Source: a virus
Length of the DNA stretch: 64,000 bases
Reading direction: 5' to 3' (one strand)
Virus record (IMG/VR): IMGVR_UViG_3300036715_001578
Coordinates: 49,080-113,079 of that record
Position numbers and translations under genes: made by a program. The notes below the pieces were generated by a model. It had not been told where the DNA came from, ran no database searches, and saw only the letters and a program-made list of their open reading frames with translations. Below, one piece after another: positions 1 through 64,000 of the stretch (positions are counted from its first letter, which is position 1; each line of letters starts with the position of its first letter).

Positions 1-1
1 G

Positions 2-8
2 CTATTTA
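2..8 (-). promoter_or_regulatory. Late promoter motif TAAATAG, for a gene beyond the left edge
   Basis: The minus strand reads TAAATAG at the very edge of the window. The same heptamer precedes most late genes here, often 3-5 bases before ATG, so a minus-strand late gene probably starts just outside the window. Confidence 0.5.
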
Positions 9-161
9 ACTGAAACCTGTAGTCGTTTTGTTTGAGCGGACCAAATGAAAGCAGCAAGCTCAAATTCGCCTTTGCTCCTTGTATACAAGGAGCAAAGGCG
101 AAGCCTGATGACACGCTTGCTGAGATGGGCATGCGATTGTTGCTTCATGAAGCTATTTATG

Positions 162-578
162 TCACTTTCGGAACAATTCCTGCTCTGTCGCGACGCGGAA
201 ACGGATGCCATGGCTCTCGCACACAGCCTTAGCGGCGGCCCACTTGGCCATGTTGACAGCGATCGCTATCTGGTCATACAGCGATGACTTCTTGGTCATC
301 TTGGACTGCTTCATCGGCTTGATCTCGATCACCTCTGTAATGAGGTTACCTTGCCTGTCCTTGTACTTGATGATGAAGTCAGGGATGTAGTCGCAAACTT
401 TCCCCTTAATCGGGTTGAAGTACTTGACACGAAACTCCTCAGACCCCCAAGAGATGATGTTTGGGTTCATGTCACAGACCTGCATGAACTTGAGCTCCCA
501 GCTCGACAGGAACCTGATCTTCCGCGGGTCACCCATGTACTTCTCAGGATGCTTCGGGGTATATAATCCACGTGCCAT
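162..578 (-). CDS. gp4: Head completion nuclease-like protein, T4 gp4 family
   Basis: A protein of 138 residues starting MARGLYTPKHPEKYMGD, with the segment SSWELKFM, then DFIIKY and EVIEIKP. This arrangement matches the T4 head completion protein gp4 (also called 50 or 65), which has a TnsA/PD-(D/E)XK-like fold. In T4 it acts after DNA packaging so that filled heads can join tails. I chose the internal ATG at 578 because a late motif (583-589) ends four bases before it and the family begins at this point; an upstream ATG would add 35 unrelated residues. The candidate acidic and lysine residues are in DFIIKY and EVIEIK. Family assignment is fairly sure, nuclease activity is inferred. Confidence 0.8.
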   Translation of the reverse strand: MARGLYTPKHPEKYMGDPRKIRFLSSWELKFMQVCDMNPNIISWGSEEFRVKYFNPIKGKVCDYIPDFIIKYKDRQGNLITEVIEIKPMKQSKMTKKSSLYDQIAIAVNMAKWAAAKAVCESHGIRFRVATEQELFRK

Positions 579-582
579 ACGG

Positions 583-589
583 ATATTTA
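583..589 (-). promoter_or_regulatory. Late promoter motif TAAATAT before gp4-like gene
   Basis: TAAATAT on the minus strand with four bases to the ATG at 578. At T4 spacing the transcript would begin at the A of the start codon, giving a leaderless mRNA. Confidence 0.65.
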
Positions 590-1070
590 TGATGAACAAG
601 TACGAACGTGCATCAAGATGTGCAGTCGAACTTACCAGCGCCTCAAGGAAGAATGGTGTGTTCGCAATAGACAGCAAATTCATACAGCTGAATCAATTGC
701 TAAAATTAGCCTAGCCAATAAAGGTCGTAAACGGCCATTTACAGCTGAGCATTTGGCAAATATGAGACTATCTGCTATAAATCGATTTCCTAATAAGCGC
801 AGAACACCGCTTAGCGAAGAAGAATTACAAGCAAAAAGAGAGCAGAAAAGAGCTCATCGTTCAGCTTTAATGAAAAATCCATCAGAAGCTCAATCAAAGC
901 AATTAGCTGATTGGCAGAAGGCTGGATTACTAGCTAGGCAAGCTAAGGCGAAACCAAAACCTAAGGCTTGTGAATTTAGCGACCCTGAAGAAACCAGGCG
1001 TAAGATGAGCGAAGCTCGTAAAGCCTACTGGGCTAAACGCCGAGAGCTTAACCAGACCTCGTGGTCTTAA
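589..1070 (+). pseudogene. Remnant of an HNH/NUMOD3-type homing endonuclease
   Basis: The 5' end at 589 reads MMNKYERASRC, like the opening of phage HNH homing endonucleases. The main open frame (618-1070) carries a NUMOD3-like stretch, AESIAKISLANKGRKRPF, and further lysine-rich DNA-binding repeats such as SDPEETRRKMSEARKAYW. The catalytic HNH core expected between these parts is missing and the frame changes, so an internal deletion is likely. The gene is AT-richer than its neighbours and lies opposite to them, overlapping the 3' end of the next gene by 23 bases. The 618-1070 part could still be translated as a DNA-binding protein. Confidence 0.55.
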
Positions 1071-2301
1071 TCGGCGAGAACAAGGATGTGAAGCCTGAAA
1101 CCTTGCTAGTGAGCGAGGAGACCGCAGAAGTGTTGAAATTGGCGCCGGTCTTGATAGAGGTCAGCGTATCGCTGATGTCGCGGCTGATGGTCGAGTCAGC
1201 TGAGCCTACCACGTTCTTAAACGAAGCGGTGAGGCCGGTTGCATCAGGTAGGACGCCTTGCAAGGCCTTAGGCAGCTGTTGCAGCTGCGTAACGCCTGCC
1301 GCTACGACTTGACTTACCGTGTCTGAGAACCGGCTCAAGCCCAAGCCGCCGATCATGCTGCCGCCGCTCGCTGACTGTGCGACTTGCCTGACGCCTTCGC
1401 CGAAGGACGTAGCGCCTGCGTTAGGGAACCCTGACGTGCCGCCACCCTTGAGGATGTCGGTGTTGCCCCAGGTGTAGAGGCCTTCACCGTTCGAGCCTTC
1501 AGGGCCGACGGCGTAAGTGTTCATCGCCAAGGAATCATAGGAGAACTGCAACGTCAGCAGCGAGCCTGCATTGTCTTCCATGTTCAGCTCGTCGAAAGAG
1601 AAGCTCTCGATCCGAGGGTTGATGAACTTGAACTCGTTGGTGTAGAGGCCGTTGGCGAAGATCTGGTTGATGATGATCGCCTTGCCGCCTGAGTAGCCTC
1701 GCTTGTAAGGCTTGGTGCTTGACGCATCACCGAAGCCGCTGTTGATGCCTGACTTGCCGCCCGCCTGGCCGGACATGCTCAGCATGTACTTGACGAAGAA
1801 GTCATTGACTGAGTTGCCTACCTCGTCCAGCAGGGTCATGCTGATAGGCTGGAAGACGGTCTTGGTCAGGACACGAGAGCGGAAGTTGTAGTAGTTGACA
1901 TCGACATGCTCGAAGGTGATGTTCGGCTTGTCGCACCGGTGCACGTAGTAGAAGAAGTCGCTGTTGCCCATGCCCTCAAAGCCAACGAACTTGACCTTGA
2001 AGATGAACTTGAACTTAGGATGGTGGGCTACTAGGTCATCCGCATAGTGCAGCGCGGTCCACTCGCCTTGTTTCGGTGTAAACTTGACGCCGCCTGGGCT
2101 TGGGTTGGTCCGAAAGATCGGCGGGATGTTGCTCTCGATGATGTCACGGAGAGCGCCGCCGATGCCCAAGGAGGGCAGGCCATTGTTAGCCGAGCCGAAG
2201 TCTGTGATGGCCTTGGTTAGGCCGAGAGCGGCGCCGATAGCGCCGTTGGTGTCAGGCGTGACGCCGACCGCCCCGAGGGCCTGTTCAAGAAGTGAGGACA
2301 T
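1048..2301 (-). CDS. Baseplate tail-tube-domain protein, possibly gp54-like tube initiator
   Basis: A 417-residue protein. Residues about 90-250 look like a tail-tube fold: FKFIFKVKFVGF, then NITFEHVDVNYYNF, TKTVFQPISMTLLDE and a later LLTLQFSYDSLAM, the pattern seen in T4 gp19, gp48 and gp54. N- and C-terminal parts are rich in Gly, Ala and Ser and probably fibrous. gp48 is present elsewhere in the window, so gp54, the tail tube initiator of the baseplate, is the most likely role. This is inference from fold pattern and the absence of another candidate. ATG 2301 is fixed by the late motif three bases upstream. Confidence 0.5.
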   Translation of the reverse strand: MSSLLEQALGAVGVTPDTNGAIGAALGLTKAITDFGSANNGLPSLGIGGALRDIIESNIPPIFRTNPSPGGVKFTPKQGEWTALHYADDLVAHHPKFKFIFKVKFVGFEGMGNSDFFYYVHRCDKPNITFEHVDVNYYNFRSRVLTKTVFQPISMTLLDEVGNSVNDFFVKYMLSMSGQAGGKSGINSGFGDASSTKPYKRGYSGGKAIIINQIFANGLYTNEFKFINPRIESFSFDELNMEDNAGSLLTLQFSYDSLAMNTYAVGPEGSNGEGLYTWGNTDILKGGGTSGFPNAGATSFGEGVRQVAQSASGGSMIGGLGLSRFSDTVSQVVAAGVTQLQQLPKALQGVLPDATGLTASFKNVVGSADSTISRDISDTLTSIKTGANFNTSAVSSLTSKVSGFTSLFSPIKTTRSG

Positions 2302-2304
2302 CGG

Positions 2305-2311
2305 CTATTTA
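2305..2311 (-). promoter_or_regulatory. Late promoter motif TAAATAG
   Basis: TAAATAG followed by CCG and then ATG (2301). There is no room for a ribosome binding site, so a leaderless transcript is predicted. Confidence 0.7.
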
Positions 2312-2333
2312 CACGCCGACGGCCCTACACGAA

Positions 2334-2562
2334 TTAGCCGTTGATGATCAGCTCGTCAACCAGGATGAAGATGCTTTCGTCAGCCGAAGACGGGTTGTTG
2401 TCAATTCGGCCGCGCCAGCTCGCCTTCATGCAAGACGATGAGCTCGAGCGAGCCGTTTTCGCTTTTGCCAAGCTTGAAGGTGTACGAGTCAGGCATTAGC
2501 GTGATGAGCTGAGCTTGAACATCAAGCAGCAGCATGCGGTCGCTAAGTATCTCAGTAGTCAT
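2334..2562 (-). pseudogene. Small FQQ-family protein gene with +1 frameshift
   Basis: The ATG at 2562 opens a frame (MTTEILSDRMLLLDVQAQ...) whose segment LLDVQAQLITLMPDSYTF resembles the F-Q-Q-x-L domain found in many small proteins of this phage. It stops early with ...HEGELARPN. A second frame offset by +1 continues plausibly as SWRGRIDNNPSSADESIFIL to the TAA at 2334. The span of 229 bases is one more than a multiple of three, so a single inserted base near 2425 splits the gene. Decay, sequence error or programmed +1 shifting are all possible. Confidence 0.5.
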
Positions 2563-2604
2563 GAATCAGAATAGTATCACGGGCTCAATCCCGTGTAAAC
2601 TGGC

Positions 2605-3116
2605 TCAGCCTGTCTTATAGATTAGCTTGTCATCCGTTTCAAGCTTGAGCTCAAGCTTGTCAAAGTCAGCAAGAGCTTTGCTGACCAGCGTCGGGGAGTA
2701 GATGAGGGCTTTGACAAAGACCGAGGTGTCAGGGACGGTTCTATGCCTGCCATGCCTGCCAATGATCGCGCATGCTGGCTCACCCTCAGCGGTGACTGTG
2801 CCGTAGATTGTGTACCCCGGCCATCTTCGCGCTCGAGGTACCACATAGCCCGACGCTTCTTACGGGCGCGCCCCGTTGCGTTAACTGCTCTGCTGTAAGC
2901 GTGTTCAGCAAGCTTGCCTGCAACGTCTAGCTTAGGATCGCTGAGCTAGGCGACGCTAAACTTGATCGGCTGGCATGCATCTTGGCACGTGACTGTTAAG
3001 CCGTGCTTTGTGATTGCAACGTTGAATGCTGGGTCTAGCATGTCAAGCTTAGTTTGAGCGGTCAGCATTGCCCGCTTATCAAGCGCTTCAACAAGCTGCT
3101 GCTCTAACAGCTGCAT
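2605..3116 (-). pseudogene. FQQ-family paralog broken by an amber stop and a frameshift
   Basis: The gene starts MQLLEQQLVEALDKRAML directly after the stop of its upstream neighbour (TAACATG arrangement). It reads ...KFSVA, then an in-frame TAG at 2946-2948, then continues in the same frame as LSDPKLDVAGKLAEHAYSRA. Near 2825 a base is missing in a C/G run, after which the other frame gives GYTIYGTVTAEGEPAC... to the stop at 2605. Together this is one coherent protein of about 170 residues with two lesions. It begins with the short M-Q-L-L-E peptide also seen, in longer form, in intact paralogs. Confidence 0.6.
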
Positions 3117-3117
3117 G

Positions 3118-3573
3118 TTACTTGCGCTTGAAGTCATGGCTAAGCATCACAAGCATGTCCTGAACCATGCGCAGGATCTTCTCATTTACGACCTTGCCGA
3201 AGTTAACACCGCGCAGCACCGATGCGTTACCCTTGCTGACAAACTTCAGCTTCGCCTTCGAAGAGACGCTGTGCTCGTCATACATGCGCAGCAGCTCCTT
3301 GACTACGTCACTGTCCTTCTCGATACCGAGCGGCGTCAAGGAGTTGAGCTCATACTCAAACTGAGAGTTGCTGTTGTCAAAGGACAGCTTCAGCATGTTG
3401 CCGTTCTTGTCCTCCAGCGTTGACTCGGCGTTGATGATGCCGTAGTGCTTGCCTGACGAGTACGCGCCCTCCTGCCTGAAGAGGAGCTTGCAGATCTTGT
3501 CGATGAAGGGGCGTGACTCCTCCACAGCTTTGTTGTTGGGTTCGAGCAGCTCGAGCAGCAGGTAGAATGACAT
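3118..3573 (-). CDS. Hypothetical late protein with LLE-type N-terminus
   Basis: A 151-residue protein that starts MSFYLLLELLEPNN and then shows no domain I recognise; it is rich in Lys, Asp and Glu. The ATG at 3573 follows the stop of the kinase-like gene by one base (TAACATG), so the two are probably translationally coupled. The ELLE at residues 8-11 would fit a prohead-protease site, placing the protein with the proposed head-packaged set, but this peptide is longer than the usual eight residues. Confidence 0.6.
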   Translation of the reverse strand: MSFYLLLELLEPNNKAVEESRPFIDKICKLLFRQEGAYSSGKHYGIINAESTLEDKNGNMLKLSFDNSNSQFEYELNSLTPLGIEKDSDVVKELLRMYDEHSVSSKAKLKFVSKGNASVLRGVNFGKVVNEKILRMVQDMLVMLSHDFKRK

Positions 3574-3574
3574 G

Positions 3575-4390
3575 TTAGTCCTTGAGTGAGGGGCGTGACC
3601 CGCTCTTGATAGCAGTTGACGCAAATTTGCCGCGCTGCACGGCGTCATTGATTGCGTCAATGTTGGTGTCGAGGTGGCTCATATAGAGCATGCCCTTACC
3701 CTTCTGATAGCCCTCATAGTCATCGGACATGCAGAACGGGTCAATGATGACCGGCTGTGACCCACGCAGCATTAGGTTGCTTGCATGGAGGTCAAGGTCG
3801 ATGTCAACCTCATTGTTGAAGAGCACTTGCCGAAGAGCTTGGGCTACCTTGAACAGGTCAGCAGATGAGGCTAGCAAGTGGTCAAGCACCTTGGCGGCAG
3901 CTATTGCTTCAGGTGACGGGTCCTTCATCCGATGAGTGAAGATCTCTACGTCACGATGCGCATGTTCGGGTGTGAAGCCTGAGATCGAGACCTTCGTAGC
4001 AACAAACGTCTTGAGAAATACCGTCAAGGCCCCTGTGAAGTCGTGAGCGGCGGGGGAGCGCTTAGGCATCGGCGTCAAGCGTTCCATCTTGACGATCTTA
4101 AGGAAGCCGTCAACGGTGTCTGGCCGTTTGAAGAAGATCGGCAGACGATGAATGCGGCCAAACTTAGGAACGAAGACGTTGCTCTGCATCGAGCTAGCGA
4201 CACGGTAGAAGGCTTCATAGCCAGGGTCATTGGTCCAGACCTTGTACACAGCGTCGCCCGCTTTAGGAATGACGACTACGCTAAACGCGCCGGTGTCATT
4301 GATGTACGCATGCTGCTTGAGCTGGTCCATCAACTCGTAGAAGTCTTTGTCCAGGTACTGCTTGTAGCCGTGAAGCTCATTGAGGATCAT
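3575..4390 (-). CDS. Protein kinase-like (phosphotransferase-fold) protein
   Basis: A 271-residue protein with an N-lobe-like stretch (SVVVIPKAGDAVYKVW, Lys candidate for ATP binding), a hinge-like KMERLTPM, and a C-lobe motif DLDLHASNLMLRG followed by PVIIDPF. The D-x-H-x-x-N and I-D-P elements correspond to the catalytic loop and metal-binding loop of protein kinases and aminoglycoside phosphotransferases. Similar proteins are common in phages, but their substrates are not known to me. It is the first gene of a late operon (4390 to 2334). It could modify host or virion proteins early in infection if packaged; there is no clear targeting peptide (it begins MILNELHG). Confidence 0.6.
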   Translation of the reverse strand: MILNELHGYKQYLDKDFYELMDQLKQHAYINDTGAFSVVVIPKAGDAVYKVWTNDPGYEAFYRVASSMQSNVFVPKFGRIHRLPIFFKRPDTVDGFLKIVKMERLTPMPKRSPAAHDFTGALTVFLKTFVATKVSISGFTPEHAHRDVEIFTHRMKDPSPEAIAAAKVLDHLLASSADLFKVAQALRQVLFNNEVDIDLDLHASNLMLRGSQPVIIDPFCMSDDYEGYQKGKGMLYMSHLDTNIDAINDAVQRGKFASTAIKSGSRPSLKD

Positions 4391-4397
4391 AAGTGGT

Positions 4398-4404
4398 GTA
4401 TTTA
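4398..4404 (-). promoter_or_regulatory. Late promoter motif TAAATAC
   Basis: TAAATAC seven bases before ATG 4390. It would drive the minus-strand genes from 4390 down to about 2334. Confidence 0.55.
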
Positions 4405-4417
4405 GCCATGTTAGCTG

Positions 4418-4446
4418 TGTACATCAGCTTCCATTTATAGTATAAT
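4418..4446 (+). promoter_or_regulatory. Sigma70-like promoter TGTACA-17-TATAAT for the PEP-CTERM gene
   Basis: A perfect -10 box (TATAAT, 4441-4446) lies 17 bases after TGTACA (4418-4423). It points to the plus strand, against the surrounding late genes, and differs from the phage late motif. This suggests expression by unmodified host RNA polymerase, independent of gp55. Confidence 0.65.
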
Positions 4447-4470
4447 AGGCCGTACCTTTTGGAGCAGTAC

Positions 4471-4965
4471 ATGAAACATATCCTCACAGCCCTGGCCCTC
4501 GCGGCCTTCGCTGCAGCCTCAGCTGCTGCAGCACCCGTCCCTCTGGGCACGTTGAACCCGAGCTCTTCGTTCAGCCACACCGTGGCCGGCGAGTTCCACG
4601 ACAGCTACACCTTCACCCTCGCTTCAAACTCGATCGTCGGCTCGTCTGTCACAAACGTCGCGATCGACTTCGTCGGCTTCAAGTTCGGCGACATCACGGA
4701 CTTCTCAGCAACGCTCAACGGCATTGACCTGGTCTTGAACTCGGTCACCGGCACAGGGCCAGGCTACACGATCAGCACGCAAGTGCTCGCCGGCAGCACA
4801 ACGTTGGCCGCAGGTAACTACTTGCTGAATGTCAACGGCGTAGCTCACGGCTTGAATGCCAGCTACGGCGGCAACGTCGTTGCAACGCCGGTTCCCGAGC
4901 CGAGCGCCTACTTGCTGCTGGTTGCTGGTCTCGGCGCAATCGCCTTCGTCCGTCGCCGTCAATGA
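4471..4965 (+). CDS. PEP-CTERM sorting-domain protein (exosortase substrate)
   Basis: A 164-residue exported protein. Residues 1-22 form a signal peptide (MKHILTALALAAFAAASAAA). The middle is a Ser/Thr/Asn-rich beta-type domain, and the C-terminus has the PEP-CTERM tripartite signal: VPEPS, a hydrophobic helix (YLLLVAGLGAIAF) and the basic end VRRRQ. In bacteria such proteins are cut and anchored or exported by exosortase (EpsH/XrtA type) and are linked to extracellular polysaccharide. The start at 4471 has TGGAG six bases upstream. The gene overlaps the next one by ATGA. A phage copy implies a host with exosortase; its role could be cell-surface alteration. The PEP-CTERM call itself is secure. 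Confidence 0.9.
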   Translation: MKHILTALALAAFAAASAAAAPVPLGTLNPSSSFSHTVAGEFHDSYTFTLASNSIVGSSVTNVAIDFVGFKFGDITDFSATLNGIDLVLNSVTGTGPGYTISTQVLAGSTTLAAGNYLLNVNGVAHGLNASYGGNVVATPVPEPSAYLLLVAGLGAIAFVRRRQ

Positions 4966-5081
4966 CCAAGCTGCTGAAGTACTGGGTATGGGCCGTAGGC
5001 CTAGGCTTAGGAGTACCCACGCTGTTCGTCATCGCTTCGATGATGGATGATCATGCTCAGAGCAACCATCGAAAGTGGTGA
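4962..5081 (+). CDS. Small single-pass membrane protein, coupled to the PEP-CTERM gene
   Basis: A 39-residue frame starting MTKLLKYWVWAVGLGLG, with one hydrophobic segment (about residues 6-27) and a polar C-terminal tail. It starts inside the stop of the PEP-CTERM gene (ATGA), which implies translational coupling, and lies before the same terminator. Function unknown. Confidence 0.55.
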   Translation: MTKLLKYWVWAVGLGLGVPTLFVIASMMDDHAQSNHRKW

Positions 5082-5165
5082 CAAGAACACTGGGAAGGCT
5101 CAGGCTACCCTGCATGGTATGAGTCAGGCGTGGGTTGCAAGAGTACTTTAGGCCTGCGAAAGACT

Positions 5166-5199
5166 GAGGCCCCCGGCGCTTCACAGCGCCGGGGGCCTC
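5166..5199. terminator. Strong hairpin terminator, 15-bp perfect stem
   Basis: GAGGCCCCCGGCGCT pairs perfectly with its complement across a TCAC loop. It closes the plus-strand PEP-CTERM unit. It lacks a long T-run on either side, so efficiency is inferred from stem strength. It also separates this unit from the minus-strand tail genes. Confidence 0.75.
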
Positions 5200-5229
5200 G
5201 TTACTCACTCCCATACGTGGTGGATGAGC

Positions 5230-5524
5230 TTAATCGTAGTACGACCAGTAGGTGGTCGGGCGCCAGAAGCATACAGCACCAGCTAGCTGGTTTACAAGTT
5301 GCTGAAGAGTCAAGCCACTCAGATCGCTGTTGGTCACGTAAACATCGATGAATTCATCTCTGGCGCTTACATGGTCAAAGCTGCCATGCTTGATCCAATC
5401 TTGCACGCCGCCGGAAACGTCTGCATTGGCTTTCAGAGAAGTCAATTTCAACCAGCTTTGCTGGTTGATTGTCAGCCAAATACCTGATCTTCAGCTTGAC
5501 GACATTAGCTGTCGAATAAGCCAT
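5230..5524 (-). pseudogene. Small gene after the tail tube gene, split by a +1 frameshift
   Basis: The ATG at 5524, six bases after the gp19 stop, opens MAYSTANVVKLKIRYLADNQ...VEIDF and soon ends in this frame. The +1 frame then reads sensibly as LKANADVSGGVQDWIKHGSF...to the stop at 5230. The span of 295 bases is one over a multiple of three. The join lies near the sequence TTCTCTGAAAGCC. A programmed +1 shift after a tail gene is conceivable, but several unrelated small genes here also carry single-base shifts, so decay or error is as likely. Confidence 0.5.
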
Positions 5525-5530
5525 GGCTTA

Positions 5531-6124
5531 TTACTGAACCAGACCGCCGATAGCCGAGCCGGTGACGGAAGGCAGCAGCACTTGACGAGCGTGGTCGAAA
5601 CGAACGGTCAGGTTGATCATGACCTTTTCACCTGTCGAGACATCGAGATCCGTCCAGTCCACGGCTTGCAAGAAGCAGCCTTCATACTTCCAGGTTTCGG
5701 TGACCGCTTCGTTACCATCTAGCATCTCAAGCATCATGCCGAACTTGTAGCCGAAGGCGGTTGCCTCGGTGTTCAGCCATGGGCCCGAAGCGCCGATCAA
5801 GCGTTGCTGACGTTCCAGCTGCGTCTGTACAGCGTTTGCCGCCTTGTTTGTGACGTCATCTTCGACGGTCATCTGGCAGTAGTCGAAGCTGTGCTTACCC
5901 GCGATGTATGCGCGCGAGTTATAGCGGTCGAGCTGGATGTCTTCGAAAGAGAGGCTTGGACGAGTCCAAGTCACAACCTGCATTGACAGGTCATTAGGCA
6001 CGCCAGCTTGAGCGCCCAGTGAGCCTCCCAGGCCTGAGAAGATAGCGCGCCAGCGGTTCTTGTGCTTTGGATGCAGGATACCGGTGCCGATGCCCGCGAT
6101 ACCAACTTGTGAGAGCGTTCCCAT
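5531..6124 (-). CDS. gp19: Tail tube protein, T4 gp19 family
   Basis: A 197-residue protein with the gp19 pattern: a flexible N-terminus (GILHPKHKNRWRAIF), PNDLSMQVVTWTRPSLSFED, then VMINLTVRFDHARQVL near the end. It stacks in hexameric rings to form the inner tail tube through which DNA passes. The late motif at 6156-6162 lies 31 bases upstream, and the leader holds an AAGGGAA ribosome binding site, so this gene has a conventional leader, unlike several neighbours. Length is slightly above T4 gp19 (163 residues). Confidence 0.85.
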   Translation of the reverse strand: MGTLSQVGIAGIGTGILHPKHKNRWRAIFSGLGGSLGAQAGVPNDLSMQVVTWTRPSLSFEDIQLDRYNSRAYIAGKHSFDYCQMTVEDDVTNKAANAVQTQLERQQRLIGASGPWLNTEATAFGYKFGMMLEMLDGNEAVTETWKYEGCFLQAVDWTDLDVSTGEKVMINLTVRFDHARQVLLPSVTGSAIGGLVQ

Positions 6125-6155
6125 TTGTTTAGGTTCCCTTAAGGGTTGTTACCCT

Positions 6156-6162
6156 ATATTTA
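6156..6162 (-). promoter_or_regulatory. Late promoter motif TAAATAT for gp19
   Basis: The minus strand reads TAAATATA, giving a leader of roughly 25-30 bases with a ribosome binding site before the tube gene. Confidence 0.65.
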
Positions 6163-6166
6163 CCAA

Positions 6167-6384
6167 CTAGGCATCACAATTTGCCTTCGCCCACTTCTTC
6201 TCGCCTTCGTCAGGCTTGTAGTCTCGCTTAAACTTGATTTGAAGCTTCAGCTCCTTGTCTTCAGTGACAAGCTTTGTCTCGAGCTTGTCGCTATCATCCA
6301 GGTCATCCAAGACAAGCTGTTGAAGCTTCAACAAGCTATGCCGAAGGCCGGAATCTCAAAATCGAACACCTCAGCAAGCTTCAC
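6167..6384 (-). pseudogene. FQQ-family small gene with a -1 frameshift
   Basis: A GTG at 6384 inside the upstream stop (GTGA) opens KLAEVFDFEIPAFGIAC and stops. The shifted frame continues LLKLQQLVLDDLDDSDKLET...to the TAG at 6167, a clear relative of the F-Q-Q-x-L proteins. The N-terminus (M)KLAEVFD also resembles the targeting peptide shared by that family. The 218-base span is one short of a multiple of three. The broken point is near GCTTGTTGAAGC. Confidence 0.55.
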
Positions 6385-7103
6385 AGTTGTTCCACGTCAA
6401 TCGAGATAACAGCCTCTACAACCGCAATGCGCTTGTCTGACCGCAGCTGAGGATCAAAGAATAAACGGCTCTCAATCTTGAAGAAGCCATTGTAGTCAGG
6501 ATCACCTGGGTTGAAGTCGCGCACGATGAAACAGTCGTCGCCCGCCTCATAGCCGACACACAAGATAGCATGCGTAGTAGGTTCATACTCGGAATTATCA
6601 AGCATGTCTTGGTTTGGGAACGGGATGATGCCGTTCTTCACCTTCTCAACCATGTCTTGCGTAGCACCTAGCTCGCGATAGTGAGCCCAGTACCAATGAT
6701 CGCTGTCATTCCTCTTACCGTCACGCAAGATTTTTGCAGCAAGGTAATAGGAGTCAGACCAACGAATTGACACGATCAGGGGCAGCTCCTTTGCTAAAGC
6801 TGTTTTAGCTTCAGCCATGCCATTGACAAAGTCATAGGTAAATTCAATGTTGAACTTATCCTTCAGCACCTCAACCACTTCGTTCGGGTGGATGTCAGCA
6901 CCTGAGCCGTCCCAATCATTGTGAGCAAAGAACTCATACAGATCTTTCTCGGAAATGTGAACATGCTTCAGCTTGAAGGCTTCAACGAGAGCCTTCAGCA
7001 AGCAATGAAACTCACCATGACTGTGCTCGTGCTCGAACGCGTCGAGGAAGACGATCAGGTCATCCCGCACAATGTGCTTTTCAAGCAGGTCACGGATCTT
7101 CAT
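6381..7103 (-). CDS. Papain-like (C1/C39-type) protein with capsid-targeting-like N-terminus
   Basis: A 240-residue protein beginning MKIRDLLE|K, the proposed head-targeting and prohead-protease peptide. The second half shows THAILCVGYEAGDDCFIVRD followed by GFFKIE, the usual His-containing strand pair of papain-like or C39 peptidases. A possible nucleophile is Cys34 in HGEFHCLLKAL, but the usual Q-x-x-x-C context is not clear, so activity is uncertain. It overlaps the gp15 stop (ATGA) and is thus made with late tail proteins. A delivered protease acting on the host is a reasonable idea, not shown. Confidence 0.6.
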   Translation of the reverse strand: MKIRDLLEKHIVRDDLIVFLDAFEHEHSHGEFHCLLKALVEAFKLKHVHISEKDLYEFFAHNDWDGSGADIHPNEVVEVLKDKFNIEFTYDFVNGMAEAKTALAKELPLIVSIRWSDSYYLAAKILRDGKRNDSDHWYWAHYRELGATQDMVEKVKNGIIPFPNQDMLDNSEYEPTTHAILCVGYEAGDDCFIVRDFNPGDPDYNGFFKIESRLFFDPQLRSDKRIAVVEAVISIDVEQL

Positions 7104-7972
7104 GGCTTAGCAGGTGGCTGGACATGGCACTCAGGATCGGTGCTCGGGTCGTAGTGTTCAGTTAGGGATGCGTGCGGAACGTCATCAGGATATTCTATGT
7201 CGCCGTCAACGATGTCCGAACGCACGATCACCTGTCCGATGAGTTGGTTGGGGTCAAACGGGGCTAGCTCGCCGTCCTCACCTACTTCGAGGATCTTGGT
7301 CCCACCTTCGCTGTCCATGTTTGCAAAGTTGAGCGTAATCGTGTTGATCAGGCCCTGCTTGACTTCAGCTGGCGGGCTAATCCAAGTCTCAAAGGTGAAG
7401 CTGAGGTTCCAGACGATGATGCGACGATCGGTGCCTGCTGGGTAGTTCTCCTCGTTGCCGATGGAGTCCAGGATGACCCGCGTGATCTTTGCCCAGTCAA
7501 ACGGCGAGTCATTGAACTGAACCTGCATCTCATAGTCAAAGATGATCAGAATCTGCTCGATGATCTGATAAGCCTGGTCGGTGTTGGAGGCGTAAATCGA
7601 CAGCTCGTAGGTCAGGTTGTACGGCGTCGGCATGGTCCGCTTGATGAACTTGACATCCTGCGGAAAGACGCCACCCTGCTCGAGATATGACTTACGGTCA
7701 TGAGTGCCGTGACCGTGCTTACGCTCAGGCGCCATCTCGATGCCGGTCAGGTAGCAGGACATGATCGGGAGAGTGTGCAAGGCGTTTTGCGTGTTGCGCG
7801 TCGCAATAGCCGCGGCTACCCGATCCGACGAGCCGTAACGGATCGGCACTACCAGCTCGTCAATCTCGCCGCACGCATTTTGTCCTGTGCGGACACGCAT
7901 GTTGGCGAAGATATTGGCGAAGACGATGGTCGCCTTCTTGAGCTGCTGATTGTAGTAGTAGCTATTGAGCAT
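7100..7972 (-). CDS. gp15: Tail sheath stabiliser and completion protein, T4 gp15
   Basis: A 290-residue protein starting MLNSYYYNQQLKKATIVFAN and containing TPYNLTYELSIYA and QAYQIIEQILIIFDY, which match T4 gp15 (MFGYFYN..., YELSIFTR, QIVEQILPYF) closely in order and spacing. gp15 caps the tail tube and sheath and joins the tail to the neck. An in-frame ATG 45 bases upstream would add residues across the late promoter, so 7972 is chosen. The late motif at 7977-7983 is four bases away, predicting a leaderless mRNA. Confidence 0.9.
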   Translation of the reverse strand: MLNSYYYNQQLKKATIVFANIFANMRVRTGQNACGEIDELVVPIRYGSSDRVAAAIATRNTQNALHTLPIMSCYLTGIEMAPERKHGHGTHDRKSYLEQGGVFPQDVKFIKRTMPTPYNLTYELSIYASNTDQAYQIIEQILIIFDYEMQVQFNDSPFDWAKITRVILDSIGNEENYPAGTDRRIIVWNLSFTFETWISPPAEVKQGLINTITLNFANMDSEGGTKILEVGEDGELAPFDPNQLIGQVIVRSDIVDGDIEYPDDVPHASLTEHYDPSTDPECHVQPPAKP

Positions 7973-7976
7973 GCGG

Positions 7977-7983
7977 CTATTTA
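7977..7983 (-). promoter_or_regulatory. Late promoter motif TAAATAG for gp15
   Basis: TAAATAG, then four bases, then ATG (7972). At T4 spacing the first transcribed base would be the A of ATG. Confidence 0.7.
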
Positions 7984-8013
7984 GGCCGCATAGCTCAACG
8001 GTTAAATTAAACG

Positions 8014-8531
8014 TCAATGTGAATCCCAGACATTGAACCCGCCACGGTCAGTGGTCAGGCCCAAGTCTCGCTTCATGTACGTAATGACAGCGTGGTTGAG
8101 CGCGCCGGCCATGGCCGTACTTATGGTCGGGGAGGTGACCCAAGACAAACATGATCGCTCCCTTCAAGGCCGCAACCTTTTGAGCAGACGCGTCATGATC
8201 CTTGAGTGCACGGGCGATGTTTCGGATGAAACCTTCAAACCCGGTCAGCTTGTCATGCCCCAAGTCCGCGACGTGCTTCGGGTTGACGCGCTTGAAGTCG
8301 GAGTCGAGCTCGTGCACGAGCTCGACGGCGTCTGTCACGAACGCTTGGTCATGCGCATGTGAGGCCAAGAAGTCACACAGGTCATGAAAGAATTGCTTCG
8401 GCTCAACGGCTGCAAGGTACTCTGTGAACTCAGCGTTGTCGCTCAGCGACGACAACGAATGGTCATAAAGCTGTTGCCACCCGTCAAAGTGGGGAACAGG
8501 CTCTTCGGTCAGGAACTTTTTTGAATGACAT
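8014..8531 (-). pseudogene. Late gene downstream of the VWA gene, with two single-base shifts
   Basis: An ATG at 8531 with GAGG six bases upstream reads MSF and then meets a run of six A; five would give MSFKKFLTEEPVPHFDGWQQ and the long open frame that follows. Near 8100 (GGCCATGGCC) a second +1 change leads from ...LPDHKYG into AMAGALNHAVITYMKRDLGL and a natural end at 8014. The span is two over a multiple of three, in line with two inserted bases. The corrected protein would be about 171 residues; FKKFLTE|E resembles a capsid-targeting peptide. Slippage on the A-run, error or decay cannot be separated here. Confidence 0.55.
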
Positions 8532-8538
8532 ACTGTCC

Positions 8539-10551
8539 TCACATGTGCGATGCGTTGTTGGAAATTTCCTTCATCGTAGTGCAAAACTTCGAGAAGGTCT
8601 CTTTGCTGTCCAAGAGGAGCCAGACATGCTTGCGGTACGAGTTGTACAAGTCGCGGAAGTGGGTTAGGTTCTCACCCCACAGCAAATCACCGTCTGAGAC
8701 TACAAGGCAATTATACCCTCTAGAAGCCAGCTTTTTGATCTGGCTGGCGAGGCTTGAGCTGAAAACTGTACCGCCGGACTTGTGATTCGACAGCACATGT
8801 TGCAGCTTTGACTTACCTAGAGGGCCAGGCTTACCGCTGTCAATGTCGGTGATGTTGTTGGCGTGGCCATGCTTACCAGGCGAGCACTCATAGATGTCGT
8901 AGTCGCCGCTGAAGATGAAGAGGTAGAAGTCGTCCTGAACGCCTGTCAGGCCTTGCCGTTGGACAAGCAGCTTGTCCAAGTTAGCCATGACGGTGTGAAT
9001 GACATAGGACATCGAGCCTGACGAGTCGATGATGACAGCCAGCTTGATCTTCTTCTTGTTCGGGTTCTTAACATCACCAGGCTTGATAGCGCCGCGGTTT
9101 GTCTTGATGACCTGCTGCATCGTGCCAATGGCTCGATGGCTGACCTTTTGGTAAGACTGGTCAAGCGTGAACGTGGTCTCGCCGATCATCTTCTTCAGCA
9201 GCGCGTCCCACTTGTAACGTGGGTTGGCTTGCGTGTAGTCAATCGGAGTCTTCTCGCCCTTTGAGTTGCCCACGGCGCGGTCTTCAGGCGGCTTGTTCTC
9301 GTAGTCAGGCGGCGGGGAGTCATCCTCGTCGGCCTGCTTATCCTTAACCTTCTTGTTCCACTTGTCAACGTCTTCGGGCTTCAGCTTGCGTTCAGCGGCC
9401 TTCTCGGTGCCGTCGGTGTTGCTACCCCCTTCAGAGTGGTCATCACCCATCCGGTCAAGCGTGTCGCCGAGCTCCTTCTTGCACTTGTCCTTCAGCTTAG
9501 CGAACTCGTTCTTGACCAGGTTGTACATCTCCTGGTACGAGCCTTGCTTGTGGAAGTTGACATATGAGCTAAACAAGCCCATCGGCAGCTGGGTGAAACC
9601 TTGCTGCACGAGCCGGTGGTTGGTGCGGAAGTCGCCCACCCAGTTGATCAGCATGTTAGACGCGTCGGGAATCACTTTCCGATAGTGGAAGTCCGAGTAC
9701 GTATAGTGCATGAACTCGTGACGAATCAGGAACTCGATGTACTCATACTCGTCAGGAATCTCGCCGCCGTTGGAGACGTACTTCTTGCCGTAGCGGTTAT
9801 CCTTAGGCTTGAGCTGCTTCAGATGGGCGAAGTCGATCAGGCTCTGGCAAAACTTGACGTTGAAGATGAACGTGCCGTCTGAGGTAGCAGCAGCGGTGTC
9901 GATGCCGCCGAAGCGCTTCTCGTTCTTCTCATTTAAGCCGTCGCCGACCAGCTTGATCTCGGGGTGATGAATGACGTGGAAGTCAATCATGTTCCGCAAC
10001 GGGAAGAACGAACGGGACTCAGCCTTGATCTTGCTAATCAACTTGCTGAAGATGATCGGGCTGAACTTTGGAGCCGTCTTGACCGGCGGCGCACGCTTAA
10101 CAAAGTGCGGCGAGACGGTCAACCTACGGATGATCTCCTCGATGTCAACGTCCTTATCCTCGATGGGATTGTCGCTGACAACGTCCTTCTTGCCCCCCTT
10201 CTTCCGCTCTTCCTCCGTTGGCGCTGCATCTTCGCCTTCAGGAGGCTTGTTCTCTTTCGGCGGAGGGCCCTTGCGGTCCCAGAACTTGTCAAACAAGATC
10301 GTCTCGATCATGTTGTCAGCCGCCGCTTCGTAAAGCACCGGTGAAATCTGAGCGACACAGTCGATTTGCTTGAGGCGCTCAGCTACCTCATCCTTGATCG
10401 CTTGAATCTTGTCTGGGTCGCCGCCGGTGACGTGGTCAATGATCTGCTTGATGTGCGGATCATTGAACGTTGTCTTGAGCAGCGGGACTTCAACCTTATG
10501 AGACTGAACGACGATGTCGTCATCAGCCTCGTTGAGCTTGCGCCGCGCCAT
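8539..10551 (-). CDS. VWA-domain protein with metallopeptidase-like domain
   Basis: A 670-residue protein. The N-terminal half holds a zincin-like motif HEFMH (His278, Glu279, His282) in a region resembling the putative metallopeptidase domain of bacterial VWA-like (DUF2201-type) proteins. A charged linker (about 355-440) follows. The C-terminal third is a von Willebrand factor A domain with the MIDAS motif DSSGSMS at about 509. Its start overlaps the stop of the double-AAA gene (TAATG), a typical MoxR/VWA pairing, in which the ATPase and VWA partner remodel or load target complexes. The operon is late. Targets are unknown. The N-terminus KLNE|A could be a protease site. Confidence 0.8.
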   Translation of the reverse strand: MARRKLNEADDDIVVQSHKVEVPLLKTTFNDPHIKQIIDHVTGGDPDKIQAIKDEVAERLKQIDCVAQISPVLYEAAADNMIETILFDKFWDRKGPPPKENKPPEGEDAAPTEEERKKGGKKDVVSDNPIEDKDVDIEEIIRRLTVSPHFVKRAPPVKTAPKFSPIIFSKLISKIKAESRSFFPLRNMIDFHVIHHPEIKLVGDGLNEKNEKRFGGIDTAAATSDGTFIFNVKFCQSLIDFAHLKQLKPKDNRYGKKYVSNGGEIPDEYEYIEFLIRHEFMHYTYSDFHYRKVIPDASNMLINWVGDFRTNHRLVQQGFTQLPMGLFSSYVNFHKQGSYQEMYNLVKNEFAKLKDKCKKELGDTLDRMGDDHSEGGSNTDGTEKAAERKLKPEDVDKWNKKVKDKQADEDDSPPPDYENKPPEDRAVGNSKGEKTPIDYTQANPRYKWDALLKKMIGETTFTLDQSYQKVSHRAIGTMQQVIKTNRGAIKPGDVKNPNKKKIKLAVIIDSSGSMSYVIHTVMANLDKLLVQRQGLTGVQDDFYLFIFSGDYDIYECSPGKHGHANNITDIDSGKPGPLGKSKLQHVLSNHKSGGTVFSSSLASQIKKLASRGYNCLVVSDGDLLWGENLTHFRDLYNSYRKHVWLLLDSKETFSKFCTTMKEISNNASHM

Positions 10552-13226
10552 TACTTTACGCCTTTGCTTAGCAGCTGCTTGATGTACTTCGTCATGCGCT
10601 GATTGATGTCGCCCAGGGCGTCATACTCATCATCGCTGATGGCATCGCTGCCGAGGAAGGTCAGCAGAGCTTCCTTCAGCGGTGGGATGAACTCTCGTGA
10701 CAAGCCGTGGATCATGATAGCGTGGACGAGCTCTCGCAAGAAGTACTCGAAGTGAGAAACCTTCGGGCCGTTCGCGATGTGCTTGATCGTGATCTTGTCA
10801 TCGGCCAGCTCGCGCATCAGGTGGGTCGCGTCGATCAGGAACTTCTGATCGTGGGCGCCACGATTCGAGAGGAACTCGTTCAAGTCCTGCTTGAAGATGC
10901 CCGGATCGATGTTCTGGATGTAGTTCGTGAAGGCGATGTTGTTGGCCAGCACGAAGTCCGTGTCACGGAAGGTCTTCTCAGCGATGTCCTCGAAGGTCAT
11001 GACCTTCGCTTTCTTGCTAATGAGGTCGAGACGGTCAGCCTCAGGGGCGGTCATGAACCACTCCTCCAAGTCATTCCAGAAGTCAGGCGAGCGGATGCCG
11101 TGCTTGTCTTCGATGATGAAGCTGAGCTTCTGCTTAAACGCCTCGTAGACCTTCTGCTTCAGCTTGTGCGCCATCTTGTCAACGGCTGCAGCGTCGTCGG
11201 TATCATGCGCTTCGCGCTTGAAACGGGACACTTTCGGGTCCATGTTGTGGCAAACACCCGAGTACATGTCCTCGAACTCGCGCGGCGACACGTAGATGTT
11301 GCTGCTGCCTAGGTTCAAGTGGAACTCAGTGTTGTCGCCGTCATGCTTGCCCTCATTGCGAGCGTCCTTGAACTTGTCGTAGAAGGCCGACGTGATCTCG
11401 AAGACAGCCTTGGCGATCTCTGGGTTCTTCAGCACCTTGGCAAGCTTCGGCTCAGTCTTTGTCTTGAGGAAGGTGACCGTCTGGTTCCAGCTAGCTCCAG
11501 CCGGGATGATGTCCAGGACGTCGCGCATGTGCTTGGTTAGCTCAGTCGTGCCTTGGTCATTCGGGTTGATAGCGGCGACCACGATCGAGCCTTTAGGCAG
11601 CTCGAGCGAGCCTTCATGACCAGGCTCACCCACGAACGTCTTGTCGAGGAGAATCCGACGCAGCGCGTTGAAGACCTTGGTAGAGGTCCGGTTCAGCTCA
11701 TCGAAGAAGATCAGGTACTTGTGCTCACGGCCTTCGAACTCTTTCCAGTCGATGTCCGGGTCAGAGCCTTCAGAACGCTTAGCGCCCGCGCCGTGCTCTT
11801 GAGAGCCCAGGTGATACTCCTTCAGGTGCTCCTTGAGCCAGCCTTCGCCTTCTTTGATCTTGTTCTTGATGATTTTGTAGAGGCCAGGCTCGGAGAACTT
11901 GACAGACAGCGAGCCCTTTTCATTCTCGTCCGACAGCGGCAAGCCGATGATGTCTTCTGGTGAAAGGGTATCGGTTGGAATCATGACAGGCACCAAGCCG
12001 AGCTCGAGAGCAACGTCGATGATGTGCGAGGTCTTGCCGATGCCAGGCAAGCCAGAGATGACTGGCACGTAGCTGCGATGCTCAGCCAGCTTCATCTTGA
12101 CTTCGAGCTGGTGCTTCAGCACGTCGCGCCAGTGCTCAACCGGGTGCAGGCCCTTTTGGCCGCCGCCGACCGACCAGCTCGACTCGACTTCGATGCCTGA
12201 CTGGTCTTTGATCAGCTCAGCGACAGCCGTAGCGACCTTCTGTGCAAGCTGTGACTTGGCGCCGGTCGTGTAGTTACGGAAGTTGGTGTGAACCTGGCTC
12301 ATCAGCACCTTGGCGTCCTTCTCGCTCTTGACAGGCATGCTGGCGTTGATGAGCAGCAACAGCTGTTCCCACCGGCGTGGCGATGTCCGAACGTCAGCGT
12401 TGGCGTCATCGTGCGAGAGGTCAGCGTCATCAAGCGCGTCAAAGAACTTGTCGACGAGCTGCATGTTCAGCTTAACGCGCGGGTTGTCTTGGAACTTCTT
12501 GACGAACCAAGAGAACCACTCCGCCTTGCCAGGATTGTCAAACTCAAGCTTGCTGTAGTCTTGGTTGAGCGCGATTCCTTCCACGCCCTCGTCGTTCATG
12601 TTTGACGCATAAACCACGTAGCAGGTCTTCGGCAGCTGATGCAAGCCAAGGTTGCCGTTCAGGATGCCCCGCAAGATATTGCGGATAGACATCGAGGTTT
12701 CGCGGTAGTACTCGTCCAGGAACAAGATGCAGTTGAAGTGCTCACGCAGCTCCTGCACCTCTTCTGAGAAGGTGTCATCCGTGCCGCCGAGCGCTTCGTG
12801 TAGGTGCTTGATAGCCGGAGAGCGCTTGATCGAAGCAAGCACCTGGGACTCAGGCACAATCTTGGAGTGCATGACCTGGTTATACAGGTCGGAGTCAGCC
12901 AGCTTAACGTCGAACTTGGCCTTGTGAGCCTCGATCTTGCCTTCGGTGCTCGTGTTCGACTCAGGGTGATAGACGATGAACGGGATGTTGATGATGTGCT
13001 CTTCAACCAAGTGCGGAGTTTCAATCAGCACAAGCTTGATGCCGGCGAGCTGTGCCAGCTGGCGCACGAATGAGGTCTTACCCACACCAGGGTCGCCGGC
13101 AAGCAGCAAGCCGCCCTTGACCGTCTGGTGCATCTTGGCCTTCATGTCAGCAAACACCGACTCAAGGTAGTCTAGCCGCTTTTCAGGAACGACAGACGAG
13201 ACAGAGAACTTTTTACCTTGCGCCAT
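10551..13226 (-). CDS. MoxR-type protein with two AAA+ domains
   Basis: An 891-residue ATPase. The first Walker A is GDPGVGKTS (residues 44-52) with ILFLDEYYRE as Walker B near 170. The second is GLPGIGKTS near 395, with LIFFDELNRTS near 505. The VVYASNMNDEG and VVAAINPNDQG segments are sensor-like. Such double MoxR-like ATPases act with VWA proteins, and the next gene encodes one. Its place in a late operon between gp15 and neck genes suggests a role in virion assembly, or in modifying host complexes late in infection. That role is inference; the ATPase assignment is secure. Confidence 0.85.
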   Translation of the reverse strand: MAQGKKFSVSSVVPEKRLDYLESVFADMKAKMHQTVKGGLLLAGDPGVGKTSFVRQLAQLAGIKLVLIETPHLVEEHIINIPFIVYHPESNTSTEGKIEAHKAKFDVKLADSDLYNQVMHSKIVPESQVLASIKRSPAIKHLHEALGGTDDTFSEEVQELREHFNCILFLDEYYRETSMSIRNILRGILNGNLGLHQLPKTCYVVYASNMNDEGVEGIALNQDYSKLEFDNPGKAEWFSWFVKKFQDNPRVKLNMQLVDKFFDALDDADLSHDDANADVRTSPRRWEQLLLLINASMPVKSEKDAKVLMSQVHTNFRNYTTGAKSQLAQKVATAVAELIKDQSGIEVESSWSVGGGQKGLHPVEHWRDVLKHQLEVKMKLAEHRSYVPVISGLPGIGKTSHIIDVALELGLVPVMIPTDTLSPEDIIGLPLSDENEKGSLSVKFSEPGLYKIIKNKIKEGEGWLKEHLKEYHLGSQEHGAGAKRSEGSDPDIDWKEFEGREHKYLIFFDELNRTSTKVFNALRRILLDKTFVGEPGHEGSLELPKGSIVVAAINPNDQGTTELTKHMRDVLDIIPAGASWNQTVTFLKTKTEPKLAKVLKNPEIAKAVFEITSAFYDKFKDARNEGKHDGDNTEFHLNLGSSNIYVSPREFEDMYSGVCHNMDPKVSRFKREAHDTDDAAAVDKMAHKLKQKVYEAFKQKLSFIIEDKHGIRSPDFWNDLEEWFMTAPEADRLDLISKKAKVMTFEDIAEKTFRDTDFVLANNIAFTNYIQNIDPGIFKQDLNEFLSNRGAHDQKFLIDATHLMRELADDKITIKHIANGPKVSHFEYFLRELVHAIMIHGLSREFIPPLKEALLTFLGSDAISDDEYDALGDINQRMTKYIKQLLSKGVK

Positions 13227-13229
13227 TGT

Positions 13230-13433
13230 TTACTCCAACCCGACAATACGATTATACAACTCTTTGTTGTCTCGAGCGATTAAACTCAACATGTGCTTGA
13301 AGCGATCAGACGCCGGGAAGATGACGGACTCGACCGGGTCGGGTGCCGGAGCGTCTTCAACGACAGGCACGACCTTAGGCTGGGTGATGGGCTCACGCAC
13401 CGCATCAATGTCAAGAAATTTGCTGATCTTCAT
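13230..13433 (-). CDS. Small protein of the AAA/VWA operon
   Basis: A 67-residue protein, MKISKFLDIDAV..., with a Pro/Val-rich middle and a C-terminal helix (RFKHMLSLIARDNKELYNR). The first eight residues, MKISKFLD, resemble the M-K-L-x-x-L-L-E peptide with Asp in place of Glu. It ends three bases before the AAA gene. Function unknown. Confidence 0.6.
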   Translation of the reverse strand: MKISKFLDIDAVREPITQPKVVPVVEDAPAPDPVESVIFPASDRFKHMLSLIARDNKELYNRIVGLE

Positions 13434-13439
13434 GTGGCT

Positions 13440-13757
13440 TTACGCTGTAGTGATAGTGACGGTGTTGCCTTGCTTGGCATTGAACTCGCGGGCCGCATCG
13501 CGGTAGGCTTCGAGCTCAGGATGTTCAGCCTTGAAGGCGCGAAATGCCTCCTTGGTCTCCCATTCCTCAACGGTTGTAAGAGTCAGGCCATCCTCCGACA
13601 CGCTCACATGGTCCCGAGAGATAAAACCAGGCGCGACTTTCTTGAGCTCGATCAAGGCCAAAGCTTGCTTGCGCAGCTTGTTAGACAGCGGTAGGTCCTT
13701 AACGAACTTGCCTGCTGAAGTTGACTTGACCGTAACGGTAGTGAGTGTGTAGGACAT
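13440..13757 (-). CDS. Hypothetical first gene of the AAA/VWA operon
   Basis: A 105-residue protein. HVSVSEDGLTLTTVEEWETK followed by a helical part and a final strand recalls a ferredoxin-like fold of the antibiotic biosynthesis monooxygenase type, but I see no decisive motif. A strong GGAGG site stands seven bases before ATG 13757, and a late motif lies just upstream, so this is the leader gene of a unit running to 8014. Confidence 0.6.
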   Translation of the reverse strand: MSYTLTTVTVKSTSAGKFVKDLPLSNKLRKQALALIELKKVAPGFISRDHVSVSEDGLTLTTVEEWETKEAFRAFKAEHPELEAYRDAAREFNAKQGNTVTITTA

Positions 13758-13771
13758 GATTGCCTCCGGAG

Positions 13772-13778
13772 CTATTTA
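13772..13778 (-). promoter_or_regulatory. Late promoter motif TAAATAG for the AAA/VWA operon
   Basis: TAAATAG followed by CTCCGGAGGCAATC and ATG. The TAA stop of the upstream metallopeptidase gene forms the first bases of the motif. Confidence 0.7.
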
Positions 13779-14591
13779 GGAAACCGAAAGCTCGTGCATG
13801 AAGAGCTTAACGGCCTTCTTCCACTTCATAGGCGCCCGGTTATAGAGCGTGTCGAAGAAGTTGCTGGTATCAGCAGGGTTCATCCACTCTGGCGGGTCAG
13901 CCGCGAGCACGTATGCGTCGGTTAGGGCGCGCTCGGTGTAACCTGGGATGGTCTTGTACTTTGCTTGCAGGTGCTTCAAGCGCCCGACCGCCGACTTGAT
14001 CAGCGGGTCAAACTCGATGTCACTCAGGTTGTAGTCGTCAGACTCAGCTTCGTAGTCTGAGTGCATGCGCGTCTGCTTGCCATGCTTGTAGTGCAATGAT
14101 TGGTACTGCACTAGGTGGGTCAGCTCATGCTCAAGCATCTTGATGAGCATCGGGACCTTGGACAGCGAAGCTTTTAGCGAGTCAAGCGTGCCGATTGACG
14201 GGCCTGTCATCCGTAAGTTGAACGGGGACAAGCGGATGAACGGGCCGTCATCCTCGTCATACATGCCCCCGCTGCGACCGAGCTTCTCATCCTTATCAAA
14301 GATCAGCCGCATGGCTACCGTGATGTCCACGGGGACGCCGTAGAAGGTCTCATCAATGACGAAGCTTCGAGTGCGAAACCGTTGGTGGCCGTTCTCAATG
14401 TCAGCAAGCGTTAGCTTAACGCCGTGACGAGTCTCGACCGCTCTAATAAGCCGTGTAGCATCAGATAAGTCAGAGCCGGTCATCCGCTTCGTGATGACCC
14501 GCTCGACATAGGCAAAGTACCACTCAAGCATCACAGTCCGCATCTCAGCAGTAACGGATGGAAGCTTGATCATGCCTTCAGTTAGCCTCAT
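13776..14591 (-). CDS. Zincin-type metallopeptidase-like protein
   Basis: A 271-residue protein with the zinc-binding motif HELTH (His155, Glu156, His159) inside LEHELTHLVQYQSL, followed by an acidic region that could hold the third ligand. It overlaps the gp14-like gene by four bases and ends in the late promoter of the next operon. It may process structural or host proteins. The N-terminus, MRLTE|G, could be a prohead-protease site (L-T-E), although it is very short. Confidence 0.65.
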   Translation of the reverse strand: MRLTEGMIKLPSVTAEMRTVMLEWYFAYVERVITKRMTGSDLSDATRLIRAVETRHGVKLTLADIENGHQRFRTRSFVIDETFYGVPVDITVAMRLIFDKDEKLGRSGGMYDEDDGPFIRLSPFNLRMTGPSIGTLDSLKASLSKVPMLIKMLEHELTHLVQYQSLHYKHGKQTRMHSDYEAESDDYNLSDIEFDPLIKSAVGRLKHLQAKYKTIPGYTERALTDAYVLAADPPEWMNPADTSNFFDTLYNRAPMKWKKAVKLFMHELSVS

Positions 14592-16198
14592 AGCTTCTTG
14601 TCCAGGTTAACCTTGTTCGGCGAAGCGAGCACCTTGTCGATGGTCCGCTTGTGCGACGAGTACTTGTCACGCGTGTTGACTTCGATCACGTTCCAGCGGG
14701 AGCCGTTCCACTTCAGCAGCCGATCAGGCGGTCGCAGGCTAGCAGGGAGGTTTGTGTAGGTCTGACGGTGGAAATGGCCTGCTGTGATCGTGTTGCCTGG
14801 CGGCAGGGCGTCGCCCGACGTGAACGCTTGACCATCAGCAGGTAAGGCGTCTTGCACATACGGGTCACGCCCGTCATAGGAGCCAGGCGGCTTGCCCATA
14901 GCCTTGCCTGACATGATGTTAGCCGGGTCACCGCCGACTTGAGGCACGTCATCCTTGCTCTTCTGGATGATAGCTTCAGTCGACTTATAGGCTTGGTCAT
15001 TCTGCAGCGCGCCCAGCAAGAAGTCGTCATCGGCTTGCGCTTGGTTGATCTTGCCTGGTGTGCCTAGCAGGTCACGATGCTCGACCGATGGCATGATCGG
15101 CTGGGCATAGAATTTGAACAGCTGCGGTTTCCAGTTGAATGCATAGCCTTCGGTCGCCCAGGCTGTGTCTGTCACCTCGAGCCACTTACGTACAGGCTTC
15201 AAGAAGGCGTCATACTGTACCTCGCCGGGCAGCTCGACCACGTCACCGACCACGATCGGGCGTCCTAGCTTCTGGACCATGACGGCGAAGCTGCAAGTGA
15301 AGATGTAGGTCTGTGGCAAGCTGATGCCGAACTTTGCTAGCTCAGACTGCACGTCAAGCAGGTCATATTGACACTTGAGGAGAGTAGACTGACGGTTGTA
15401 GGACCTGTCACGGTTCTCCATCAGGAAGAAGTCCTGAATGTTGTCAATGCTGGTAGCTGTAGCCTCAAGCAGGTGTAGCTCGATGACCTCCCACTGAGAG
15501 TTGGTCGAAACACCGTTGAAGAAGATTGGCACCAGGCGCCACTGGTTGTACATTGCATTCGATGGCACGCCTACAGTGACTAGGTCACTAGTGTCAGGCA
15601 AGGAAACGATTCCTACACGCTTCCACTCGAGACCGTCATCGCTCGCTTCCACTCGAGCTTTCGTAGCACGGTTTTCGGCGACCACACCCTGCCTGATCTT
15701 GAACGAGCCTACCTGCTTTCGAACAGGCTCAGGTGTGAAGTACCGCTCTTGCGGCGCGCCCAGCTTGTCCCACGCCTTCTTCGTGCCGAATGAGAAGCCG
15801 ATGAATGCGGGCGCGCTAATGACATCAGCACCTTGCTGAACAGAGCGCCACGAAGCGTCATTGACGTTGAAGGTGTCGAGCGCGTTGTAGCCTGACGGCG
15901 CGCCCGAGGACAGCGGATAGCCTGCCGACGTGACCATGTCAACGGTTGAGCCTTGACTGTGAACGCCAAGCATCGGGAAAACATTGACGGGGCCAGCGGC
16001 CATCTCCAGCGCTTCAGCCTGGAGGCTGGCGATGTAGTTGGCTTCGTTGTCAGCGCACTCTGATGTCGAGTAGTCAACCGTGCCGATGCAGACCTCAGGC
16101 GGCTTGTATACGGCAGGCGCCGTGTCGTATGCGAACTTTGGGTTCGGCGGACTGCAGTCAAGCGGTGCTGGGCCTGTAGGTGTAATCTCATCAGCCAT
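14588..16198 (-). CDS. gp14: Neck protein, T4 gp14-like, with F5/8 type C-like insert
   Basis: A 536-residue protein. The part from about 285 to 400 (FGISLPQTYIF, LGRPIVVGDVVELPGE, GYAFNWKPQLFKFYAQPIM) resembles neck protein gp14 of T4-like and cyanophage relatives. Residues about 105-246 (SDDGLEWKRVGIVSL, NQWRLVPIFF, WEVIELHLLE) look like a discoidin/F5-8 type C sugar-binding domain not present in T4. Gene order (gp13-like, then this, with gp15 further on) supports the role. A GGAGA site precedes ATG 16198. A carbohydrate-binding function is inferred. Confidence 0.7.
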   Translation of the reverse strand: MADEITPTGPAPLDCSPPNPKFAYDTAPAVYKPPEVCIGTVDYSTSECADNEANYIASLQAEALEMAAGPVNVFPMLGVHSQGSTVDMVTSAGYPLSSGAPSGYNALDTFNVNDASWRSVQQGADVISAPAFIGFSFGTKKAWDKLGAPQERYFTPEPVRKQVGSFKIRQGVVAENRATKARVEASDDGLEWKRVGIVSLPDTSDLVTVGVPSNAMYNQWRLVPIFFNGVSTNSQWEVIELHLLEATATSIDNIQDFFLMENRDRSYNRQSTLLKCQYDLLDVQSELAKFGISLPQTYIFTCSFAVMVQKLGRPIVVGDVVELPGEVQYDAFLKPVRKWLEVTDTAWATEGYAFNWKPQLFKFYAQPIMPSVEHRDLLGTPGKINQAQADDDFLLGALQNDQAYKSTEAIIQKSKDDVPQVGGDPANIMSGKAMGKPPGSYDGRDPYVQDALPADGQAFTSGDALPPGNTITAGHFHRQTYTNLPASLRPPDRLLKWNGSRWNVIEVNTRDKYSSHKRTIDKVLASPNKVNLDKKL

Positions 16199-16222
16199 TA
16201 GTCGTCTCCAATGTTTGCAGCT

Positions 16223-16582
16223 TCATGCGTATGTCCTATGCAGCCAAGCGACAATGTCTGACATGGTCATATAGCCGCCATGGCTGTGGACTTCCCAGTT
16301 GACATACTCGTGGCCTTTAACATTATGATGAGAGCCCTCAGCGATGTAATAACCGATCACCTTATCAGCATGCGGCGTGTCCATCTCACTCGCTTCTTTC
16401 GTGCACGAGATAATGACGCACGGTATGTTTGTGTTGGTAGTCGTGAACTGGACTTTCGTGTCCCAGTCATCATCGACCAGCAGCTGTTGCATTTCAAGTG
16501 CCTGCTTACGCAAGTAGGAGGGCGAGTTTGGCTTAGGCACGACTTGCACCAGCACAGCTTCTAGCACGCGTTGAAGCTTCAT
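16223..16582 (-). CDS. FQQ-family small protein with capsid-targeting-like peptide
   Basis: A 119-residue protein. It begins MKLQRVLE|A, fitting a short targeting peptide cut after L-x-E-type sequence, and contains KQALEMQQLLVDDDWDTKV, the F-Q-Q-x-L core seen in some fourteen paralogs. The rest is beta-rich (CVIISCTKE, YEVNW-like strands). ATG overlaps the preceding stop (ATGA). It sits between a papain-like gene and gp14, so it is made late. Probably a head-packaged protein; function unknown. Confidence 0.65.
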   Translation of the reverse strand: MKLQRVLEAVLVQVVPKPNSPSYLRKQALEMQQLLVDDDWDTKVQFTTTNTNIPCVIISCTKEASEMDTPHADKVIGYYIAEGSHHNVKGHEYVNWEVHSHGGYMTMSDIVAWLHRTYA

Positions 16583-17274
16583 GGCTGCACCGGCTCTAAG
16601 TCGGCGTCAAAGGTGAACGCCATCTTGATGTAGTTACGCATCGCCTTGTACGGCACCTTGACATAGCCTTTAAACAGGTACAGCGAGCGAATGTCTCGCA
16701 GGATTACCTCTTTAGAGCCTTCGTCAACGCCTACAGCAAGCAGCGCGTGATAATAGCTGCTGTGCGGGTCACGAACGCCACGGCGATCAATGAATTTTTG
16801 ATGAAACTTCCCCTCATTAGAGTGGTGATTAGCACCATTGCTAAACCGCCCGTATGAATTGTAAGGGACAATTACAGGGTGACCTTCCTTAACCGCGCTC
16901 ACGATCTCTTCAACCGATGTATAGTGGTCAAAGCTAAGCTTTAGCTTATAGGGCTTATCTTTGATTACCAGCTTGAACCCGTCATAAGCGTCGAACAGCT
17001 GTTGCGGCGTAACACCGTAAGCGTCAACCTTGTAGCGCGCCTGACGATCAAGCTTCTTGTTGTAAGCGGTAGCAAAGATCTTCAGCAAATCCGTGAGCGG
17101 AACTTGAGTTCGGGCGCTTAACACGTACGCGACTTGAGCTGTCATACAACGTTGGTCGAACGGAATTGCTCGGAGCTCGGAGCCAAAGTCACGCTTGATC
17201 AAGTCGACCAGGACAGTTAGCTGACCGTTGACGTGCACGTTGACTGGGCGCTCAAGCAGGGGGCGGATATGCAT
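16579..17274 (-). CDS. Papain-like (C1/C39-type) protein with capsid-targeting-like N-terminus
   Basis: A 231-residue protein starting MHIRPLLE|R. A candidate catalytic Cys lies in FDQRCMTAQVAYVL (Cys43) and the matching His in YYHALLAVGVDEGSKEVILR, with an Asp nearby (DIRS). This order is that of papain or C39 peptidases, and it resembles the protein at 6381-7103. It lies three bases after the gp13-like gene. Protease activity and delivery with the DNA are inferences, based on the residues and the shared N-terminal peptide. Confidence 0.6.
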   Translation of the reverse strand: MHIRPLLERPVNVHVNGQLTVLVDLIKRDFGSELRAIPFDQRCMTAQVAYVLSARTQVPLTDLLKIFATAYNKKLDRQARYKVDAYGVTPQQLFDAYDGFKLVIKDKPYKLKLSFDHYTSVEEIVSAVKEGHPVIVPYNSYGRFSNGANHHSNEGKFHQKFIDRRGVRDPHSSYYHALLAVGVDEGSKEVILRDIRSLYLFKGYVKVPYKAMRNYIKMAFTFDADLEPVQP

Positions 17275-17276
17275 GC

Positions 17277-19055
17277 TTAGCCGATCACGAAAGGCATGTG
17301 GAAGTTATCGGGGCCATTCTGACCGACTTCGTAGTTCTTGACCTGGTTGACGCAGTCCTCTTGCAAGCGTTGGCCTTCAGACATCAGCATGTCAGCGTTC
17401 AAGGACAAACCGCCACCAGGGCCTGGAAGGCTCGAGAACTTGCCGCGAATGTGCGCCAGCATAAACATGAGCTCAGACTCGGCCCACTGCTGAATCCACT
17501 GCTGAGTCCACCGATCGATGAGCAGCTCCTGCTCGGTCTTTTCCATCGAGCACTCTACCAGCACTTTCTCCATGTGGCCGAAGGTACGGTAGGTGGTCAG
17601 CTCGCGGCGCGCCTCGCGCCAGTTGAATGCGATGTCACCCGCAAACAGCTGGGTGTAGGTCTCAGACAGCGAGTGGATTAGGTGGATCGAGACCAGGTCA
17701 TAGCCGACGCCTGGCGAGTAGAACTGGTTGAGGAACTGCTGCGCATATAGGTTGTCGGGGCCAAAGTTGACCAAGCCAAGCATGTTGAGGCGGTGGATCT
17801 TCAGCACGTCTACAATGCCATCTAGGCCTTTGGTCGGGTCGTTCAGGTAGTACAGCTGCTGACCTGGGACGATCGTCAAGAAGAAGTACTGCTTGTAGTA
17901 AGCCGAATCCACGCGGCGGCGCAGCTCTTGCAGTGCGTTGTTGAGCGCGATGTCAAACTGCTCTTCGTCAAGCTCGACACAGACCTTTGGGTAACCGAGC
18001 TGACGCTTCAGGATGTCCTTGATTGTATCGCGAGGACCTGGCTCACCGTTGTCACCGATGTTGATGCGCTGGTAAGTCGGAACGCCCTTCTTCGGCTCCT
18101 CCGACTCGACCCATGCAGTGCCAGACCAGCACTTCAAGCGCCGATCACGGGAGTTATAGAAGAAGTCACCCTGCTTCGGGTAGCCGGTAGGCAAGCCCTT
18201 AGTTAGTGGCACTGACTTCACGGTGACAGTGTACGTGTCACCTGGGATGTATGCAGTTGGGCCTGCTTCAATCAGGAAGCTGATGTAACCGTTGCTGTAC
18301 GGAACGCCTACGATAGCCGACGGCTTGATGCTCAGCGTCGAGCCTGTCACCGTGAAGATAGTCGGTGAGACGGCCATGATCGTCCACACCTGCTCTTCGA
18401 TCGCGGTGGTGCCTACAGCTGATGAGTGGATGCCACCGTCGCCCAAGCCAGAGTACTCAGCTGAGTAGATCTGCAGCTGAGCTGTTGGATCAACCTCGCC
18501 GGTGATGACCGTATGAGCGGTAGACGGCAGCCATGCGGTGCCGTTCCACGCAAACATCATCCGCTGGGTCGGGTCGTAGTAGACCTGGCCAGGCTCAGGG
18601 TTGTCAGGCGGGCCGTAGATGTTCTCTACGTGCGGAGCCCAAGCTGAGCTAAGCTGCGTGTCTGGATATGACCTAACGCCGATGCCATAGTAGGTGTAGA
18701 CATTCGTTGCGAGGTGGACCGCGACATAGACCGGGTCATTCTCGGGCAGGTTTGTGATCGTAACCTCATTCGAGACCATGTCGTCATAGTAAGCGCCGAC
18801 AACGTGGGCAGAGCCAACACGATCAGCAGGCACGTTGAAGTCAGCTGATGCGCTGTAACGCACGCTGTCAGTCGGAAAGTTGGACGGGTTGAGCTCAGTG
18901 AGCGATGCCAGCACGATCGCGCCAGCGTAGACGTACGGCTTCTCAGGCACGTTCCATGAGATCTTGACCGATGTCGAGCTCAAGCGCGTTAGCCGGACTT
19001 GCAGCTCGCGGCCTTCAGCGTCAACGTAGTTCGTCAGTGAGTTTACGGCTGTCAT
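17277..19055 (-). CDS. gp13: Neck protein, T4 gp13-like, with fibronectin III-like and shared beta domain
   Basis: A 592-residue protein. The C-terminal half (TIKDILKRQLGYPKVCVELD, ELMFMLAHIRGKFSSLPGPG) matches neck/gp13-like proteins of T4 relatives. Residues about 17-105 look like a fibronectin III domain (SSTSVKISWNVPE, EVTITNLPENDPVYVAV). Residues about 200-281 form a beta domain (VWTIMAVS...YSNGYISF...GDTYTVTV) also present in sheath and gp6. Two copies of a short Y-x-W-x-G-T-A-W motif (about 160-176 and 297-315) flank it. The ribosome site AGGGGGAAAGGG and late motif 19080-19086 lie upstream. Confidence 0.65.
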   Translation of the reverse strand: MTAVNSLTNYVDAEGRELQVRLTRLSSTSVKISWNVPEKPYVYAGAIVLASLTELNPSNFPTDSVRYSASADFNVPADRVGSAHVVGAYYDDMVSNEVTITNLPENDPVYVAVHLATNVYTYYGIGVRSYPDTQLSSAWAPHVENIYGPPDNPEPGQVYYDPTQRMMFAWNGTAWLPSTAHTVITGEVDPTAQLQIYSAEYSGLGDGGIHSSAVGTTAIEEQVWTIMAVSPTIFTVTGSTLSIKPSAIVGVPYSNGYISFLIEAGPTAYIPGDTYTVTVKSVPLTKGLPTGYPKQGDFFYNSRDRRLKCWSGTAWVESEEPKKGVPTYQRINIGDNGEPGPRDTIKDILKRQLGYPKVCVELDEEQFDIALNNALQELRRRVDSAYYKQYFFLTIVPGQQLYYLNDPTKGLDGIVDVLKIHRLNMLGLVNFGPDNLYAQQFLNQFYSPGVGYDLVSIHLIHSLSETYTQLFAGDIAFNWREARRELTTYRTFGHMEKVLVECSMEKTEQELLIDRWTQQWIQQWAESELMFMLAHIRGKFSSLPGPGGGLSLNADMLMSEGQRLQEDCVNQVKNYEVGQNGPDNFHMPFVIG

Positions 19056-19079
19056 GCCCTTTCCCCCTATCTAGATAAA

Positions 19080-19086
19080 CTATTTA
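19080..19086 (-). promoter_or_regulatory. Late promoter motif TAAATAG for the neck operon
   Basis: Minus-strand TAAATAG, 24 bases before ATG 19055, with a purine-rich ribosome site between. It forms a divergent pair with the motif at 19098-19104. Confidence 0.65.
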
Positions 19087-19097
19087 TGACGGCTAAC

Positions 19098-19104
19098 TAA
19101 ATAG
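19098..19104 (+). promoter_or_regulatory. Late promoter motif TAAATAG for the 455-residue protein
   Basis: Plus-strand TAAATAG, then AGGAGAAGG as ribosome site and ATG 19126. Confidence 0.65.
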
Positions 19105-19125
19105 ACACGACCAGGAGAAGGTTAC

Positions 19126-20493
19126 ATGAAGCTATTCGGATTGCTGCAAGACGACACCCCACAACAACTCGACGAGCACTTGGGCAACTTAGACGCGGTT
19201 GACAAGGAGCTTGCCACTACCTTGGTCAGGCGCGCCAGGTCGCCAGGAGCCACGATCGGGCGCGGCTTCAAGAGGAGCGAGTATAAGACTCGGCCCGGCG
19301 TTCCAGCGGGCAAGGCTGAAGAATGGAAGGACGGCGTTGACCGTACGACAAATACTGTCTACAGCAAGATCGGCCGAGGCTCAGCCGTTGACCCGGCTAA
19401 GCTTAAGTTTGACGCCGCCGCTGCTGAGTTCTCTCATGATGATGTCGGCGCTCTCATTTACATGCTCGACGGTAAGCAGGTGTTCATCATTACCCTTCAG
19501 GACGCGATCAGCACAGGCGCTCGCAAACCTGGCTACAAGGAATCGCTAGCATTCGCTTGGCGAGGCACGTCTGAGTTCTTCCGTAGCTTCAAGTCCGACG
19601 CCCCGTTCTTCCCTGGCACGAAGAAGACCTTCATGTCTGAGTTCGTGAGGATCACCAAGAGCGGCCCAAAGGCGGGAACGCTTCAAGAGGTGAAGAAGGT
19701 CGAAGAGTTGTTGCGGCTCTTCGCTCAACATCAATGGGCTATGGCCAACCCGGCGGCTAAGGTGATGGCTAAGGACGACAAGTTCCCTGAGCTCGACCTG
19801 CTGATCATCAAGTTTGACAAAGAACGCGAGCAGAAGCATGCTGACCGAGTTGAGGCGCGCAAGGATATGGTGCCGGTTCCTAAGACGCTTGGCATTGCCA
19901 GGTCGATCACCCACACGTCAGTGCTGATCTCAAGCCACAACGCTTACATCCAGAAGCTGGTGGGCCAGTTAAAGTACAAGGCTAATGCGCTACGCAACAA
20001 GCGCGCTGCAGGCTTTGATAACACGGCTGACATGCTCGAGCACGTCATCAGGGAGGGCTACGTAAAGAAGCTCAACTTCATGGGGAAAACCTACAACCTG
20101 ACAGACAGCCGGATCAGCCTTGACGACCTGATGAAGAGGGAGCGCGGCACGGGCGACACCTACGTCGAGTACAAGTGCGAGACTGCTCTTAGCTACGGTG
20201 ACCCAAAGATCAAGGCGGCGAACGATGAGTACGAGGAGCTTGTCAAGCAGGTCTCGAGTCAGCATGACCAAGAGCTCCCTTCATGGGTCAAGGACGAGGA
20301 CGAGGCTGATGACGAGAAGCGCGCCGAAAGCCGCTACAAGCTTGCGTGGGCTAAGGAGAAGGTCAAGGGCCAGGCCACAGACATCTTCCTCAAGCACGGA
20401 GCCTGGCCTAGCAAGATGACGATCCGCCTCGTGCTTGAAGGTGGCCGCATCACGCCGTTCAAGATCGACATGAACTTTAGCATGTGGGGCTGA
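19126..20493 (+). CDS. Large unknown late protein with targeting-like N-terminus
   Basis: A 455-residue, strongly charged (Lys/Asp/Glu-rich) protein with no domain I recognise. Its start, MKLFGLLQDD, resembles the M-K-L-x-x-L-L-E peptides but has Gln at the cut position. It has its own late promoter and an AGGAGAAGG site, and stands alone on the plus strand between the neck operon and early-type genes. It could be an abundant internal head protein. Alternatives cannot be ruled out. Confidence 0.65.
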   Translation: MKLFGLLQDDTPQQLDEHLGNLDAVDKELATTLVRRARSPGATIGRGFKRSEYKTRPGVPAGKAEEWKDGVDRTTNTVYSKIGRGSAVDPAKLKFDAAAAEFSHDDVGALIYMLDGKQVFIITLQDAISTGARKPGYKESLAFAWRGTSEFFRSFKSDAPFFPGTKKTFMSEFVRITKSGPKAGTLQEVKKVEELLRLFAQHQWAMANPAAKVMAKDDKFPELDLLIIKFDKEREQKHADRVEARKDMVPVPKTLGIARSITHTSVLISSHNAYIQKLVGQLKYKANALRNKRAAGFDNTADMLEHVIREGYVKKLNFMGKTYNLTDSRISLDDLMKRERGTGDTYVEYKCETALSYGDPKIKAANDEYEELVKQVSSQHDQELPSWVKDEDEADDEKRAESRYKLAWAKEKVKGQATDIFLKHGAWPSKMTIRLVLEGGRITPFKIDMNFSMWG

Positions 20494-20498
20494 GCATG

Positions 20499-20523
20499 AA
20501 AAAGCCGACCCTAAGGTCGGCTT
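20499..20523 (-). terminator. Rho-independent terminator for the RNA ligase operon
   Basis: AAGCCGACC pairs with GGTCGGCTT around CTTA; on the minus strand it is followed by TTTTTC. It may also slow plus-strand transcripts from the 455-residue gene. Confidence 0.7.
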
Positions 20524-20538
20524 GTTGGTGCAGGTCGC

Positions 20539-21627
20539 TTAAGCGGCCTTGAGGCCGGCTGAGTTGTTGGCTTGCTCGAGGAACCAGGCCTTGGCGATGT
20601 TGTTGACCGCCTTGGTCACCTCCTTCACCTCGAAGCCGTTGCCGACAATAGTGTCGGTCTCTTCCTTGACGATGTCCGTGCCCACCCACTTAAGGAACGG
20701 GCCCATGTTGCGAATATCGAACACGTCCTCGCAGTGCATCGTCTCCTGCAAGAAAGCGACGGCCTTCTCGAGACGGTGCTCCGTGGTCACGGCTTGAGCA
20801 AGCTCCTTGATCGAGTTGAGCCGCTCGATGTCCACGGCGGCCACGGTGGTGACCTTCGTGTCCGAGTGCTTCTCACCCTTGACCTTGAAGACCAGGTCGG
20901 AGATGCGCAGGCCGCCGACGTCCTGACCGCCGACGCAGGTCCAGACGATGCCTTCGCCGACGCCCGAGACGTTGTGCGCCGAGCCGAATGGGCAGAGCTC
21001 CTCCACCTCGGTGGTCAGGCGAACCAGCTCGTTCTGAGCCGCAGCCGGATTGGCCATGTCAATGGTCAGCTGCCAGGTACGGTACTTCTCGATGCACTTG
21101 ACCGTGCTGCCGTTGGTCGCAGCAGCTGCTGAATCATAGATCGACTCGACCTCCCAGGGCATCAGCCAAAGCGAACGCTCGCTCTCGAGACTGATGAGCC
21201 GCACGCCGAAGATGACGAACTGCTTCGGCAGCTGGTTGAGCGCAACGCCCTTCTGGATGTTGCCGCCGCACCACTCGCCGTAGATACCGACCAGGCACTT
21301 GAACGGTGTCTCGTAGTCACGGCTGAAGAAGGACGCCTTGGCCAGCGATGCGAACCTCAGCAGGAACTGACGCACGTCATCGTTGCCGTGGACGTAGGCG
21401 GCAAAGCCAGCGTTGTCATCGCCCGGTGTCAGGACGTTAGACCGGGACTGGCAGTAGAAGCTGGCGTCTTCGCCGACAATGACGGACACGTTCATGCCGT
21501 GCAGCTTGATCGTGCCGTGGAAGCTGAGCTTCGGCAGGCCGATGTTGCTGAAGGTGCAACGGTCCTTGACGGTCCGGATGACGCCGCGAAACTGGTCGAT
21601 GTTTGGGAAGGAGTAGTGCGTGTTCAT
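20539..21627 (-). CDS. RNA ligase, T4 Rnl2-like
   Basis: A 362-residue nucleotidyltransferase. Motif I with the adenylated Lys is TIKLHGMN (Lys41), the IIIa-like element is GIYGEWCGGNIQKGVAL, motif IV is GEGIVW and motif V is VFKVKGEKH. This set is that of Rnl2-type RNA ligases, which seal nicks in RNA, for example tRNA cut by host defence nucleases. The C-terminal region (about 265-360) is helical. The gene lies in an early-type operon after a SprT-like gene, under a sigma70-like promoter. Confidence 0.85.
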   Translation of the reverse strand: MNTHYSFPNIDQFRGVIRTVKDRCTFSNIGLPKLSFHGTIKLHGMNVSVIVGEDASFYCQSRSNVLTPGDDNAGFAAYVHGNDDVRQFLLRFASLAKASFFSRDYETPFKCLVGIYGEWCGGNIQKGVALNQLPKQFVIFGVRLISLESERSLWLMPWEVESIYDSAAAATNGSTVKCIEKYRTWQLTIDMANPAAAQNELVRLTTEVEELCPFGSAHNVSGVGEGIVWTCVGGQDVGGLRISDLVFKVKGEKHSDTKVTTVAAVDIERLNSIKELAQAVTTEHRLEKAVAFLQETMHCEDVFDIRNMGPFLKWVGTDIVKEETDTIVGNGFEVKEVTKAVNNIAKAWFLEQANNSAGLKAA

Positions 21628-22577
21628 GCTTTGGGGAACCTTTGCGAGATGATGTCGAAGAGGGTGCTCAGGCCTTGGCCAGGCTTCATCGTGATGAAGC
21701 CGTCATTGCCGTACTTGGCCTTGAGCATGTTCTCCATCGAGTGGTTGGCGAACGTGGTCCACTGAATGATCAGGTCATAGTAGCCCTTGTCGGCGAGCGC
21801 CTTCAAGTTCTGGCCATTGTTGTTCTCGATGATCAGCCAGGGAAAGCGTTGCTGCAGCTGCCCGCGCTGAGCGTCCAGGCCGCCGAGGATCAGCACCGTA
21901 GGCTTGCGGCCTTTGGGCGGCTTAAACGTGTCAATGCGGGCCTCGATGCTCTTGACAGCGGCGTCCAGGCAGGCCTCGAACGTGCGCGTCAGCGTCGAAA
22001 GCTTCGTGTCCAGCTGCTCGAGGATCAACTGCACGGTAGCCAGCTGCCGGTCATCCGCTTCCTTGATGAGCTTGGCCAGCAGCTCAGCCATGACCTTGTC
22101 CATGTGTTCCTTGGGGACAACGAGCATGGTCGGGCGCTGCAACGTAGGGGGCATGACCCCCTCGGGCGCCGGCTTGAAGACCGGCTCTTCAGCGTGCGGA
22201 TCCTCATCGCCCCTGAGGCGAGGCTTGACGACCGTCAACTTGGGCTTGGCGAGCCGCTTCTTGGCAGCAACCTTGGGCTTCTTCTCCTTGCGGAACAGGC
22301 CCATGTTGTCCTGGGCAAACTGCTGCAGCATGTCGATGACCGGGTAGACATTGATCAGCGAGCGGCGGCGCTTCTCGTCGAGCAGCTGGCAGGCACGCTC
22401 CAACGCGGCCTTCTTGTTGCCGTCAACGTTCAGCTCGAGCAGGTAGGCCTTCCAGACCTTGACCTTCTCGTCGGGTGTCCAGTCAACGCGCTTACGAGCA
22501 CCAAACTGAGCTTCGACCGCCTTCAACAGGCTGTAGTTGACCTTTGCAGGTGCAGCTTTCCGGGGTGTTGCCATCAT
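21624..22577 (-). CDS. Hypothetical early-type protein with basic linker
   Basis: A 317-residue protein with an N-terminal helical region (VEAQFGARKRVDWTPDEK), a Lys/Pro-rich linker (about 95-135), a helical middle (MAELLAKLIKEADD) and a C-terminal Rossmann-like part, PTVLILGGLDAQRGQLQQRF. The C-terminal part recalls small proteins that sense or bind another factor, but I cannot name a family. It overlaps both neighbours by ATGA-type junctions. Confidence 0.6.
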   Translation of the reverse strand: MMATPRKAAPAKVNYSLLKAVEAQFGARKRVDWTPDEKVKVWKAYLLELNVDGNKKAALERACQLLDEKRRRSLINVYPVIDMLQQFAQDNMGLFRKEKKPKVAAKKRLAKPKLTVVKPRLRGDEDPHAEEPVFKPAPEGVMPPTLQRPTMLVVPKEHMDKVMAELLAKLIKEADDRQLATVQLILEQLDTKLSTLTRTFEACLDAAVKSIEARIDTFKPPKGRKPTVLILGGLDAQRGQLQQRFPWLIIENNNGQNLKALADKGYYDLIIQWTTFANHSMENMLKAKYGNDGFITMKPGQGLSTLFDIISQRFPKA

Positions 22578-23056
22578 GCTTCCTTCGGTTGAAGTTTCTT
22601 TGCCGCTTTCTTCTTTGCGGCCTTGTGCTCTCGACAGGCCTTCTCCGCCTTGGAGTAATCGAGATCGATTGTCGCCTTAGGCAGCTGTGCCATGGCGCGC
22701 ATTGAGCCCTGCCACACGTAGCCGTGCGGCTGGGACTGAGACTGGGAGAAGAAGTCCTTCCAGTTTTGGTCGAGGTGGGCCACTTCGTGCGGCACGACCG
22801 TATTCAAGAAGGCCTGCACGTTGTCCCGGAACACGGTCATGCTCAGAGCGATGTGCTGCTCGGTGATGATCCTGAGGCCATGACCATCCAGTATTGTCAC
22901 AGTTGTAGCCAAGCCCGCATACTTTGGATGTTCGAACTCAAGCTCGAACGTCATCGGGACCGGGACCGGAATGCGAGCGCCTCGGGCGTTGTACTGCTTC
23001 GCTATGGCATTCGCAACTGTCTGTGCTAGGTGCTTGAGGCGGTCATCGCTGGCCAT
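22574..23056 (-). CDS. SprT-like zinc metallopeptidase-like protein
   Basis: A 160-residue protein with HEVAHL (His90, Glu91, His94) after a beta-rich part and followed by GYVWQGSMRAMA, the order of SprT-like proteins. The Lys-rich tail (KAAKKKAAKKL) may bind nucleic acid. SprT-family members act on DNA-bound or DNA-crosslinked proteins; that role is only suggested here. It is the first gene of an early-type operon (promoter 23083-23110) ending with RNA ligase. Confidence 0.7.
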   Translation of the reverse strand: MASDDRLKHLAQTVANAIAKQYNARGARIPVPVPMTFELEFEHPKYAGLATTVTILDGHGLRIITEQHIALSMTVFRDNVQAFLNTVVPHEVAHLDQNWKDFFSQSQSQPHGYVWQGSMRAMAQLPKATIDLDYSKAEKACREHKAAKKKAAKKLQPKEA

Positions 23057-23082
23057 AAAGTATCCCTGTTGTGTTGAGATGG

Positions 23083-23110
23083 ATTATACACCATCTAAAG
23101 GCTCAGTTAA
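23083..23110 (-). promoter_or_regulatory. Sigma70-like promoter TTAACT-16-TATAAT
   Basis: Minus strand, TATAAT at 23088-23083 and TTAACT at 23110-23105. It would drive the SprT-like, hypothetical and RNA ligase genes with host polymerase. Confidence 0.55.
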
Positions 23111-23196
23111 GCAAAAATCAACCTCACCCACGACACAACTTCCTTGAGGCCAGCGCCCAAGATGAAAACCATGAAGGCGCCGCAACTGAGCTCCAT
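23107..23196 (-). CDS. Possible 29-residue membrane peptide
   Basis: Reads MELSCGAFMVFILGAGLKEV and ends with a hydrophobic WVRLIFA. There is one possible membrane span and no clear ribosome site. It lies in a 288-base stretch (23057-23344) otherwise holding only a second small frame. Weakly supported. Confidence 0.25.
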   Translation of the reverse strand: MELSCGAFMVFILGAGLKEVVSWVRLIFA

Positions 23197-23253
23197 GCAA
23201 GAACTCACGTCATTGCTTTGAGCGAGTATGCATGCTGCCCAGCAAGAAAGCTA

Positions 23254-23343
23254 TCACAAACGCGATTCCTGTGATGAGCAGCGTTTGCGTCTCAAAGTAG
23301 AGATGATGAAGGCAAGGCCGCCAAAGAAGATGATGGGCACCAT
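23254..23343 (-). CDS. Possible 29-residue membrane peptide
   Basis: Starts MVPIIFFGGLAFIISTLRRK, one strongly hydrophobic segment followed by basic residues. It starts one base after the stop of the 117-residue gene, so coupling is likely. Function unknown; too short to assign. Confidence 0.35.
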   Translation of the reverse strand: MVPIIFFGGLAFIISTLRRKRCSSQESRL

Positions 23344-23344
23344 G

Positions 23345-23698
23345 TCAGGCCGCCAGCTTCTCAGGAGCCTTGAGGCCCCATGCTTCGCGCGTGAAGTCCC
23401 AGAGCTTCGTTGGGTCAACGCGCCTACGGCGCGAGTGCTCCTTGCCGAAGAGCAAGCCCGGTAGCGACGACGACAGGCCGTTGCCATGGCCTACCGTAAA
23501 GCCGCGGATGGTCTTGACCAGCACTTGCTGGAACCCGGTGTCATTGTCCGTGCGTAGGGAGAGCACCACGTCGGACAGGGCGCGCCTGACCTCGAGGTCA
23601 TCATCGACCAAAGCATTGCGAATGAAGGTCTTACGGCGGATGTCGCAGTAATACTTGATCCGCTCAAGCCTGGTCCCAGGTCGTTGAGCTAGTTCCAT
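23345..23698 (-). CDS. Hypothetical early-type protein
   Basis: A 117-residue protein, basic and with no recognised domain; it includes RALSDVVLSLRTDNDTGFQQ and ends DFTREAWGLKAPEKLAA. A TTTACA box about 18 bases before TAAGAT on the minus strand suggests a host-type promoter, and the gene lies apart from the late operons. Confidence 0.5.
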   Translation of the reverse strand: MELAQRPGTRLERIKYYCDIRRKTFIRNALVDDDLEVRRALSDVVLSLRTDNDTGFQQVLVKTIRGFTVGHGNGLSSSLPGLLFGKEHSRRRRVDPTKLWDFTREAWGLKAPEKLAA

Positions 23699-23842
23699 TT
23701 AAGGGATCCTACAAAAGTCTACATGTAGAATCTTAAACCAAAAGAGACTCAAATGTAAACCAGCACAGTATGCCAGTTGCTTATTACAAAATTACCAAGT
23801 TGATGAGGCGCAATGCACCTCAGGTCCAGGAGTCACGCATGA

Positions 23843-23866
23843 AAAAGCCGCCCGAAGGCGGCTTTT
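23843..23866. terminator. Bidirectional terminator after the sheath gene
   Basis: AAAAGCCGCC, loop CGAA, GGCGGCTTTT: a symmetrical hairpin with T-runs in both directions. It ends the sheath transcript on the minus strand. Confidence 0.8.
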
Positions 23867-23884
23867 GAAGAGGCGTTTATGCCT

Positions 23885-25456
23885 TTAGATCGAAGTACCC
23901 GTTGCAACAACCCGGATTGGGATGTAGATGAACTCGACCGACTTCGGCGGCTTGACGAGGATGTCAACCCACAGCTCGTTACGGTCAATGCGAGTCGGCG
24001 TGTTATTGCTGTCATCGCAGACTACCAGGTAATCATACAGGCCACGGCGGACCATGATGTCATTCAGGTAGTCATCGATCATCGTCTTGATCGAGTCGCG
24101 CGTGATGCGGTCATTCAGCTCAAACAGGTAAGCCATCGAGGCCTTGCGGATCTCGCGCTTCAGCTTTTGCAGCAGCAGCATGACGTTGACCCGGTCAAGC
24201 GCCGATGTCAGGCTGTAGGAGGTCTTCTGACCGAAGACCACGAAGCCACGACCCGGGAAGTACGGGATGATGTTGACGTTCTTCTGATACTCATAGAGTA
24301 CGTCGCGTTGGCCTTGGTTCAGCGGAGACTGAACGAAGGTTGTCGGCGTACCCAACGTGCCGGTGACGTAACCGACATTCGAGATACCAGTCAGCACGCC
24401 CCGGCGGAAGCCTGCAGGTGGGTACCAAACTTCAGCAACGTTCGCTGTGTAGGCGAAGGTCTTGAGCGCAGCGCCCGAAGCCGAAGCCAGCACGTCAACG
24501 CCGTCGAGGTTGGAGGCCAAGACGTGCGGGTAGTAGTACGCAACGTTCTGCGAGCGGAAGCGCGCCGAAGTCATTGACCACGTTGCCGTATCCTCTGGGC
24601 TCTTGTTCATCGGCGTGTCAGCGATGATGAACGCCTCTTCGTTGATGGACAGGTTCAGGTTCAACAGCTCGTCGATGACCTCTGGGTAGCCAGGGCACAG
24701 GATGATGTTGTACTCGTAGTAGTCCGAACGCACGTCAGAGTTCGTGTTGATCTCAGCGGCCAGAGCCGTGACAATCGTAACGCGCTTGGCAGCGTCATTG
24801 GCGCCCAGCGGGTTTGCGGCTGTCGAAGACGTGACTACGACCGTGAAGACATCGCCTGCCGAGAACGGAGTAGAACCCGCATTGATCGTGAAGGAGATGA
24901 TGCCGTTGTTGTAAGGCGTACCTACAATGGCTGTCGGTTGACCGCCTGACACAAAACCAGAGACCGAGAAGTTCGTCGAGCTGGTAGCCGTGACGGTCCA
25001 AGTTTCAGCGTGACCAGTTGTCTGGTTCACAGCGACCGAAGTCATTGCACCGTTACCCGCACCGGTGAAGGTTGGGGAGCCTGGGGTCAGAGTTACGACC
25101 GGTGCATCAGCCAGGTCAACGTCGGCGCGCACGACATAAGCGCGGTTGCCAACGGACAGATACTGGTTGAGCGCAAAGAGGCCGTACTCATTGCGAGCGT
25201 CACCGTGCAGCTGAGCGCCGGTGTTGTCCGCACGGAAGTATGGAACACCGTAGGTGTCCACAGACTGGTTCAGGGATGTGATGGTTCGAACGACGCTGGA
25301 TTCCTTGGCGCCAGGTGCATCCGTCGTACCGTCGGCCTTCTTCTTGTCCTCGCGCGTTGCGACGAAGAACAACGGCACGCAAGGCGCAGAAGCGGCGACG
25401 TAGAACGACTCGTCGATGATGGTAACGCTAACGCCTGGTGAGACGAGAGTTGGCAT
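23885..25456 (-). CDS. gp18: Tail sheath protein, T4 gp18
   Basis: A 523-residue protein. It begins SPGVSVTIIDESFY, and the C-terminal part (FGQKTSYSLTSALDRVNVML, ELWVDILVKPPKSVEFI) is the conserved core of myovirus sheath proteins, which contract to drive the tube through the envelope. Residues about 125-212 form an inserted beta domain (WTVTATSS...YNNGIISF...GDVFTVVV) shared with the gp13-like protein and gp6. A leader with AGGAGA separates ATG 25456 from the late motif. Confidence 0.9.
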   Translation of the reverse strand: MPTLVSPGVSVTIIDESFYVAASAPCVPLFFVATREDKKKADGTTDAPGAKESSVVRTITSLNQSVDTYGVPYFRADNTGAQLHGDARNEYGLFALNQYLSVGNRAYVVRADVDLADAPVVTLTPGSPTFTGAGNGAMTSVAVNQTTGHAETWTVTATSSTNFSVSGFVSGGQPTAIVGTPYNNGIISFTINAGSTPFSAGDVFTVVVTSSTAANPLGANDAAKRVTIVTALAAEINTNSDVRSDYYEYNIILCPGYPEVIDELLNLNLSINEEAFIIADTPMNKSPEDTATWSMTSARFRSQNVAYYYPHVLASNLDGVDVLASASGAALKTFAYTANVAEVWYPPAGFRRGVLTGISNVGYVTGTLGTPTTFVQSPLNQGQRDVLYEYQKNVNIIPYFPGRGFVVFGQKTSYSLTSALDRVNVMLLLQKLKREIRKASMAYLFELNDRITRDSIKTMIDDYLNDIMVRRGLYDYLVVCDDSNNTPTRIDRNELWVDILVKPPKSVEFIYIPIRVVATGTSI

Positions 25457-25489
25457 GGTAGGGTGTCTCCTGTCAATTTCTTAGACTGT

Positions 25490-25496
25490 GTATTTA
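25490..25496 (-). promoter_or_regulatory. Late promoter motif TAAATAC for the sheath gene
   Basis: Minus-strand TAAATAC with a leader of about 30 bases holding AGGAGA. A second TAAATAG at 25557-25563 may be an extra promoter or chance overlap with the plus-strand -35 box. Confidence 0.65.
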
Positions 25497-25559
25497 TGAC
25501 GAGATAGCCAGGGAGATGCCTCTTCCGAAGTTTTCCTCACATAGGATGTCTCGTGCCTA

Positions 25560-25588
25560 TTTACAAGGAGCTATATCAAGTGTATAAT
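25560..25588 (+). promoter_or_regulatory. Sigma70-like promoter TTTACA-17-TATAAT
   Basis: A near-consensus host promoter (25560-25565 and 25583-25588) for the plus-strand cluster 25626-27617. Confidence 0.75.
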
Positions 25589-25625
25589 CAAATCAATCGT
25601 TCAACAGATACTTAAGGAGAGCATC

Positions 25626-25874
25626 ATGGCAGACATTGGCGCAACGATCACGTATCGTCATTGCAATGACACCTCCGCCAAGCCTGTTCGGTTTCGCTAG
25701 TTCAAGCACGACCCGGTTCCCGCTTGGGCAGCCGACGTGCAGGACGAAGTGATCATCGAGCCTGTTGAGCCTGAAAAGCGCCTTGCTACTACAACCACTA
25801 TGAAGCATCTGCTTGGCAAGGCGGTTGGGCCGCTGGGTACGAAGCAGGCTGCCTTGGCTGCAACAAATGCTTGA
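25626..25874 (+). pseudogene. Small early gene interrupted by in-frame amber stop
   Basis: An AAGGAG site precedes ATG 25626. The frame reads MADIGATITYRHCNDT...RFR, meets TAG at 25698-25700 and continues for 58 more codons in the same frame (FKHDPVPAWAADVQDE...) to a TGA that leads directly into the next gene's ribosome site. Other genes here end with TAG, so reassignment of amber is unlikely; a nonsense mutation or suppression is more likely. Confidence 0.55.
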
Positions 25875-25884
25875 GGAGAGCAAC

Positions 25885-26033
25885 ATGGAGCTGAAGATCG
25901 AAGCGTTGGATTCATCAACGAAGTCGGAGAGCCTGTGCTGTGGGATTCCAAGGCTCCGCTGGAACGCGCTCGTGCCATCCGCATCGCAAAAGAATGCGGC
26001 CTGCAACTGCTGTTTGTCGAGGTGACAAAATGA
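25885..26033 (+). pseudogene. Small early gene with a frameshift
   Basis: GAGGAG precedes ATG 25885 (MELKIEA...). After about seven codons the sensible frame changes to GFINEVGEPVLWDSKAPLER...VEVTK, which ends at a TGA overlapping the next start (ATGA). The span is two over a multiple of three. Function unknown. Confidence 0.5.
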
Positions 26034-27274
26034 GCCTGCTGAAAGCAACCATCATTCCCGAGTGCGTGCCGCTGCTGGTGCTTGAGCTGGAGAAGCTCAA
26101 CAAGAAGGCGACAAAGCTGGGCTGCCAGCCGCTGGCTCACACGGTTTCCGACACCTACCTCCGCTCAAACCGCAACAACCAAGTTGACGAGGTCATTGAC
26201 ATCGAGGTGTTCGGCGAGCCGATCAAGCTCAATGGCTGGCGCTTCCTCGGCCGCATCGAAGCGGTTGAAGGCCAGGACAACCTGATCTTCGGGGTGCCCG
26301 GCGAGAACGCGCCTGACAGCTACCGCAAGAGCTCAGCCTACCTGTGCGAGCACTGCGGGCAGAACCGCAAGCGCAAGTTCACCTGGCTGCTGCAGCACGA
26401 TGACGGTGCTTACAAGCAGGTCGGCTCGAGCTGCATGGATGACTTCCTCAGCGCCAAGAGCCCCGAGAAGGCCGTTGCGTGGTGGATGTCCTCTCTGAAG
26501 GCCCTGTCTGACTACCTGAATGACCTGGCCAAGCGCGAGCCCACATATCACAACAGCCAACGGCATGACTACAAGCCGGTGACGCTGCTTGCGGCGCTCG
26601 CTGTCTCCTACGCTTGCCAGGTGGTGCGTGAGCGTGGCAAGTACGAGTTCTGCTCGGAAGATACCCGTGGCACGACCAATTATGTGTGGGAGCTGATGTT
26701 TAACGGCCAGGCCAAGTCAATCGATGACCAAGACCACGAGCTGGCAGACAAGATCATCGCCTATATCCTGGCTCGGCGCTACGACTCGGACTACTTCAAG
26801 AACCTCTCGATCATGCTGATCGCCAACGAGGTTGAAGCTCGCCACCTGAACTACGTCGTCTCGAGCGTCTACACCTACCACAAGGCTCATGGCTCGCTGC
26901 CTGGCAAGGCGAAGACACTCAACGAGTTCTACGGCGTTGTCGGTGACCGCGCTCGAGACCTGGAGCTGACCGTCACGCTCGTGCATCCGATCACCAGCAA
27001 TTACTACCATGACACCTATGACTATTTGGTGATCATGAGGGACATCGAAGGTCGGACCTTCAAGTGGAAGAAGACCTCGGCAGGTAACCTCCTACACAAG
27101 GAGGACAGCGTCAAGGTGACCGGCACGATCGTCGAGCACGACACGTACAAGGGCGTCAAGCAAACGGTGCTGTCCCGCTGCAAGGTTGAAGTTCTCGTGG
27201 AGACCGTATATGAGCACGCCCGACAACGCAGTGCAACGTGCGCTGAAGCTCCAGCAAGCGTTGGTCGAGTTTGA
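26030..27274 (+). CDS. Zinc-ribbon protein of unknown function
   Basis: A 414-residue protein with a likely zinc site: CEHCGQNRKRKFTWLL, then GSSCMDDFL. The rest is a mixed fold with YLVIMRDIEGRTFKWK and a C-terminal DSVKVTGTIVEHDTYKGVKQ that looks like an OB-type domain. Similar proteins occur in phages and plasmids without a known role. A host-type promoter drives it, so it is likely early. It overlaps the next gene by 65 bases, which is unusual and may mean that its original stop was lost by a base change near 27205. Confidence 0.6.
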   Translation: MSLLKATIIPECVPLLVLELEKLNKKATKLGCQPLAHTVSDTYLRSNRNNQVDEVIDIEVFGEPIKLNGWRFLGRIEAVEGQDNLIFGVPGENAPDSYRKSSAYLCEHCGQNRKRKFTWLLQHDDGAYKQVGSSCMDDFLSAKSPEKAVAWWMSSLKALSDYLNDLAKREPTYHNSQRHDYKPVTLLAALAVSYACQVVRERGKYEFCSEDTRGTTNYVWELMFNGQAKSIDDQDHELADKIIAYILARRYDSDYFKNLSIMLIANEVEARHLNYVVSSVYTYHKAHGSLPGKAKTLNEFYGVVGDRARDLELTVTLVHPITSNYYHDTYDYLVIMRDIEGRTFKWKKTSAGNLLHKEDSVKVTGTIVEHDTYKGVKQTVLSRCKVEVLVETVYEHARQRSATCAEAPASVGRV

Positions 27275-27617
27275 CGCTGACCTCGATATCAAGCTGGCCC
27301 GCAAGCATCACACGATCAAGCGCGAGCTGATCACCAATACAGGGACGGTCAAGCATGACGAAGAGACCGTAAAGCTTGTGATAGCGAGAAGCGAGCGCGA
27401 CTCAGCTGAAATCTACGTGGGCGCAGGGGCCGTGTACGGAGCCGGCGATGGTTGGTTTGGCATCTTTGACTCACCAATCATCAGCTTTGAGAAGCTGGTA
27501 CCGCTGATTGTAGGACAGCTACCCTTTGTCTTTGCGGAGCATGAGAAGCAGCGCAAGGCAATGGCCAGGATGCTGACTGGTAAGAAGCTCTCAGCCTGGA
27601 AATCAGCCTGGAAATGA
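27210..27617 (+). CDS. FQQ-family protein without targeting peptide
   Basis: A 135-residue protein with RALKLQQALVEFDADLDIKL near its start, the F-Q-Q-x-L domain core, then ERDSAEIYVGAG and FGIFDSPIISFEKL. Unlike many late paralogs it has no M-K-L-x-x-L-L-E leader and sits in an early-type cluster. This suggests the domain acts inside the infected cell and that the leader is a separate sorting element. Confidence 0.6.
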   Translation: MSTPDNAVQRALKLQQALVEFDADLDIKLARKHHTIKRELITNTGTVKHDEETVKLVIARSERDSAEIYVGAGAVYGAGDGWFGIFDSPIISFEKLVPLIVGQLPFVFAEHEKQRKAMARMLTGKKLSAWKSAWK

Positions 27618-27643
27618 GTAAGCCACCCAATCGGGTGGCTTAC
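27618..27643. terminator. Terminator-like hairpin, 11-bp perfect stem
   Basis: GTAAGCCACCC and its complement around AATC directly after the stop of the plus-strand cluster. There is no T-run on the plus strand, so termination is likely but not certain. Confidence 0.5.
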
Positions 27644-27688
27644 AAAAAGCCGGGGGCTTAGGGGAAGGTTAGAAAAGTTGCTGGCCGT

Positions 27689-28093
27689 TCAATGTGTGGC
27701 GGGCGCCAACAGCTTGACGGCAGCCTTGGCGGCGCGGCTGACGGCGACCGGGATCTTCGACTGTACCTGCGGAACCGCGATCGGGGCGCCGGCGGCCGTT
27801 GCTGCCTTCTGGGCGCGCTGTTGCTGACGGCGCGGGGTGCGTTCAGCCGCCACGATCTTCGTGACCACGCCGTTGTCATCGACGTAGGCGATGTTGTTAA
27901 TCGACAGCTCGGTGAGCACCTTGACGTCGCCGCGGCGGAGATGGTATTCGACGTAGTCGGCATGCTTCGAGGTCGCTACCCGCTCGTTGTTCACCACGCA
28001 GGCGAACTTGTCCCCGTCCTTCATGATGAAGGCGGTCTGGGCGGGTGCAGGTGCGGCTGCGGCTGTGGAAACGGGGGTGGTTGCGGTGTTCAT
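27689..28093 (-). CDS. Hypothetical Ala-rich basic protein
   Basis: A 134-residue protein with an Ala/Pro-rich N-terminus, a compact beta-rich middle (KFACVVNNERVATSKHADYV, NNIAYVDDNGVVTKIV) and an Ala/Lys-rich tail. A TTTACA box 17 bases before TAAATT upstream of it resembles a host promoter. Function unknown. The 290 bases between it and the next gene hold this promoter region and a late motif, and nothing else that I see. Confidence 0.5.
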   Translation of the reverse strand: MNTATTPVSTAAAAPAPAQTAFIMKDGDKFACVVNNERVATSKHADYVEYHLRRGDVKVLTELSINNIAYVDDNGVVTKIVAAERTPRRQQQRAQKAATAAGAPIAVPQVQSKIPVAVSRAAKAAVKLLAPATH

Positions 28094-28346
28094 TTGGTAC
28101 TACTCCAGAGGTGTTGGTGGAAGTGAACTCGTTGTTTGGCGGTTGCCGTTGCTGTTCACGGGTTTGAATTTAATCCCATACTCGAGCTTTGTAAACTACC
28201 AAGTTACACTCTTTAACCTCTTACCAATGTTTGAAACATCAATTGTATGATATATATCACGGTTTTAGACATCTTGACATCTTTTTGGAACATTGTTCAC
28301 CGTGTCAATTGCCATTCCTGGGCTGGCTTCCAGCCGCCCGGCCAGG

Positions 28347-28353
28347 TAAATAC
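28347..28353 (+). promoter_or_regulatory. Late promoter motif TAAATAC
   Basis: Plus-strand TAAATAC, 33 bases before ATG 28387, with a GGAG site in the leader. Confidence 0.6.
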
Positions 28354-28386
28354 ATCCGCTAACCTTTTTGCGGAGACCCCCTCACC

Positions 28387-28674
28387 ATGGCAATTGCTAA
28401 GAAACAGTTCGACTTCGCCGTTCGCGGCCGCGTCGTTGCAATCAACTCGGCAGGCGCCCTGGCCCTGTCCAACCTGCAAGTCGTCATCGAGGGTTTCGCT
28501 CTCGAAGGCGTCGAGTATGACCTGACGACCAATTCGACAGCCGGTTCAGGCGACGAGCTCGTCACGTTCCCGACCGTGATCGTTGACAACCTCACGCCAG
28601 CGAACACCACCACTGTTGCAGCTACCGCTGCTGCTATCAAGGCTGCCATCGGCGCCCTGAAGACAATCAGCTAA
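28387..28674 (+). CDS. Small late protein, possible virion component
   Basis: A 95-residue protein: KKQFDFAVRGRVVAINSAGA, then beta-rich and Ala/Thr-rich segments ending AAIKAAIGALKTIS. The monocistronic late promoter and strong terminator suggest high expression, as for a decoration or other abundant virion protein. No family recognised. Confidence 0.6.
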   Translation: MAIAKKQFDFAVRGRVVAINSAGALALSNLQVVIEGFALEGVEYDLTTNSTAGSGDELVTFPTVIVDNLTPANTTTVAATAAAIKAAIGALKTIS

Positions 28675-28694
28675 TCCTAGCAGGTTAGCGACGA

Positions 28695-28721
28695 GGCCGC
28701 TCGATGAGCGGCCTTTTCTTT
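28695..28721 (+). terminator. Rho-independent terminator
   Basis: GGCCGCTC, loop GAT, GAGCGGCC, then TTTTCTTT. Confidence 0.85.
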
Positions 28722-28726
28722 GCGTG

Positions 28727-28755
28727 TTTACTATCTGTTGCCGAGCGGTTATGAT
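28727..28755 (+). promoter_or_regulatory. Sigma70-like promoter TTTACT-17-TATGAT
   Basis: Lies directly after the terminator. The -10 box ends six bases before ATG 28762, so the mRNA would be nearly leaderless. Confidence 0.55.
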
Positions 28756-28761
28756 GGCGAC

Positions 28762-29311
28762 ATGAACATCTTCATGCTAGCAGATGACCCAGCGTTAGCA
28801 GCCCAACAACACGCTGACAAGCATGTGGTCGAGATGGTCCTTGAATCAGCACAGATGCTAAGCACTCACAGGCTGCTCAATGGCAGCTACGTCGAGCACA
28901 AGGGAAAGCGGATCTTGAAGCTGGCAGGCGAGGATGCTGTCTTTAACTTAGATACTCAGCGCCTTACCATCGCAAATCGTATATGCTATGTTGCGACGCA
29001 CGTCAACCACCCGTGCGCCTTCTGGGTTAGACGTAGCAAGGCTCTATCAGTTAATGATAGAGCTCGATATCGAGCGGCAGTGCCGTTTTACACCAGGCGT
29101 AGGGAAAACAGTCAGAGAACTAGGTGAGTTCCTTGCAAAGGCGCCTAAAGGTCTTGATGACATCGGGTTCACCGAACCCGCTCAGGCGATGCCCGAGGAG
29201 CTACGAGGCTCGAATGCTGTCGAAGCCTACCGTAGGTACTATGTCAAGTGCAAGCAGCACTTGGCCAAGTGGACCAAGCGCGAACAGCCTACTTGGTTTT
29301 CAGTCGCCTAG
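28762..29311 (+). pseudogene. Pyrimidine-dimer glycosylase-like gene with a frameshift
   Basis: The first frame reads MNIFMLADDPALAAQQHADK, DKHVVEMVLESAQMLSTH and NHPCAFWVRRSKA, the pattern of a phage family annotated as pyrimidine dimer DNA glycosylase-like. At about 29042 one base is missing and the matching continuation, LYQLMIELDIE...PTWFSVA, is in the other frame. The span of 550 bases is one over a multiple of three. DNA repair function is inferred from the family name, and the gene as written would not give the full protein. Confidence 0.55.
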
Positions 29312-29539
29312 GACTTCGTTGTCATCGGGGTCATCAAGGTTGAAGACGCCGAAAGAACGGTCGAGACCTGGCACCTCAGCATTGATGAGGTTCCGTGACT
29401 TGCCGTCTTTGCCAGGCTCAGTACGGCCCTTGAACTGGATCTTGGACGCATAGTCAGGATGCGCCTTCTTAACGCCAGCCTTCCAAGCCTCTAGCTTGGC
29501 GGTCTCGTCGTTCTCGAGGAGGGTGGTAAAGATGCTCAT
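29300..29539 (-). CDS. Small late protein with capsid-targeting-like peptide
   Basis: A 79-residue protein starting MSIFTTLLE|N, with a Lys/Asp-rich body and an acidic end (DDPDDNEVLGD). The late motif at 29544-29550 is four bases before the ATG. It resembles T4 internal head proteins in size, charge and N-terminal peptide, so it is a likely head-packaged protein. Confidence 0.65.
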   Translation of the reverse strand: MSIFTTLLENDETAKLEAWKAGVKKAHPDYASKIQFKGRTEPGKDGKSRNLINAEVPGLDRSFGVFNLDDPDDNEVLGD

Positions 29540-29543
29540 GCAT

Positions 29544-29550
29544 CTATTTA
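29544..29550 (-). promoter_or_regulatory. Late promoter motif TAAATAG
   Basis: TAAATAG, four bases, ATG (29539): predicted leaderless mRNA. Confidence 0.65.
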
Positions 29551-29588
29551 CCAGGGCTTATGGCCAGCTACCCATCTCTCTTTTGAAG

Positions 29589-29768
29589 TCACGGGATGTC
29601 CCAGCCGCCAAAGGTGACTTCGTCGCCGTTCAGGAAGTTACGGTCGCTAGGAGAAATGATCCGCACCGAGTGCACGGTCGTGCTAGGCACCTTGAGAGCC
29701 CCAATGGCCTCATCGCTCGATAGCAGAAGCTGTTGAACCTCAAGCAGGAAACGCTTATACGACAGCAT
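29589..29768 (-). CDS. Short FQQ-family protein
   Basis: A 59-residue protein, MLSYKRFLLEVQQLLLSSDE..., with the V-Q-Q-x-L core of the paralogous domain. It overlaps the end of the upstream gene by 14 bases. It could be a truncated copy. Confidence 0.5.
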   Translation of the reverse strand: MLSYKRFLLEVQQLLLSSDEAIGALKVPSTTVHSVRIISPSDRNFLNGDEVTFGGWDIP

Positions 29769-30138
29769 AGAACTTATCGAAGACCAGTTCGCTATAGGTA
29801 TTGGTGTTATCCAACGTGTCCCGAGCGCGGGCACGACGATAGACAATGTGGGTCACCGCAATGCCGATCGAGCTCATGTTCTCCTCAAACAGCTCTGACC
29901 CAATTGCTGCTGAGATCGGGCTGGGCAGCCTGGTCACACGTTCGCGGTTGCCGTCTCGGCCTATGCTAACAGTGATGGACTTTCCGATATGCCTAAAGTA
30001 CAAGCGGCCGAGGGCCGGGTCATGATAGATGAGGCAAGGCTCATCCTGTTCCCGTTTAAGCCTAGTCTTGCAATCATCGATGTTGTCGATGAGCGCAGCT
30101 TGCAGCTTGAGGAAGAATGGGATGCTAGCGTGCGCCAT
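29755..30138 (-). CDS. FQQ-like small protein
   Basis: A 127-residue protein with PFFLKLQAALIDNIDDCKTR near its start, similar in pattern to the F-Q-Q-x-L core, then beta strands (LYFRHIGKSITVSIG). No targeting peptide is visible. It is placed in tandem with a shorter relative. Confidence 0.5.
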   Translation of the reverse strand: MAHASIPFFLKLQAALIDNIDDCKTRLKREQDEPCLIYHDPALGRLYFRHIGKSITVSIGRDGNRERVTRLPSPISAAIGSELFEENMSSIGIAVTHIVYRRARARDTLDNTNTYSELVFDKFYAVV

Positions 30139-30173
30139 GTACGGATTTTATTCAGTCCGCCGATGCATGTAAA

Positions 30174-30428
30174 CTAGCTAAGCGCGTCTTCAATCGCCCG
30201 AACTTGCCGATCTTGCCGATCTTTATACTCGGCTTCTTGCCAAGCAGAAGGAGGAGCAGCTGTGATGGCAAGCTTGTGAAGCGGATCTTCCCAACGCTTA
30301 AATGTCGGCTTAGGAGGCTTAGGTGTCAGGAGACTAACCATCTTGAAGATGTTGTTCCTTTCATACTCAACATCAGCTGACTTTAACGCCTTAGGCTTCT
30401 TGAAGGCTGCTAACTTATTGAATGCCAT
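30174..30428 (-). CDS. Hypothetical small basic protein
   Basis: 84 residues, MAFNKLAAFKKPKALK..., rich in Lys and Pro with an acidic C-terminal helix. No recognised domain. Ends with TAG. Confidence 0.45.
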   Translation of the reverse strand: MAFNKLAAFKKPKALKSADVEYERNNIFKMVSLLTPKPPKPTFKRWEDPLHKLAITAAPPSAWQEAEYKDRQDRQVRAIEDALS

Positions 30429-30511
30429 GACGAAGATCCGTTATGAGAGGCGGATCTTAAAACACAGCCTTTCGCAGCTTACATTTTCCATGAGTAGAAA
30501 ACTTCAAGCAA

Positions 30512-30536
30512 GAAAAAGGCCACCCGCGGGTGGCCT
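30512..30536 (-). terminator. Terminator after the major capsid gene
   Basis: AGGCCACCCGCGGGTGGCCT is a perfect palindrome, and on the minus strand a TTTTTC run follows it. Confidence 0.8.
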
Positions 30537-30584
30537 GAGTTGGCTTGAGCCGTAAACAACACCGCCTTGCGACGGCTTCCTGGA

Positions 30585-31940
30585 TTACAGGAACGTGAGG
30601 TTGTTGACGACGATCTTGCCGTAGTAGTCGGCCGAGTTCGCCAGGGAGGAAGCGCTCGAAGTGAACGTTGCCTTGCCGTAGCGGGTCATGACCGCGATTT
30701 GGTTGTTGTAGGTCTGTGGATCCACAACGGTGTTGCTGGTCATCAGCGGGATGTACGGGCAGTAGAAGTAACCTGCGTCCGTTTCGCCGTTGCCGCCCTT
30801 GTAGCCGATCAGAACGATCTGCGACGAAGCGCCTGCGCCACCTGGGACTGCCGAAGCAGCTGCCACAGTACCGAACGATGCATCGAACAGGAAGGAGTAA
30901 ACCTTGATCGCGCCGTTCAGTGTACCAACCAGCTTGGTGTTGTTCGGACCTTCGAACGAGCCAGAAACGGCAGGTGCGAAGACGGACTTTGCAGCGGACT
31001 GCAGCACCGACACGATTTGCGGGTTGACCACAGCGAAGTTCGCCATGCCGCGACGTGTCTTAGCGCCGATGTCGTTTGCCACCTTGTTGATCAGCACGCC
31101 GAGAACAGCGTGGCGGTCACCGATGTAGTGCGGGGTGCCCGTGAAGGAACCAGCCATATCGAACAGCTCAGTCGTACCAGCCAGACGGATCAGGTCGGTA
31201 ACGATTTCGTTATCGATTTCGTGCACGATTTCGGCAGACAGAGCCTGCGTGATCTCAGCTTCGAGGTCGAGACCGTGCTGCGAGGACAGGTCCTGCATAG
31301 CTTCGATCGACCACTTAGCTTGCAGCTTGCGGGTCTTGGCTTCAACAGCCTGACGCAGCACTTGGATGCCCATGGAACGGCCTGGGAAGGCTTCCATGTC
31401 GATGACATCGCCGGCGTTGCCAGACAGTGGGGAGCTAGACAGCGAGAACGCGCCAGCCGGTGTGAACGCGCCGCCGTTTGCAACGCCAGAAGCGTTGTAC
31501 AGGCCGCCCGAAGCACCAGGAGTCACGCCACCGGAGTAGAAGCGACGCATCTTGCCAGCGTACGGTGCCGAAGCAGACGTATTGCCGAAAGCTTCGTCAT
31601 CAACTGCGATGTCGCCAGCCGTGGTTTCAGCCGTGGTTGCTGCGTTCTTGTAAACGTAGCGCATGGAGAAGATCAGACCGGTTGGGCCAGTCAGCGGTTG
31701 AACGCCAACGATTTCGGTACCGATGGTGCCAGGGATGATCCGGCGGATCATAGGCATCATGATCTTCTGGAAGTTAGCGACGTTGCCGGTCGAAACGACG
31801 TCAGCGCCAGCAGTTTCCAGGAGGTACTTGCGCTGGTTTTCCAGCGCGAGGTCGACGATACGCGTCTTGGTCGGGTCAAGGTTTTCGAGCAGAGCGGACT
31901 TGGCTTCGCCCCAAACCTTTGCTTCTTTCAGAAATTGCAT
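30585..31940 (-). CDS. gp23: Major capsid protein, T4 gp23
   Basis: A 451-residue protein. The segment VANFQKIMMPMIRRIIPGT and GVQPLTGPTGLIFSMRYVY is diagnostic for gp23. It forms the hexamers of the head. In T4 the N-terminal part is removed by gp21; here RKYLLE|TAGADV (Glu42) lies at the matching place just before the conserved core and fits an L-x-E-type site. A second L-L-E is at residues 17-19. A GGAGA site precedes ATG 31940, and a terminator follows the gene. Confidence 0.95.
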   Translation of the reverse strand: MQFLKEAKVWGEAKSALLENLDPTKTRIVDLALENQRKYLLETAGADVVSTGNVANFQKIMMPMIRRIIPGTIGTEIVGVQPLTGPTGLIFSMRYVYKNAATTAETTAGDIAVDDEAFGNTSASAPYAGKMRRFYSGGVTPGASGGLYNASGVANGGAFTPAGAFSLSSSPLSGNAGDVIDMEAFPGRSMGIQVLRQAVEAKTRKLQAKWSIEAMQDLSSQHGLDLEAEITQALSAEIVHEIDNEIVTDLIRLAGTTELFDMAGSFTGTPHYIGDRHAVLGVLINKVANDIGAKTRRGMANFAVVNPQIVSVLQSAAKSVFAPAVSGSFEGPNNTKLVGTLNGAIKVYSFLFDASFGTVAAASAVPGGAGASSQIVLIGYKGGNGETDAGYFYCPYIPLMTSNTVVDPQTYNNQIAVMTRYGKATFTSSASSLANSADYYGKIVVNNLTFL

Positions 31941-31963
31941 TTGAGTGTCTCCAGGGAGTAGGG

Positions 31964-32872
31964 TTATGCCATGCCAGCAAGCTTACGCTGACGCGAAAGC
32001 CAAGCTGCGGCGGTTGGGTCTGTGATTGCATCGACTTTCTGAACTTGTTCAGTTTCGCCTTCGTTACCGGTGACAACCTTGCTTTCGGTCAGTTGTACAA
32101 CAGCTTCCGGCTTTGCAGTCACCGGGGTAGCCACAGTCGATTCCTTCAGAACGCGTGCGAGGTAAACCTTGTACGCTTCGTCCAGCTTCTCAGTGGATAC
32201 ATTGTTGAGGATGAGCTTCATCTGCTCGCGGGTGGAACCCGTCAGCGGAGTGAGCAGCTCGTCCAGCTTGCTTTGGCGGGCTTCAGCGACGCGTTGGCGT
32301 TCGATGTCAGCCAGGCGCTTGGTAGCGTCTGCAAGCTTGTCTTGTGCTTCAGTGAGTTCACGTTCAGTCTTCGAAGTGTCTTCCTTGAAGATCTTCTTGT
32401 ACTCAACGCCGAACGCTTCAACGATCTTGCGACCGAGTTCGAGCTTCTTGACCTCAGCGATGTCTTCCTTGAGCTCTTCGAACTCCGCGTCAACGCGGGA
32501 CTCGAGGAAGAGGTCGAGCTTGTCAACAAGCATCTCCATCTCTTCGCCGAAGCGGACAGCAAGCTGTTCCTTCTCTTCAACGAGCTTTTCGGCAAACTCA
32601 ACTTCGAGGTCACGGAACTGTTCGATGTCGCCCTTGAGTTCGTCAAATTCGCCCTTGATGGTTTCGTCGAGCTTAATGTTCAGGCTTTCAACGAGTTCTT
32701 CACGGGCCTTGACAAACTCCTCCGTCAGGCGTGCGTTGACTTCAGTCTCGAGCTTGGCGCGTTCCTCGGCCAGGAAAGTGTCGGTGGCAGTCTTGAACTG
32801 CTCCGCCAACGTGGCCTTGGTTTCTTCGCTCAGCAAGTCTGACTCAAGCAGCTTTTTGAGGATTTCATCCAT
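31964..32872 (-). CDS. gp22: Prohead scaffold (core) protein, T4 gp22
   Basis: A 302-residue, almost fully helical coiled-coil protein rich in Glu, Lys and Ala, directly before gp23 as in T4. It begins MDEILKKLLE|SDLL, with several further L-x-E sites (for example RLADIE, KLDELL), in keeping with destruction by the prohead protease during maturation. It shares the late promoter at 32923-32929 with gp23. Confidence 0.85.
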   Translation of the reverse strand: MDEILKKLLESDLLSEETKATLAEQFKTATDTFLAEERAKLETEVNARLTEEFVKAREELVESLNIKLDETIKGEFDELKGDIEQFRDLEVEFAEKLVEEKEQLAVRFGEEMEMLVDKLDLFLESRVDAEFEELKEDIAEVKKLELGRKIVEAFGVEYKKIFKEDTSKTERELTEAQDKLADATKRLADIERQRVAEARQSKLDELLTPLTGSTREQMKLILNNVSTEKLDEAYKVYLARVLKESTVATPVTAKPEAVVQLTESKVVTGNEGETEQVQKVDAITDPTAAAWLSRQRKLAGMA

Positions 32873-32922
32873 TCGTGTTGTCTCCGGTTTAGAGTTGCTG
32901 TCAAATCAATCTTTGACAGAGG

Positions 32923-32929
32923 ATATTTA
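32923..32929 (-). promoter_or_regulatory. Late promoter motif TAAATAT for gp22-gp23
   Basis: Minus-strand TAAATAT with a leader of about 50 bases before ATG 32872. Confidence 0.65.
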
Positions 32930-32964
32930 CTAGCATTCTGAAAAATATGCTACTTTTTGATGAT

Positions 32965-33002
32965 AAAAAAGGCCGAAGCATCGCCGTTATGATGCTTCGG
33001 CC
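32965..33002 (-). terminator. Terminator between gp21 unit and gp22 unit
   Basis: GGCCGAAGCATC pairs with GATGCTTCGGCC over an 8-base loop, followed on the minus strand by TTTTTT. Confidence 0.85.
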
Positions 33003-33064
33003 CTTGATTGCGCCCTCTTGGAAGGGCTGGTTTAGCGAGCTTTTGTCGCTAAGCCGCTTCAGTG

Positions 33065-33385
33065 TTACTCAGTTTTAGGAGCTTCAGCGGCCTTAACAGG
33101 CTCAGCCTTAACCTCTTCAACTGCCACAGCCTTGACAACTTTTTCAGGCTGCTTAACGGCTGGCAGCGGCTTGCCATGCATGCCGCAAGCGTGGAGGACT
33201 TCGTTCTCCCACTTAGCAACTTCAACAACGTCCTTCTTGTCCAGCTTGGCGAAGTTGTCCGTCAGGCGTTTTGCTTCAGCTTGCCATGCATCGCCGGCAA
33301 AACCGTGGGCGAGCATACGCGCTTGCCAGTCATGGCCAACTACGAGCCAGAGGTTATCATATCCAGTGCGTTTTACGTCCAACAT
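33065..33385 (-). CDS. Hypothetical protein of the prohead operon
   Basis: 106 residues: a compact N-terminal domain (WLVVGHDWQARMLAHGFAG) and a Lys/Pro/Ala/Val-rich tail. It is the last gene of the gp21 unit before a terminator. Perhaps a core or decoration protein; no family recognised. Confidence 0.5.
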   Translation of the reverse strand: MLDVKRTGYDNLWLVVGHDWQARMLAHGFAGDAWQAEAKRLTDNFAKLDKKDVVEVAKWENEVLHACGMHGKPLPAVKQPEKVVKAVAVEEVKAEPVKAAEAPKTE

Positions 33386-33892
33386 TTATTGCTCCTCAAT
33401 CGGCTTTGCCGTGTAGAAAGTGATCGGCGCTGCGTCATCATTCGGGCCCACAAGGGACACAACGAAGTCGCCGCGCTTCATCAAGCGCTTGATGCCGATA
33501 CGGCCAGTGAGGGTGAAGCCTGCACGCTTGACACGCTCCAGGGTAACTTCGCCGTCCGTTGAGATGCCCAGGGCACGTGCGGCACGCTTGAACTCGCGCT
33601 CAGAGCCTGAGGTGACGCCGTAGACGGCAGCACGTTCATGCTCACGACCGAAGATTGCGTAGACGCGCTTCGTCTCGCGACGAAGGTCTTGATTCTCGGT
33701 TTGTTCGAGGTTTGTGTAGATGTCAAACTTCGGACGGAAGAAGAACGCTGTCTTATTCGGCGCGAGGCTTGTATCACCTTCAGGAGGAGCTACAGCTGCA
33801 TCATCTGCAGCAATTTCAGGCTCCTTCTTTACCTTAGGTTTAGCCTTCGACTCCGTGAGGATGACGAGGGACTTCAAAAGTTCGAGTTCCAT
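33386..33892 (-). CDS. Prohead operon protein with possible protease site
   Basis: 168 residues. The N-terminus MELELLKSLVILTE|SKAK contains L-T-E, the same type of site used by gp21 in T4, and is followed by a Lys/Pro/Ala linker and a compact domain (KRVYAIFGREHERAAVYG...FVVSLVGPNDDAAPITFY). Between gp21 and gp22 it may be a core protein in the place of T4 gp67/gp68, whose genes also lie near gp21. Not proven by similarity. Confidence 0.5.
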   Translation of the reverse strand: MELELLKSLVILTESKAKPKVKKEPEIAADDAAVAPPEGDTSLAPNKTAFFFRPKFDIYTNLEQTENQDLRRETKRVYAIFGREHERAAVYGVTSGSEREFKRAARALGISTDGEVTLERVKRAGFTLTGRIGIKRLMKRGDFVVSLVGPNDDAAPITFYTAKPIEEQ

Positions 33893-33894
33893 GA

Positions 33895-34530
33895 TTACTT
33901 CCTGAGCTGTTGGCCAGTGAGCTTTTCGAAGAAGAAGGCGAGCTCCTTCGCGAAGTACTTCTGGGCGTCATTGCTGTGGACCATCGCTTCAGCGAGGGTC
34001 ATGATCTTCTTATTTTCTGTCAGCGCTTCCATGACATGGCCAGGGAATGCATTCGGTGCGGACGGAGTTGCAACTACGTCAACGGTTACTAGCGAGAAGC
34101 CTGACACGCGGCCTTCGACCACGTTACCCGAGCCGCGCGAGGAGACGCCCAGCTTGCCGCCAGCGTTCAAGATAGCCTTAACGATCTGACCCTTCGGGTG
34201 ACCTTCGATGATGCGTGCCTTGCCGATCGCGTTTGCGCCGTCCATCTTCATCTCGGTGATGATGTGCGACACGTTGTTGAGGTCGATCGTCAGGTTGTCG
34301 GGGTGGTTCAGCTCGCCGTAGACCGTCTGGCCTTCAGCGATACGCTGGTTGATCGAGTTCACCGAAGCGGCGATCTCCTCCAGCGGGTACACACGACCGT
34401 TGCCGTTGACGAGGTCAGCTTGCATGAAGATGCCGCTGAGGTAGGAGGACTTCGTAGAGTCATGCTCCTCGACAATCAGCCGTGCGTTCGACGGGTGGAT
34501 GCTTTCGATGAGAACGAGCTTGTCAGACAT
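33895..34530 (-). CDS. gp21: Prohead core protease, T4 gp21
   Basis: A 211-residue protein with TVYGELNHPDNLTIDL (catalytic His) and KLGVSSRGSGNV (catalytic Ser), the core of the gp21/U9 family of herpes-assemblin-like proteases. In T4 this enzyme cuts capsid, scaffold and internal proteins after L/I-x-E. Its presence here supports the reading of the many L-L-E N-termini as substrates. The late motif at 34556-34562 drives it, with AAGGGA before ATG 34530. Confidence 0.92.
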   Translation of the reverse strand: MSDKLVLIESIHPSNARLIVEEHDSTKSSYLSGIFMQADLVNGNGRVYPLEEIAASVNSINQRIAEGQTVYGELNHPDNLTIDLNNVSHIITEMKMDGANAIGKARIIEGHPKGQIVKAILNAGGKLGVSSRGSGNVVEGRVSGFSLVTVDVVATPSAPNAFPGHVMEALTENKKIMTLAEAMVHSNDAQKYFAKELAFFFEKLTGQQLRK

Positions 34531-34555
34531 TGGGATCCCTTGGGGAGTAACTGTG

Positions 34556-34562
34556 CTATTTA
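34556..34562 (-). promoter_or_regulatory. Late promoter motif TAAATAG for gp21
   Basis: Minus-strand TAAATAG, 25 bases before ATG 34530, with a ribosome site between. Confidence 0.65.
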
Positions 34563-34584
34563 CCGAGCAAAATGCTAGTGAAGG

Positions 34585-34605
34585 CTAATCCGTGAAGAGC
34601 TTCAT
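34585..34605 (-). pseudogene. Vestige of a further targeting-peptide gene
   Basis: An ATG overlapping the upstream stop reads M-K-L-F-T-D and then TAG. The position and first three residues match the start of the M-K-L proteins upstream, so this may be the stub of a deleted paralog. Weak because it is so short. Confidence 0.3.
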
Positions 34606-35108
34606 CCTTCCCACTCTTCGACCCACACCATGGTGTCTTCAAGTGAGGTAAAGCTAGCTGTTCGGTCACCTGACTTATCAGCATGATTAGCTATCCACTC
34701 ACCGTCATACTCAAACTCAAAGCGTACTTCAAATGTCGATGGGTGGATGCGCTTCTCAGCGATTAGCAAAATCGTCCCGTCGCCGTCATTGATGATGAAG
34801 CTGTATTTGTAGCCTTTTAAGCTTTTAACCAACTCATGCTTCAGGTCAAGTAGGGCAGCCACTGATAGCAAGGCCGCTTCGGGATGGTCAGCAAAGTCAA
34901 CCTCGTAGACGAGCTTAGGCTGAGCTGAGGTGATAGTACGGCTCTCAAAGTTGAATGTTACTTTGACGTCGCCCTTTTTCATTGTCAATGCACCCTTTGA
35001 CAAGCTAATCTCCCAGCTGTCATCATGCAAGTCATCCACAACAGCTTGTTGAACAGTGAGCATATCCTTCGAGGTAACGGTTTGCTCAAGCAGGTTAGTC
35101 AGCTTCAT
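34602..35108 (-). CDS. FQQ-family protein with capsid-targeting-like peptide
   Basis: 168 residues, starting MKLTNLLE|Q, then MLTVQQAVVDDLHDDSWEIS, the family core. Beta-rich middle (FNFESRTITSAQPKLVYEV) and an acidic C-terminus (VWVEEWEG). Lies between the portal and prohead protease genes, overlapping its upstream neighbour by ATGA. Likely packaged in the prohead; function unknown. Confidence 0.65.
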   Translation of the reverse strand: MKLTNLLEQTVTSKDMLTVQQAVVDDLHDDSWEISLSKGALTMKKGDVKVTFNFESRTITSAQPKLVYEVDFADHPEAALLSVAALLDLKHELVKSLKGYKYSFIINDGDGTILLIAEKRIHPSTFEVRFEFEYDGEWIANHADKSGDRTASFTSLEDTMVWVEEWEG

Positions 35109-35677
35109 ACTATCTTCTCGAGCTTCTTGACCATGTCATCATAGCCCTCAAAGTCATGGCCTTGGAGAAACTTATTTTGAGGCATCTTATCAAATGGCAA
35201 CAGCATGTAATTCATATGCACGTTCTTATAGCTGTCATAACCAAGCATCACGATGATCGGAGGCTCGCTGCCGTGTGCTTCATGATGGAAGTTCTCCATC
35301 TTCGAGCCAGCTGAATACAGTGTCACGTTATGCCTTGCGCACAGCTCAGCTTTCTCATCATTTGTGAGCTGCTTAAAGCCATGCGCGAGCAGCCACGCCT
35401 TCATCTTAGGAATAGCCATTCGCTCATTGATGATCTCGACTACACCGTGAATGAACAGCGGATGGTTAATGCTGCATTTCTGAGCGTAAAATCTGACATG
35501 CTCCGGGTCCTTCATGTCGAGCTTCATCGGCTGCTTCAGGGAAGGGTGTCGAATTAGGATCTTGTCGCTGCTAACCTGCACGTTGAAGTCATCATCAAGC
35601 TGATCAACCAACTCTTGCTGGAACTTCAAGAGCTGTTGCCGGGGGACAGCTCCTTCGAGCAGGTTAGATAGCTTCAT
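35105..35677 (-). CDS. FQQ-family protein with capsid-targeting-like peptide
   Basis: 190 residues. The start MKLSNLLE|G is nearly identical to that of the next gene. The core LLKFQQELVDQLDDDFNVQV is the clearest copy of the F-Q-Q-x-L domain. Further parts: FYAQKCSINHPLFIHGVVEI and PPIIVMLGYDSYKNVHMNYM. Overlaps the portal stop (ATGA), so it is made with head proteins. Likely an internal head protein; role unknown. Confidence 0.7.
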   Translation of the reverse strand: MKLSNLLEGAVPRQQLLKFQQELVDQLDDDFNVQVSSDKILIRHPSLKQPMKLDMKDPEHVRFYAQKCSINHPLFIHGVVEIINERMAIPKMKAWLLAHGFKQLTNDEKAELCARHNVTLYSAGSKMENFHHEAHGSEPPIIVMLGYDSYKNVHMNYMLLPFDKMPQNKFLQGHDFEGYDDMVKKLEKIV

Positions 35678-37350
35678 CCTAAGGTCTTCTTCATGTCATC
35701 GACGGATGGCAGGTCAGCGCCTGCTTCTGCTTCGTCATCCGGAGCTTCCTCTTCGCCGCCTTCTTCAGCTTCCTCCTCCGGCGCGGCTTCGTCTTCAGCC
35801 GGCTCTTGTTCCTCTGGGGCTACCTGCTGCTTCGAGGCCGCTACGTGGTTGTCCCACGACTCGTCAACCTTCGGCTCAGGGCGATGCTCGATCCAGTTCT
35901 TGTCGTACATCATGCGGATGATGGTCAGGCGCTCGTCGATGTCATCGGCAGGCAGGCCAAGCTCCTTCTTGAGAATCTCTTCGTTCATTTGGATCTCGTC
36001 TTCTGACCAACCCAGGTAGCGCGACAGCTTAACGCGCCCGGCGATGAACTCAACGTCCTTGATATTGTTGAAGTTGGACATCAACTTCTCATCGACTTCG
36101 GCCTGCTTGTACACGTCGAAGTTTTGCGGGTCGGTGAGCTCAATCTTGAACAGGTTCGAGTCGACACGGATGCCTGCTGACTTGAGGTAAGCCTTGAACT
36201 CGCGGTCGTAGGACGGGCATAGGTTGCGCTGCAGCCGCTGCACGTACTTGAAGAAGTTGCGCTCCTCCATGTAGGCGACGCCGACCTTACCGTCCTGCAC
36301 CTGCGAGCCGTTGTCATCCGAACCGCGCATGTAGCTCGATGGGATCCGCAGGCCTTGCAGGAAGATGTTCTGGAAGTAGTTCAGGTCCTTGATCTCGCCG
36401 AGGTTCTCACCGCCGGAGAGCGTGTCAACCTTTGAGCCTCGGCCGTCGGCCGTTTGCATGAAGAAGTAATCTTCGACCATGGACATCGGGTTGTAGACGC
36501 TGTCGATCTTCTCTTGACCGCCCGACTCGTTAGGCATGCGCTTCTGCTTGATCTCGTTTTTGATCGCTTCGAGGTAGGCCTTAGCGCGCTGGGGCGGCAT
36601 GTTGCCCACGTCAATCGAGAAGACGCGACGTTCAGGGGCTCGCACGATTCGGTAGATGATGACCGAGTCTTGCAGCAAGCTCAAGTGGCGGAACGCCTTG
36701 ATGACCGGAAAGAGGACGGACTCGCCGAACGGTCCATTGTCGCCGATGCCCGAAGACAGCGAGAAGTGGACCATGCCTGCAGCAGGCACGATCTCAGCGT
36801 CACCGAAGGAGTTCTTGTCAGAGCTGTCGCCCTTACGCACTTGGTAAAACTGGGGCTTGCCCGTTTCCTTGTCCAAGTGGATGCCGATCACGTCGGACGG
36901 GTCAACATACTCCCACAGTTTGAAGTCAGAGGTTTTGCGGAAGAAGCAGTCGCCGAACTTGACCGTCATGCGAGCGATGTCAAAGCTTAGCTTATACAGG
37001 TTCTGCATGTCACACCAGTGCCGCAGGGCAGCGCGCACGGTCACAACGATGTTCTCAGGCACCTCCTCATTGGCCTCAGACTGATACGTAATCTTGAAAG
37101 GGAGGTTGGTCTTTGTGTCCTCGCTCGTCATCTCAGCCGCAATCTGATCAAGCGCGCGAGAGACGAACACGTCGCCGTCCATGTTCTTGTACTGCGAGTA
37201 CTTTTGGAAGCGGCTACCCGCACCCTTCATGACCTTGCTATACCAGCTGAAGTTGCTGTAGAGCTTGAAGTCGTCAGGGTCACCAACGTAGCTGGTCTTC
37301 GGTGCGGAGGGCTTGACAATCCTCCAGAAGTCTACAAATTGACCAGCCAT
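35674..37350 (-). CDS. gp20: Portal protein, T4 gp20
   Basis: 558 residues. DSVIIYRIVRAPERRVFSID, then NMPPQRAKAYLE and YFQNIFLQGLRIPSSYMRG, is the signature of the T4 portal. The C-terminal tail is very acidic (many Glu/Asp/Ala), like that of other T4 relatives. It forms the dodecameric vertex for packaging and head assembly. The start MAGQFVDFW at 37350 overlaps the stop of the homing endonuclease gene (TAATG); an ATG six codons earlier is less likely. Confidence 0.93.
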   Translation of the reverse strand: MAGQFVDFWRIVKPSAPKTSYVGDPDDFKLYSNFSWYSKVMKGAGSRFQKYSQYKNMDGDVFVSRALDQIAAEMTSEDTKTNLPFKITYQSEANEEVPENIVVTVRAALRHWCDMQNLYKLSFDIARMTVKFGDCFFRKTSDFKLWEYVDPSDVIGIHLDKETGKPQFYQVRKGDSSDKNSFGDAEIVPAAGMVHFSLSSGIGDNGPFGESVLFPVIKAFRHLSLLQDSVIIYRIVRAPERRVFSIDVGNMPPQRAKAYLEAIKNEIKQKRMPNESGGQEKIDSVYNPMSMVEDYFFMQTADGRGSKVDTLSGGENLGEIKDLNYFQNIFLQGLRIPSSYMRGSDDNGSQVQDGKVGVAYMEERNFFKYVQRLQRNLCPSYDREFKAYLKSAGIRVDSNLFKIELTDPQNFDVYKQAEVDEKLMSNFNNIKDVEFIAGRVKLSRYLGWSEDEIQMNEEILKKELGLPADDIDERLTIIRMMYDKNWIEHRPEPKVDESWDNHVAASKQQVAPEEQEPAEDEAAPEEEAEEGGEEEAPDDEAEAGADLPSVDDMKKTLG

Positions 37351-37955
37351 TATTTTGCTCCCTTGCAATTTGCAAAGTGATAACGAGACATGTTAGGGCC
37401 TCGACCGCTTATACCGCAAGGGCATACACGTGTTGAGTAAAACTCACCTGAGGCCTTCTTATCGGCCCAGTATTGGGATTTGCTATGAGACATATGCGCC
37501 TTATACTCATCGGTATGTAACCGACCTTGACCAGCTTCAGCGATCTTACGCTTATGCTCAGCCGAGAGAATCTTTTTCTTAGTCCTTGCTGCCCAACCAG
37601 CAGAAATGTTCTTTCGACGCTCAACATCAAGCACCGGATCTCGTTGCATTATGCTATGCTGCTGTCGAGCAAACTCAAATAACCGTGCATTCACATATCG
37701 CTCATGATCAGGGCTAAAGCATTTCATTTTGGCTAAGGCAAGTACCATCTTGTACTTATCCTTCCCTTCGGTCATCTTCACAAGCAAGGCGTGACAGATA
37801 AAATGCTCACGTGTTGTTAAGCTAACCACATTACTCTGGTCATCAGTCCCGCCCAATGATTTGGGAAGCACATGATGACGTTCAGCATAGCCATCTAAAA
37901 TGCGATGTCGAGCTGAATCGATGATAGCATTGTAGCAACGGCTATACTTATTTAT
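37350..37955 (-). CDS. HNH homing endonuclease without a canonical start
   Basis: The frame reads NKYSRCYNAIIDSARHRILD, GYAERHHVLPKSLGG and DQSNVVSLTTREHFICHALL, a full HNH homing endonuclease N-terminus, then a NUMOD-like tail (RKNISAGWAARTKKKILSAE) and C-terminal Cys/His residues. Upstream is a TGA; between it and the catalytic HH there is no ATG, GTG or TTG in frame, only ATA (37955), ATC and ATT. The position where the Met should be reads ATA and overlaps a late motif. Either ATA/ATT is used or a start-codon mutation has silenced the gene. If translation begins at 37871 (ATG is absent; GTG) the HH is lost. Confidence 0.65.
   Translation of the reverse strand: MNKYSRCYNAIIDSARHRILDGYAERHHVLPKSLGGTDDQSNVVSLTTREHFICHALLVKMTEGKDKYKMVLALAKMKCFSPDHERYVNARLFEFARQQHSIMQRDPVLDVERRKNISAGWAARTKKKILSAEHKRKIAEAGQGRLHTDEYKAHMSHSKSQYWADKKASGEFYSTRVCPCGISGRGPNMSRYHFANCKGAK
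37948..37954 (-). promoter_or_regulatory. TAAATAA motif inside the start of the HNH gene
   Basis: Overlaps the first HNH codons; could serve the HNH or portal genes. Confidence 0.35.
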
Positions 37956-37970
37956 CCACGATCAATGGAG

Positions 37971-37977
37971 CTATTTA
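37971..37977 (-). promoter_or_regulatory. Late promoter motif TAAATAG upstream of HNH and portal
   Basis: Probably the original portal promoter, now separated from the portal by the inserted HNH gene. Confidence 0.55.
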
Positions 37978-37985
37978 GGCGCCGC

Positions 37986-40900
37986 TTAAGGCGCTACATT
38001 TGCTCCGGCTTGTGGGTCCATCTGGTAGCCACGGCGTGAGCCAGGTGACTTACCGAGGAGGTTGACCAGCGAGCTAAGCAGGGAGGTATGCTTTTGCAGC
38101 TCATCTAGCGTCGGGTTGTTGCTTGAAACCTGGCGCGAGCCGGTCATGACTGGAGCCGACGACGTGCCGCTTACAGGCGCGGAAGCCGGTACAGGCGTAG
38201 TGACGGTAGCCTGACCTGGCGTGACCAACGGCATGTTGCCTGCTTGTACTTGGGCTAAGTACTGCATCGTCCGGTTTGAACGATCCTCTACGCCGTTGAA
38301 GCCACCGTTGATCGACTTAGTCAACCCGTTGAAGTCACCATTGGCGGCGAGGTCGGCTGATGAACCACCCTCGCGGTCCTTCGTCACATACCATGCGGCG
38401 ATCTGTGCGGCGATCTGTGGATCAGACGCCATGTCTGGGTTGCCCACGAGGTCAATTCCGAGCGCTTTTGAGGCCTGCTCATAGTTCGACTTACCCGTCA
38501 GCTGTATGAACCCACGACCGCGAAACTTGTAGCCGTCACCTGACGTTGTGTTACCCAGGTCCGTGCGCCCTTCATACTTGCTAAAGTAGGAGGCAGCGCC
38601 GCCTTCAAACAGCTTGCTGAAGCCGCCCGACTCGTGCGAGAGCTGACCCATCAACATCGCTTGCTGACGAGGATCGGTGATGCCCTTGTCGGCGAGCGCC
38701 TTCAGCATCAGAGCTTCGTTTGTCTTATTTGTCGCACTGCTTTGAGTCGGTGTGGCTGCGGCTGGCGGTGCAGAGACTTGCGGCACTGATGTCGGCGTGG
38801 CGCCTCGGCCTTGGCTCTTTAGCCAAGCGCTCTCCTTGTCGATACGGCCTGCTTGAGCAGAGTTGGTGATGTTCTCAAGCCCGAAGAACGAGCCAACCTT
38901 CTCAATGCCACGACCCGTACCTGACTGCATCTTCTCCCACGCAGTCATCTGGTTCCAGTTGGCGTCATCCTGGGTTTCATCAATCTTGTTATCACCGACA
39001 CCAGCCAAACCTAAGACCTTGTCAAGGCCGAAGGCCATGACCCAGCGCATCACGCCGCCTAGGACGTTCTTAAGCAAGCCTCCTACACCTGTAGAGAAGG
39101 ACGTTGCCGACTTTAACATCTTACCTGCTACGTTCTGCACAGCGCCGCGCACGGTTGAGCTGGTAGCAAGCATCGCAGCGCCAAACGCTGAGACAGCTGA
39201 CGTGAACGGGTTGCCCATCACGGCTGTTACACCGTCAACAGCGTCTCGCAGCCGGCCAAATGCCTTACCTAGCTCGGTCGTCTCGCCGTTGGCGCCTGAC
39301 AGCGTATTGCTATATGACGCAGCCGCGAGTTTGTCTTGGCCAGCCTTTGACTGGTCGAAGCCTCGAGCTTGAGCGCTATTTGCATCCTTACCTAAGCCCA
39401 TGTACTTTTCGAGCTCTTTACCCGCTGCGGCTGCTCGGTCAACGAATACATTGCCCTTAAAGCTCGCGTCTGTACCATCCGCGTCACGCTGGGCAGTAAT
39501 GATGTCTCGCATCTTGGCCATCGACTTAAACAGCTCGACGTTGTTAACCATGTAAGTGCTTTGATCTTGCGTGCTCATTTTTTGGAGCCGCTCCATCTCA
39601 CCTGATGACACAAAGTCCATCAACTTTTTAGAGATGTCAGGGTCGGTGCCTTGAACGGCCTGCGCGCCCGATGCAATTGCTTGTCGAGCCGCAGCGCGCT
39701 CCATCTGTGCATCAGCCTGCCTGTTCTGCTGAGGATTAAATGTTGCGTCGACCCGCTTGGTCATCTCTACGATCTGGTCATTGTTCAGACCCATCAACTT
39801 CAGCGTTTGGGTCCGAGTCATGATCTCTTGCATTTGCAAACCGATCGTCTTCGTGTCGCCGCTGATCAGCCGTGCTTGCAAGCCTTCGCTCTTCAGCTGT
39901 TGCTCATAGAGGTTAGCGAACTCTTCAGCTGTATCGCCGAACGCGCCGTTGAACAGCTTGAACTGCTTGTTCAAAGCCTTGATGTTTGAGGTATAGGCGT
40001 CCGAAACATCTTTGTTGGCGCTCATCATGCCAAAGCCGGCTTTTGAGAAGCCTGAGAGGATCACAGCCGCAGCCTTCTTGCCCTCCTTGCCCAAGTACTC
40101 GAGCCCAACGGATGACGCCGACAAGACCGACTCAAACTTAGCAATGCCTTCAGCGCCGCCGCCCATGACAGCGATCATGTCACGGTTTGCGCTAACCAAC
40201 CCTTCAAACTCTTCAGCCGTCATCCGTAGCTTAAGAGCTGAAATGTTCATCTGAGCCATTGAACCGACAAGGCCCTTGTTAGCTAGACGGATGCTTTGAC
40301 CCCAAAGCTCACCCACAGCCTTCTTGGCCAGGTCGAGCGCGATGCTGAACTTGCCAAAGCCGCCGATGCTGTCCTGCACCTTTGAGTGCATACCCTCGAG
40401 AGCCTTGCCGATGCGAGCCGACGGCTTTGCGAGGTCTTGGGACGCGCGGATGATGGCAGCCTTGTTGGCCTTAGCCTCAGCGACCAACGCATCAATATTC
40501 TTTGACGCAACTCCGGCTGAGATACCTAGATCGTTGAGCTGATTCCTGAAGACGCTGTGGGCCCTTGATGCGGCCTTGACCGTTGCGCTGCGAGACTTAG
40601 CTTCAGCAGCAGTATTGCCGTTGGCGGCCTTGATAGCTTGCTTATGCTTGTGCTTGATCTCATTCAGGCTCTTCTTGTAAGCCTCTTGAGCCTTGACAAG
40701 CGAGTCACCCTTTTGCTCAAGCCGGTCAATGACTTTGGCTAGCTCGCGAGGCGAATGCTTGTGAGCCTTGATCTGCTCCTTGATCGAGTCTTCTAACAGG
40801 CCTGACTGCTTAGCTAGGGCCGTCAGAGCGCTCGCTGTCTTGTCCAAGACGACATTGCTCGCCTCGTCCATGTTCTTCTCAAGCCTGGCTGTAGCGCGTG

Positions 40901-40988
40901 CCAGACGCGTAGCCTCCGTCGCGGCCGCCCTAAGGCCTCGCGTCAGGTTTTCTACATCTTTTAGCGCGCTGTCTTTGTTGTCGGCCAC
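37986..40988 (-). CDS. gp29: Tape measure protein with GH19 lysozyme-like domain
   Basis: 1000 residues from a GTG at 40988 (GGAG upstream). Residues 1-250 are helical and Lys/Ala-rich; the middle has Ala/Gly-rich amphipathic and hydrophobic stretches as in tape measure proteins. Residues about 780-945 are a glycoside hydrolase 19-type domain: GQLSHESGGFSKLFEGG (catalytic Glu in HESGG), KFRGRGFIQLTGKSNYEQAS and AAWYVTKDREGG. Tape measures set tail length and can open peptidoglycan. The gene is beside gp26-like genes, as gp29 is among hub genes in T4. T4 carries its lysozyme on gp5 instead. Confidence 0.8.
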   Translation of the reverse strand: MADNKDSALKDVENLTRGLRAAATEATRLARATARLEKNMDEASNVVLDKTASALTALAKQSGLLEDSIKEQIKAHKHSPRELAKVIDRLEQKGDSLVKAQEAYKKSLNEIKHKHKQAIKAANGNTAAEAKSRSATVKAASRAHSVFRNQLNDLGISAGVASKNIDALVAEAKANKAAIIRASQDLAKPSARIGKALEGMHSKVQDSIGGFGKFSIALDLAKKAVGELWGQSIRLANKGLVGSMAQMNISALKLRMTAEEFEGLVSANRDMIAVMGGGAEGIAKFESVLSASSVGLEYLGKEGKKAAAVILSGFSKAGFGMMSANKDVSDAYTSNIKALNKQFKLFNGAFGDTAEEFANLYEQQLKSEGLQARLISGDTKTIGLQMQEIMTRTQTLKLMGLNNDQIVEMTKRVDATFNPQQNRQADAQMERAAARQAIASGAQAVQGTDPDISKKLMDFVSSGEMERLQKMSTQDQSTYMVNNVELFKSMAKMRDIITAQRDADGTDASFKGNVFVDRAAAAGKELEKYMGLGKDANSAQARGFDQSKAGQDKLAAASYSNTLSGANGETTELGKAFGRLRDAVDGVTAVMGNPFTSAVSAFGAAMLATSSTVRGAVQNVAGKMLKSATSFSTGVGGLLKNVLGGVMRWVMAFGLDKVLGLAGVGDNKIDETQDDANWNQMTAWEKMQSGTGRGIEKVGSFFGLENITNSAQAGRIDKESAWLKSQGRGATPTSVPQVSAPPAAATPTQSSATNKTNEALMLKALADKGITDPRQQAMLMGQLSHESGGFSKLFEGGAASYFSKYEGRTDLGNTTSGDGYKFRGRGFIQLTGKSNYEQASKALGIDLVGNPDMASDPQIAAQIAAWYVTKDREGGSSADLAANGDFNGLTKSINGGFNGVEDRSNRTMQYLAQVQAGNMPLVTPGQATVTTPVPASAPVSGTSSAPVMTGSRQVSSNNPTLDELQKHTSLLSSLVNLLGKSPGSRRGYQMDPQAGANVAP

Positions 40989-41009
40989 TGAGTGGACTCC
41001 AGGAGGTGA

Positions 41010-41016
41010 TAAATAG
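41010..41016 (+). promoter_or_regulatory. Late promoter motif TAAATAG for hub genes
   Basis: Plus-strand TAAATAG 15 bases before ATG 41032, seven bases from the opposite motif at 41023-41029. Confidence 0.65.
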
Positions 41017-41022
41017 CTTTGA

Positions 41023-41029
41023 CTATTTA
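41023..41029 (-). promoter_or_regulatory. Late promoter motif TAAATAG for the tape measure gene
   Basis: Minus-strand motif, 34 bases before GTG 40988; interleaved with the plus-strand motif. Confidence 0.65.
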
Positions 41030-41031
41030 TT

Positions 41032-41448
41032 ATGAACACCGAGATAGACGCTAAGACCCTCAAGACGCTAGGCATCATGCTGAAGTCATCTGGCTTGCTC
41101 GAAGCCGCTTATGAGCGGTACCGCGCCATCCCGCTGCTGCCGCTGTCTACCAACATGCAGATGCTTGTGCTCGACCTTGACAACCTTCCTGTCAAGCCGA
41201 TCCCGTTCAAGGAGGTCTTCCTTCGGTGGATGATGCAGGCCAACGAGTCACGCATGATCAACGGTGATGAACCGCTCATGACTTACGAGCTCGCTCGCAT
41301 GTGCCCCATTTGGAAGCTGATCAAGATGCCTATCAAGTCGCTAGCGATGACTCGAGACAAGGTCATGAAGCCTCCCAAGATTCAAACTGTCAGGCAGCAG
41401 TCGCAGCCAGGCAGCATCAATAAAGCATCCTCAAAAAAACGCAAATGA
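41032..41448 (+). CDS. Hypothetical baseplate/hub-associated protein
   Basis: 138 residues; LKTLGIMLKSSGLLEAAYER at the start and a Lys-rich tail (NKASSKKRK). First gene of a late unit with gp26-like genes and overlapping the next by four bases. Its place suggests a hub assembly factor; no domain recognised. Confidence 0.5.
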   Translation: MNTEIDAKTLKTLGIMLKSSGLLEAAYERYRAIPLLPLSTNMQMLVLDLDNLPVKPIPFKEVFLRWMMQANESRMINGDEPLMTYELARMCPIWKLIKMPIKSLAMTRDKVMKPPKIQTVRQQSQPGSINKASSKKRK

Positions 41449-42263
41449 CAAATCCTCTCCTAAGCAAAGTCAAGCTCCCAGGTCGCGTCTTCGCGCTGCC
41501 GTCAATGGGCGTCTTCTACGGGCCTGGCGTGCTCGCCGAGTCCGTTAAGAACGGCGAAGTGCACGTGTCACCCATGTCAGCATTGATGGAGATGAAGGTT
41601 CGCTCAGCTGACTTGCTCTACTCAGGCAAGATCATCAAGGACATCTGCGCCGAATGCGCACCCGAGATCCTGAAGCCTGGCTTGCTGATCAGCAAGGACG
41701 TGGACGCGCTGTTCACCTTCCTACGAGTCGCTACCTACGGCCCAGTCATGCAGCTCAGCACGCAGCATGACTGCGAGAACGCTAAGCAGCACTCGTACGA
41801 GCTAAACATCGAGCATCTGCTGTCACAGCCTAACAATGGCGTGCTTAAGCACAAGGACACCCTCTACAAGGTTACCCTGTCAAACGAGCAGGTGGTCAAC
41901 ATCAAGCCGAACACCTATGAGGACTCGCTGCGCATCATGCACATGCGCATGGAGATGGATCGAGCTGAGAATGACGGTCATAAGCCGTCAGATGATGACC
42001 TCGAGCGAGTAGCTATTGATGACCTGCTAAATGTGATCGAGAGTGTCCAAAATGACGCCACGTCAACGCCGATCACTGACAGGTCTAAGCTGGTTGAGTG
42101 GCTTCGCTGCGTGTCCAAGAAGCTCCTCAATGAGCTGATGGCTGGCATCAGCCGAACGGACAGCTGGGGCTACGACTACACCGCTAAGCTGGTATGCAAG
42201 GACTGCGGTGAGACATTCCCTCACCCGCTCGACCTGAACCCAATTTCTTTCTTCTACGGGTGA
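41445..42263 (+). CDS. gp26: Baseplate hub protein, T4 gp26-like
   Basis: 272 residues. KLPGRVFALPSMGVFY at the start, and at the end a zinc-ribbon-like LVCKDCGETFPHPLDLNPIS followed by FFYG, the typical ending of the T4 base plate (gp26-type) family found near tape measures. These are thought to take part in hub assembly. Overlaps the next small gene by four bases. Confidence 0.75.
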   Translation: MTNPLLSKVKLPGRVFALPSMGVFYGPGVLAESVKNGEVHVSPMSALMEMKVRSADLLYSGKIIKDICAECAPEILKPGLLISKDVDALFTFLRVATYGPVMQLSTQHDCENAKQHSYELNIEHLLSQPNNGVLKHKDTLYKVTLSNEQVVNIKPNTYEDSLRIMHMRMEMDRAENDGHKPSDDDLERVAIDDLLNVIESVQNDATSTPITDRSKLVEWLRCVSKKLLNELMAGISRTDSWGYDYTAKLVCKDCGETFPHPLDLNPISFFYG

Positions 42264-42496
42264 TTGGCTCCGGTGACCAACAGGTCATCACCCGAGTGTT
42301 CAAGTCCTTCGAGACTGAGAATGAAGCGTTGGTTAAATCGCTCACGTCAATGGGTTACTACTTCCGTGGCCACTACACACGTAATGACGTGTGGGCCATG
42401 TCGCCGATGGAACGTGACCGTGCGGTTGAGTTCTTGAATGACCGGTTCAAGGAGGTCAATGACCTCATTAAGAAGCAGGTCCCTGTCTTCTGGTAA
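42260..42496 (+). CDS. gp51: Small hub-assembly protein, gp51-like
   Basis: 78 residues with YYFRGHYTRNDVWAMSPMER and VEFLNDRFKEVNDLIKK, a small conserved gene that follows the gp26-like gene in many T4 relatives and is often named baseplate hub assembly catalyst. Overlapping start indicates coupling. The exact T4 counterpart is uncertain. Confidence 0.6.
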   Translation: MIGSGDQQVITRVFKSFETENEALVKSLTSMGYYFRGHYTRNDVWAMSPMERDRAVEFLNDRFKEVNDLIKKQVPVFW

Positions 42497-42503
42497 GGTA
42501 AAA

Positions 42504-42537
42504 CACGAAGCTGAGCCAGCTTCGTGACCGTCTTTTT
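42504..42537 (+). terminator. Rho-independent terminator after the hub genes
   Basis: CACGAAGCTG and its complement around AGC, followed by ACCGTCTTTTT. Confidence 0.8.
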
Positions 42538-42613
42538 GTAAGTTCTTGTTTCACCGTGGTCCGTGATGATGTACAATCATCATATCGGCAATCGGTAAAC
42601 TTAAGGACTCGCA

Positions 42614-42949
42614 ATGAAGACACTCTACACTTCGCAGCACGACTACATCCGCGTTACTGTTGTGTCAGCCGCTGGCCATCGGCTGAACTTGACCCGCAGC
42701 TTCAGCGGCGGGAAGATTTCAGCAAGCCAAAAGAACGTCAAAGACGCCGACGCGCTCGCTCTCGATCAGGCTTTCGAAGCAGGCAAGGTCAAGGGCACGG
42801 CAATCAACGCCTTCCTCAACATGCCCAACAAGGGCGTGAGCCCGCTGAAGTGGATGGAAGCTACCAAGGCTTGCGGCGAGACCGCTACCGACATGGTTGA
42901 CTTCCTGGCCAAGCTGCCCGTCGCTCTTGTGGCTAGCGTGCAAGCATGA
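42614..42949 (+). CDS. Hypothetical protein of an accessory plus-strand cluster
   Basis: 111 residues, MKTLYTSQHDYIRVTVVSAA..., mixed alpha/beta, no family recognised. AAGGA stands seven bases before the ATG, and TACAAT around 42572 may be a host-type -10. Overlaps the next gene by ATGA. Confidence 0.55.
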   Translation: MKTLYTSQHDYIRVTVVSAAGHRLNLTRSFSGGKISASQKNVKDADALALDQAFEAGKVKGTAINAFLNMPNKGVSPLKWMEATKACGETATDMVDFLAKLPVALVASVQA

Positions 42950-43150
42950 GCCCCGAGCACATTGAAACATTGGTCATGGTCGAGACCCTTTTCAAGTGGC
43001 CGACGGAGGAGCGCAAGCGAGGTGACACAAGCACCGCAACGGCCTACTACAAGATCTTCTCGCATCTGGCAGTCAACCCACACGTGTGACAAGGAGGCTG
43101 ACACGATAGCCGAAGTCACGCTTGAACTTTTCCAAAGATACAAACGATGA
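42946..43150 (+). pseudogene. Small gene with a frameshift near its end
   Basis: MSPEHIETLVMVETLFKWPT...LAVNPHV then stops at 43089 in this frame; the shifted frame continues CDKEADTIAEVTLELFQRYK to a TGA that overlaps the next ATG (43147). The 205-base span is one over a multiple of three. The first part alone could be a 47-residue protein. Confidence 0.45.
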
Positions 43151-43617
43151 CAGCACAGCTCTACACACGCTTGGCCAACATACCCCTTGAGCCTGTCTTA
43201 GACGCGATCAAGGAGCACATGGGCCTCAGGAAGGGGCGCGTGCTCTTCGAAGGGTACAGCATCGGCGTGGTCTCGCTCCGCATGCGTACGTTTGGGCGTG
43301 ACCGTGCACGGCTCTGCTGTGTTAAGTGCGGCTTGCAAGCCACGCACTTTGGCGTCGAGCGCCAAACGAACAATCCGGGCAATGACAACCCGCACGCCAA
43401 CCTCTACGGCGTTCACCCTGAAACGCAAGAGGAGGTCCTGTTCACTCATGACCACACCCTCGCTCGCTCGCTCGGCGGCAGGGATGACCTGACCAACACC
43501 ACAACGATGTGCTATCCTTGCAACCAGGAGAAGAGCATCGGTGAACGGGAGATTCTCGATGAGCGCCGAGCGCAAAAGCTCCTTAAGCTGCAACAGCACC
43601 TACTGACATCAAGCTGA
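43147..43617 (+). CDS. HNH nuclease with zinc-binding cysteines
   Basis: 156 residues: CCVKCG, then THDHTLARSLGGRDDLTNTT and CYPCNQEKS, a classical HNH core with paired Cys zinc ligands. Such genes are free-standing nucleases in phages, of homing or genome-processing type. Starts inside the preceding stop, so it belongs to this small cluster. Confidence 0.75.
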   Translation: MTAQLYTRLANIPLEPVLDAIKEHMGLRKGRVLFEGYSIGVVSLRMRTFGRDRARLCCVKCGLQATHFGVERQTNNPGNDNPHANLYGVHPETQEEVLFTHDHTLARSLGGRDDLTNTTTMCYPCNQEKSIGEREILDERRAQKLLKLQQHLLTSS

Positions 43618-43821
43618 GCCAGAAGAACGGGCAGCTCTACCTTCACACCAATGCGGGCAAGGTCACGTGGAGCTCAAACGACGTGATCCCGACCTCCAGT
43701 ACTAAGCAACAGCTGACGGAAGGCTTAGGAGGCCCATACCTCATCATATGCTTAGAACGAAGGTGTTGGCGGTTGCCAAGCCATGTGTCCTATTGCATTT
43801 AGATGCAGGTTTGTGCGCCCA

Positions 43822-43828
43822 TAAATAG
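43822..43828 (+). promoter_or_regulatory. TAAATAG motif before a non-coding stretch
   Basis: Plus-strand TAAATAG in a region with no gene; would transcribe 43835 onward. Confidence 0.45.
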
Positions 43829-43829
43829 T

Positions 43830-44110
43830 ACCGTCCGGGGGATGTAGACAGCAGGCACACCCATGGTTCCCACCCCTTAACCGTTGGGATTCCATGACGA
43901 GTGTTACAGTTGGTCAGGAGCCATCACCCTCCTGCCTTGCAACGAGTTATCAGCCGCGGAGTACCGCTATCTGCAAAGATGACTTAGGCATAGCTGTTTA
44001 TCGGGCATGCTCGTACATGCTCCATCCCCGGGCCTCTAACACAGGGAAAGGCGAATCTGGGACGCCTCAGCCCGCTCCTCTTTTCTGAAGTTCAACCAAA
44101 GAGCGGCGTC
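43830..44110 (+). ncRNA. Possible structured RNA with five consecutive hairpins
   Basis: No convincing gene is found in 43618-44145. Instead there are local hairpins in series: TCCCA/TGGGA (about 43867-43891), CAGGAG/CTCCTG (about 43915-43935), GCGG/CCGC (about 43955-43966), GGGCATG/CATGCTC (about 44003-44022), AGGCG/CGCCT (about 44049-44067), then CTCTTT/AAAGAG (about 44078-44103). A late motif precedes them. I found no tRNA cloverleaf or group I intron core. This could be a phage non-coding RNA or decayed coding sequence. Confidence 0.35.
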
Positions 44111-44145
44111 ATACTAGGTGCTTCGGGACCTTACCATTATGAGCT

Positions 44146-44517
44146 TTATGAAGAGCCGCTGATTGCGGACTCGGTTTGCCAAAGGCCCTGCTTCACTCGC
44201 GCGTAGGCAAATGCTTCAAAGGCCTCTTTAAGTGGCGTGGACGTGTAGTCGCCGACATGGCGACGTAGCATGCAGTATTTGTAGCCAGGCTTGACGCCTG
44301 TCACACCCGTGATGATGTACTCATGCTCGATGCGGGCCTTAGAGCCTACAATGAGCGAGAGCGTCATGTGGAGAGCTCGTTTCGGGCCAACCCAAACATG
44401 GCTGACTTGCTTGTACGACGTGTCAAGCGTGCGGCAGGCGATGTCAATGATCTCATTGTCGTGAGCCATTACAATCGCCTGGGCTAGAGCGTCTTTCCGC
44501 TCTAAGTCGATGATCAC
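44146..44517 (-). CDS. Hypothetical protein
   Basis: 123 residues, MIIDLERKDALAQAIVMAHD..., with HVWVGPKRALHMTLSLIVGS and GYKYCMLRRHVGDYTSTPLK. It resembles the beta-rich bodies of the FQQ-type small proteins in general pattern but lacks their core and leader. Overlaps its upstream neighbour by four bases. Confidence 0.5.
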   Translation of the reverse strand: MIIDLERKDALAQAIVMAHDNEIIDIACRTLDTSYKQVSHVWVGPKRALHMTLSLIVGSKARIEHEYIITGVTGVKPGYKYCMLRRHVGDYTSTPLKEAFEAFAYARVKQGLWQTESAISGSS

Positions 44518-44873
44518 TCTTCGGTTTCGATGAAGGTGGGTTCGGCGACGGGCAGCAGCTTCTGCTGTACAGGCAAGCCAGCGGTCGCGACTGGGAAGTT
44601 GGTCAACGGCTTGCTGTTGACGCCTGAGGCCTTGCCCTGCATCGCGCGCTTGATGACCTTGTAGACCGCGCGTCCGGAGCCAGGCTTAAGGGTCAGCTGA
44701 CCCAGGGAGACGGTGATCTCCTTCTCCTCGCCGGTCTTCAGCTCAACGAGCTGCTTCTTCCGCCGATTCTCGTTCTCGACATAGACGTGCTCCGTCCAGC
44801 TGTCCTTATCGCCGGTTTGAGCTTGGAGGGTATTGAGGAGCTTGCGCGCCTTCTTGGCTGCCTTGTGGCCCAT
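44514..44873 (-). CDS. Hypothetical basic protein
   Basis: 119 residues, rich in Lys near the start (GHKAAKKARKLLNTLQ) with a beta-rich middle (EKEITVSLGQLTLKPGSGRA). No recognised family. No clear ribosome site before ATG 44873; the 155 bases upstream hold no gene that I can support. Confidence 0.5.
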   Translation of the reverse strand: MGHKAAKKARKLLNTLQAQTGDKDSWTEHVYVENENRRKKQLVELKTGEEKEITVSLGQLTLKPGSGRAVYKVIKRAMQGKASGVNSKPLTNFPVATAGLPVQQKLLPVAEPTFIETEE

Positions 44874-45028
44874 ATCGTTTGTCCAGGTAGTTTGTGATTG
44901 CGGGGGTCGTATGCATCAACGATCATGAGGATGATGCGGCGCCCGACGAGGAACCGCAGGAAGAGATGAGAATTCCAACGGCCAGCGTATTCATCTCGTG
45001 TATAGTATATCAGCAGGTCCTCGGGTGG

Positions 45029-45035
45029 CTATTTA
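45029..45035 (-). promoter_or_regulatory. TAAATAG motif at the end of the pseudogene
   Basis: Coincides with the last codons of the GIY-YIG pseudogene. May drive the genes at 44873 and below, with a leader of about 150 bases, or be coincidental. Confidence 0.35.
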
Positions 45036-45425
45036 CCAGTTGGATCCGCCCATGCATCCTTAATCCCTGCTGGCTTCTTTGCTCTAATCTCTGGATCTCC
45101 CCCACGTGGCCCTTTGGGCGTCTGACATGCGCTGTAGCGTGATCTCTGAGAGATTTGAAGCACCATCACCTCCATCAGTGTGATTGAATAGCGTTCCTGT
45201 GTTTAAGTCAGCGCGACCATAGACAGCTACCAAAATCTTTCAATGACTTGAGCTGTAGCATCATCCTTGACAGTCTATATTGTCGGTGTCATGCTGTAGC
45301 CTTCTCTTAATGAGATTGTGAAGCATGACATTATGAGACCACTTAAGATGATCAAATAGTCTATGAGGAAGCCCTTTACCGATAGCGAGGCGTATCGGTC
45401 TTGGGATCAATGTACATGTAGACTA
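45029..45425 (-). pseudogene. Decayed GIY-YIG homing endonuclease
   Basis: Five pieces in changing frames line up into one GIY-YIG enzyme: VYMYIDPKTDTPRY; IGKGLPHRLFDHLKWSHNVM and on to DNIDCQ; a short damaged piece; VYGRADLNTGTLFNHTDGGD, then SEITLQRMSDAQRATW; and AKKPAGIKDAWADPTGK. The order (GIY-YIG start, Gly-Lys-Gly, Leu-rich helix, TGTLFNHTDGG, NUMOD-like tail) is typical. The last stop is the TAG of a late motif (45029-45035). At least three base changes break it, and it abuts the stop of the nuclease gene upstream. Confidence 0.8.
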
Positions 45426-45983
45426 CAGCTTTGCTTTCCACCAATTAAGATCCTTTAAGGCTTCATTCATCAGACAAAATTTCACATCGTCGATCTGTAC
45501 AACGCGAGAAACAGTTTTGGGAGGGTCGCATTCAAACCCAACGTATGTATCTGTGAAGTTGAATTTGCAAATAAGCAATGGCTCGCGGTCTGGGATCTTA
45601 GCAGCGTCTCTCTTAGCTTGTGCCCACCATGTCAATAGCTGAGGATTTTTGAACAATGTCGCAAACGCATCCTGTGACTGATAAAACTTGCACTCGACGG
45701 TGAATCGGAACTTCCAGCCCTCTGCCTTGGCTATGTCCTCCTCATTGACTGGGAAGATGTCGCCGACAAAGGCCGACAGCATGTGCTGGCTGTAGAGCTG
45801 GGTTTGCCAGGAGTTCCTGCCGCCGACGATCGCGCCGCTCGACTGTGTCCGCTTGAAGTTCAGCGGCGCGAAGGTAGTTGAGAGGAGCTTCGCCATGGTC
45901 AGCTCGAAGCCCGCGCCTTTAGCGCGACCGTTGACGGCCTTCTTGCGAGCGGGCTTCAGCTCGTTGATTTGTGTATCAGTCAT
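45423..45983 (-). CDS. PD-(D/E)XK nuclease-like protein
   Basis: 186 residues: AKGAGFELTMAKLLSTTF (Glu), FKRTQSSGAIVGGRN, FVGDIFPVN (Asp) and FTVECKFYQSQ (Glu-x-Lys). The spacing G-D-I ... E-C-K is that of a PD-(D/E)XK nuclease such as phage resolvase or restriction-like enzymes. Late promoter TAAATAA is five bases upstream of ATG 45983. A role in processing replicated DNA is possible but not shown. Confidence 0.65.
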   Translation of the reverse strand: MTDTQINELKPARKKAVNGRAKGAGFELTMAKLLSTTFAPLNFKRTQSSGAIVGGRNSWQTQLYSQHMLSAFVGDIFPVNEEDIAKAEGWKFRFTVECKFYQSQDAFATLFKNPQLLTWWAQAKRDAAKIPDREPLLICKFNFTDTYVGFECDPPKTVSRVVQIDDVKFCLMNEALKDLNWWKAKL

Positions 45984-45988
45984 TGAGC

Positions 45989-45995
45989 TTATTTA
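45989..45995 (-). promoter_or_regulatory. Late promoter motif TAAATAA
   Basis: Five bases before ATG 45983; leaderless transcript predicted. Confidence 0.55.
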
Positions 45996-45999
45996 GCAG

Positions 46000-46815
46000 T
46001 CACAAAATCTCAAGCACGTGTCGCTTGTCACAGATGACGATCAGGTGCTTATAGCCCTGCTTGACGCAGGCGTCCTGCTTGGCAAAGGTCAGGTCCCGCT
46101 CTCGATTGAAGGTATAGACGCTCTTGACTTCGAGGAGCAGGTTCAGGCTAGGCACGTAGATGTCGGGATAGTACCGTGCTCGCCGCGCCCCTTTGAAGTA
46201 GAGGATACGGGGCATGTTGCTTCGGCTGACCATAATGTCAGCCTCGTTGAGCTTCATCTCGAACAACAGTCTGAGAGCCACGTCCTCATAGCCCTGGTAT
46301 CGAAGCATGTTGCCGCTGGGCGTGGTGAACGTCTTGAGCTTAACGCTGGCGCGCTGATGACGCTCGAACACAGCGGAGTCCTGCATAGGATGAGGCACCC
46401 CGTACCTTGCAAGGCAGGTCCTACGCATCTTTGACTTGACTTCGGGTATCTCACCTACATTGTCAATTCCGTAGCGCCTGCGGCAGGTTTCGCGCATCCT
46501 GGCCTTGACCTCCTCGCTCTTAGCGTGGCAGCCACCGGGACAGTACTGCTTATCCCTTGACCGTTGGCTGAAGTTCTTAGGTATCGAGAGCTGAGCCCCG
46601 CACGACTTGCAGGTTGGGTGAGAACGGAGGTCGTTGACCACCCAGTAGATGCGGTCTCTCAGCTCGAGAGACTTGCACTCTGAGGTGGCCGCAAAGCAAG
46701 CGGTTACAAAGTCAGGAGGCGTGGGAGCCTTGGGCTGAAACCTGCCACGCGAGTCAAAGAGCTTGAGCTCCTCAATCTGCCGGCGAAGCACAGCATATGC
46801 GTTTTCAACGCTCAT
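46000..46815 (-). CDS. VSR-like homing endonuclease
   Basis: 271 residues. A zinc-finger part (CKSCGAQL ... YCPGGC), repeats of the type CRRRYGIDNVGEIPEVKSKM and CLARYGVPHPMQ, and a C-terminal nuclease domain GYEDVALRLLF ... RYYPDIYVPSLNLLLEVKS. This is the layout of the very-short-patch-repair-like (Vsr-type) homing endonucleases known from phages and split-intein loci. Start set at 46815 by the late motif four bases upstream. Confidence 0.8.
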   Translation of the reverse strand: MSVENAYAVLRRQIEELKLFDSRGRFQPKAPTPPDFVTACFAATSECKSLELRDRIYWVVNDLRSHPTCKSCGAQLSIPKNFSQRSRDKQYCPGGCHAKSEEVKARMRETCRRRYGIDNVGEIPEVKSKMRRTCLARYGVPHPMQDSAVFERHQRASVKLKTFTTPSGNMLRYQGYEDVALRLLFEMKLNEADIMVSRSNMPRILYFKGARRARYYPDIYVPSLNLLLEVKSVYTFNRERDLTFAKQDACVKQGYKHLIVICDKRHVLEIL

Positions 46816-46819
46816 GCAC

Positions 46820-46826
46820 CTATTTA
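46820..46826 (-). promoter_or_regulatory. Late promoter motif TAAATAG
   Basis: Four bases before ATG 46815; overlaps the -35 box of the divergent plus-strand promoter. Confidence 0.6.
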
Positions 46827-46850
46827 CACGGTGGCCCAAGGGTGTACAAT
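46823..46850 (+). promoter_or_regulatory. Sigma70-like promoter TTTACA-16-TACAAT
   Basis: The -10 box ends seven bases before ATG 46858, so transcription would begin at or next to the start codon. Confidence 0.45.
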
Positions 46851-46857
46851 CCGTAGG

Positions 46858-47136
46858 ATGACTAGGATCGAACTGTTTGCTCTTGAGCAATGGCTCGTTG
46901 CTGAGCTACCCGACTGTGTTCAGGTCAAGCTCTGGCGAGGTTTGATTGAGCCATGCTTGGAGGTCAGGCTACCTGACAACACATATGTGTATGTTAGCTC
47001 GACAACTGACGCCACCATCTCATGGCGAGCTGTCGGTGGCTATCAGTATTGGAGAATGAGCACCCGAGCGCAGTTTGCAGCCATGATCGTCAAGCATGTT
47101 GACGCGTACCCTGGCAGCCTTAGTCAACCTGCTTGA
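46858..47136 (+). CDS. FQQ-like small protein
   Basis: 92 residues, MTRIELFALEQWLVAELPDC..., whose first part resembles the paralogous F-Q-Q-x-L domain (L-E-Q-x-L-V), followed by strands (CLEVRLPDNTYVYVSST). No targeting peptide. Convergent with gp46, overlapping it by 17 bases. Confidence 0.5.
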   Translation: MTRIELFALEQWLVAELPDCVQVKLWRGLIEPCLEVRLPDNTYVYVSSTTDATISWRAVGGYQYWRMSTRAQFAAMIVKHVDAYPGSLSQPA

Positions 47137-49003
47137 TCAGCGAGGAGAACCCGCACTCCTTGCGGACGATCAGGTTCCGGTCGCACTTGCCGTCAAACTC
47201 GGGGCGGTGCGAGATGATGAAGATGCCGATCTTGTCGTCCCACGCTTTGTGCTTCAGCAGCGAGATCATCGCTGTCACCGCTTGCTCATCGAGCGAGCCG
47301 CCGTCGACCTCGTCGGTTAGCAGGACGTTGACCTTGGAGTGCAGGTAAGTTAGCGCGTCCCGGAAGGCGAAGCACAGGCCAAGGTTCAAGCGCTTCTGCT
47401 CGCCGTTGGACAGGTTTCCGTGACTAAGCTCTAGACCCATCTTAGCGATCTCGCAAGACATGTCAGGCTGGAAGAGCACAACATGCGGCAGGCCCAACCG
47501 CTCGGTGTAGTAGGCGATCCGCTTGTTGAGGAACGGCAGCGTCTTGCTGATGATGCCCTTGCGGATGTAGCTGTTCTTGTCAGTCAGCAGCTTGTGGAGA
47601 ACCTTCTGGTGCTCCTTCAGCTTGGTCAGCTCGTCAACCTTGGTGGTGTCGAGCTGTACGCCTGGATCATTCTTCAAAGCCGCATGCGCGTCAAGGTGGG
47701 GATTGACCTCATCCTTTAGCTTGTCGATCTTGTCAGCAAGCGTGCCTGCCATCGACGCGGCGTTGACGTGGTCCTTGTAGGTCTTGTAGGTCAGGACGGC
47801 TTGGTAGTCAGCCAGCTCTCCAGCTAGGCTGACCTTGCTCTCCCGCATCGCTTCAAGGTCCAGCTCCATGTTGCCGGCGACATTGTCGCGTTGGGTTTCA
47901 AACATGACCTGAGAGTCTACTTCAAGCTGCAACCCGTTAGACAAGGTAGCTAGAGCGATGGTAGCGGAGTCGAGATTGACCTGCAGCTCAGCGATCTTAC
48001 TCGCAGCGTCCTCGAACTTTTGCAAGCAGTACGGGCACTTGGCGTCAGCGAGGTGACCCAGCTCAGCCTCATACTTAGCCTTCTCGCTCTTCAAAGCGGC
48101 GAGGTCGCGCCGCATGACTGCGATCTTGCTGCTGCCTGGGTAAGTTTTAGCTCGCTCGGCCCGAATCAGAGCCGCATGCTGGCTAATTGCGCTGTCGATA
48201 GGCGCGATCTTCTCTTGCAGCTCCTTGATCATAGCATGGATCTGCTCCTCGGCGTCAAAGTCAACCGACATCAGAGTTTCAAGCTTGACCTCCTGCGCTC
48301 GGATATCCGCGACGTGCTGGATGTTCCAGTCTGAGACGCGCTTCTCTGCGGCGGCGATCATCTGCTGGTGCCGTTCGGCGTGCTTCTTCTGCTGCTCGAT
48401 CAAGGCTAAGTTGATCTTCAGCTCGCTCTCGGTCGCTGACATGAGCAGCTTCAAAGCTTCAGCCTTGCGCGACAGCAGGGTGATCCGCAGGAGCTCCTCG
48501 ATCAGCGAGCGCTGCTCGGGTCCTGACAGGCTCAGGAAAGGAGTTGAGCTGCCGTTGAAGAGGATGATCTGACTAAAGAGGTTGTAGGAGAAGCCGATCA
48601 GCTCTTCAGCTGCCAGGTTGAAGTTGGCGACCGAGTCAGGCGTGATGTCGACGCCGTTCTTCCACATCCCGACGCCGGCGTTATACCCACGCCGGCGCTC
48701 TAGCTTATACTTGTCAACGCCCACTGTTAGGTTGAGCCCCGCCTCCATCGTGATGGTCTTGGCGTTGTTGATGTTGTTGATCAGCTTGTCCTTCTTCACA
48801 TCATCACGAGGGATCTTATCGTAGACGATGTAGGACAGCACGTTCATGATCGTGGTCTTGCCGGCGCCGGACGAGCCACCTTCATCGGCGTTCTCGCCGA
48901 CAATCAAGGTGGTACCTGGTCGTGTCAGATCGACCGTCGTCATGACGTTGCCGAAGGACATGAAATTCTTCCACCACATGTCCTCGAACGTAACCTTGCT
49001 CAT
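47120..49003 (-). CDS. gp46: Recombination endonuclease subunit, T4 gp46 (Rad50/SbcC-like)
   Basis: 627 residues. Walker A in GENADEGGSSGAGKTT (about 36-51), long coiled coils with a zinc hook CPYC near the middle, signature LSHGNLSNGEQKRLNL and Walker B LLTDEVDGGSLDEQ at the end. With gp47 it resects DNA ends for recombination-dependent replication in T4. The complex is cytoplasmic. A DUF1653-like gene is inserted between the two subunits. Confidence 0.93.
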   Translation of the reverse strand: MSKVTFEDMWWKNFMSFGNVMTTVDLTRPGTTLIVGENADEGGSSGAGKTTIMNVLSYIVYDKIPRDDVKKDKLINNINNAKTITMEAGLNLTVGVDKYKLERRRGYNAGVGMWKNGVDITPDSVANFNLAAEELIGFSYNLFSQIILFNGSSTPFLSLSGPEQRSLIEELLRITLLSRKAEALKLLMSATESELKINLALIEQQKKHAERHQQMIAAAEKRVSDWNIQHVADIRAQEVKLETLMSVDFDAEEQIHAMIKELQEKIAPIDSAISQHAALIRAERAKTYPGSSKIAVMRRDLAALKSEKAKYEAELGHLADAKCPYCLQKFEDAASKIAELQVNLDSATIALATLSNGLQLEVDSQVMFETQRDNVAGNMELDLEAMRESKVSLAGELADYQAVLTYKTYKDHVNAASMAGTLADKIDKLKDEVNPHLDAHAALKNDPGVQLDTTKVDELTKLKEHQKVLHKLLTDKNSYIRKGIISKTLPFLNKRIAYYTERLGLPHVVLFQPDMSCEIAKMGLELSHGNLSNGEQKRLNLGLCFAFRDALTYLHSKVNVLLTDEVDGGSLDEQAVTAMISLLKHKAWDDKIGIFIISHRPEFDGKCDRNLIVRKECGFSSLIKQVD

Positions 49004-49015
49004 GCCTAGATCCTG

Positions 49016-49779
49016 TCAAACACCGTTGGTTGAATGAATGTCGTCAGCGTCGCCGCTAAAGGTGCTCTTGTTGTGCTCTTGGCTCCACTCATTGTGAGCG
49101 CGAATCGTCTCATTTAGCTGCTCAATGTCGACATCGACATGCTGCAACGTGAAGCCGGTAGCGAGCAGACCATCATAACCGATAGTTGCCACAACGTCTG
49201 TTTTTTGTGTGAAGTCAGGCTTGGGCACCTGTGCGGCTTTACGAGTTTCACGGCGTGCGGTAATAGCTGTCTGCAGTTCGTACCGATCTTGCCCTTGATA
49301 CTCGGTGGCTTGCATGAAGTCAAGCAGCTCAAAACGGTCCCGGGTCCACTCATCGAGCGGGCGAAGGTAGATGCTGTGAACGAACGGGAAGACATGCTGA
49401 TAGATGACGTAGCGTTGCCCGTCAGCCGTACTCTTGCCCACGCCGGTGGTCTTGTACAAGCCGCCGTCCTTGTGCTTGTAGAAGGCGCCTTCTTGGTAGA
49501 AGGCTGTGTTGAGGTCTAATGCTGAGGTACCGTTAAACATTTCCGCTCCATGTGTGCCAATGCTATGCTGGCTGATGTTGAGAACTTCGGTTTCGAAGTC
49601 AAGGTTGACCGTTAGGCTCTCACCTGGCTCGATGACAGCTCCTTGCTTGACCTGGTCAGGCGCAAGCGAGCTTTGAATCTTGACTACCAGCACGTACTGT
49701 GCTCCTGCCGGTACCCCGAACGTTTAGCTTCGTAACGATTCGGAGCGTCAGCTGTCACGATTTGAGCATCCTCATTCAT
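49016..49779 (-). pseudogene. DUF1653-like protein gene with a frameshift near the start
   Basis: The ATG at 49779 (overlapping the gp47 stop as ATGA) reads MNEDAQIVTADAPNRYEAK, and one missing A in an A-run then puts the remainder, TFGVPAGAQYVLVVKIQSSL, in another frame that runs to 49016. The body contains FYKHKDGGLYKTTGVGKS and SIYLRPLDEWTRDRFELL, a DUF1653-type small domain. If translation begins within the second frame (49693) a 225-residue protein is still made. Function unknown. Confidence 0.6.
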
Positions 49780-50879
49780 GCTGTTGCGTCCTTGTCTGTT
49801 GTTTCGATCTTGAGGCTCTTGTAGATCTCAAGCAACAGCTTGAGGTCATACTTGCCTTTGGCGGCACCGTCATCAATGGCGGCTTCAAGCTGGGAGGTCA
49901 CGAGCTCGTCAACACTGTCAAACTTGAGGTCATGCACTTCGGTCACCTTGGATGAGTCGCCTTCGACCAAGCCTTGCTTTGCCTCTCGGTCCTCTTCGAG
50001 GACCAAGTCGCGCAGGTTGTGGGCCTCGATCAACGCTTCGCGGAGCTCTTGCGCCTCTGTGTAGCTGATGTCGATGTCCACCACGCACTTGACGCGCGTC
50101 TTTGCTTTCGGGGACCACTTGTTGGCGATCACGTCACCCAGCTTGACCTTCAAGTACTTTGGGCAGTCTTCCCAGTCCTTGAATTCAACTTTGTCGGCGG
50201 CTACATCATAAACTGCCATGCCACGAGCGTCATCGCCTGCATCACCGAAATTAGTCGGAAATGTGTTACCGATGTAGCAAATATTGTCGATGACTTGTCG
50301 TTTATGGAAGTGGCCTGAGAAGATCTTTTTCGGTTTACTAACGAGCCGCCTGTCCTGACCGCGCTCCATGATTGTGCTATGACCAGTCAACACAAAATCA
50401 TTGAACTCAAAATGACCGTAGACGGTTTCATGCGCATTGATAATATCAGCAAGCGCGAGAAATTCATGGTCAAACAGATACGGCAAGAATAGCTGTTTGC
50501 CATTTAGGCTAATAGCATCTTCGACAATGGTGACATTTCTAACCGAGCTGAATACGCTGAGCGAGTGGATGTCACGAGTCGTGCGTCGGTAAAGATCATG
50601 GTTCCCGGTGATGAACATGATCGGGATTCCAAGTTTATCTAACTTTTGCAAGCCTTCAGCGGACATCGACAGCGTTTGCACATTGATCGCTGAACGATTT
50701 TCAAACCAGTCACCTAGAAATGCGATGTGAGAAATATCACTTGGGAGTGATTTGATAAACCAATCGACATAGTCTAGGTTATCCTGGTTATGTTGAACCG
50801 AATTTGAACGTACGCCCCAGTGAATGTCCGTGAACATTGCAATCTTGGTCGCGTCAGGTCCACTGATTTTCTGAAGCAT
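49776..50879 (-). CDS. gp47: Recombination endonuclease subunit, T4 gp47 (Mre11/SbcD-like)
   Basis: 367 residues with the metallophosphoesterase motifs MFTDIHWGVR, IAFLGDWFENR, ITGNHDLYRR and SGHFHKRQ. It is the nuclease partner of gp46. The start at 50879 is 15 bases from the divergent GIY-YIG gene. Confidence 0.93.
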   Translation of the reverse strand: MLQKISGPDATKIAMFTDIHWGVRSNSVQHNQDNLDYVDWFIKSLPSDISHIAFLGDWFENRSAINVQTLSMSAEGLQKLDKLGIPIMFITGNHDLYRRTTRDIHSLSVFSSVRNVTIVEDAISLNGKQLFLPYLFDHEFLALADIINAHETVYGHFEFNDFVLTGHSTIMERGQDRRLVSKPKKIFSGHFHKRQVIDNICYIGNTFPTNFGDAGDDARGMAVYDVAADKVEFKDWEDCPKYLKVKLGDVIANKWSPKAKTRVKCVVDIDISYTEAQELREALIEAHNLRDLVLEEDREAKQGLVEGDSSKVTEVHDLKFDSVDELVTSQLEAAIDDGAAKGKYDLKLLLEIYKSLKIETTDKDATA

Positions 50880-50894
50880 GAGAATATATTGCTT

Positions 50895-51686
50895 ATGGAT
50901 AACTACTATGTCTACGTCTATCTTGACCCGCGCAAGCCTATCAGCGATGATCCTAACGGCTTAACACATGAGCCGTTTTACGTAGGTAAAGGTGTACGGC
51001 GACGAATGTATGATCACATGACAGAGTTAGAATGGTATTTGACTGAACCTTCAATGGCTGAATGCAAGGCAAGACGCTCAAATCTTATCAAGCTAAACAA
51101 GCTACGAAAGCTTCATGTGTTAGGTCTTAGGCCTATCATAGTGCAACTACATACCAAGCTTGCAAGTTTAGCCGCAGAGGAGAAAGAGGTAGAACTGATA
51201 GCATTTTACCGTCGTTCTATTGATGGTGGCATTTTATCAAACCTAACACCAGGTGGCGCTGGCCGACGAGATGTGCTTTCAGCTGGTCCGTTCAACTCGT
51301 TCTATGGGAAAACTCACTCGGACGAGTTCAGAGTAAAAATGTCAAAGTTGCATAAAGGCAAAGTCATTTCTCAAGCTCAACGCGACGCAATTAGCTTAGC
51401 TGTAAAAGGTAAACCGAAGCCTCATCACATGAAAGAAGCATTGCGTGCAACGCTTGTTCGCCGGAATCTAGATGATCCATTACATCCATCCGTTGAAGCA
51501 AAACGACTCGCCCGCTCAAAGCTTTGGGAAGTAACCTCGCCTAATGGAGAGGTTACCATCGTGCGTTCGCTAAGACGTTTCTGCGAAGAACAAGGTCTGC
51601 CTGTTAAAACCTTGATGTCTGCGAAAAACCGCGGAGAACCTGTAGCCAGCGGACCTGCTTTAGGTTGGCGTGTTAGGCTGCTTTAG
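50895..51686 (+). CDS. GIY-YIG homing endonuclease
   Basis: 263 residues: YYVYVYLDPR ... EPFYVGKGVRRRMYDHM is the GIY-YIG core, followed by helices and NUMOD3-like DNA-binding repeats (KTHSDEFRVKMSKLHKGK, AQRDAISLAVKGKPKP) and a C-terminal helix-turn-helix-like part. AT-richer than its neighbours, opposite in strand and lying between gp47 and gp55, it looks like an inserted mobile gene. ATG 50895 begins the family core; an earlier ATG is within gp47. Confidence 0.85.
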   Translation: MDNYYVYVYLDPRKPISDDPNGLTHEPFYVGKGVRRRMYDHMTELEWYLTEPSMAECKARRSNLIKLNKLRKLHVLGLRPIIVQLHTKLASLAAEEKEVELIAFYRRSIDGGILSNLTPGGAGRRDVLSAGPFNSFYGKTHSDEFRVKMSKLHKGKVISQAQRDAISLAVKGKPKPHHMKEALRATLVRRNLDDPLHPSVEAKRLARSKLWEVTSPNGEVTIVRSLRRFCEEQGLPVKTLMSAKNRGEPVASGPALGWRVRLL

Positions 51687-52254
51687 GTTCATCATCATCA
51701 AATGTTAGCAGGCTAACTGCAGGTGATTCAGCCGCCATGGCTTCGAGGGCCTTCTCGTCCGCAATCTTCTGCTCGTCGGCAGCGCGGCGGATCTTAGCCT
51801 CGGCGATCTCAGCGCTCAGCTCTTGCAGCTCGTTCCTGACCTCAGAGCCTTCGCCTGAGTTCTGACGGTACTCCTCTTGGAAGTTGAAGGACGGGTTCTC
51901 ACCGATCTCTACCAGCATGGCGTCACGGATGCGACGGTGCTTCTTCTCATTGTTGAGGTAGCCGAGGAACGAGTTGTGGATGCATTGGGTGTAGAACGCA
52001 AACGGGTTGGATGAGCGTTCAGGCTTAAACTTCAGCGCATTCTTGCAGAGGTCGGCGAGCGCCTCAGCGATCATGTCATCGATGTACGTGTAGCCTGAGA
52101 AGTTCGGCTTCGATGCGTAACGTGTGGTTAGCATGTGGAGCATCGAAGCGAGCTTATTGCTCATCTTGCCCACCTCCTTGCACTTAATGACCTCAACGAG
52201 AAGGTCGGCATTCTTAAGGTAAAAGACTTTACCTTCGGTGGGCTGTGTTGCCAT
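51673..52254 (-). CDS. gp55: Late-transcription sigma factor, T4 gp55
   Basis: 193 residues. SGYTYIDDMIAEALADLCKN, NPFAFYTQCIHNSFLGYLNN and EKKHRRIRDAML match T4 gp55, the small sigma factor that directs RNA polymerase to TATAAATA-type late promoters. It fits the many TAAATA motifs of this window. The Ala/Glu-rich C-terminal tail is longer than the core needs and may bind the sliding clamp, as in T4. Overlaps the 3' end of the GIY-YIG gene by 14 bases. Confidence 0.9.
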   Translation of the reverse strand: MATQPTEGKVFYLKNADLLVEVIKCKEVGKMSNKLASMLHMLTTRYASKPNFSGYTYIDDMIAEALADLCKNALKFKPERSSNPFAFYTQCIHNSFLGYLNNEKKHRRIRDAMLVEIGENPSFNFQEEYRQNSGEGSEVRNELQELSAEIAEAKIRRAADEQKIADEKALEAMAAESPAVSLLTFDDDEPKAA

Positions 52255-52367
52255 GTAATCTGTTTCCTATTGCAAGTAACCAGCCTTATCCCTCAGGCCG
52301 TGTTAAGACAAGTTGATCTTACCACCTCTTGCCGTTTAGAGGCATTTTGCCATGCTAGCTGAGTTGG

Positions 52368-52374
52368 TAAATAG
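52368..52374 (+). promoter_or_regulatory. Late promoter motif TAAATAG for the large plus-strand late unit
   Basis: TAAATAG, three bases, ATG (52378). Heads a chain of overlapping genes up to about 61187. Confidence 0.7.
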
Positions 52375-52377
52375 TCC

Positions 52378-52743
52378 ATGCGTATTTATGCCCTCTTGGA
52401 ACAGCCTCTCGCGCTCAGGCAGACAGCGCTTCGCTTTCAACAGCTGCTCGTTGAAGCGTTGCCGCACCGCGACTTGAAGCTAAGGCCGAGGGCGCGGTAC
52501 CTGCCTGTCCCAGGCGGGTCGATCATCAAGGCATACATGATTTGGGTTGAGTCTCAAGCACCGCACGTTGACGAAGGCTATGTCCCAGGAATCTACGTCG
52601 CTGAATACACGTCAGGTGAAATCGATGTCAAGGATGGACATTGCATGCTAGCTTGCAGACAATTCGACAACGAAGCTAAGTTCATCGACTACGTGATCAA
52701 GGACTGTGAGCTGGCGCGCCCTGTAAAGCGAGACGGAAAATGA
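52378..52743 (+). CDS. FQQ-family protein with capsid-targeting-like peptide
   Basis: 121 residues: MRIYALLE|Q, then LRFQQLLVEALPHRDLKLRP and a beta-rich body (GIYVAEYTSGEIDVKDG, FIDYVIKD). First gene after the late promoter; overlaps the next by four bases. Proposed head-packaged protein. Confidence 0.65.
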   Translation: MRIYALLEQPLALRQTALRFQQLLVEALPHRDLKLRPRARYLPVPGGSIIKAYMIWVESQAPHVDEGYVPGIYVAEYTSGEIDVKDGHCMLACRQFDNEAKFIDYVIKDCELARPVKRDGK

Positions 52744-53090
52744 AGTTGACGGCTCTCTTTGAATCATCACTCGACTTAATGCTGAGGCGGTGGGTGCTAC
52801 GCTGCCAGCAAGCATTAATTGAACACGGTGACATTGCAACCCGCATCTCACCTGTGACCGCGGGGCGTAATCCAGCCTTTGTTAAGCAGCTAACGCTGAT
52901 TGACAAAGCTACCGTTGACGCTGTCATGAGCACCGCTTTGTACAATAGTGTCACATATGCAATTAGAGCAGATTCGGTGTACATCATGTCACCGTTCAAG
53001 CAGTTTTTGCAAGCCCCCGACGATACTATCTTAGATGATGCTTTTACAAAAACGATGGGCGAAGTAATAGATCGGTTTAACAAGCAATGA
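52740..53090 (+). CDS. FQQ-family protein with capsid-targeting-like peptide
   Basis: 116 residues: MKLTALFE|S, then WVLRCQQALIEHGDIATRIS. The rest is helical and strand-rich without a known motif. Coupled to both neighbours by four-base overlaps. Confidence 0.65.
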   Translation: MKLTALFESSLDLMLRRWVLRCQQALIEHGDIATRISPVTAGRNPAFVKQLTLIDKATVDAVMSTALYNSVTYAIRADSVYIMSPFKQFLQAPDDTILDDAFTKTMGEVIDRFNKQ

Positions 53091-53779
53091 AGCTCTCAGT
53101 CCTCCTCGAAGAGCGCAAGCTCTTAGCCGTCATCTACGGCGGCCGGTTCCAGCCTTTCCACAAGGGTCACTACTCGGTCTACCGTGAGCTGTGCAAGCAG
53201 TTCGGCGAAGGTGCCGTGTGGATCGCGACCTCCAACAAGACCAACTTTGACCCAGGCAACGGTGACATCTCGCCGTTCACCTTTGAGGAGCGGGTCGAGA
53301 TCATGGTTCAGCTGTTCGGCATCTCGCCTGAGAAGATCATCGAGTGCAAGAACCCTGCTTTCGCTCCGAAGGAGGTGCTTGAGCTCTACAAGGCTCCTAC
53401 TGTGATGGTCATGGTAGCCGGCGATAAGGACGTAGAGCGCTATGAGTCGTCAAAGTTCTTCGAGCAGTACCCGACCAAGTCAGGCAAGCCGGTGCCCTTT
53501 GCGCATGCAGCCGCCGGCTTGAAGACCGGCGAGTCCGATCCTCCAGGCGCCTACTATGTGATCAGCAATGCTCGAGACGGTAACCAGTCCGGCACGACTA
53601 TCCGTGAAGCTTTCCAGCGCGCCGGCGAGGACGAAGCCAAGCAGGTTGCAGCCTTTAAGAAGTTCTACGGACCTAAGGTCAATGATGACATCCTCGACCT
53701 GCTGGTTAGCAAGATCAAGATGATCAAGCCGCCGCCTGAAGAGTCGGCGAAGCAGAAGGTTGAGAAGGACGCGGCATGA
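53087..53779 (+). CDS. Nucleotidyltransferase (NMN/cytidylyltransferase-like) with targeting-like peptide
   Basis: 230 residues. After MKLSVLLE|ERK comes VIYGGRFQPFHKGHYSVYRE, the GxFxPxHxGH signature of the nucleotidyltransferase alpha/beta phosphodiesterase superfamily, including NMN and pantetheine adenylyltransferases; the second motif is NQSGTTIREAF. It could make NAD or activate another nucleotide-linked substrate. The leader suggests that it is packaged, as T4 packages the enzyme Alt. Substrate is not readable from sequence. Confidence 0.75.
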   Translation: MKLSVLLEERKLLAVIYGGRFQPFHKGHYSVYRELCKQFGEGAVWIATSNKTNFDPGNGDISPFTFEERVEIMVQLFGISPEKIIECKNPAFAPKEVLELYKAPTVMVMVAGDKDVERYESSKFFEQYPTKSGKPVPFAHAAAGLKTGESDPPGAYYVISNARDGNQSGTTIREAFQRAGEDEAKQVAAFKKFYGPKVNDDILDLLVSKIKMIKPPPEESAKQKVEKDAA

Positions 53780-54606
53780 GTTATGACCCTGAAGGAGGAG
53801 GCGGGGAGTTTGACAACCTGTCCGCTCCTCGCGAGGAGCTGCCTCAACCTAAAGGTTGCTGGATCTACGAGCCTGACAACCATGACGACTACCAGTGCTT
53901 GGTGCTTTGGCAGCCTGCACCGGAGCTTGGAGCGAGACAGTGGACTCTCTTCGGCCAGCGAATCTTGATCGGCGTCTACCGTGACGAAGGCCGTTATGGC
54001 CTGTCTGAAACGAACGTAGTCTTCAGGCTGCTACCTAGCTTCCGCGTCGTGCCTGTCTCTGTCATCCTTGACATTCTCGAAAGCTCCAACCCTGACCTTA
54101 ATAGGCACACCGTAGCGTTGACTGACATCGCCTCGGGTTCGGTTAAGCTCGTCTCTGAGATTGACCTCCGCCAGCACGGCGCCGGCGTTGATCACAGACA
54201 GCATCGCCAGCAGTTTGACGAGCTTCGCAAGCCGCTACGGCAAGAGTATGACGCCCGTGGAAACGTCATTCTGCCAAAGCTGCGCTTCTCAAAGCATGAA
54301 AACGCATCGCTGTACCTCGCCCCACCGTTGGTAGATCAGCATGTCCCACATGCGAGCAACGCGACCCTGCCGGTCTATGACTACTATAGCCGTCTGCTCG
54401 CTCCAACTGATGTGTTCTATGATCCCGACAGCGTTGACGGCTTAGGCTACGGCGATGACTATGACGGTCAGTTCGAGCATGACGTGTTCGGCGACTTCGT
54501 AGTCGGCGCGCGAGCAAACAACACGCTGATCACTCGTAAGCCGGTCCAGCCGCTTGAAGTTGATCACCACAACACGCCGCTGAAGCGGCCTAGCAGGAGA
54601 GGTTGA
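53776..54606 (+). CDS. Hypothetical structural-operon protein
   Basis: 276 residues, acidic, with beta-rich segments (QWTLFGQRILIGVYRDEGRY, FRLLPSFRVVPVSVILDIL) and a Pro/His-rich C-terminus. No family recognised. Overlaps both neighbours by four bases, directly before gp48, so probably a baseplate or tail component. Confidence 0.5.
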   Translation: MSYDPEGGGGEFDNLSAPREELPQPKGCWIYEPDNHDDYQCLVLWQPAPELGARQWTLFGQRILIGVYRDEGRYGLSETNVVFRLLPSFRVVPVSVILDILESSNPDLNRHTVALTDIASGSVKLVSEIDLRQHGAGVDHRQHRQQFDELRKPLRQEYDARGNVILPKLRFSKHENASLYLAPPLVDQHVPHASNATLPVYDYYSRLLAPTDVFYDPDSVDGLGYGDDYDGQFEHDVFGDFVVGARANNTLITRKPVQPLEVDHHNTPLKRPSRRG

Positions 54607-55565
54607 TGGACGACGACATCATCACCGAAAATGAAGAGCCGGTAGTTATTACCGGCAAGCGCTCCAACCTGCCTGACTACAAGATCCGCTTGTCCGGCCC
54701 CGGCGGCGACGTGGTGTTTGAAGCTAGCGCGCCGCTGTCTGAGTCACGGCAAGCTGGCTATGAAGGCTACGGCATCATCCACCTGCCCACGGCCTTGGTT
54801 AGCTACAAGCAGACCTCGAGCCGGACCTTTGCCATCACAGGCAAGCTCATCTCGCGAACCACGGATGAGGCGACACAGAATGCGCGTAACCTTGACCTGA
54901 TCCGCCGTTGGATCCTGCCTGACTTTGGGGGCACGGGCGCCACGCCGCCGATCCTGACAATCTATGGCTACCGCAATGACAACATTGACGGGCGGCGCGT
55001 CGTCCTCCGTCAGTACGGCTGGAACTTCCCTGAGGAGGTTGACTACATCTTCACTGGAGAGCAGCCGATGCCAATCATCGGCCAGCTTGACGTAACCGTT
55101 GAGGAGGTGTACTCGGCAGCAGAGGTGACAGCTGGGGCCTGGCGCCTTAGCTTGGGCGGCGAAGGCGAGTTCTCCAAGAGCCAGAATGAGAGCTCAAGCT
55201 CGTTCGAGCTTACGGGCAACGGCTACGGTCGAACTGATCCGCTGCGGACCTCTCTTCCTAGCGCGAGCAACATTACCTCCGTGATGTCGGCTTTAGGGGG
55301 TGGCAAGGTCACAGTGCCAGGCGTGATCGCCGGCACGATCGCTCGGACGCTGGGAACAGCCGCCCTAAATAGTCCCGCGGTCAGGGCGATTACAAACAGC
55401 TTGCCTCCGGTGCTGAAGAACATCTTCGTGTCAGGCGCCAACGTAGCGGTTAGCGAAGTAGGCAAGACCGTCACCAAAAGCGTGTCAACCGTCACACAAC
55501 CTAGCTCGACATCAGCCTTCGGCCGTGACACGCCCCTGGTGCCGCCCGGCCCCGTAGGAGATTAA
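54603..55565 (+). CDS. gp48: Baseplate tail tube cap, T4 gp48
   Basis: 320 residues. NARNLDLIRRWILPDFGG, PPILTIYGYRND and VVLRQYGWNFPEEVDYIFTG with QPMPIIGQLDVTVEEVYSAA follow the order of gp48. It caps the baseplate hub and begins tube assembly. The C-terminus is long and Ser/Thr-rich. A TAAATAG at 55366 lies inside its coding sequence. Confidence 0.82.
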   Translation: MMDDDIITENEEPVVITGKRSNLPDYKIRLSGPGGDVVFEASAPLSESRQAGYEGYGIIHLPTALVSYKQTSSRTFAITGKLISRTTDEATQNARNLDLIRRWILPDFGGTGATPPILTIYGYRNDNIDGRRVVLRQYGWNFPEEVDYIFTGEQPMPIIGQLDVTVEEVYSAAEVTAGAWRLSLGGEGEFSKSQNESSSSFELTGNGYGRTDPLRTSLPSASNITSVMSALGGGKVTVPGVIAGTIARTLGTAALNSPAVRAITNSLPPVLKNIFVSGANVAVSEVGKTVTKSVSTVTQPSSTSAFGRDTPLVPPGPVGD

Positions 55566-55931
55566 ATGGCTGACTATACCGTCAAGGACTCGACATACAA
55601 CCAACGCAACGGCCGCTATACCCGCGGCGGCGTGACGGAGGTCTCGGCTCGCTTTGTCGAGTGGTGGGAGAGAGTCGACAACGCCCATGACCTCTCGGAC
55701 GTCATCTACGTGCTCGAAGAGAAGTATGTCGGGCGGCCTGACCTGCTCGCCTTTGCCTTCTACGGCGATACACGTTTAAGCTGGCTCATCATGCAGTACA
55801 ATGATATCCTCGACCCGCTTGAGTTGGTGACGGGTTATATGTTGCTCATGCCGTCAAAGGACAAGGTTACTTCAGCCTTCGGCGTCACCAAGGTCGGCGG
55901 CGTGCCTACAACAGCGGTGGGAAGCATCTAA
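55566..55931 (+). CDS. gp53: Baseplate wedge protein, T4 gp53
   Basis: 121 residues with DLLAFAFYGDTRLSWLIMQY and DILDPLELVTGYMLLMPS, typical of gp53 (LysM-like), which holds wedges together. Its stop overlaps the next start (TAATG). Confidence 0.82.
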   Translation: MADYTVKDSTYNQRNGRYTRGGVTEVSARFVEWWERVDNAHDLSDVIYVLEEKYVGRPDLLAFAFYGDTRLSWLIMQYNDILDPLELVTGYMLLMPSKDKVTSAFGVTKVGGVPTTAVGSI

Positions 55932-57586
55932 TGTCAGTGCCGGCTAATCCGCTCGATGTGTACGTCACGTACACCTACCACTTCGAGCTGCATGCTCATC
56001 CCAGCTGGGATAAGCTGCAGGACCTAACCACGAAGGATGAGAACAAGTCCACCGACAGCTTCACGCCTAACGGCACGTTGCTGATTAACACGCGAAAGGA
56101 CGCTCATCAGTCAATTGACGACGTGCACTTTGTAGCACAGTCTGAGGCTTCGGCTAAGACCGAAATGCTGATCCCTTACGGCGCGCTATCAATGACAGTC
56201 ACTGAGCCAGGCGGGTTCTCCTTCATCGAGAAGCTGAGCGCAATGCGCAGTAACTATCAGGTAACAGCCGCTGCCACTGACAGCTTGAAGTTCGTGCTAA
56301 AGATCTTCTTTGTCGGTCGAAAGGTTGACAACACGATCGAGACTATCACGGCTAAGCTGATTCCCATGGTCATGCAGCCCAATGTAACGGCTACCTTCTC
56401 AGAGATGGGTGGCAAGTATGGCCTGACCTTTACGACGGCAGCGACGCTAGGCTTGACAGATGACCCGTTCTCCGGCGCGGCGATGAACTACGCTTACACG
56501 AAGCGCGCTGTCTCCTTTAGCGCAGGCACGGTTGAGGAGGCATTGAGCAATCTCGAGAAGAGGCTCAATGAGGGCTACGGCCAGATCTATAAGACCGAAG
56601 GCACCACGGATCAAGGCCGCCCGCTCGTCTACAAGATCACATGGGACCCGGATATCAAGGGTGCGATCGAGACGCTTAACAAGAACTCAAATGCGCCGGG
56701 TGAGAAGAGCCAGTTTACCTCGAACCCTCAGCTGCAGATTGGCTCCTTTATCCAAAAGATCCTGCAAGCCTCTCCCAAGCTACAGCAGAAGATCGGCGAA
56801 TCAAAGCCAGGCCTCCAAAAGGAGGGCCATCCGAACATCTTCATCCCGTTGATTCAGCCTCGTGTCGTTTACAAGGATGACCAGGTGCTGATCCACTATC
56901 ACATCGCTGTCAACAAGGGTGGCATGCAGAAGTCGTGGGTGTTTGACTACTACTTTGCTGAAGCCGGCAAAAATGTCGACATCACCTCATACGAGGTCAA
57001 GTTCCAAAATGTAGGAGCGTGGACTCCCGTCAAGATTGAAAGCGGCTTTGACTACACGTTCAACCAGAGCGCGAACATGCCCAAGGATCGGCCTCGTGTT
57101 TACAGCGAGAGCATCGTTACAGATGACACGACGCAGAACGGCACCACAGTCGAAGTCCAACGCTCGACTCTTGGCTTTCAAAAGAATGATGTACGGATGC
57201 CGCCCCGTGTCACGGCTAATGACCGAATCGGCTACACAAATGCGCCTTATAGCGCCACGCCGTCTTATCGGCTCGCGTCCGACGCCATCGGCGACTTCCA
57301 AACCTCGATCTCGTTCCAACAGCAGTTTGAGATTCGAGGTAACCTTGACCTCCTTGACTGTACGGCTTACTATCCGGACGGCAGCGTAGTCGGCGACCTG
57401 TACGGTGGAAAGAACGTGTGGGTCAAGGTTAACATCTGGATGTTGGACCCTCGAGCACCGGGTGGCAAGCGCCAATTTTACTACACCAACTACTACAAAG
57501 TCATCACGGTTGAAAATGTCTTCTCAGGCGGACAGTTCAAGCAGCATTTGACGGTGGCAGCGGTTCCTGAAGCAGAGAACAAATGA
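55931..57586 (+). CDS. Baseplate hub protein, possibly gp27-like
   Basis: 551 residues, mostly beta (NPLDVYVTYTYHFELHAHPS, WVKVNIWM ... YYKVITVENVFSGGQFKQHL). The place before the gp5-like spike and the closing strand pattern suggest the hub protein that carries gp5, the role of gp27 in T4. No strict sequence match seen, so this rests on order and fold pattern. Confidence 0.6.
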   Translation: MSVPANPLDVYVTYTYHFELHAHPSWDKLQDLTTKDENKSTDSFTPNGTLLINTRKDAHQSIDDVHFVAQSEASAKTEMLIPYGALSMTVTEPGGFSFIEKLSAMRSNYQVTAAATDSLKFVLKIFFVGRKVDNTIETITAKLIPMVMQPNVTATFSEMGGKYGLTFTTAATLGLTDDPFSGAAMNYAYTKRAVSFSAGTVEEALSNLEKRLNEGYGQIYKTEGTTDQGRPLVYKITWDPDIKGAIETLNKNSNAPGEKSQFTSNPQLQIGSFIQKILQASPKLQQKIGESKPGLQKEGHPNIFIPLIQPRVVYKDDQVLIHYHIAVNKGGMQKSWVFDYYFAEAGKNVDITSYEVKFQNVGAWTPVKIESGFDYTFNQSANMPKDRPRVYSESIVTDDTTQNGTTVEVQRSTLGFQKNDVRMPPRVTANDRIGYTNAPYSATPSYRLASDAIGDFQTSISFQQQFEIRGNLDLLDCTAYYPDGSVVGDLYGGKNVWVKVNIWMLDPRAPGGKRQFYYTNYYKVITVENVFSGGQFKQHLTVAAVPEAENK

Positions 57587-59094
57587 AAGAGATCAACCAC
57601 GGCGCCTCAGGCATTCCGGGCTACGGCAAGCAGTACGGCATGACCTTAGGCATTGTCAAGAATAACGCTGACCCTGCTCAGCAAGGACGGCTGCAAATTT
57701 ACGTGCCCGCCTATGACGCAAACAGCTTTAATGTCGCTGACTTGCCTTGGGCTACATACGTGTCGCCGTTCGGCGGCGTGACAGCCAACTTTGCTGTGGG
57801 GCCAGAGGGGGAGACCCTACCAGGCATCTCAGCCTACGGCTTCTGGGCGATCCCGAAGAACAGCGCCCAGGTGCTGGTCGGTTGCATTGACGGCAACCCT
57901 GACAACCGGTTTTGGGTCGGTTGCGTCTACATTCCTGAGCACAACCGGACCTTGCCTGCAGGCATTGACGGCGTTACGTCTGAGATTGACGAATCGGGTG
58001 TCTACCCGCAAAAGGACTTCCCGCACGCGCAAGAGAAGCTTCAGAAGGCAGGCTTGTGGAAGGGGTCAACCCACTTCAAAACGCGAGGCGGCTATGAGCG
58101 ATCTGTCAGCCACCCATCTAACAAGAACAACAACAAGCCTACGGACAACGGCTATGCGCCTAAGCCTCTCGAGCCAGCTAAAGCTGACTCACAGGCCGTC
58201 TCGCTAACCTCGCCTGGCCGGCACATGTTCGTGATGTCGGACGTAGATGAGCATTGCCGTATCAGGCTGAAAACCACTAACGGCTCTCAAATCATCCTCG
58301 ACGACACTAATGAGCGGATCTACATCTCGACGGCTGAAGGTAAGAACTACATCGAGCTCGACGAAGGTAACGGCAAGATCTACGTCTACTCCGACTCGAA
58401 GGTCAGCATTCGAGCCAAGAATGACCTCAACTTGTACTCCGACGAGAACATCAACATCGTCGCGAACAAGCGCGTCCACATCAAGAGCGAGGAGCGCTCG
58501 GTTCACGTGACCGCCAAGTGCGATGTGACATTAAAGTCTACAAACGCCGACGTGTTGATCGCTGCAAGCCGTGACCTCAAGCTAAAGACCTTCAACGGCC
58601 CTCAAGCGGGCGCTCTCGGAGCTGAGACTGTCCAGACAAGCAACCCGCTCGACGTGATCTATCGTTGGCCTGAGAAGGGCGGGTCGGGTACGAGCAACAT
58701 CGAGCTTGATTCAGCCGGCAAGGTCCAGTCGGTGAGCCAGCAAGGCACGTTGCTAACGGTGCGCGGCAGCGAGGGCTTCAACGTCAAGTCTTCGGGTTCC
58801 GTCAACTTGCAGGGCCCAAGTGTCAACCTGGCGTTCCCGAGCGTCAACTGGCAAAGCGGTGCGAGCATGAACCTCAAGGACACCGACAATAACTCTACCA
58901 TCGTGGTTACAGGCGGTGCGAGCTCGTCCAGCGCTTACAGCGGTCATAAAGTCCTCTCTGTGCCGTACATGGGCGAGATGCCTCAGCAGGGCAAAGCAGG
59001 CGGCATGGTCAAGCCTGAGCATGAGTCATGGGTGCGTGATGAGGACTCAGCCTTTGCTAAGAACGAGCCTCGCAATTTTAAATACATTGGATGA
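57583..59094 (+). CDS. gp5: Baseplate central spike, T4 gp5-like without lysozyme domain
   Basis: 503 residues. An N-terminal OB-fold-like part (YGMTLGIVKNNADPAQQGRL, DNRFWVGCVYIPEHN) is followed by a beta-helix spike with short repeats (IYISTAEGKN, IYVYSDSKVSIRAKNDLNLY, INIVANKRVHIKSEE), as in gp5/VgrG. T4 gp5 has a lysozyme domain between these parts; here only a linker (about 145-195) occurs. The lytic domain appears instead in the tape measure protein. Confidence 0.85.
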   Translation: MKEINHGASGIPGYGKQYGMTLGIVKNNADPAQQGRLQIYVPAYDANSFNVADLPWATYVSPFGGVTANFAVGPEGETLPGISAYGFWAIPKNSAQVLVGCIDGNPDNRFWVGCVYIPEHNRTLPAGIDGVTSEIDESGVYPQKDFPHAQEKLQKAGLWKGSTHFKTRGGYERSVSHPSNKNNNKPTDNGYAPKPLEPAKADSQAVSLTSPGRHMFVMSDVDEHCRIRLKTTNGSQIILDDTNERIYISTAEGKNYIELDEGNGKIYVYSDSKVSIRAKNDLNLYSDENINIVANKRVHIKSEERSVHVTAKCDVTLKSTNADVLIAASRDLKLKTFNGPQAGALGAETVQTSNPLDVIYRWPEKGGSGTSNIELDSAGKVQSVSQQGTLLTVRGSEGFNVKSSGSVNLQGPSVNLAFPSVNWQSGASMNLKDTDNNSTIVVTGGASSSSAYSGHKVLSVPYMGEMPQQGKAGGMVKPEHESWVRDEDSAFAKNEPRNFKYIG

Positions 59095-59381
59095 AGCTCG
59101 TAGCCATCTTTGAAGATGAACGCCGTACCTTCGTGCTGAAATTTCAGCAGGAGCTGATTGACCTTGGGTGGGAGGTTGATGTCAAGCACCTAGGTGGCAA
59201 CAAGTTCAAGCTCTCTGTGAGCAGGGATGAGCGGGCTCCTATGCTGCTATACGCCTTCAAGTACAACGAGCGAGAATGCATCGTTAGAAACGTCATCGAT
59301 GACCGTACTCGAAGCTTCCACTCGGTCTATTTTTACAGCGGCCAAGAGTTTGCTGACTACGCACATGGGCATAACTTATGA
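59091..59381 (+). CDS. FQQ-family protein with capsid-targeting-like peptide
   Basis: 96 residues: MKLVAIFE|D, then FVLKFQQELIDLGWEVDVKH and strands (KFKLSVSRDE, CIVRNVIDDR). A compact, complete example of leader plus single domain. Lies between gp5 and gp25 with four-base overlaps. Confidence 0.68.
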   Translation: MKLVAIFEDERRTFVLKFQQELIDLGWEVDVKHLGGNKFKLSVSRDERAPMLLYAFKYNERECIVRNVIDDRTRSFHSVYFYSGQEFADYAHGHNL

Positions 59382-59755
59382 GCCAGTACAAGTTCTACCG
59401 TGGGTTCAGCACCAAAGGCTACGAGAATGTCGGCAAAGGCTTCACCCTCTACAACGTCGAGCTGATCCAAGAGGACCTCTTCAACGAGTTGTTCACCGTC
59501 AAGGGTGAGCGAATCATGCAGCCTGACTTCGGCACGCGCATCCCGTTACTGGTCTTCGAGCCGAACGACACCGTCACCGCGGACATCTTGAAGGAGGACG
59601 TGCTGAAGGTCATCAACGGTGACCCCCGCGTGCGGCTGCAAGAGTGCGACATCATCTCGGACATGGACAACCACCGGCTTATCTGCGTGGCTAAGATCCA
59701 ATACATCGAGTTCAATGTCACTAAGGACTTGAGGATCGAGGTGGGTTCGCGATGA
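59378..59755 (+). CDS. gp25: Baseplate wedge protein, T4 gp25
   Basis: 125 residues. ELFTVKGERIMQPDFGTRIP, LLVFEPNDT and the final strand are the gp25 signature (lysozyme-like fold, core of all contractile baseplates). It links wedge and sheath. Confidence 0.9.
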   Translation: MSQYKFYRGFSTKGYENVGKGFTLYNVELIQEDLFNELFTVKGERIMQPDFGTRIPLLVFEPNDTVTADILKEDVLKVINGDPRVRLQECDIISDMDNHRLICVAKIQYIEFNVTKDLRIEVGSR

Positions 59756-60420
59756 AGCTGCAGTCACTGCTTGAAGAAACTGATCGGTCAGCCATCCTAA
59801 AGGCTCAGCAAGAACTCGTCGAGCTCTTGCCTGAGAGTGACATTCGAATCGTCAAGATTGACCCAACGCAAGGCTATTGGAAAGAGGTCAACGATAAGGA
59901 TGTAGGTCAGCCGCTGTCTAACATGGCCTTATGCATCGACAACAAGATAACCGTCGCGATGTTTTATTGGGACACGAATGCGGCTAGCGGCCGTGGATTT
60001 TGCAATGACGTAAATGAGTTTATGACGATGCAGCCATTGGCTAACTGGGTGGAGCAGCAACAAGAGCTTAAAGAGAGCGCCCGGTCAGAAGCGCTAGAAT
60101 TTCAACAGTACCTCATTGATGAGGACTACGAGACAAAGCTTCAAGCGTCAAAGTGGGTGATGCGGCACAACTACGGGCCAACCGTCATTAAGCATCAAGA
60201 GACTGATGTTGAGGGCGGTATCCTGTTGCTCGCAAGAAAAGAGTCGGACAACCATTGGACGACTGCTTACCATTTCCCAGACGATATGAGCATGGGCGTT
60301 GCCATGTATGTCGATGATCCAGGCAACAAGCACAAGAAAGTGGCCGGGCATACCAACTTTATCCACAGCGTCACGCTGAAGCCAGGAACAAATCTTAAGC
60401 GTTGGGCGATGCCAGCATGA
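59752..60420 (+). CDS. Double FQQ-domain protein with capsid-targeting-like peptide
   Basis: 222 residues: MKLQSLLE|E; first core ILKAQQELVELLPESDIRIV; second core ALEFQQYLIDEDYETKLQAS at about residue 117. The protein thus has two copies of the domain in tandem. Coupled to gp25 and the next gene by four-base overlaps. Confidence 0.68.
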   Translation: MKLQSLLEETDRSAILKAQQELVELLPESDIRIVKIDPTQGYWKEVNDKDVGQPLSNMALCIDNKITVAMFYWDTNAASGRGFCNDVNEFMTMQPLANWVEQQQELKESARSEALEFQQYLIDEDYETKLQASKWVMRHNYGPTVIKHQETDVEGGILLLARKESDNHWTTAYHFPDDMSMGVAMYVDDPGNKHKKVAGHTNFIHSVTLKPGTNLKRWAMPA

Positions 60421-61187
60421 AGCTACTTGAACTGCTCGATACAGGCCCTAGCGCCCATACAACCCTGTCTCGCTTCGCTAAGGAGCTCGAGGCAAAGGGC
60501 TTCGAGGCCGAAGTCAAGTCCAGCTCAAAACCCGGAATTATAAACCGCTCGAAGCTTTGCATCGTGGTCAAGGGCTATGGGCTCAGGGACGTGATCAAGC
60601 TCTACAAGCCGCTGTTTGGCTGGGAGGACACGAGCACCTACTTCGTTGACTCGAAGCATGAGAAGAAGTTCCGGACCGTGCAGGAGCTTGTGGCTGTGCT
60701 GAAGGACAAGTACAAGCGCTTGCCTAAGTGCCTCTCCTACGTGCCGCCCGTGGTCAAGGAGGATGAAGGTGTCGTGCCAATAAAGCGGCGCATCTTGAAG
60801 TTTCAGCAGGACCTCGAGAACCTTGACTACGAGACTGTCAGCAACATCATCAAGACCAAAGGTGTTTCCGCAGACGGCGCAACAACAGACAGGTTTGTGT
60901 TTGTCCTTGCGCCTGTGGATGATGGTCATCGGTTCTCTACCCTCTACCAGAAAGTCGTCATCATCATTGATGACCAGGACTCGTTGATGGTTCCCGGTCG
61001 TCAACCTCGCTCCAAGGTCGAGCAGCTTGTTAACGTAGAGATCTTCCACTGGGGCGAGACGTATGAGGAGCTGCTTAAGCGTGACTGGACGAAGCACTAC
61101 CCTAAGCGCCCAATCTTCATCGAAGATGAAGCCGTGACTGGCAGGCAAGAGTCGCTTGACAACGCAATTGCCTACCTGACTAAATAA
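60417..61187 (+). CDS. Double FQQ-domain protein with targeting-like peptide ending LLD
   Basis: 256 residues: MKLLELLD|T, a diverged first core (LSRFAKELEAKGFEAEV) and a second core ILKFQQDLENLDYETVSN at about 128. The stop codon is part of the late motif of gp6. ATG 60417 overlaps the preceding stop; an upstream ATG five codons earlier is less likely. Confidence 0.65.
   Translation: MKLLELLDTGPSAHTTLSRFAKELEAKGFEAEVKSSSKPGIINRSKLCIVVKGYGLRDVIKLYKPLFGWEDTSTYFVDSKHEKKFRTVQELVAVLKDKYKRLPKCLSYVPPVVKEDEGVVPIKRRILKFQQDLENLDYETVSNIIKTKGVSADGATTDRFVFVLAPVDDGHRFSTLYQKVVIIIDDQDSLMVPGRQPRSKVEQLVNVEIFHWGETYEELLKRDWTKHYPKRPIFIEDEAVTGRQESLDNAIAYLTK
61181..61187 (+). promoter_or_regulatory. Late promoter motif TAAATAA for gp6
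   Basis: TAAATAA, five bases, ATG (61193). It contains the TAA stop of the gene before. Confidence 0.6.
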
Positions 61188-61192
61188 GCCCT

Positions 61193-64000
61193 ATGACTAA
61201 CACACTCTTGTACGCAGCTGAGAGCTGGGATAAAGTCTATAAGGCTTTTGAGCAGATTAACTTCACCGCGTACGATTTCGATGCGGTCAAGCAGTCCCTG
61301 CTTGACTACCTGAAGCTGAACTATCCCGAGAACTTCAATGACTACATTGACAGCTCGGAGCTGGTAGCCATCATCGACCTGTTTGCCTATGTCGCCGAGC
61401 AGCACGCTTACCGTGTCGACATGGCTGCACATGAGAACATGCTGCCGACGGCCCGCCGGAAGCAGAATATCCTTCGCCTCGCCAACCTCGTCTCCTACTC
61501 AGCGTCACGTAACCTGCCGCTGCGTGGCTTTGTTAAGCTGACGTCTGTTGCATGCTCAGAGAACCTGGTCGACTCGCAAGGCAATAGCCTGACCAACAAG
61601 GTTGTCAAGTGGGCTGACCCGAACAATCCGCTGTGGCGTGAGCAGTTCCAGCTCGTCATGAACCGCCTGCTGGCTACTCAGCTTGGCGCGCCGTTTAAGT
61701 CGACACAGGTTGATGACATGATCATCCAGCAGTATGAGCTGCTGAACCTGCTCGAAGCTGAAGCCGACGGCACCTCCTTTGAGAACGGCACCCTGCCATT
61801 GTCTGTGAACGTCAACGGTCAAGAGCTCAAGTTTGAGCTGGTACCTGCCGACGTGGACGATTCCGGCGTCTTCGAGCGCAGCCCTGACCCGAATCAGCAC
61901 TTCTCGCTTGTCTACAGCGATGATGGCTACGGTGACTCGTCAGACATGACCGGCTTCCTGATGTACTTGAAGCAAGGCGTCCTGCAGAAGCTGCCGTACA
62001 CCTTCACCGACCTCCAGCCGAACCGTGTCATCGACGTTGACCTGCCGAATATCAACGACGTTGACGTGTGGCTGCATGAGGTCGACACCGCAGGCAACAT
62101 CCTCTACGAGTGGGAGCAGGTAGATGCCGTTAACGGCTCGAACCTTGCCTTCAACACGATCAGCAACCAGAAGAAGTTCGAGGTCGAGACGCGCGAGCGT
62201 GACCAGATCCGGCTCGTCTTCGGCTCGGGCGACTATGCTGCGATCCCGCTCGGCTCGTTCAACATCTGGACTCGCACGTCTACCAGTGGTAGCCTGACGG
62301 TCTCAAAGACCGACATCGTTGACAGCTCGACTACCTTCGTCTACAACTCGAAGCAGGGCCGCCGTGAGACCTGCACGTTGACCTTCTCGTTGACAGCCGC
62401 GCTGCAAAACTCGGCCGACTCTGAGGACTTCGAGCATATCAAGCAAGCGGCTCCTGGTAACTTCTACACCCAGGACCGCATGGTCAACGGGCAGGATTAC
62501 AACAACTTCCTGCTGCAAGACCCGTCTATCCTCAAGCTGAAGGCTGTCAATCGGACCTTTGCCGGTCAGCCGAAGTACATCGAGTGGAATGACGCCTCCA
62601 CCAAGTACCAGAACATCAAGCTGTTCGGTGATGACGGCCGCATCTTCTTTGACATCGGAGCTGAAGCTACCTCCTACAAGGTATCGGCTCGGACGTTCAT
62701 CGATCAGGTTCTCGAACCTGCGCTCTCAGAGCCAGGCATCTACAACCTAATCAGCTACGCTTTTAGCCAGTCGTCATTCCCGCTGTCTGACGCTTACATC
62801 CGGCCGCGCGTCTCTTTCATCGAGGACTATAGCCTAGGCTTGCAAGAGAAGACGGTCATCCAGGGCGCGCTCGACAGGCACTGGTACGGCGAGCCTGAAC
62901 GGCTGGTCTACCTGGGCCCTGACCTGACTGAGACCACGCCGCCTCAGTCCGTCTTCGGCGTAGTCAACGCTGACAGCGACAAGCGGGTCTATGACTCAGC
63001 CCTGAAGCTCGTTACCTATGCATCGAGCGCGTACAGCTTAGCTCCGTGGCCAGGTGCGGTCTCGAGCGTTCAAAACTTTGTCAGCCGTCAGCGGCGCTTT
63101 GGCGTCAAGTTTGTGCCCGACCGTCCGTTCGCTTCGGCGCTCGTCATCAACCCGGCCAACGCTGTCAACGTGACCTCGACTGACTTCCTCACGGCGGCAA
63201 ACATCTCACAAAGCGGCTTGGAGGATGTGTACACGATCGAAATCATCGATGCTGACGTGGGTACATTCAGCGTTTACAGCAAGAAGCGCGGATTACAGCC
63301 GTCAGGCGTTGTAGGCGAAGCTTACTCGAACGGCTATATCAGCTTCGTTCTCGGAATCCCGAACGGCCAGTCAACTACCTTGGTAGTTGGTGACGCCTTC
63401 ATCATCAAGCTGGAACGCGACTCGTTCACGGTCATGATGCCGACCATCTATAAGAAGAACTTGCTGGGCAAGTTCGAGCTGATCAACGAAGCTTCGCTCT
63501 CGGCCAACGCTGAAGCGCTGCCGTATGACGTGTCCGACTCCGTCAAGAGCTGGATCATGATTGTTGAGCGCGTCGACGCGGCTGACGGCTCGCTTGACTC
63601 GTGGCGGCTGACTCGTCGTAACTACAAGCTGGCCCTTGAAAGCCCGACTTCAAAGTTCTGGTTCAGCCCAGGCACCTACCTCGTTGACCCTGAGACGAAG
63701 AAGCGCGTGTTTGACACCGTTAAGCTGCTGAAGTCCAACATGACCGCGGACGGCACCGCAGCCCTGGGCGTGGACCAAAAGTACATGACTGTCGGCTCGT
63801 TCATCAACGCTGACGGTTCTACCAATGACTCAGCGCTGCTGCTAACGCCTACCGTGCTTGACGAAGCCGCTGTAGCTGCGGACGGCAGGCCGTATGCGTC
63901 CTTCCTCTTCCTCGACTTCGTTGCGGACAACAGCTACGTGTACTTCACCGCGGACAGCGTGACCGGCAAGCTTACGCCTGCACCGAAGACCGCTTACCTG
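61193..64000 (+). CDS. gp6: Baseplate wedge protein, T4 gp6 (cut off by the window end)
   Basis: 936 residues visible, open at the edge. The N-terminus (LDYLKLNYPENFNDYIDSSE, DLFAYVAEQHAYRVDMAAHE, MLPTARRKQNILRLANLVSY) is strongly gp6-like; gp6 dimers form the inner ring of the baseplate wedge. At about residues 660-745 lies the beta domain (VYTIEIID ... YSNGYISF ... GDAFIIKL) shared with sheath and the gp13-like protein. T4 gp6 has 660 residues, so this protein is clearly longer. Confidence 0.9.
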   Translation, partial: MTNTLLYAAESWDKVYKAFEQINFTAYDFDAVKQSLLDYLKLNYPENFNDYIDSSELVAIIDLFAYVAEQHAYRVDMAAHENMLPTARRKQNILRLANLVSYSASRNLPLRGFVKLTSVACSENLVDSQGNSLTNKVVKWADPNNPLWREQFQLVMNRLLATQLGAPFKSTQVDDMIIQQYELLNLLEAEADGTSFENGTLPLSVNVNGQELKFELVPADVDDSGVFERSPDPNQHFSLVYSDDGYGDSSDMTGFLMYLKQGVLQKLPYTFTDLQPNRVIDVDLPNINDVDVWLHEVDTAGNILYEWEQVDAVNGSNLAFNTISNQKKFEVETRERDQIRLVFGSGDYAAIPLGSFNIWTRTSTSGSLTVSKTDIVDSSTTFVYNSKQGRRETCTLTFSLTAALQNSADSEDFEHIKQAAPGNFYTQDRMVNGQDYNNFLLQDPSILKLKAVNRTFAGQPKYIEWNDASTKYQNIKLFGDDGRIFFDIGAEATSYKVSARTFIDQVLEPALSEPGIYNLISYAFSQSSFPLSDAYIRPRVSFIEDYSLGLQEKTVIQGALDRHWYGEPERLVYLGPDLTETTPPQSVFGVVNADSDKRVYDSALKLVTYASSAYSLAPWPGAVSSVQNFVSRQRRFGVKFVPDRPFASALVINPANAVNVTSTDFLTAANISQSGLEDVYTIEIIDADVGTFSVYSKKRGLQPSGVVGEAYSNGYISFVLGIPNGQSTTLVVGDAFIIKLERDSFTVMMPTIYKKNLLGKFELINEASLSANAEALPYDVSDSVKSWIMIVERVDAADGSLDSWRLTRRNYKLALESPTSKFWFSPGTYLVDPETKKRVFDTVKLLKSNMTADGTAALGVDQKYMTVGSFINADGSTNDSALLLTPTVLDEAAVAADGRPYASFLFLDFVADNSYVYFTADSVTGKLTPAPKTAYL

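Follow-up and report, generated by a model that had tools for sequence, protein, structure and literature searches.

Among the closest described systems are those of phage T4 and of cyanophages. The role of the capsid-targeting sequence (CTS) of T4 has been described, with propeptides of 10-19 residues (PMC9026906). For cyanophages, the accessible text of three proteome reports lists an NMNAT-like protein in the virions of S-CREM2 (cytidylyltransferase ORF154, 3 peptides; PMC10665884), S-SCSM1 (NMNAT ORF91; PMC9602691) and S-SZBM1 (cytidylyltransferase 140, 2 peptides; PMC9146016), and the NMNAT of S-CBWM1 is cited as virion-detected as well (PMC9602691). The authors warn there that such an enzyme could be carried over as a contaminant when virions are purified (PMC10665884, PMC9602691), and the peptide counts of 3 and 2 are low. 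In the accessible text of this virion work, no link between the NMNAT-like proteins and a targeting leader was found, and a literature search combining capsid targeting sequence and cyanophage found only the T4 review. CTS cargo in T4 and NMNAT-like virion proteins in cyanophages are already known; new here are the joining of NMNAT-like virion enzymes to gp21-type leaders, which recur in several leader 'dialects', and a ligase-like fusion.

The leader and its genomic setting

The window analysed here is a stretch of 64,000 nucleotides, positions 49080-113079 of a 113,079-base IMG/VR virus record. The record holds a T4-type myovirus gene set, with portal, gp21-like head protease, T4-type major capsid protein, tail sheath and head-tail adaptor. 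Within the window, a nucleotidyltransferase (NTase) is encoded close to the genes for a baseplate wedge protein and a late sigma factor. Its ORF shares 4 bases with the end of the ORF upstream and 4 with the beginning of the ORF downstream. The features are as follows, in window coordinates.

30585-31940, minus strand: major capsid protein, T4 gp23-like, with two LLE sites in its pro-region
33895-34530, minus strand: gp21-type head maturation protease (phrog_207, E 3.3e-60)
34602-35108, minus strand: leader-bearing ORF (MKLTNLLE) between portal and head protease
35105-35677, minus strand: leader-bearing ORF (MKLSNLLE) between portal and head protease
51673-52254, minus strand: late sigma factor, gp55-like
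52378-52743, plus strand: leader-bearing paralogue upstream of the NTase (MRIYALLE, LRFQQLLVE), overlapping the next ORF by 4 bases
52740-53090, plus strand: leader-bearing ORF upstream of the NTase (MKLTALFE), overlapping the NTase start by 4 bases
53087-53779, plus strand: NTase, 230 aa, ATG start
53087-53110, plus strand: leader MKLSVLLE, a predicted head-targeting propeptide with a predicted cut after Glu8, based on its recurrence and the LxE rule
53111-53779, plus strand: predicted mature NMNAT-fold NTase from Glu9, stop included, with GRFQPFHKGH and SGTTIR motifs
59091-59381, plus strand: leader-bearing ORF (MKLVAIFE)
59752-60420, plus strand: leader-bearing ORF (MKLQSLLE)
60417-61187, plus strand: leader-bearing ORF (MKLLELLD)
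2401-2562, 16223-16582, 27210-27617, 29755-30138, 34602-35677, 52378-52743, 59091-59381 and 59752-60420: paralogues with an LKFQQELVD-like motif

Pfam identified the NTase as CTP_transf_like (E 6.6e-9, above cut-off), and it matched two PHROGs families, both cytidyltransferases. An initial annotation of this DNA had described an NTase with an N-terminal leader, and this is real: the protein is an NMNAT-fold NTase and its leader, MKLSVLLE, recurs in the record. The same annotation had the active-site motif directly following the leader. The order is correct but the direct contact is not, as the N-terminus reads MKLSVLLE, ERKLLAVIYG, GRFQPFHKGH, with 10 residues (the first beta strand) in between. 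In the AlphaFold model (mean pLDDT 71.7), residues 1-10 fall below pLDDT 50, which fits the expectation for a detachable tag.

The pattern M-x-h-x-x-h-h-(E/D/Q) stands at the start of 14 of the 158 ORFs in the 113-kb record, where internal positions of these proteins predict 0.2; one of the 14 was counted as doubtful, since its start is internal, 25 residues into the ORF. When leucines at equivalent leader positions were compared, the codon was identical in only 29% of cases. Since the codons mostly differ, it is the leader peptide that is conserved and not a copied DNA stretch, and an artefact of copied DNA was ruled out. An artefact of the upstream paralogues was also ruled out, because the relative in locus L004 keeps its leader where no such paralogues are present.

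Like T4 CTS cargo (IPI-III, Alt), the NTase carries a short leader ending in hydrophobic-x-Glu which is found on several unrelated proteins, in a genome with a gp21-type protease (33895-34530). The predicted propeptide ends in (L/I)xE both here (MKLSV-LLE) and in L004 (MKISTLLE). Unlike T4 CTS cargo, the window leader has 8 residues and another sequence, the cargo is an NTase instead of an ADP-ribosyltransferase (ART) or a small basic protein, and its packaging is predicted. Leaders in relatives and cyanophages have 9-16 residues. With 8 residues, outside the 10-19 of T4, the window leader was therefore filed as CTS-like and not as a T4 CTS. The position near baseplate genes is also reported for the T4 alt family in the accessible text of PMC5512222.

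The genes for portal and head protease flank two leader-bearing ORFs, MKLSNLLE and MKLTNLLE, which are candidate head-core proteins judged by this position only. T4 has gp67 and gp68 in that interval. Small paralogues with an N-terminal LKFQQELVD-like motif are dispersed over the genome, with further copies in L082, L083 and L084; the MKLxxLLE leader is present in some and absent in others, and they are possibly internal head proteins. A 596-aa protein (L083:4269-6059, record 24269-26059) starts with MTFKTFLSEALILEG, a T4-CTS-like N-terminus unlike the MKLxxLLE dialect. The late promoter TATAAATA has 0 matches in the window against 0.24 expected, so late expression is unsupported by that motif. 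The GIY-YIG/NUMOD ORF at 50820-51686 looks like a homing endonuclease and is no part of the NTase system. Outside the NTase cluster, an Acb1 anti-CBASS protein and a SpoVR-like protein are among the Pfam matches of the 68 ORFs of this record that were scanned.

Leader dialects in relatives and in cyanophage virions

A scan of viral contigs with the NTase found 556 encoding places, of which the best 80 were kept. The L004 relative, 73% identical, has a closely similar leader. Among these best 80 of 556, relatives of 35-40% identity have quite different leaders, e.g. MGNLIKEWVKSVLTE, MNELSQYLVNQILLE and MSDLSKFLVESILLGE, nearly all of which end in (L/I)xE. In 24 of 30 phage NTases an (L/I/M)xE site has its last residue at one of positions 7-21, versus 22.6% of 740 other ORFs from the same loci; the corresponding binomial figure of 4e-11 overstates the case, owing to the relatedness of the sequences and to a rule fixed with some of them already known. 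With the rule as used, the site is absent in 4 of 22 metagenomic NTases and in HTVC008M. Of 17 records with the NTase, 15 also encode the phrog_207 head protease, whose neighbouring genes have leaders in the style of the NTase leader of the same phage. Archaeal NadM starts close to GRF without a comparable leader, and two metabolic phage NadM-Nudix enzymes likewise have none.

The virion-detected cyanophage proteins begin with MKNFSSFLTE (S-CREM2), MKSFLQFLKE (S-SCSM1) and MRFRQFIIE (S-SZBM1), each followed by A. These leaders are T4-style, and all three phages have a T4-type head. Like the window NTase, the proteins belong to the NMNAT superfamily and have a leader ending in (L/I)xE; the sequence of the S-CBWM1 NMNAT has no leader. 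In S-CREM2, 4 of the 5 non-structural ORFs with a leader were found in virions, compared with 22 of the other 188 (Fisher p = 0.0012, with a leader regular expression chosen after some leaders had been seen). The SAM hydrolase, kinase and gp13 of this phage, all virion-detected, have the same leader type as its NTase. This type, MKxFxxFLxE, is found on the virion-detected SAM hydrolase, kinase and small proteins in L207 (S-CREM2 gp6, gp12, gp13 and gp14) and L208 (gp136), and a Cas9-like protein of the same S-CREM2 set (L207/L208) has RFASFMAE near residue 18.

In IMG/VR loci, all cyanophage-type NTases with a readable N-terminus bear a leader (47/47). The cytidyltransferase start of Synechococcus phage S-T4 is apparently annotated too late, as an in-frame MKNFLAFITEASGAAAQAKA leader lies upstream (L184, upstream of 2336). 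The cyanophage NTases are remote relatives only of the window NTase (hhalign, 67 columns); unlike it, they have GRYNPP or GRFNPP instead of GRFQPFH, and a long linker after the leader. As query in the viral scans, the S-CREM2 NTase gave 1 locus and ORF 35108-35677 gave 2 loci, numbers too small to be of use. The NTase gene adjoins the late sigma gene in the window phage, in L004 and in S-CREM2.

The catalytic domain and its acceptor

HxGH and SGTxxR are conserved throughout the NTase family, which makes AMP transfer from ATP likely. Like archaeal NadM (TIGR01527) and phage NadM-Nudix enzymes, the window NTase has GRFQPFHKGH, (S/N)PFTxxER and SGTxxR and, in its model, the same fold, and the NadM nucleotide-binding motifs GRFQPFHxGH and SGTxxR are both present. 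By these sequence matches, its ATP half appears NadM-like. Unlike those enzymes, it lies far below the NadM cut-offs, has neither the conserved Trp nor a Nudix domain, and carries an extra leader and an insertion. The curated NadM models gave 25.6 and 30.4 bits in the N-terminal third only (about residues 9-80), with cut-offs of 181.2 for TIGR01527 and 127 for NF002243. The Trp of the NxxW region, which contacts nicotinamide in NadM, is present in 15 of 15 aligned archaeal NadM and in 0 of 6 phage rows shown, where the A1 consensus is PxEIL. In a fold comparison with the model of mean pLDDT 71.7, PPAT, NadD and NadM were tied (Z 9.6-10.5).

In 16 relatives among the matches listed, a C-terminal domain of ~360-400 aa with invariant KxDG, NxE and EGxVF..KLTG motifs lies behind the NTase, at a distance that differs from one to another. 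At ligase motifs I (KxDG), III (Glu), IV (EGxVF) and V (lysine), the residues K42, D44, G45, E126, E369, G370 and K381 are invariant, also in Mel-JY01. The 11 best Foldseek matches of the domain model are RNA ligases, all weak (E 0.095-0.6); VIA-align reached Z 6.4 at most, its top rows including unrelated folds, and a PDB sequence search with the domain returned chance matches only. An intein-like sequence in L018:947-2518 starts right after the motif I lysine (EK, then CIAGDS...), a position that hints at the importance of the ligase-like active site. In Microcystis phage Mel-JY01 (L085:5929-7848), a full fusion of NTase and ligase-like domain with a leader-like MGKLINILLSE lies upstream of the large terminase gene. 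Such multidomain relatives, of several hundred to 2,000 aa and in many loci located just upstream of terminase genes, resemble the polyvalent proteins of PMC5512222. Unlike these, the window NTase is single-domain and stands alone, and NMNAT-fold enzymes are not among the domains named in the accessible text of that paper.

Since the NTase of relatives is joined to a domain resembling RNA ligases, an acceptor unrelated to NAD has to be taken seriously as a rival to NAD-related chemistry. An acceptor other than NMN or nicotinate mononucleotide is somewhat favoured, and either of these two mononucleotides is plausible at a slightly lower level. One version, which could well apply without being the leading expectation, is that the packaged NTase adenylylates a nucleic-acid end or another phosphorylated molecule together with a ligase-like partner, for repair or modification on entry. 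It concerns the substrate only and is compatible with packaging. The 16 fusions with their invariant ligase motifs, the weak RNA ligase matches at the top Foldseek ranks, the missing NadM Trp and the RNA ligase gene of the window phage itself (phrog_548) all point this way. Against it, the window NTase is unfused, searches of its record turned up no ligase-like domain (the second search having no positive control), and the fold fails to separate NadM, NadD and PPAT.

The NAD-related chemistry suggested by the initial annotation is only partly supported: the ATP-binding half is NadM-like, but the scores below the NadM cut-offs, the absent Trp and the fusion of relatives to a ligase-like domain speak against it. 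The additional idea that the NTase counters NAD depletion defences is speculation, kept alive by a NUDIX/NADAR pair and a weak leader-bearing ADP-ribosyltransferase candidate. The NUDIX gene overlaps the NADAR-domain gene (E 7.6e-23; L082:1853-2726, record 1853-2726), and the pair suggests ADP-ribose-related chemistry in the window phage. The candidate is a 157-aa ORF (L083:3799-4272, record 23799-24272) with the leader MKLSQIIE, then LYHQTRKENVESILANGF, and a faint PARP match (E 0.049); it is possibly a leader-tagged ADP-ribosyltransferase, an Alt-like NAD user. For this ART candidate (P0005) there was no informative PDB match, and its sole viral relative is identical. PADLOC gave no match for the NTase, and no NAMPT or NAPRTase was found in the record.

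Probable head packaging and other possible roles for the leader

Packaging of the NTase in the head with cleavage after Glu8 is the best explanation, and by analogy a fairly probable one. MKLSVLLE would be this phage's version of the T4 capsid-targeting sequence, docking the NTase in the prohead core, and the gp21-type protease would cut the leader off after Glu8. The mature adenylyltransferase, starting at Glu9, would stay inside the head and enter the cell with the DNA, and would probably move AMP from ATP to a phosphate-bearing acceptor by means of HxGH and SGTxxR. Head packaging is preferred because of the recurrent leader, the LxE sites on homologues and the leaders on virion-detected cyanophage homologues; packaging, cleavage and injection in the window phage are steps that we infer by analogy with S-CREM2, S-SCSM1 and S-SZBM1. 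The head-targeting role proposed in the initial annotation is, as far as inference goes, well supported by the gp21-type protease, the leader ORFs of the head module, the LxE homologues and the virion-detected cyanophage homologues.

The leader might instead be a shared N-terminal docking peptide of the small paralogues with another role, such as tail or baseplate assembly or other docking, which the NTase has borrowed. Many leader ORFs indeed have LKFQQELVD as a second motif, and they are scattered over the genome, some beside baseplate genes. The NTase, however, carries the leader but lacks this motif, and several paralogues that have the motif lack the leader. A pair of leader ORFs is located in the interval from portal to head protease, NTases in other phages have leaders that differ but again end in LxE, and virion-detected S-CREM2 cargo bears leaders of this kind, so that a borrowed docking peptide is rather unlikely. 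An ordinary auxiliary metabolic NMNAT, boosting NAD synthesis inside the infected cell and never packaged, is unlikely. It would account for the NadM-type GRFQPFHKGH motif and the Pfam match, leaderless phage NadM-Nudix genes beside NAMPT do exist, and NUDIX and NADAR genes occur in the same record. It does not agree with the leader and the structural-gene neighbourhood, with NadM scores that reach only 25-30 bits where the cut-offs are 127-181, with the loss of a Trp present in all 15 archaeal NadM compared, or with a record in which no NAPRTase-family gene was found.

Head packaging with leader cleavage might extend beyond this phage. As a tentative and rather doubtful generalization, several lineages of T4-type phages may share a general cargo class of head-packaged NMNAT-fold adenylyltransferases with phage-specific, protease-cleaved leaders, many of them joined to an RNA-ligase-like domain and using a non-NMN acceptor, in an unrecognised nucleotide-transfer reaction from DNA entry onwards. 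According to the accessible text of the cyanophage reports, NMNAT-like enzymes recur in virion proteomes with contamination not excluded by the authors, and a cleavable leader offers a mechanism for their presence. If this reading of the leader is true, the virion cargo of T4-type phages could be predicted from their sequences, and with it any injected enzymes at work ahead of phage gene expression.
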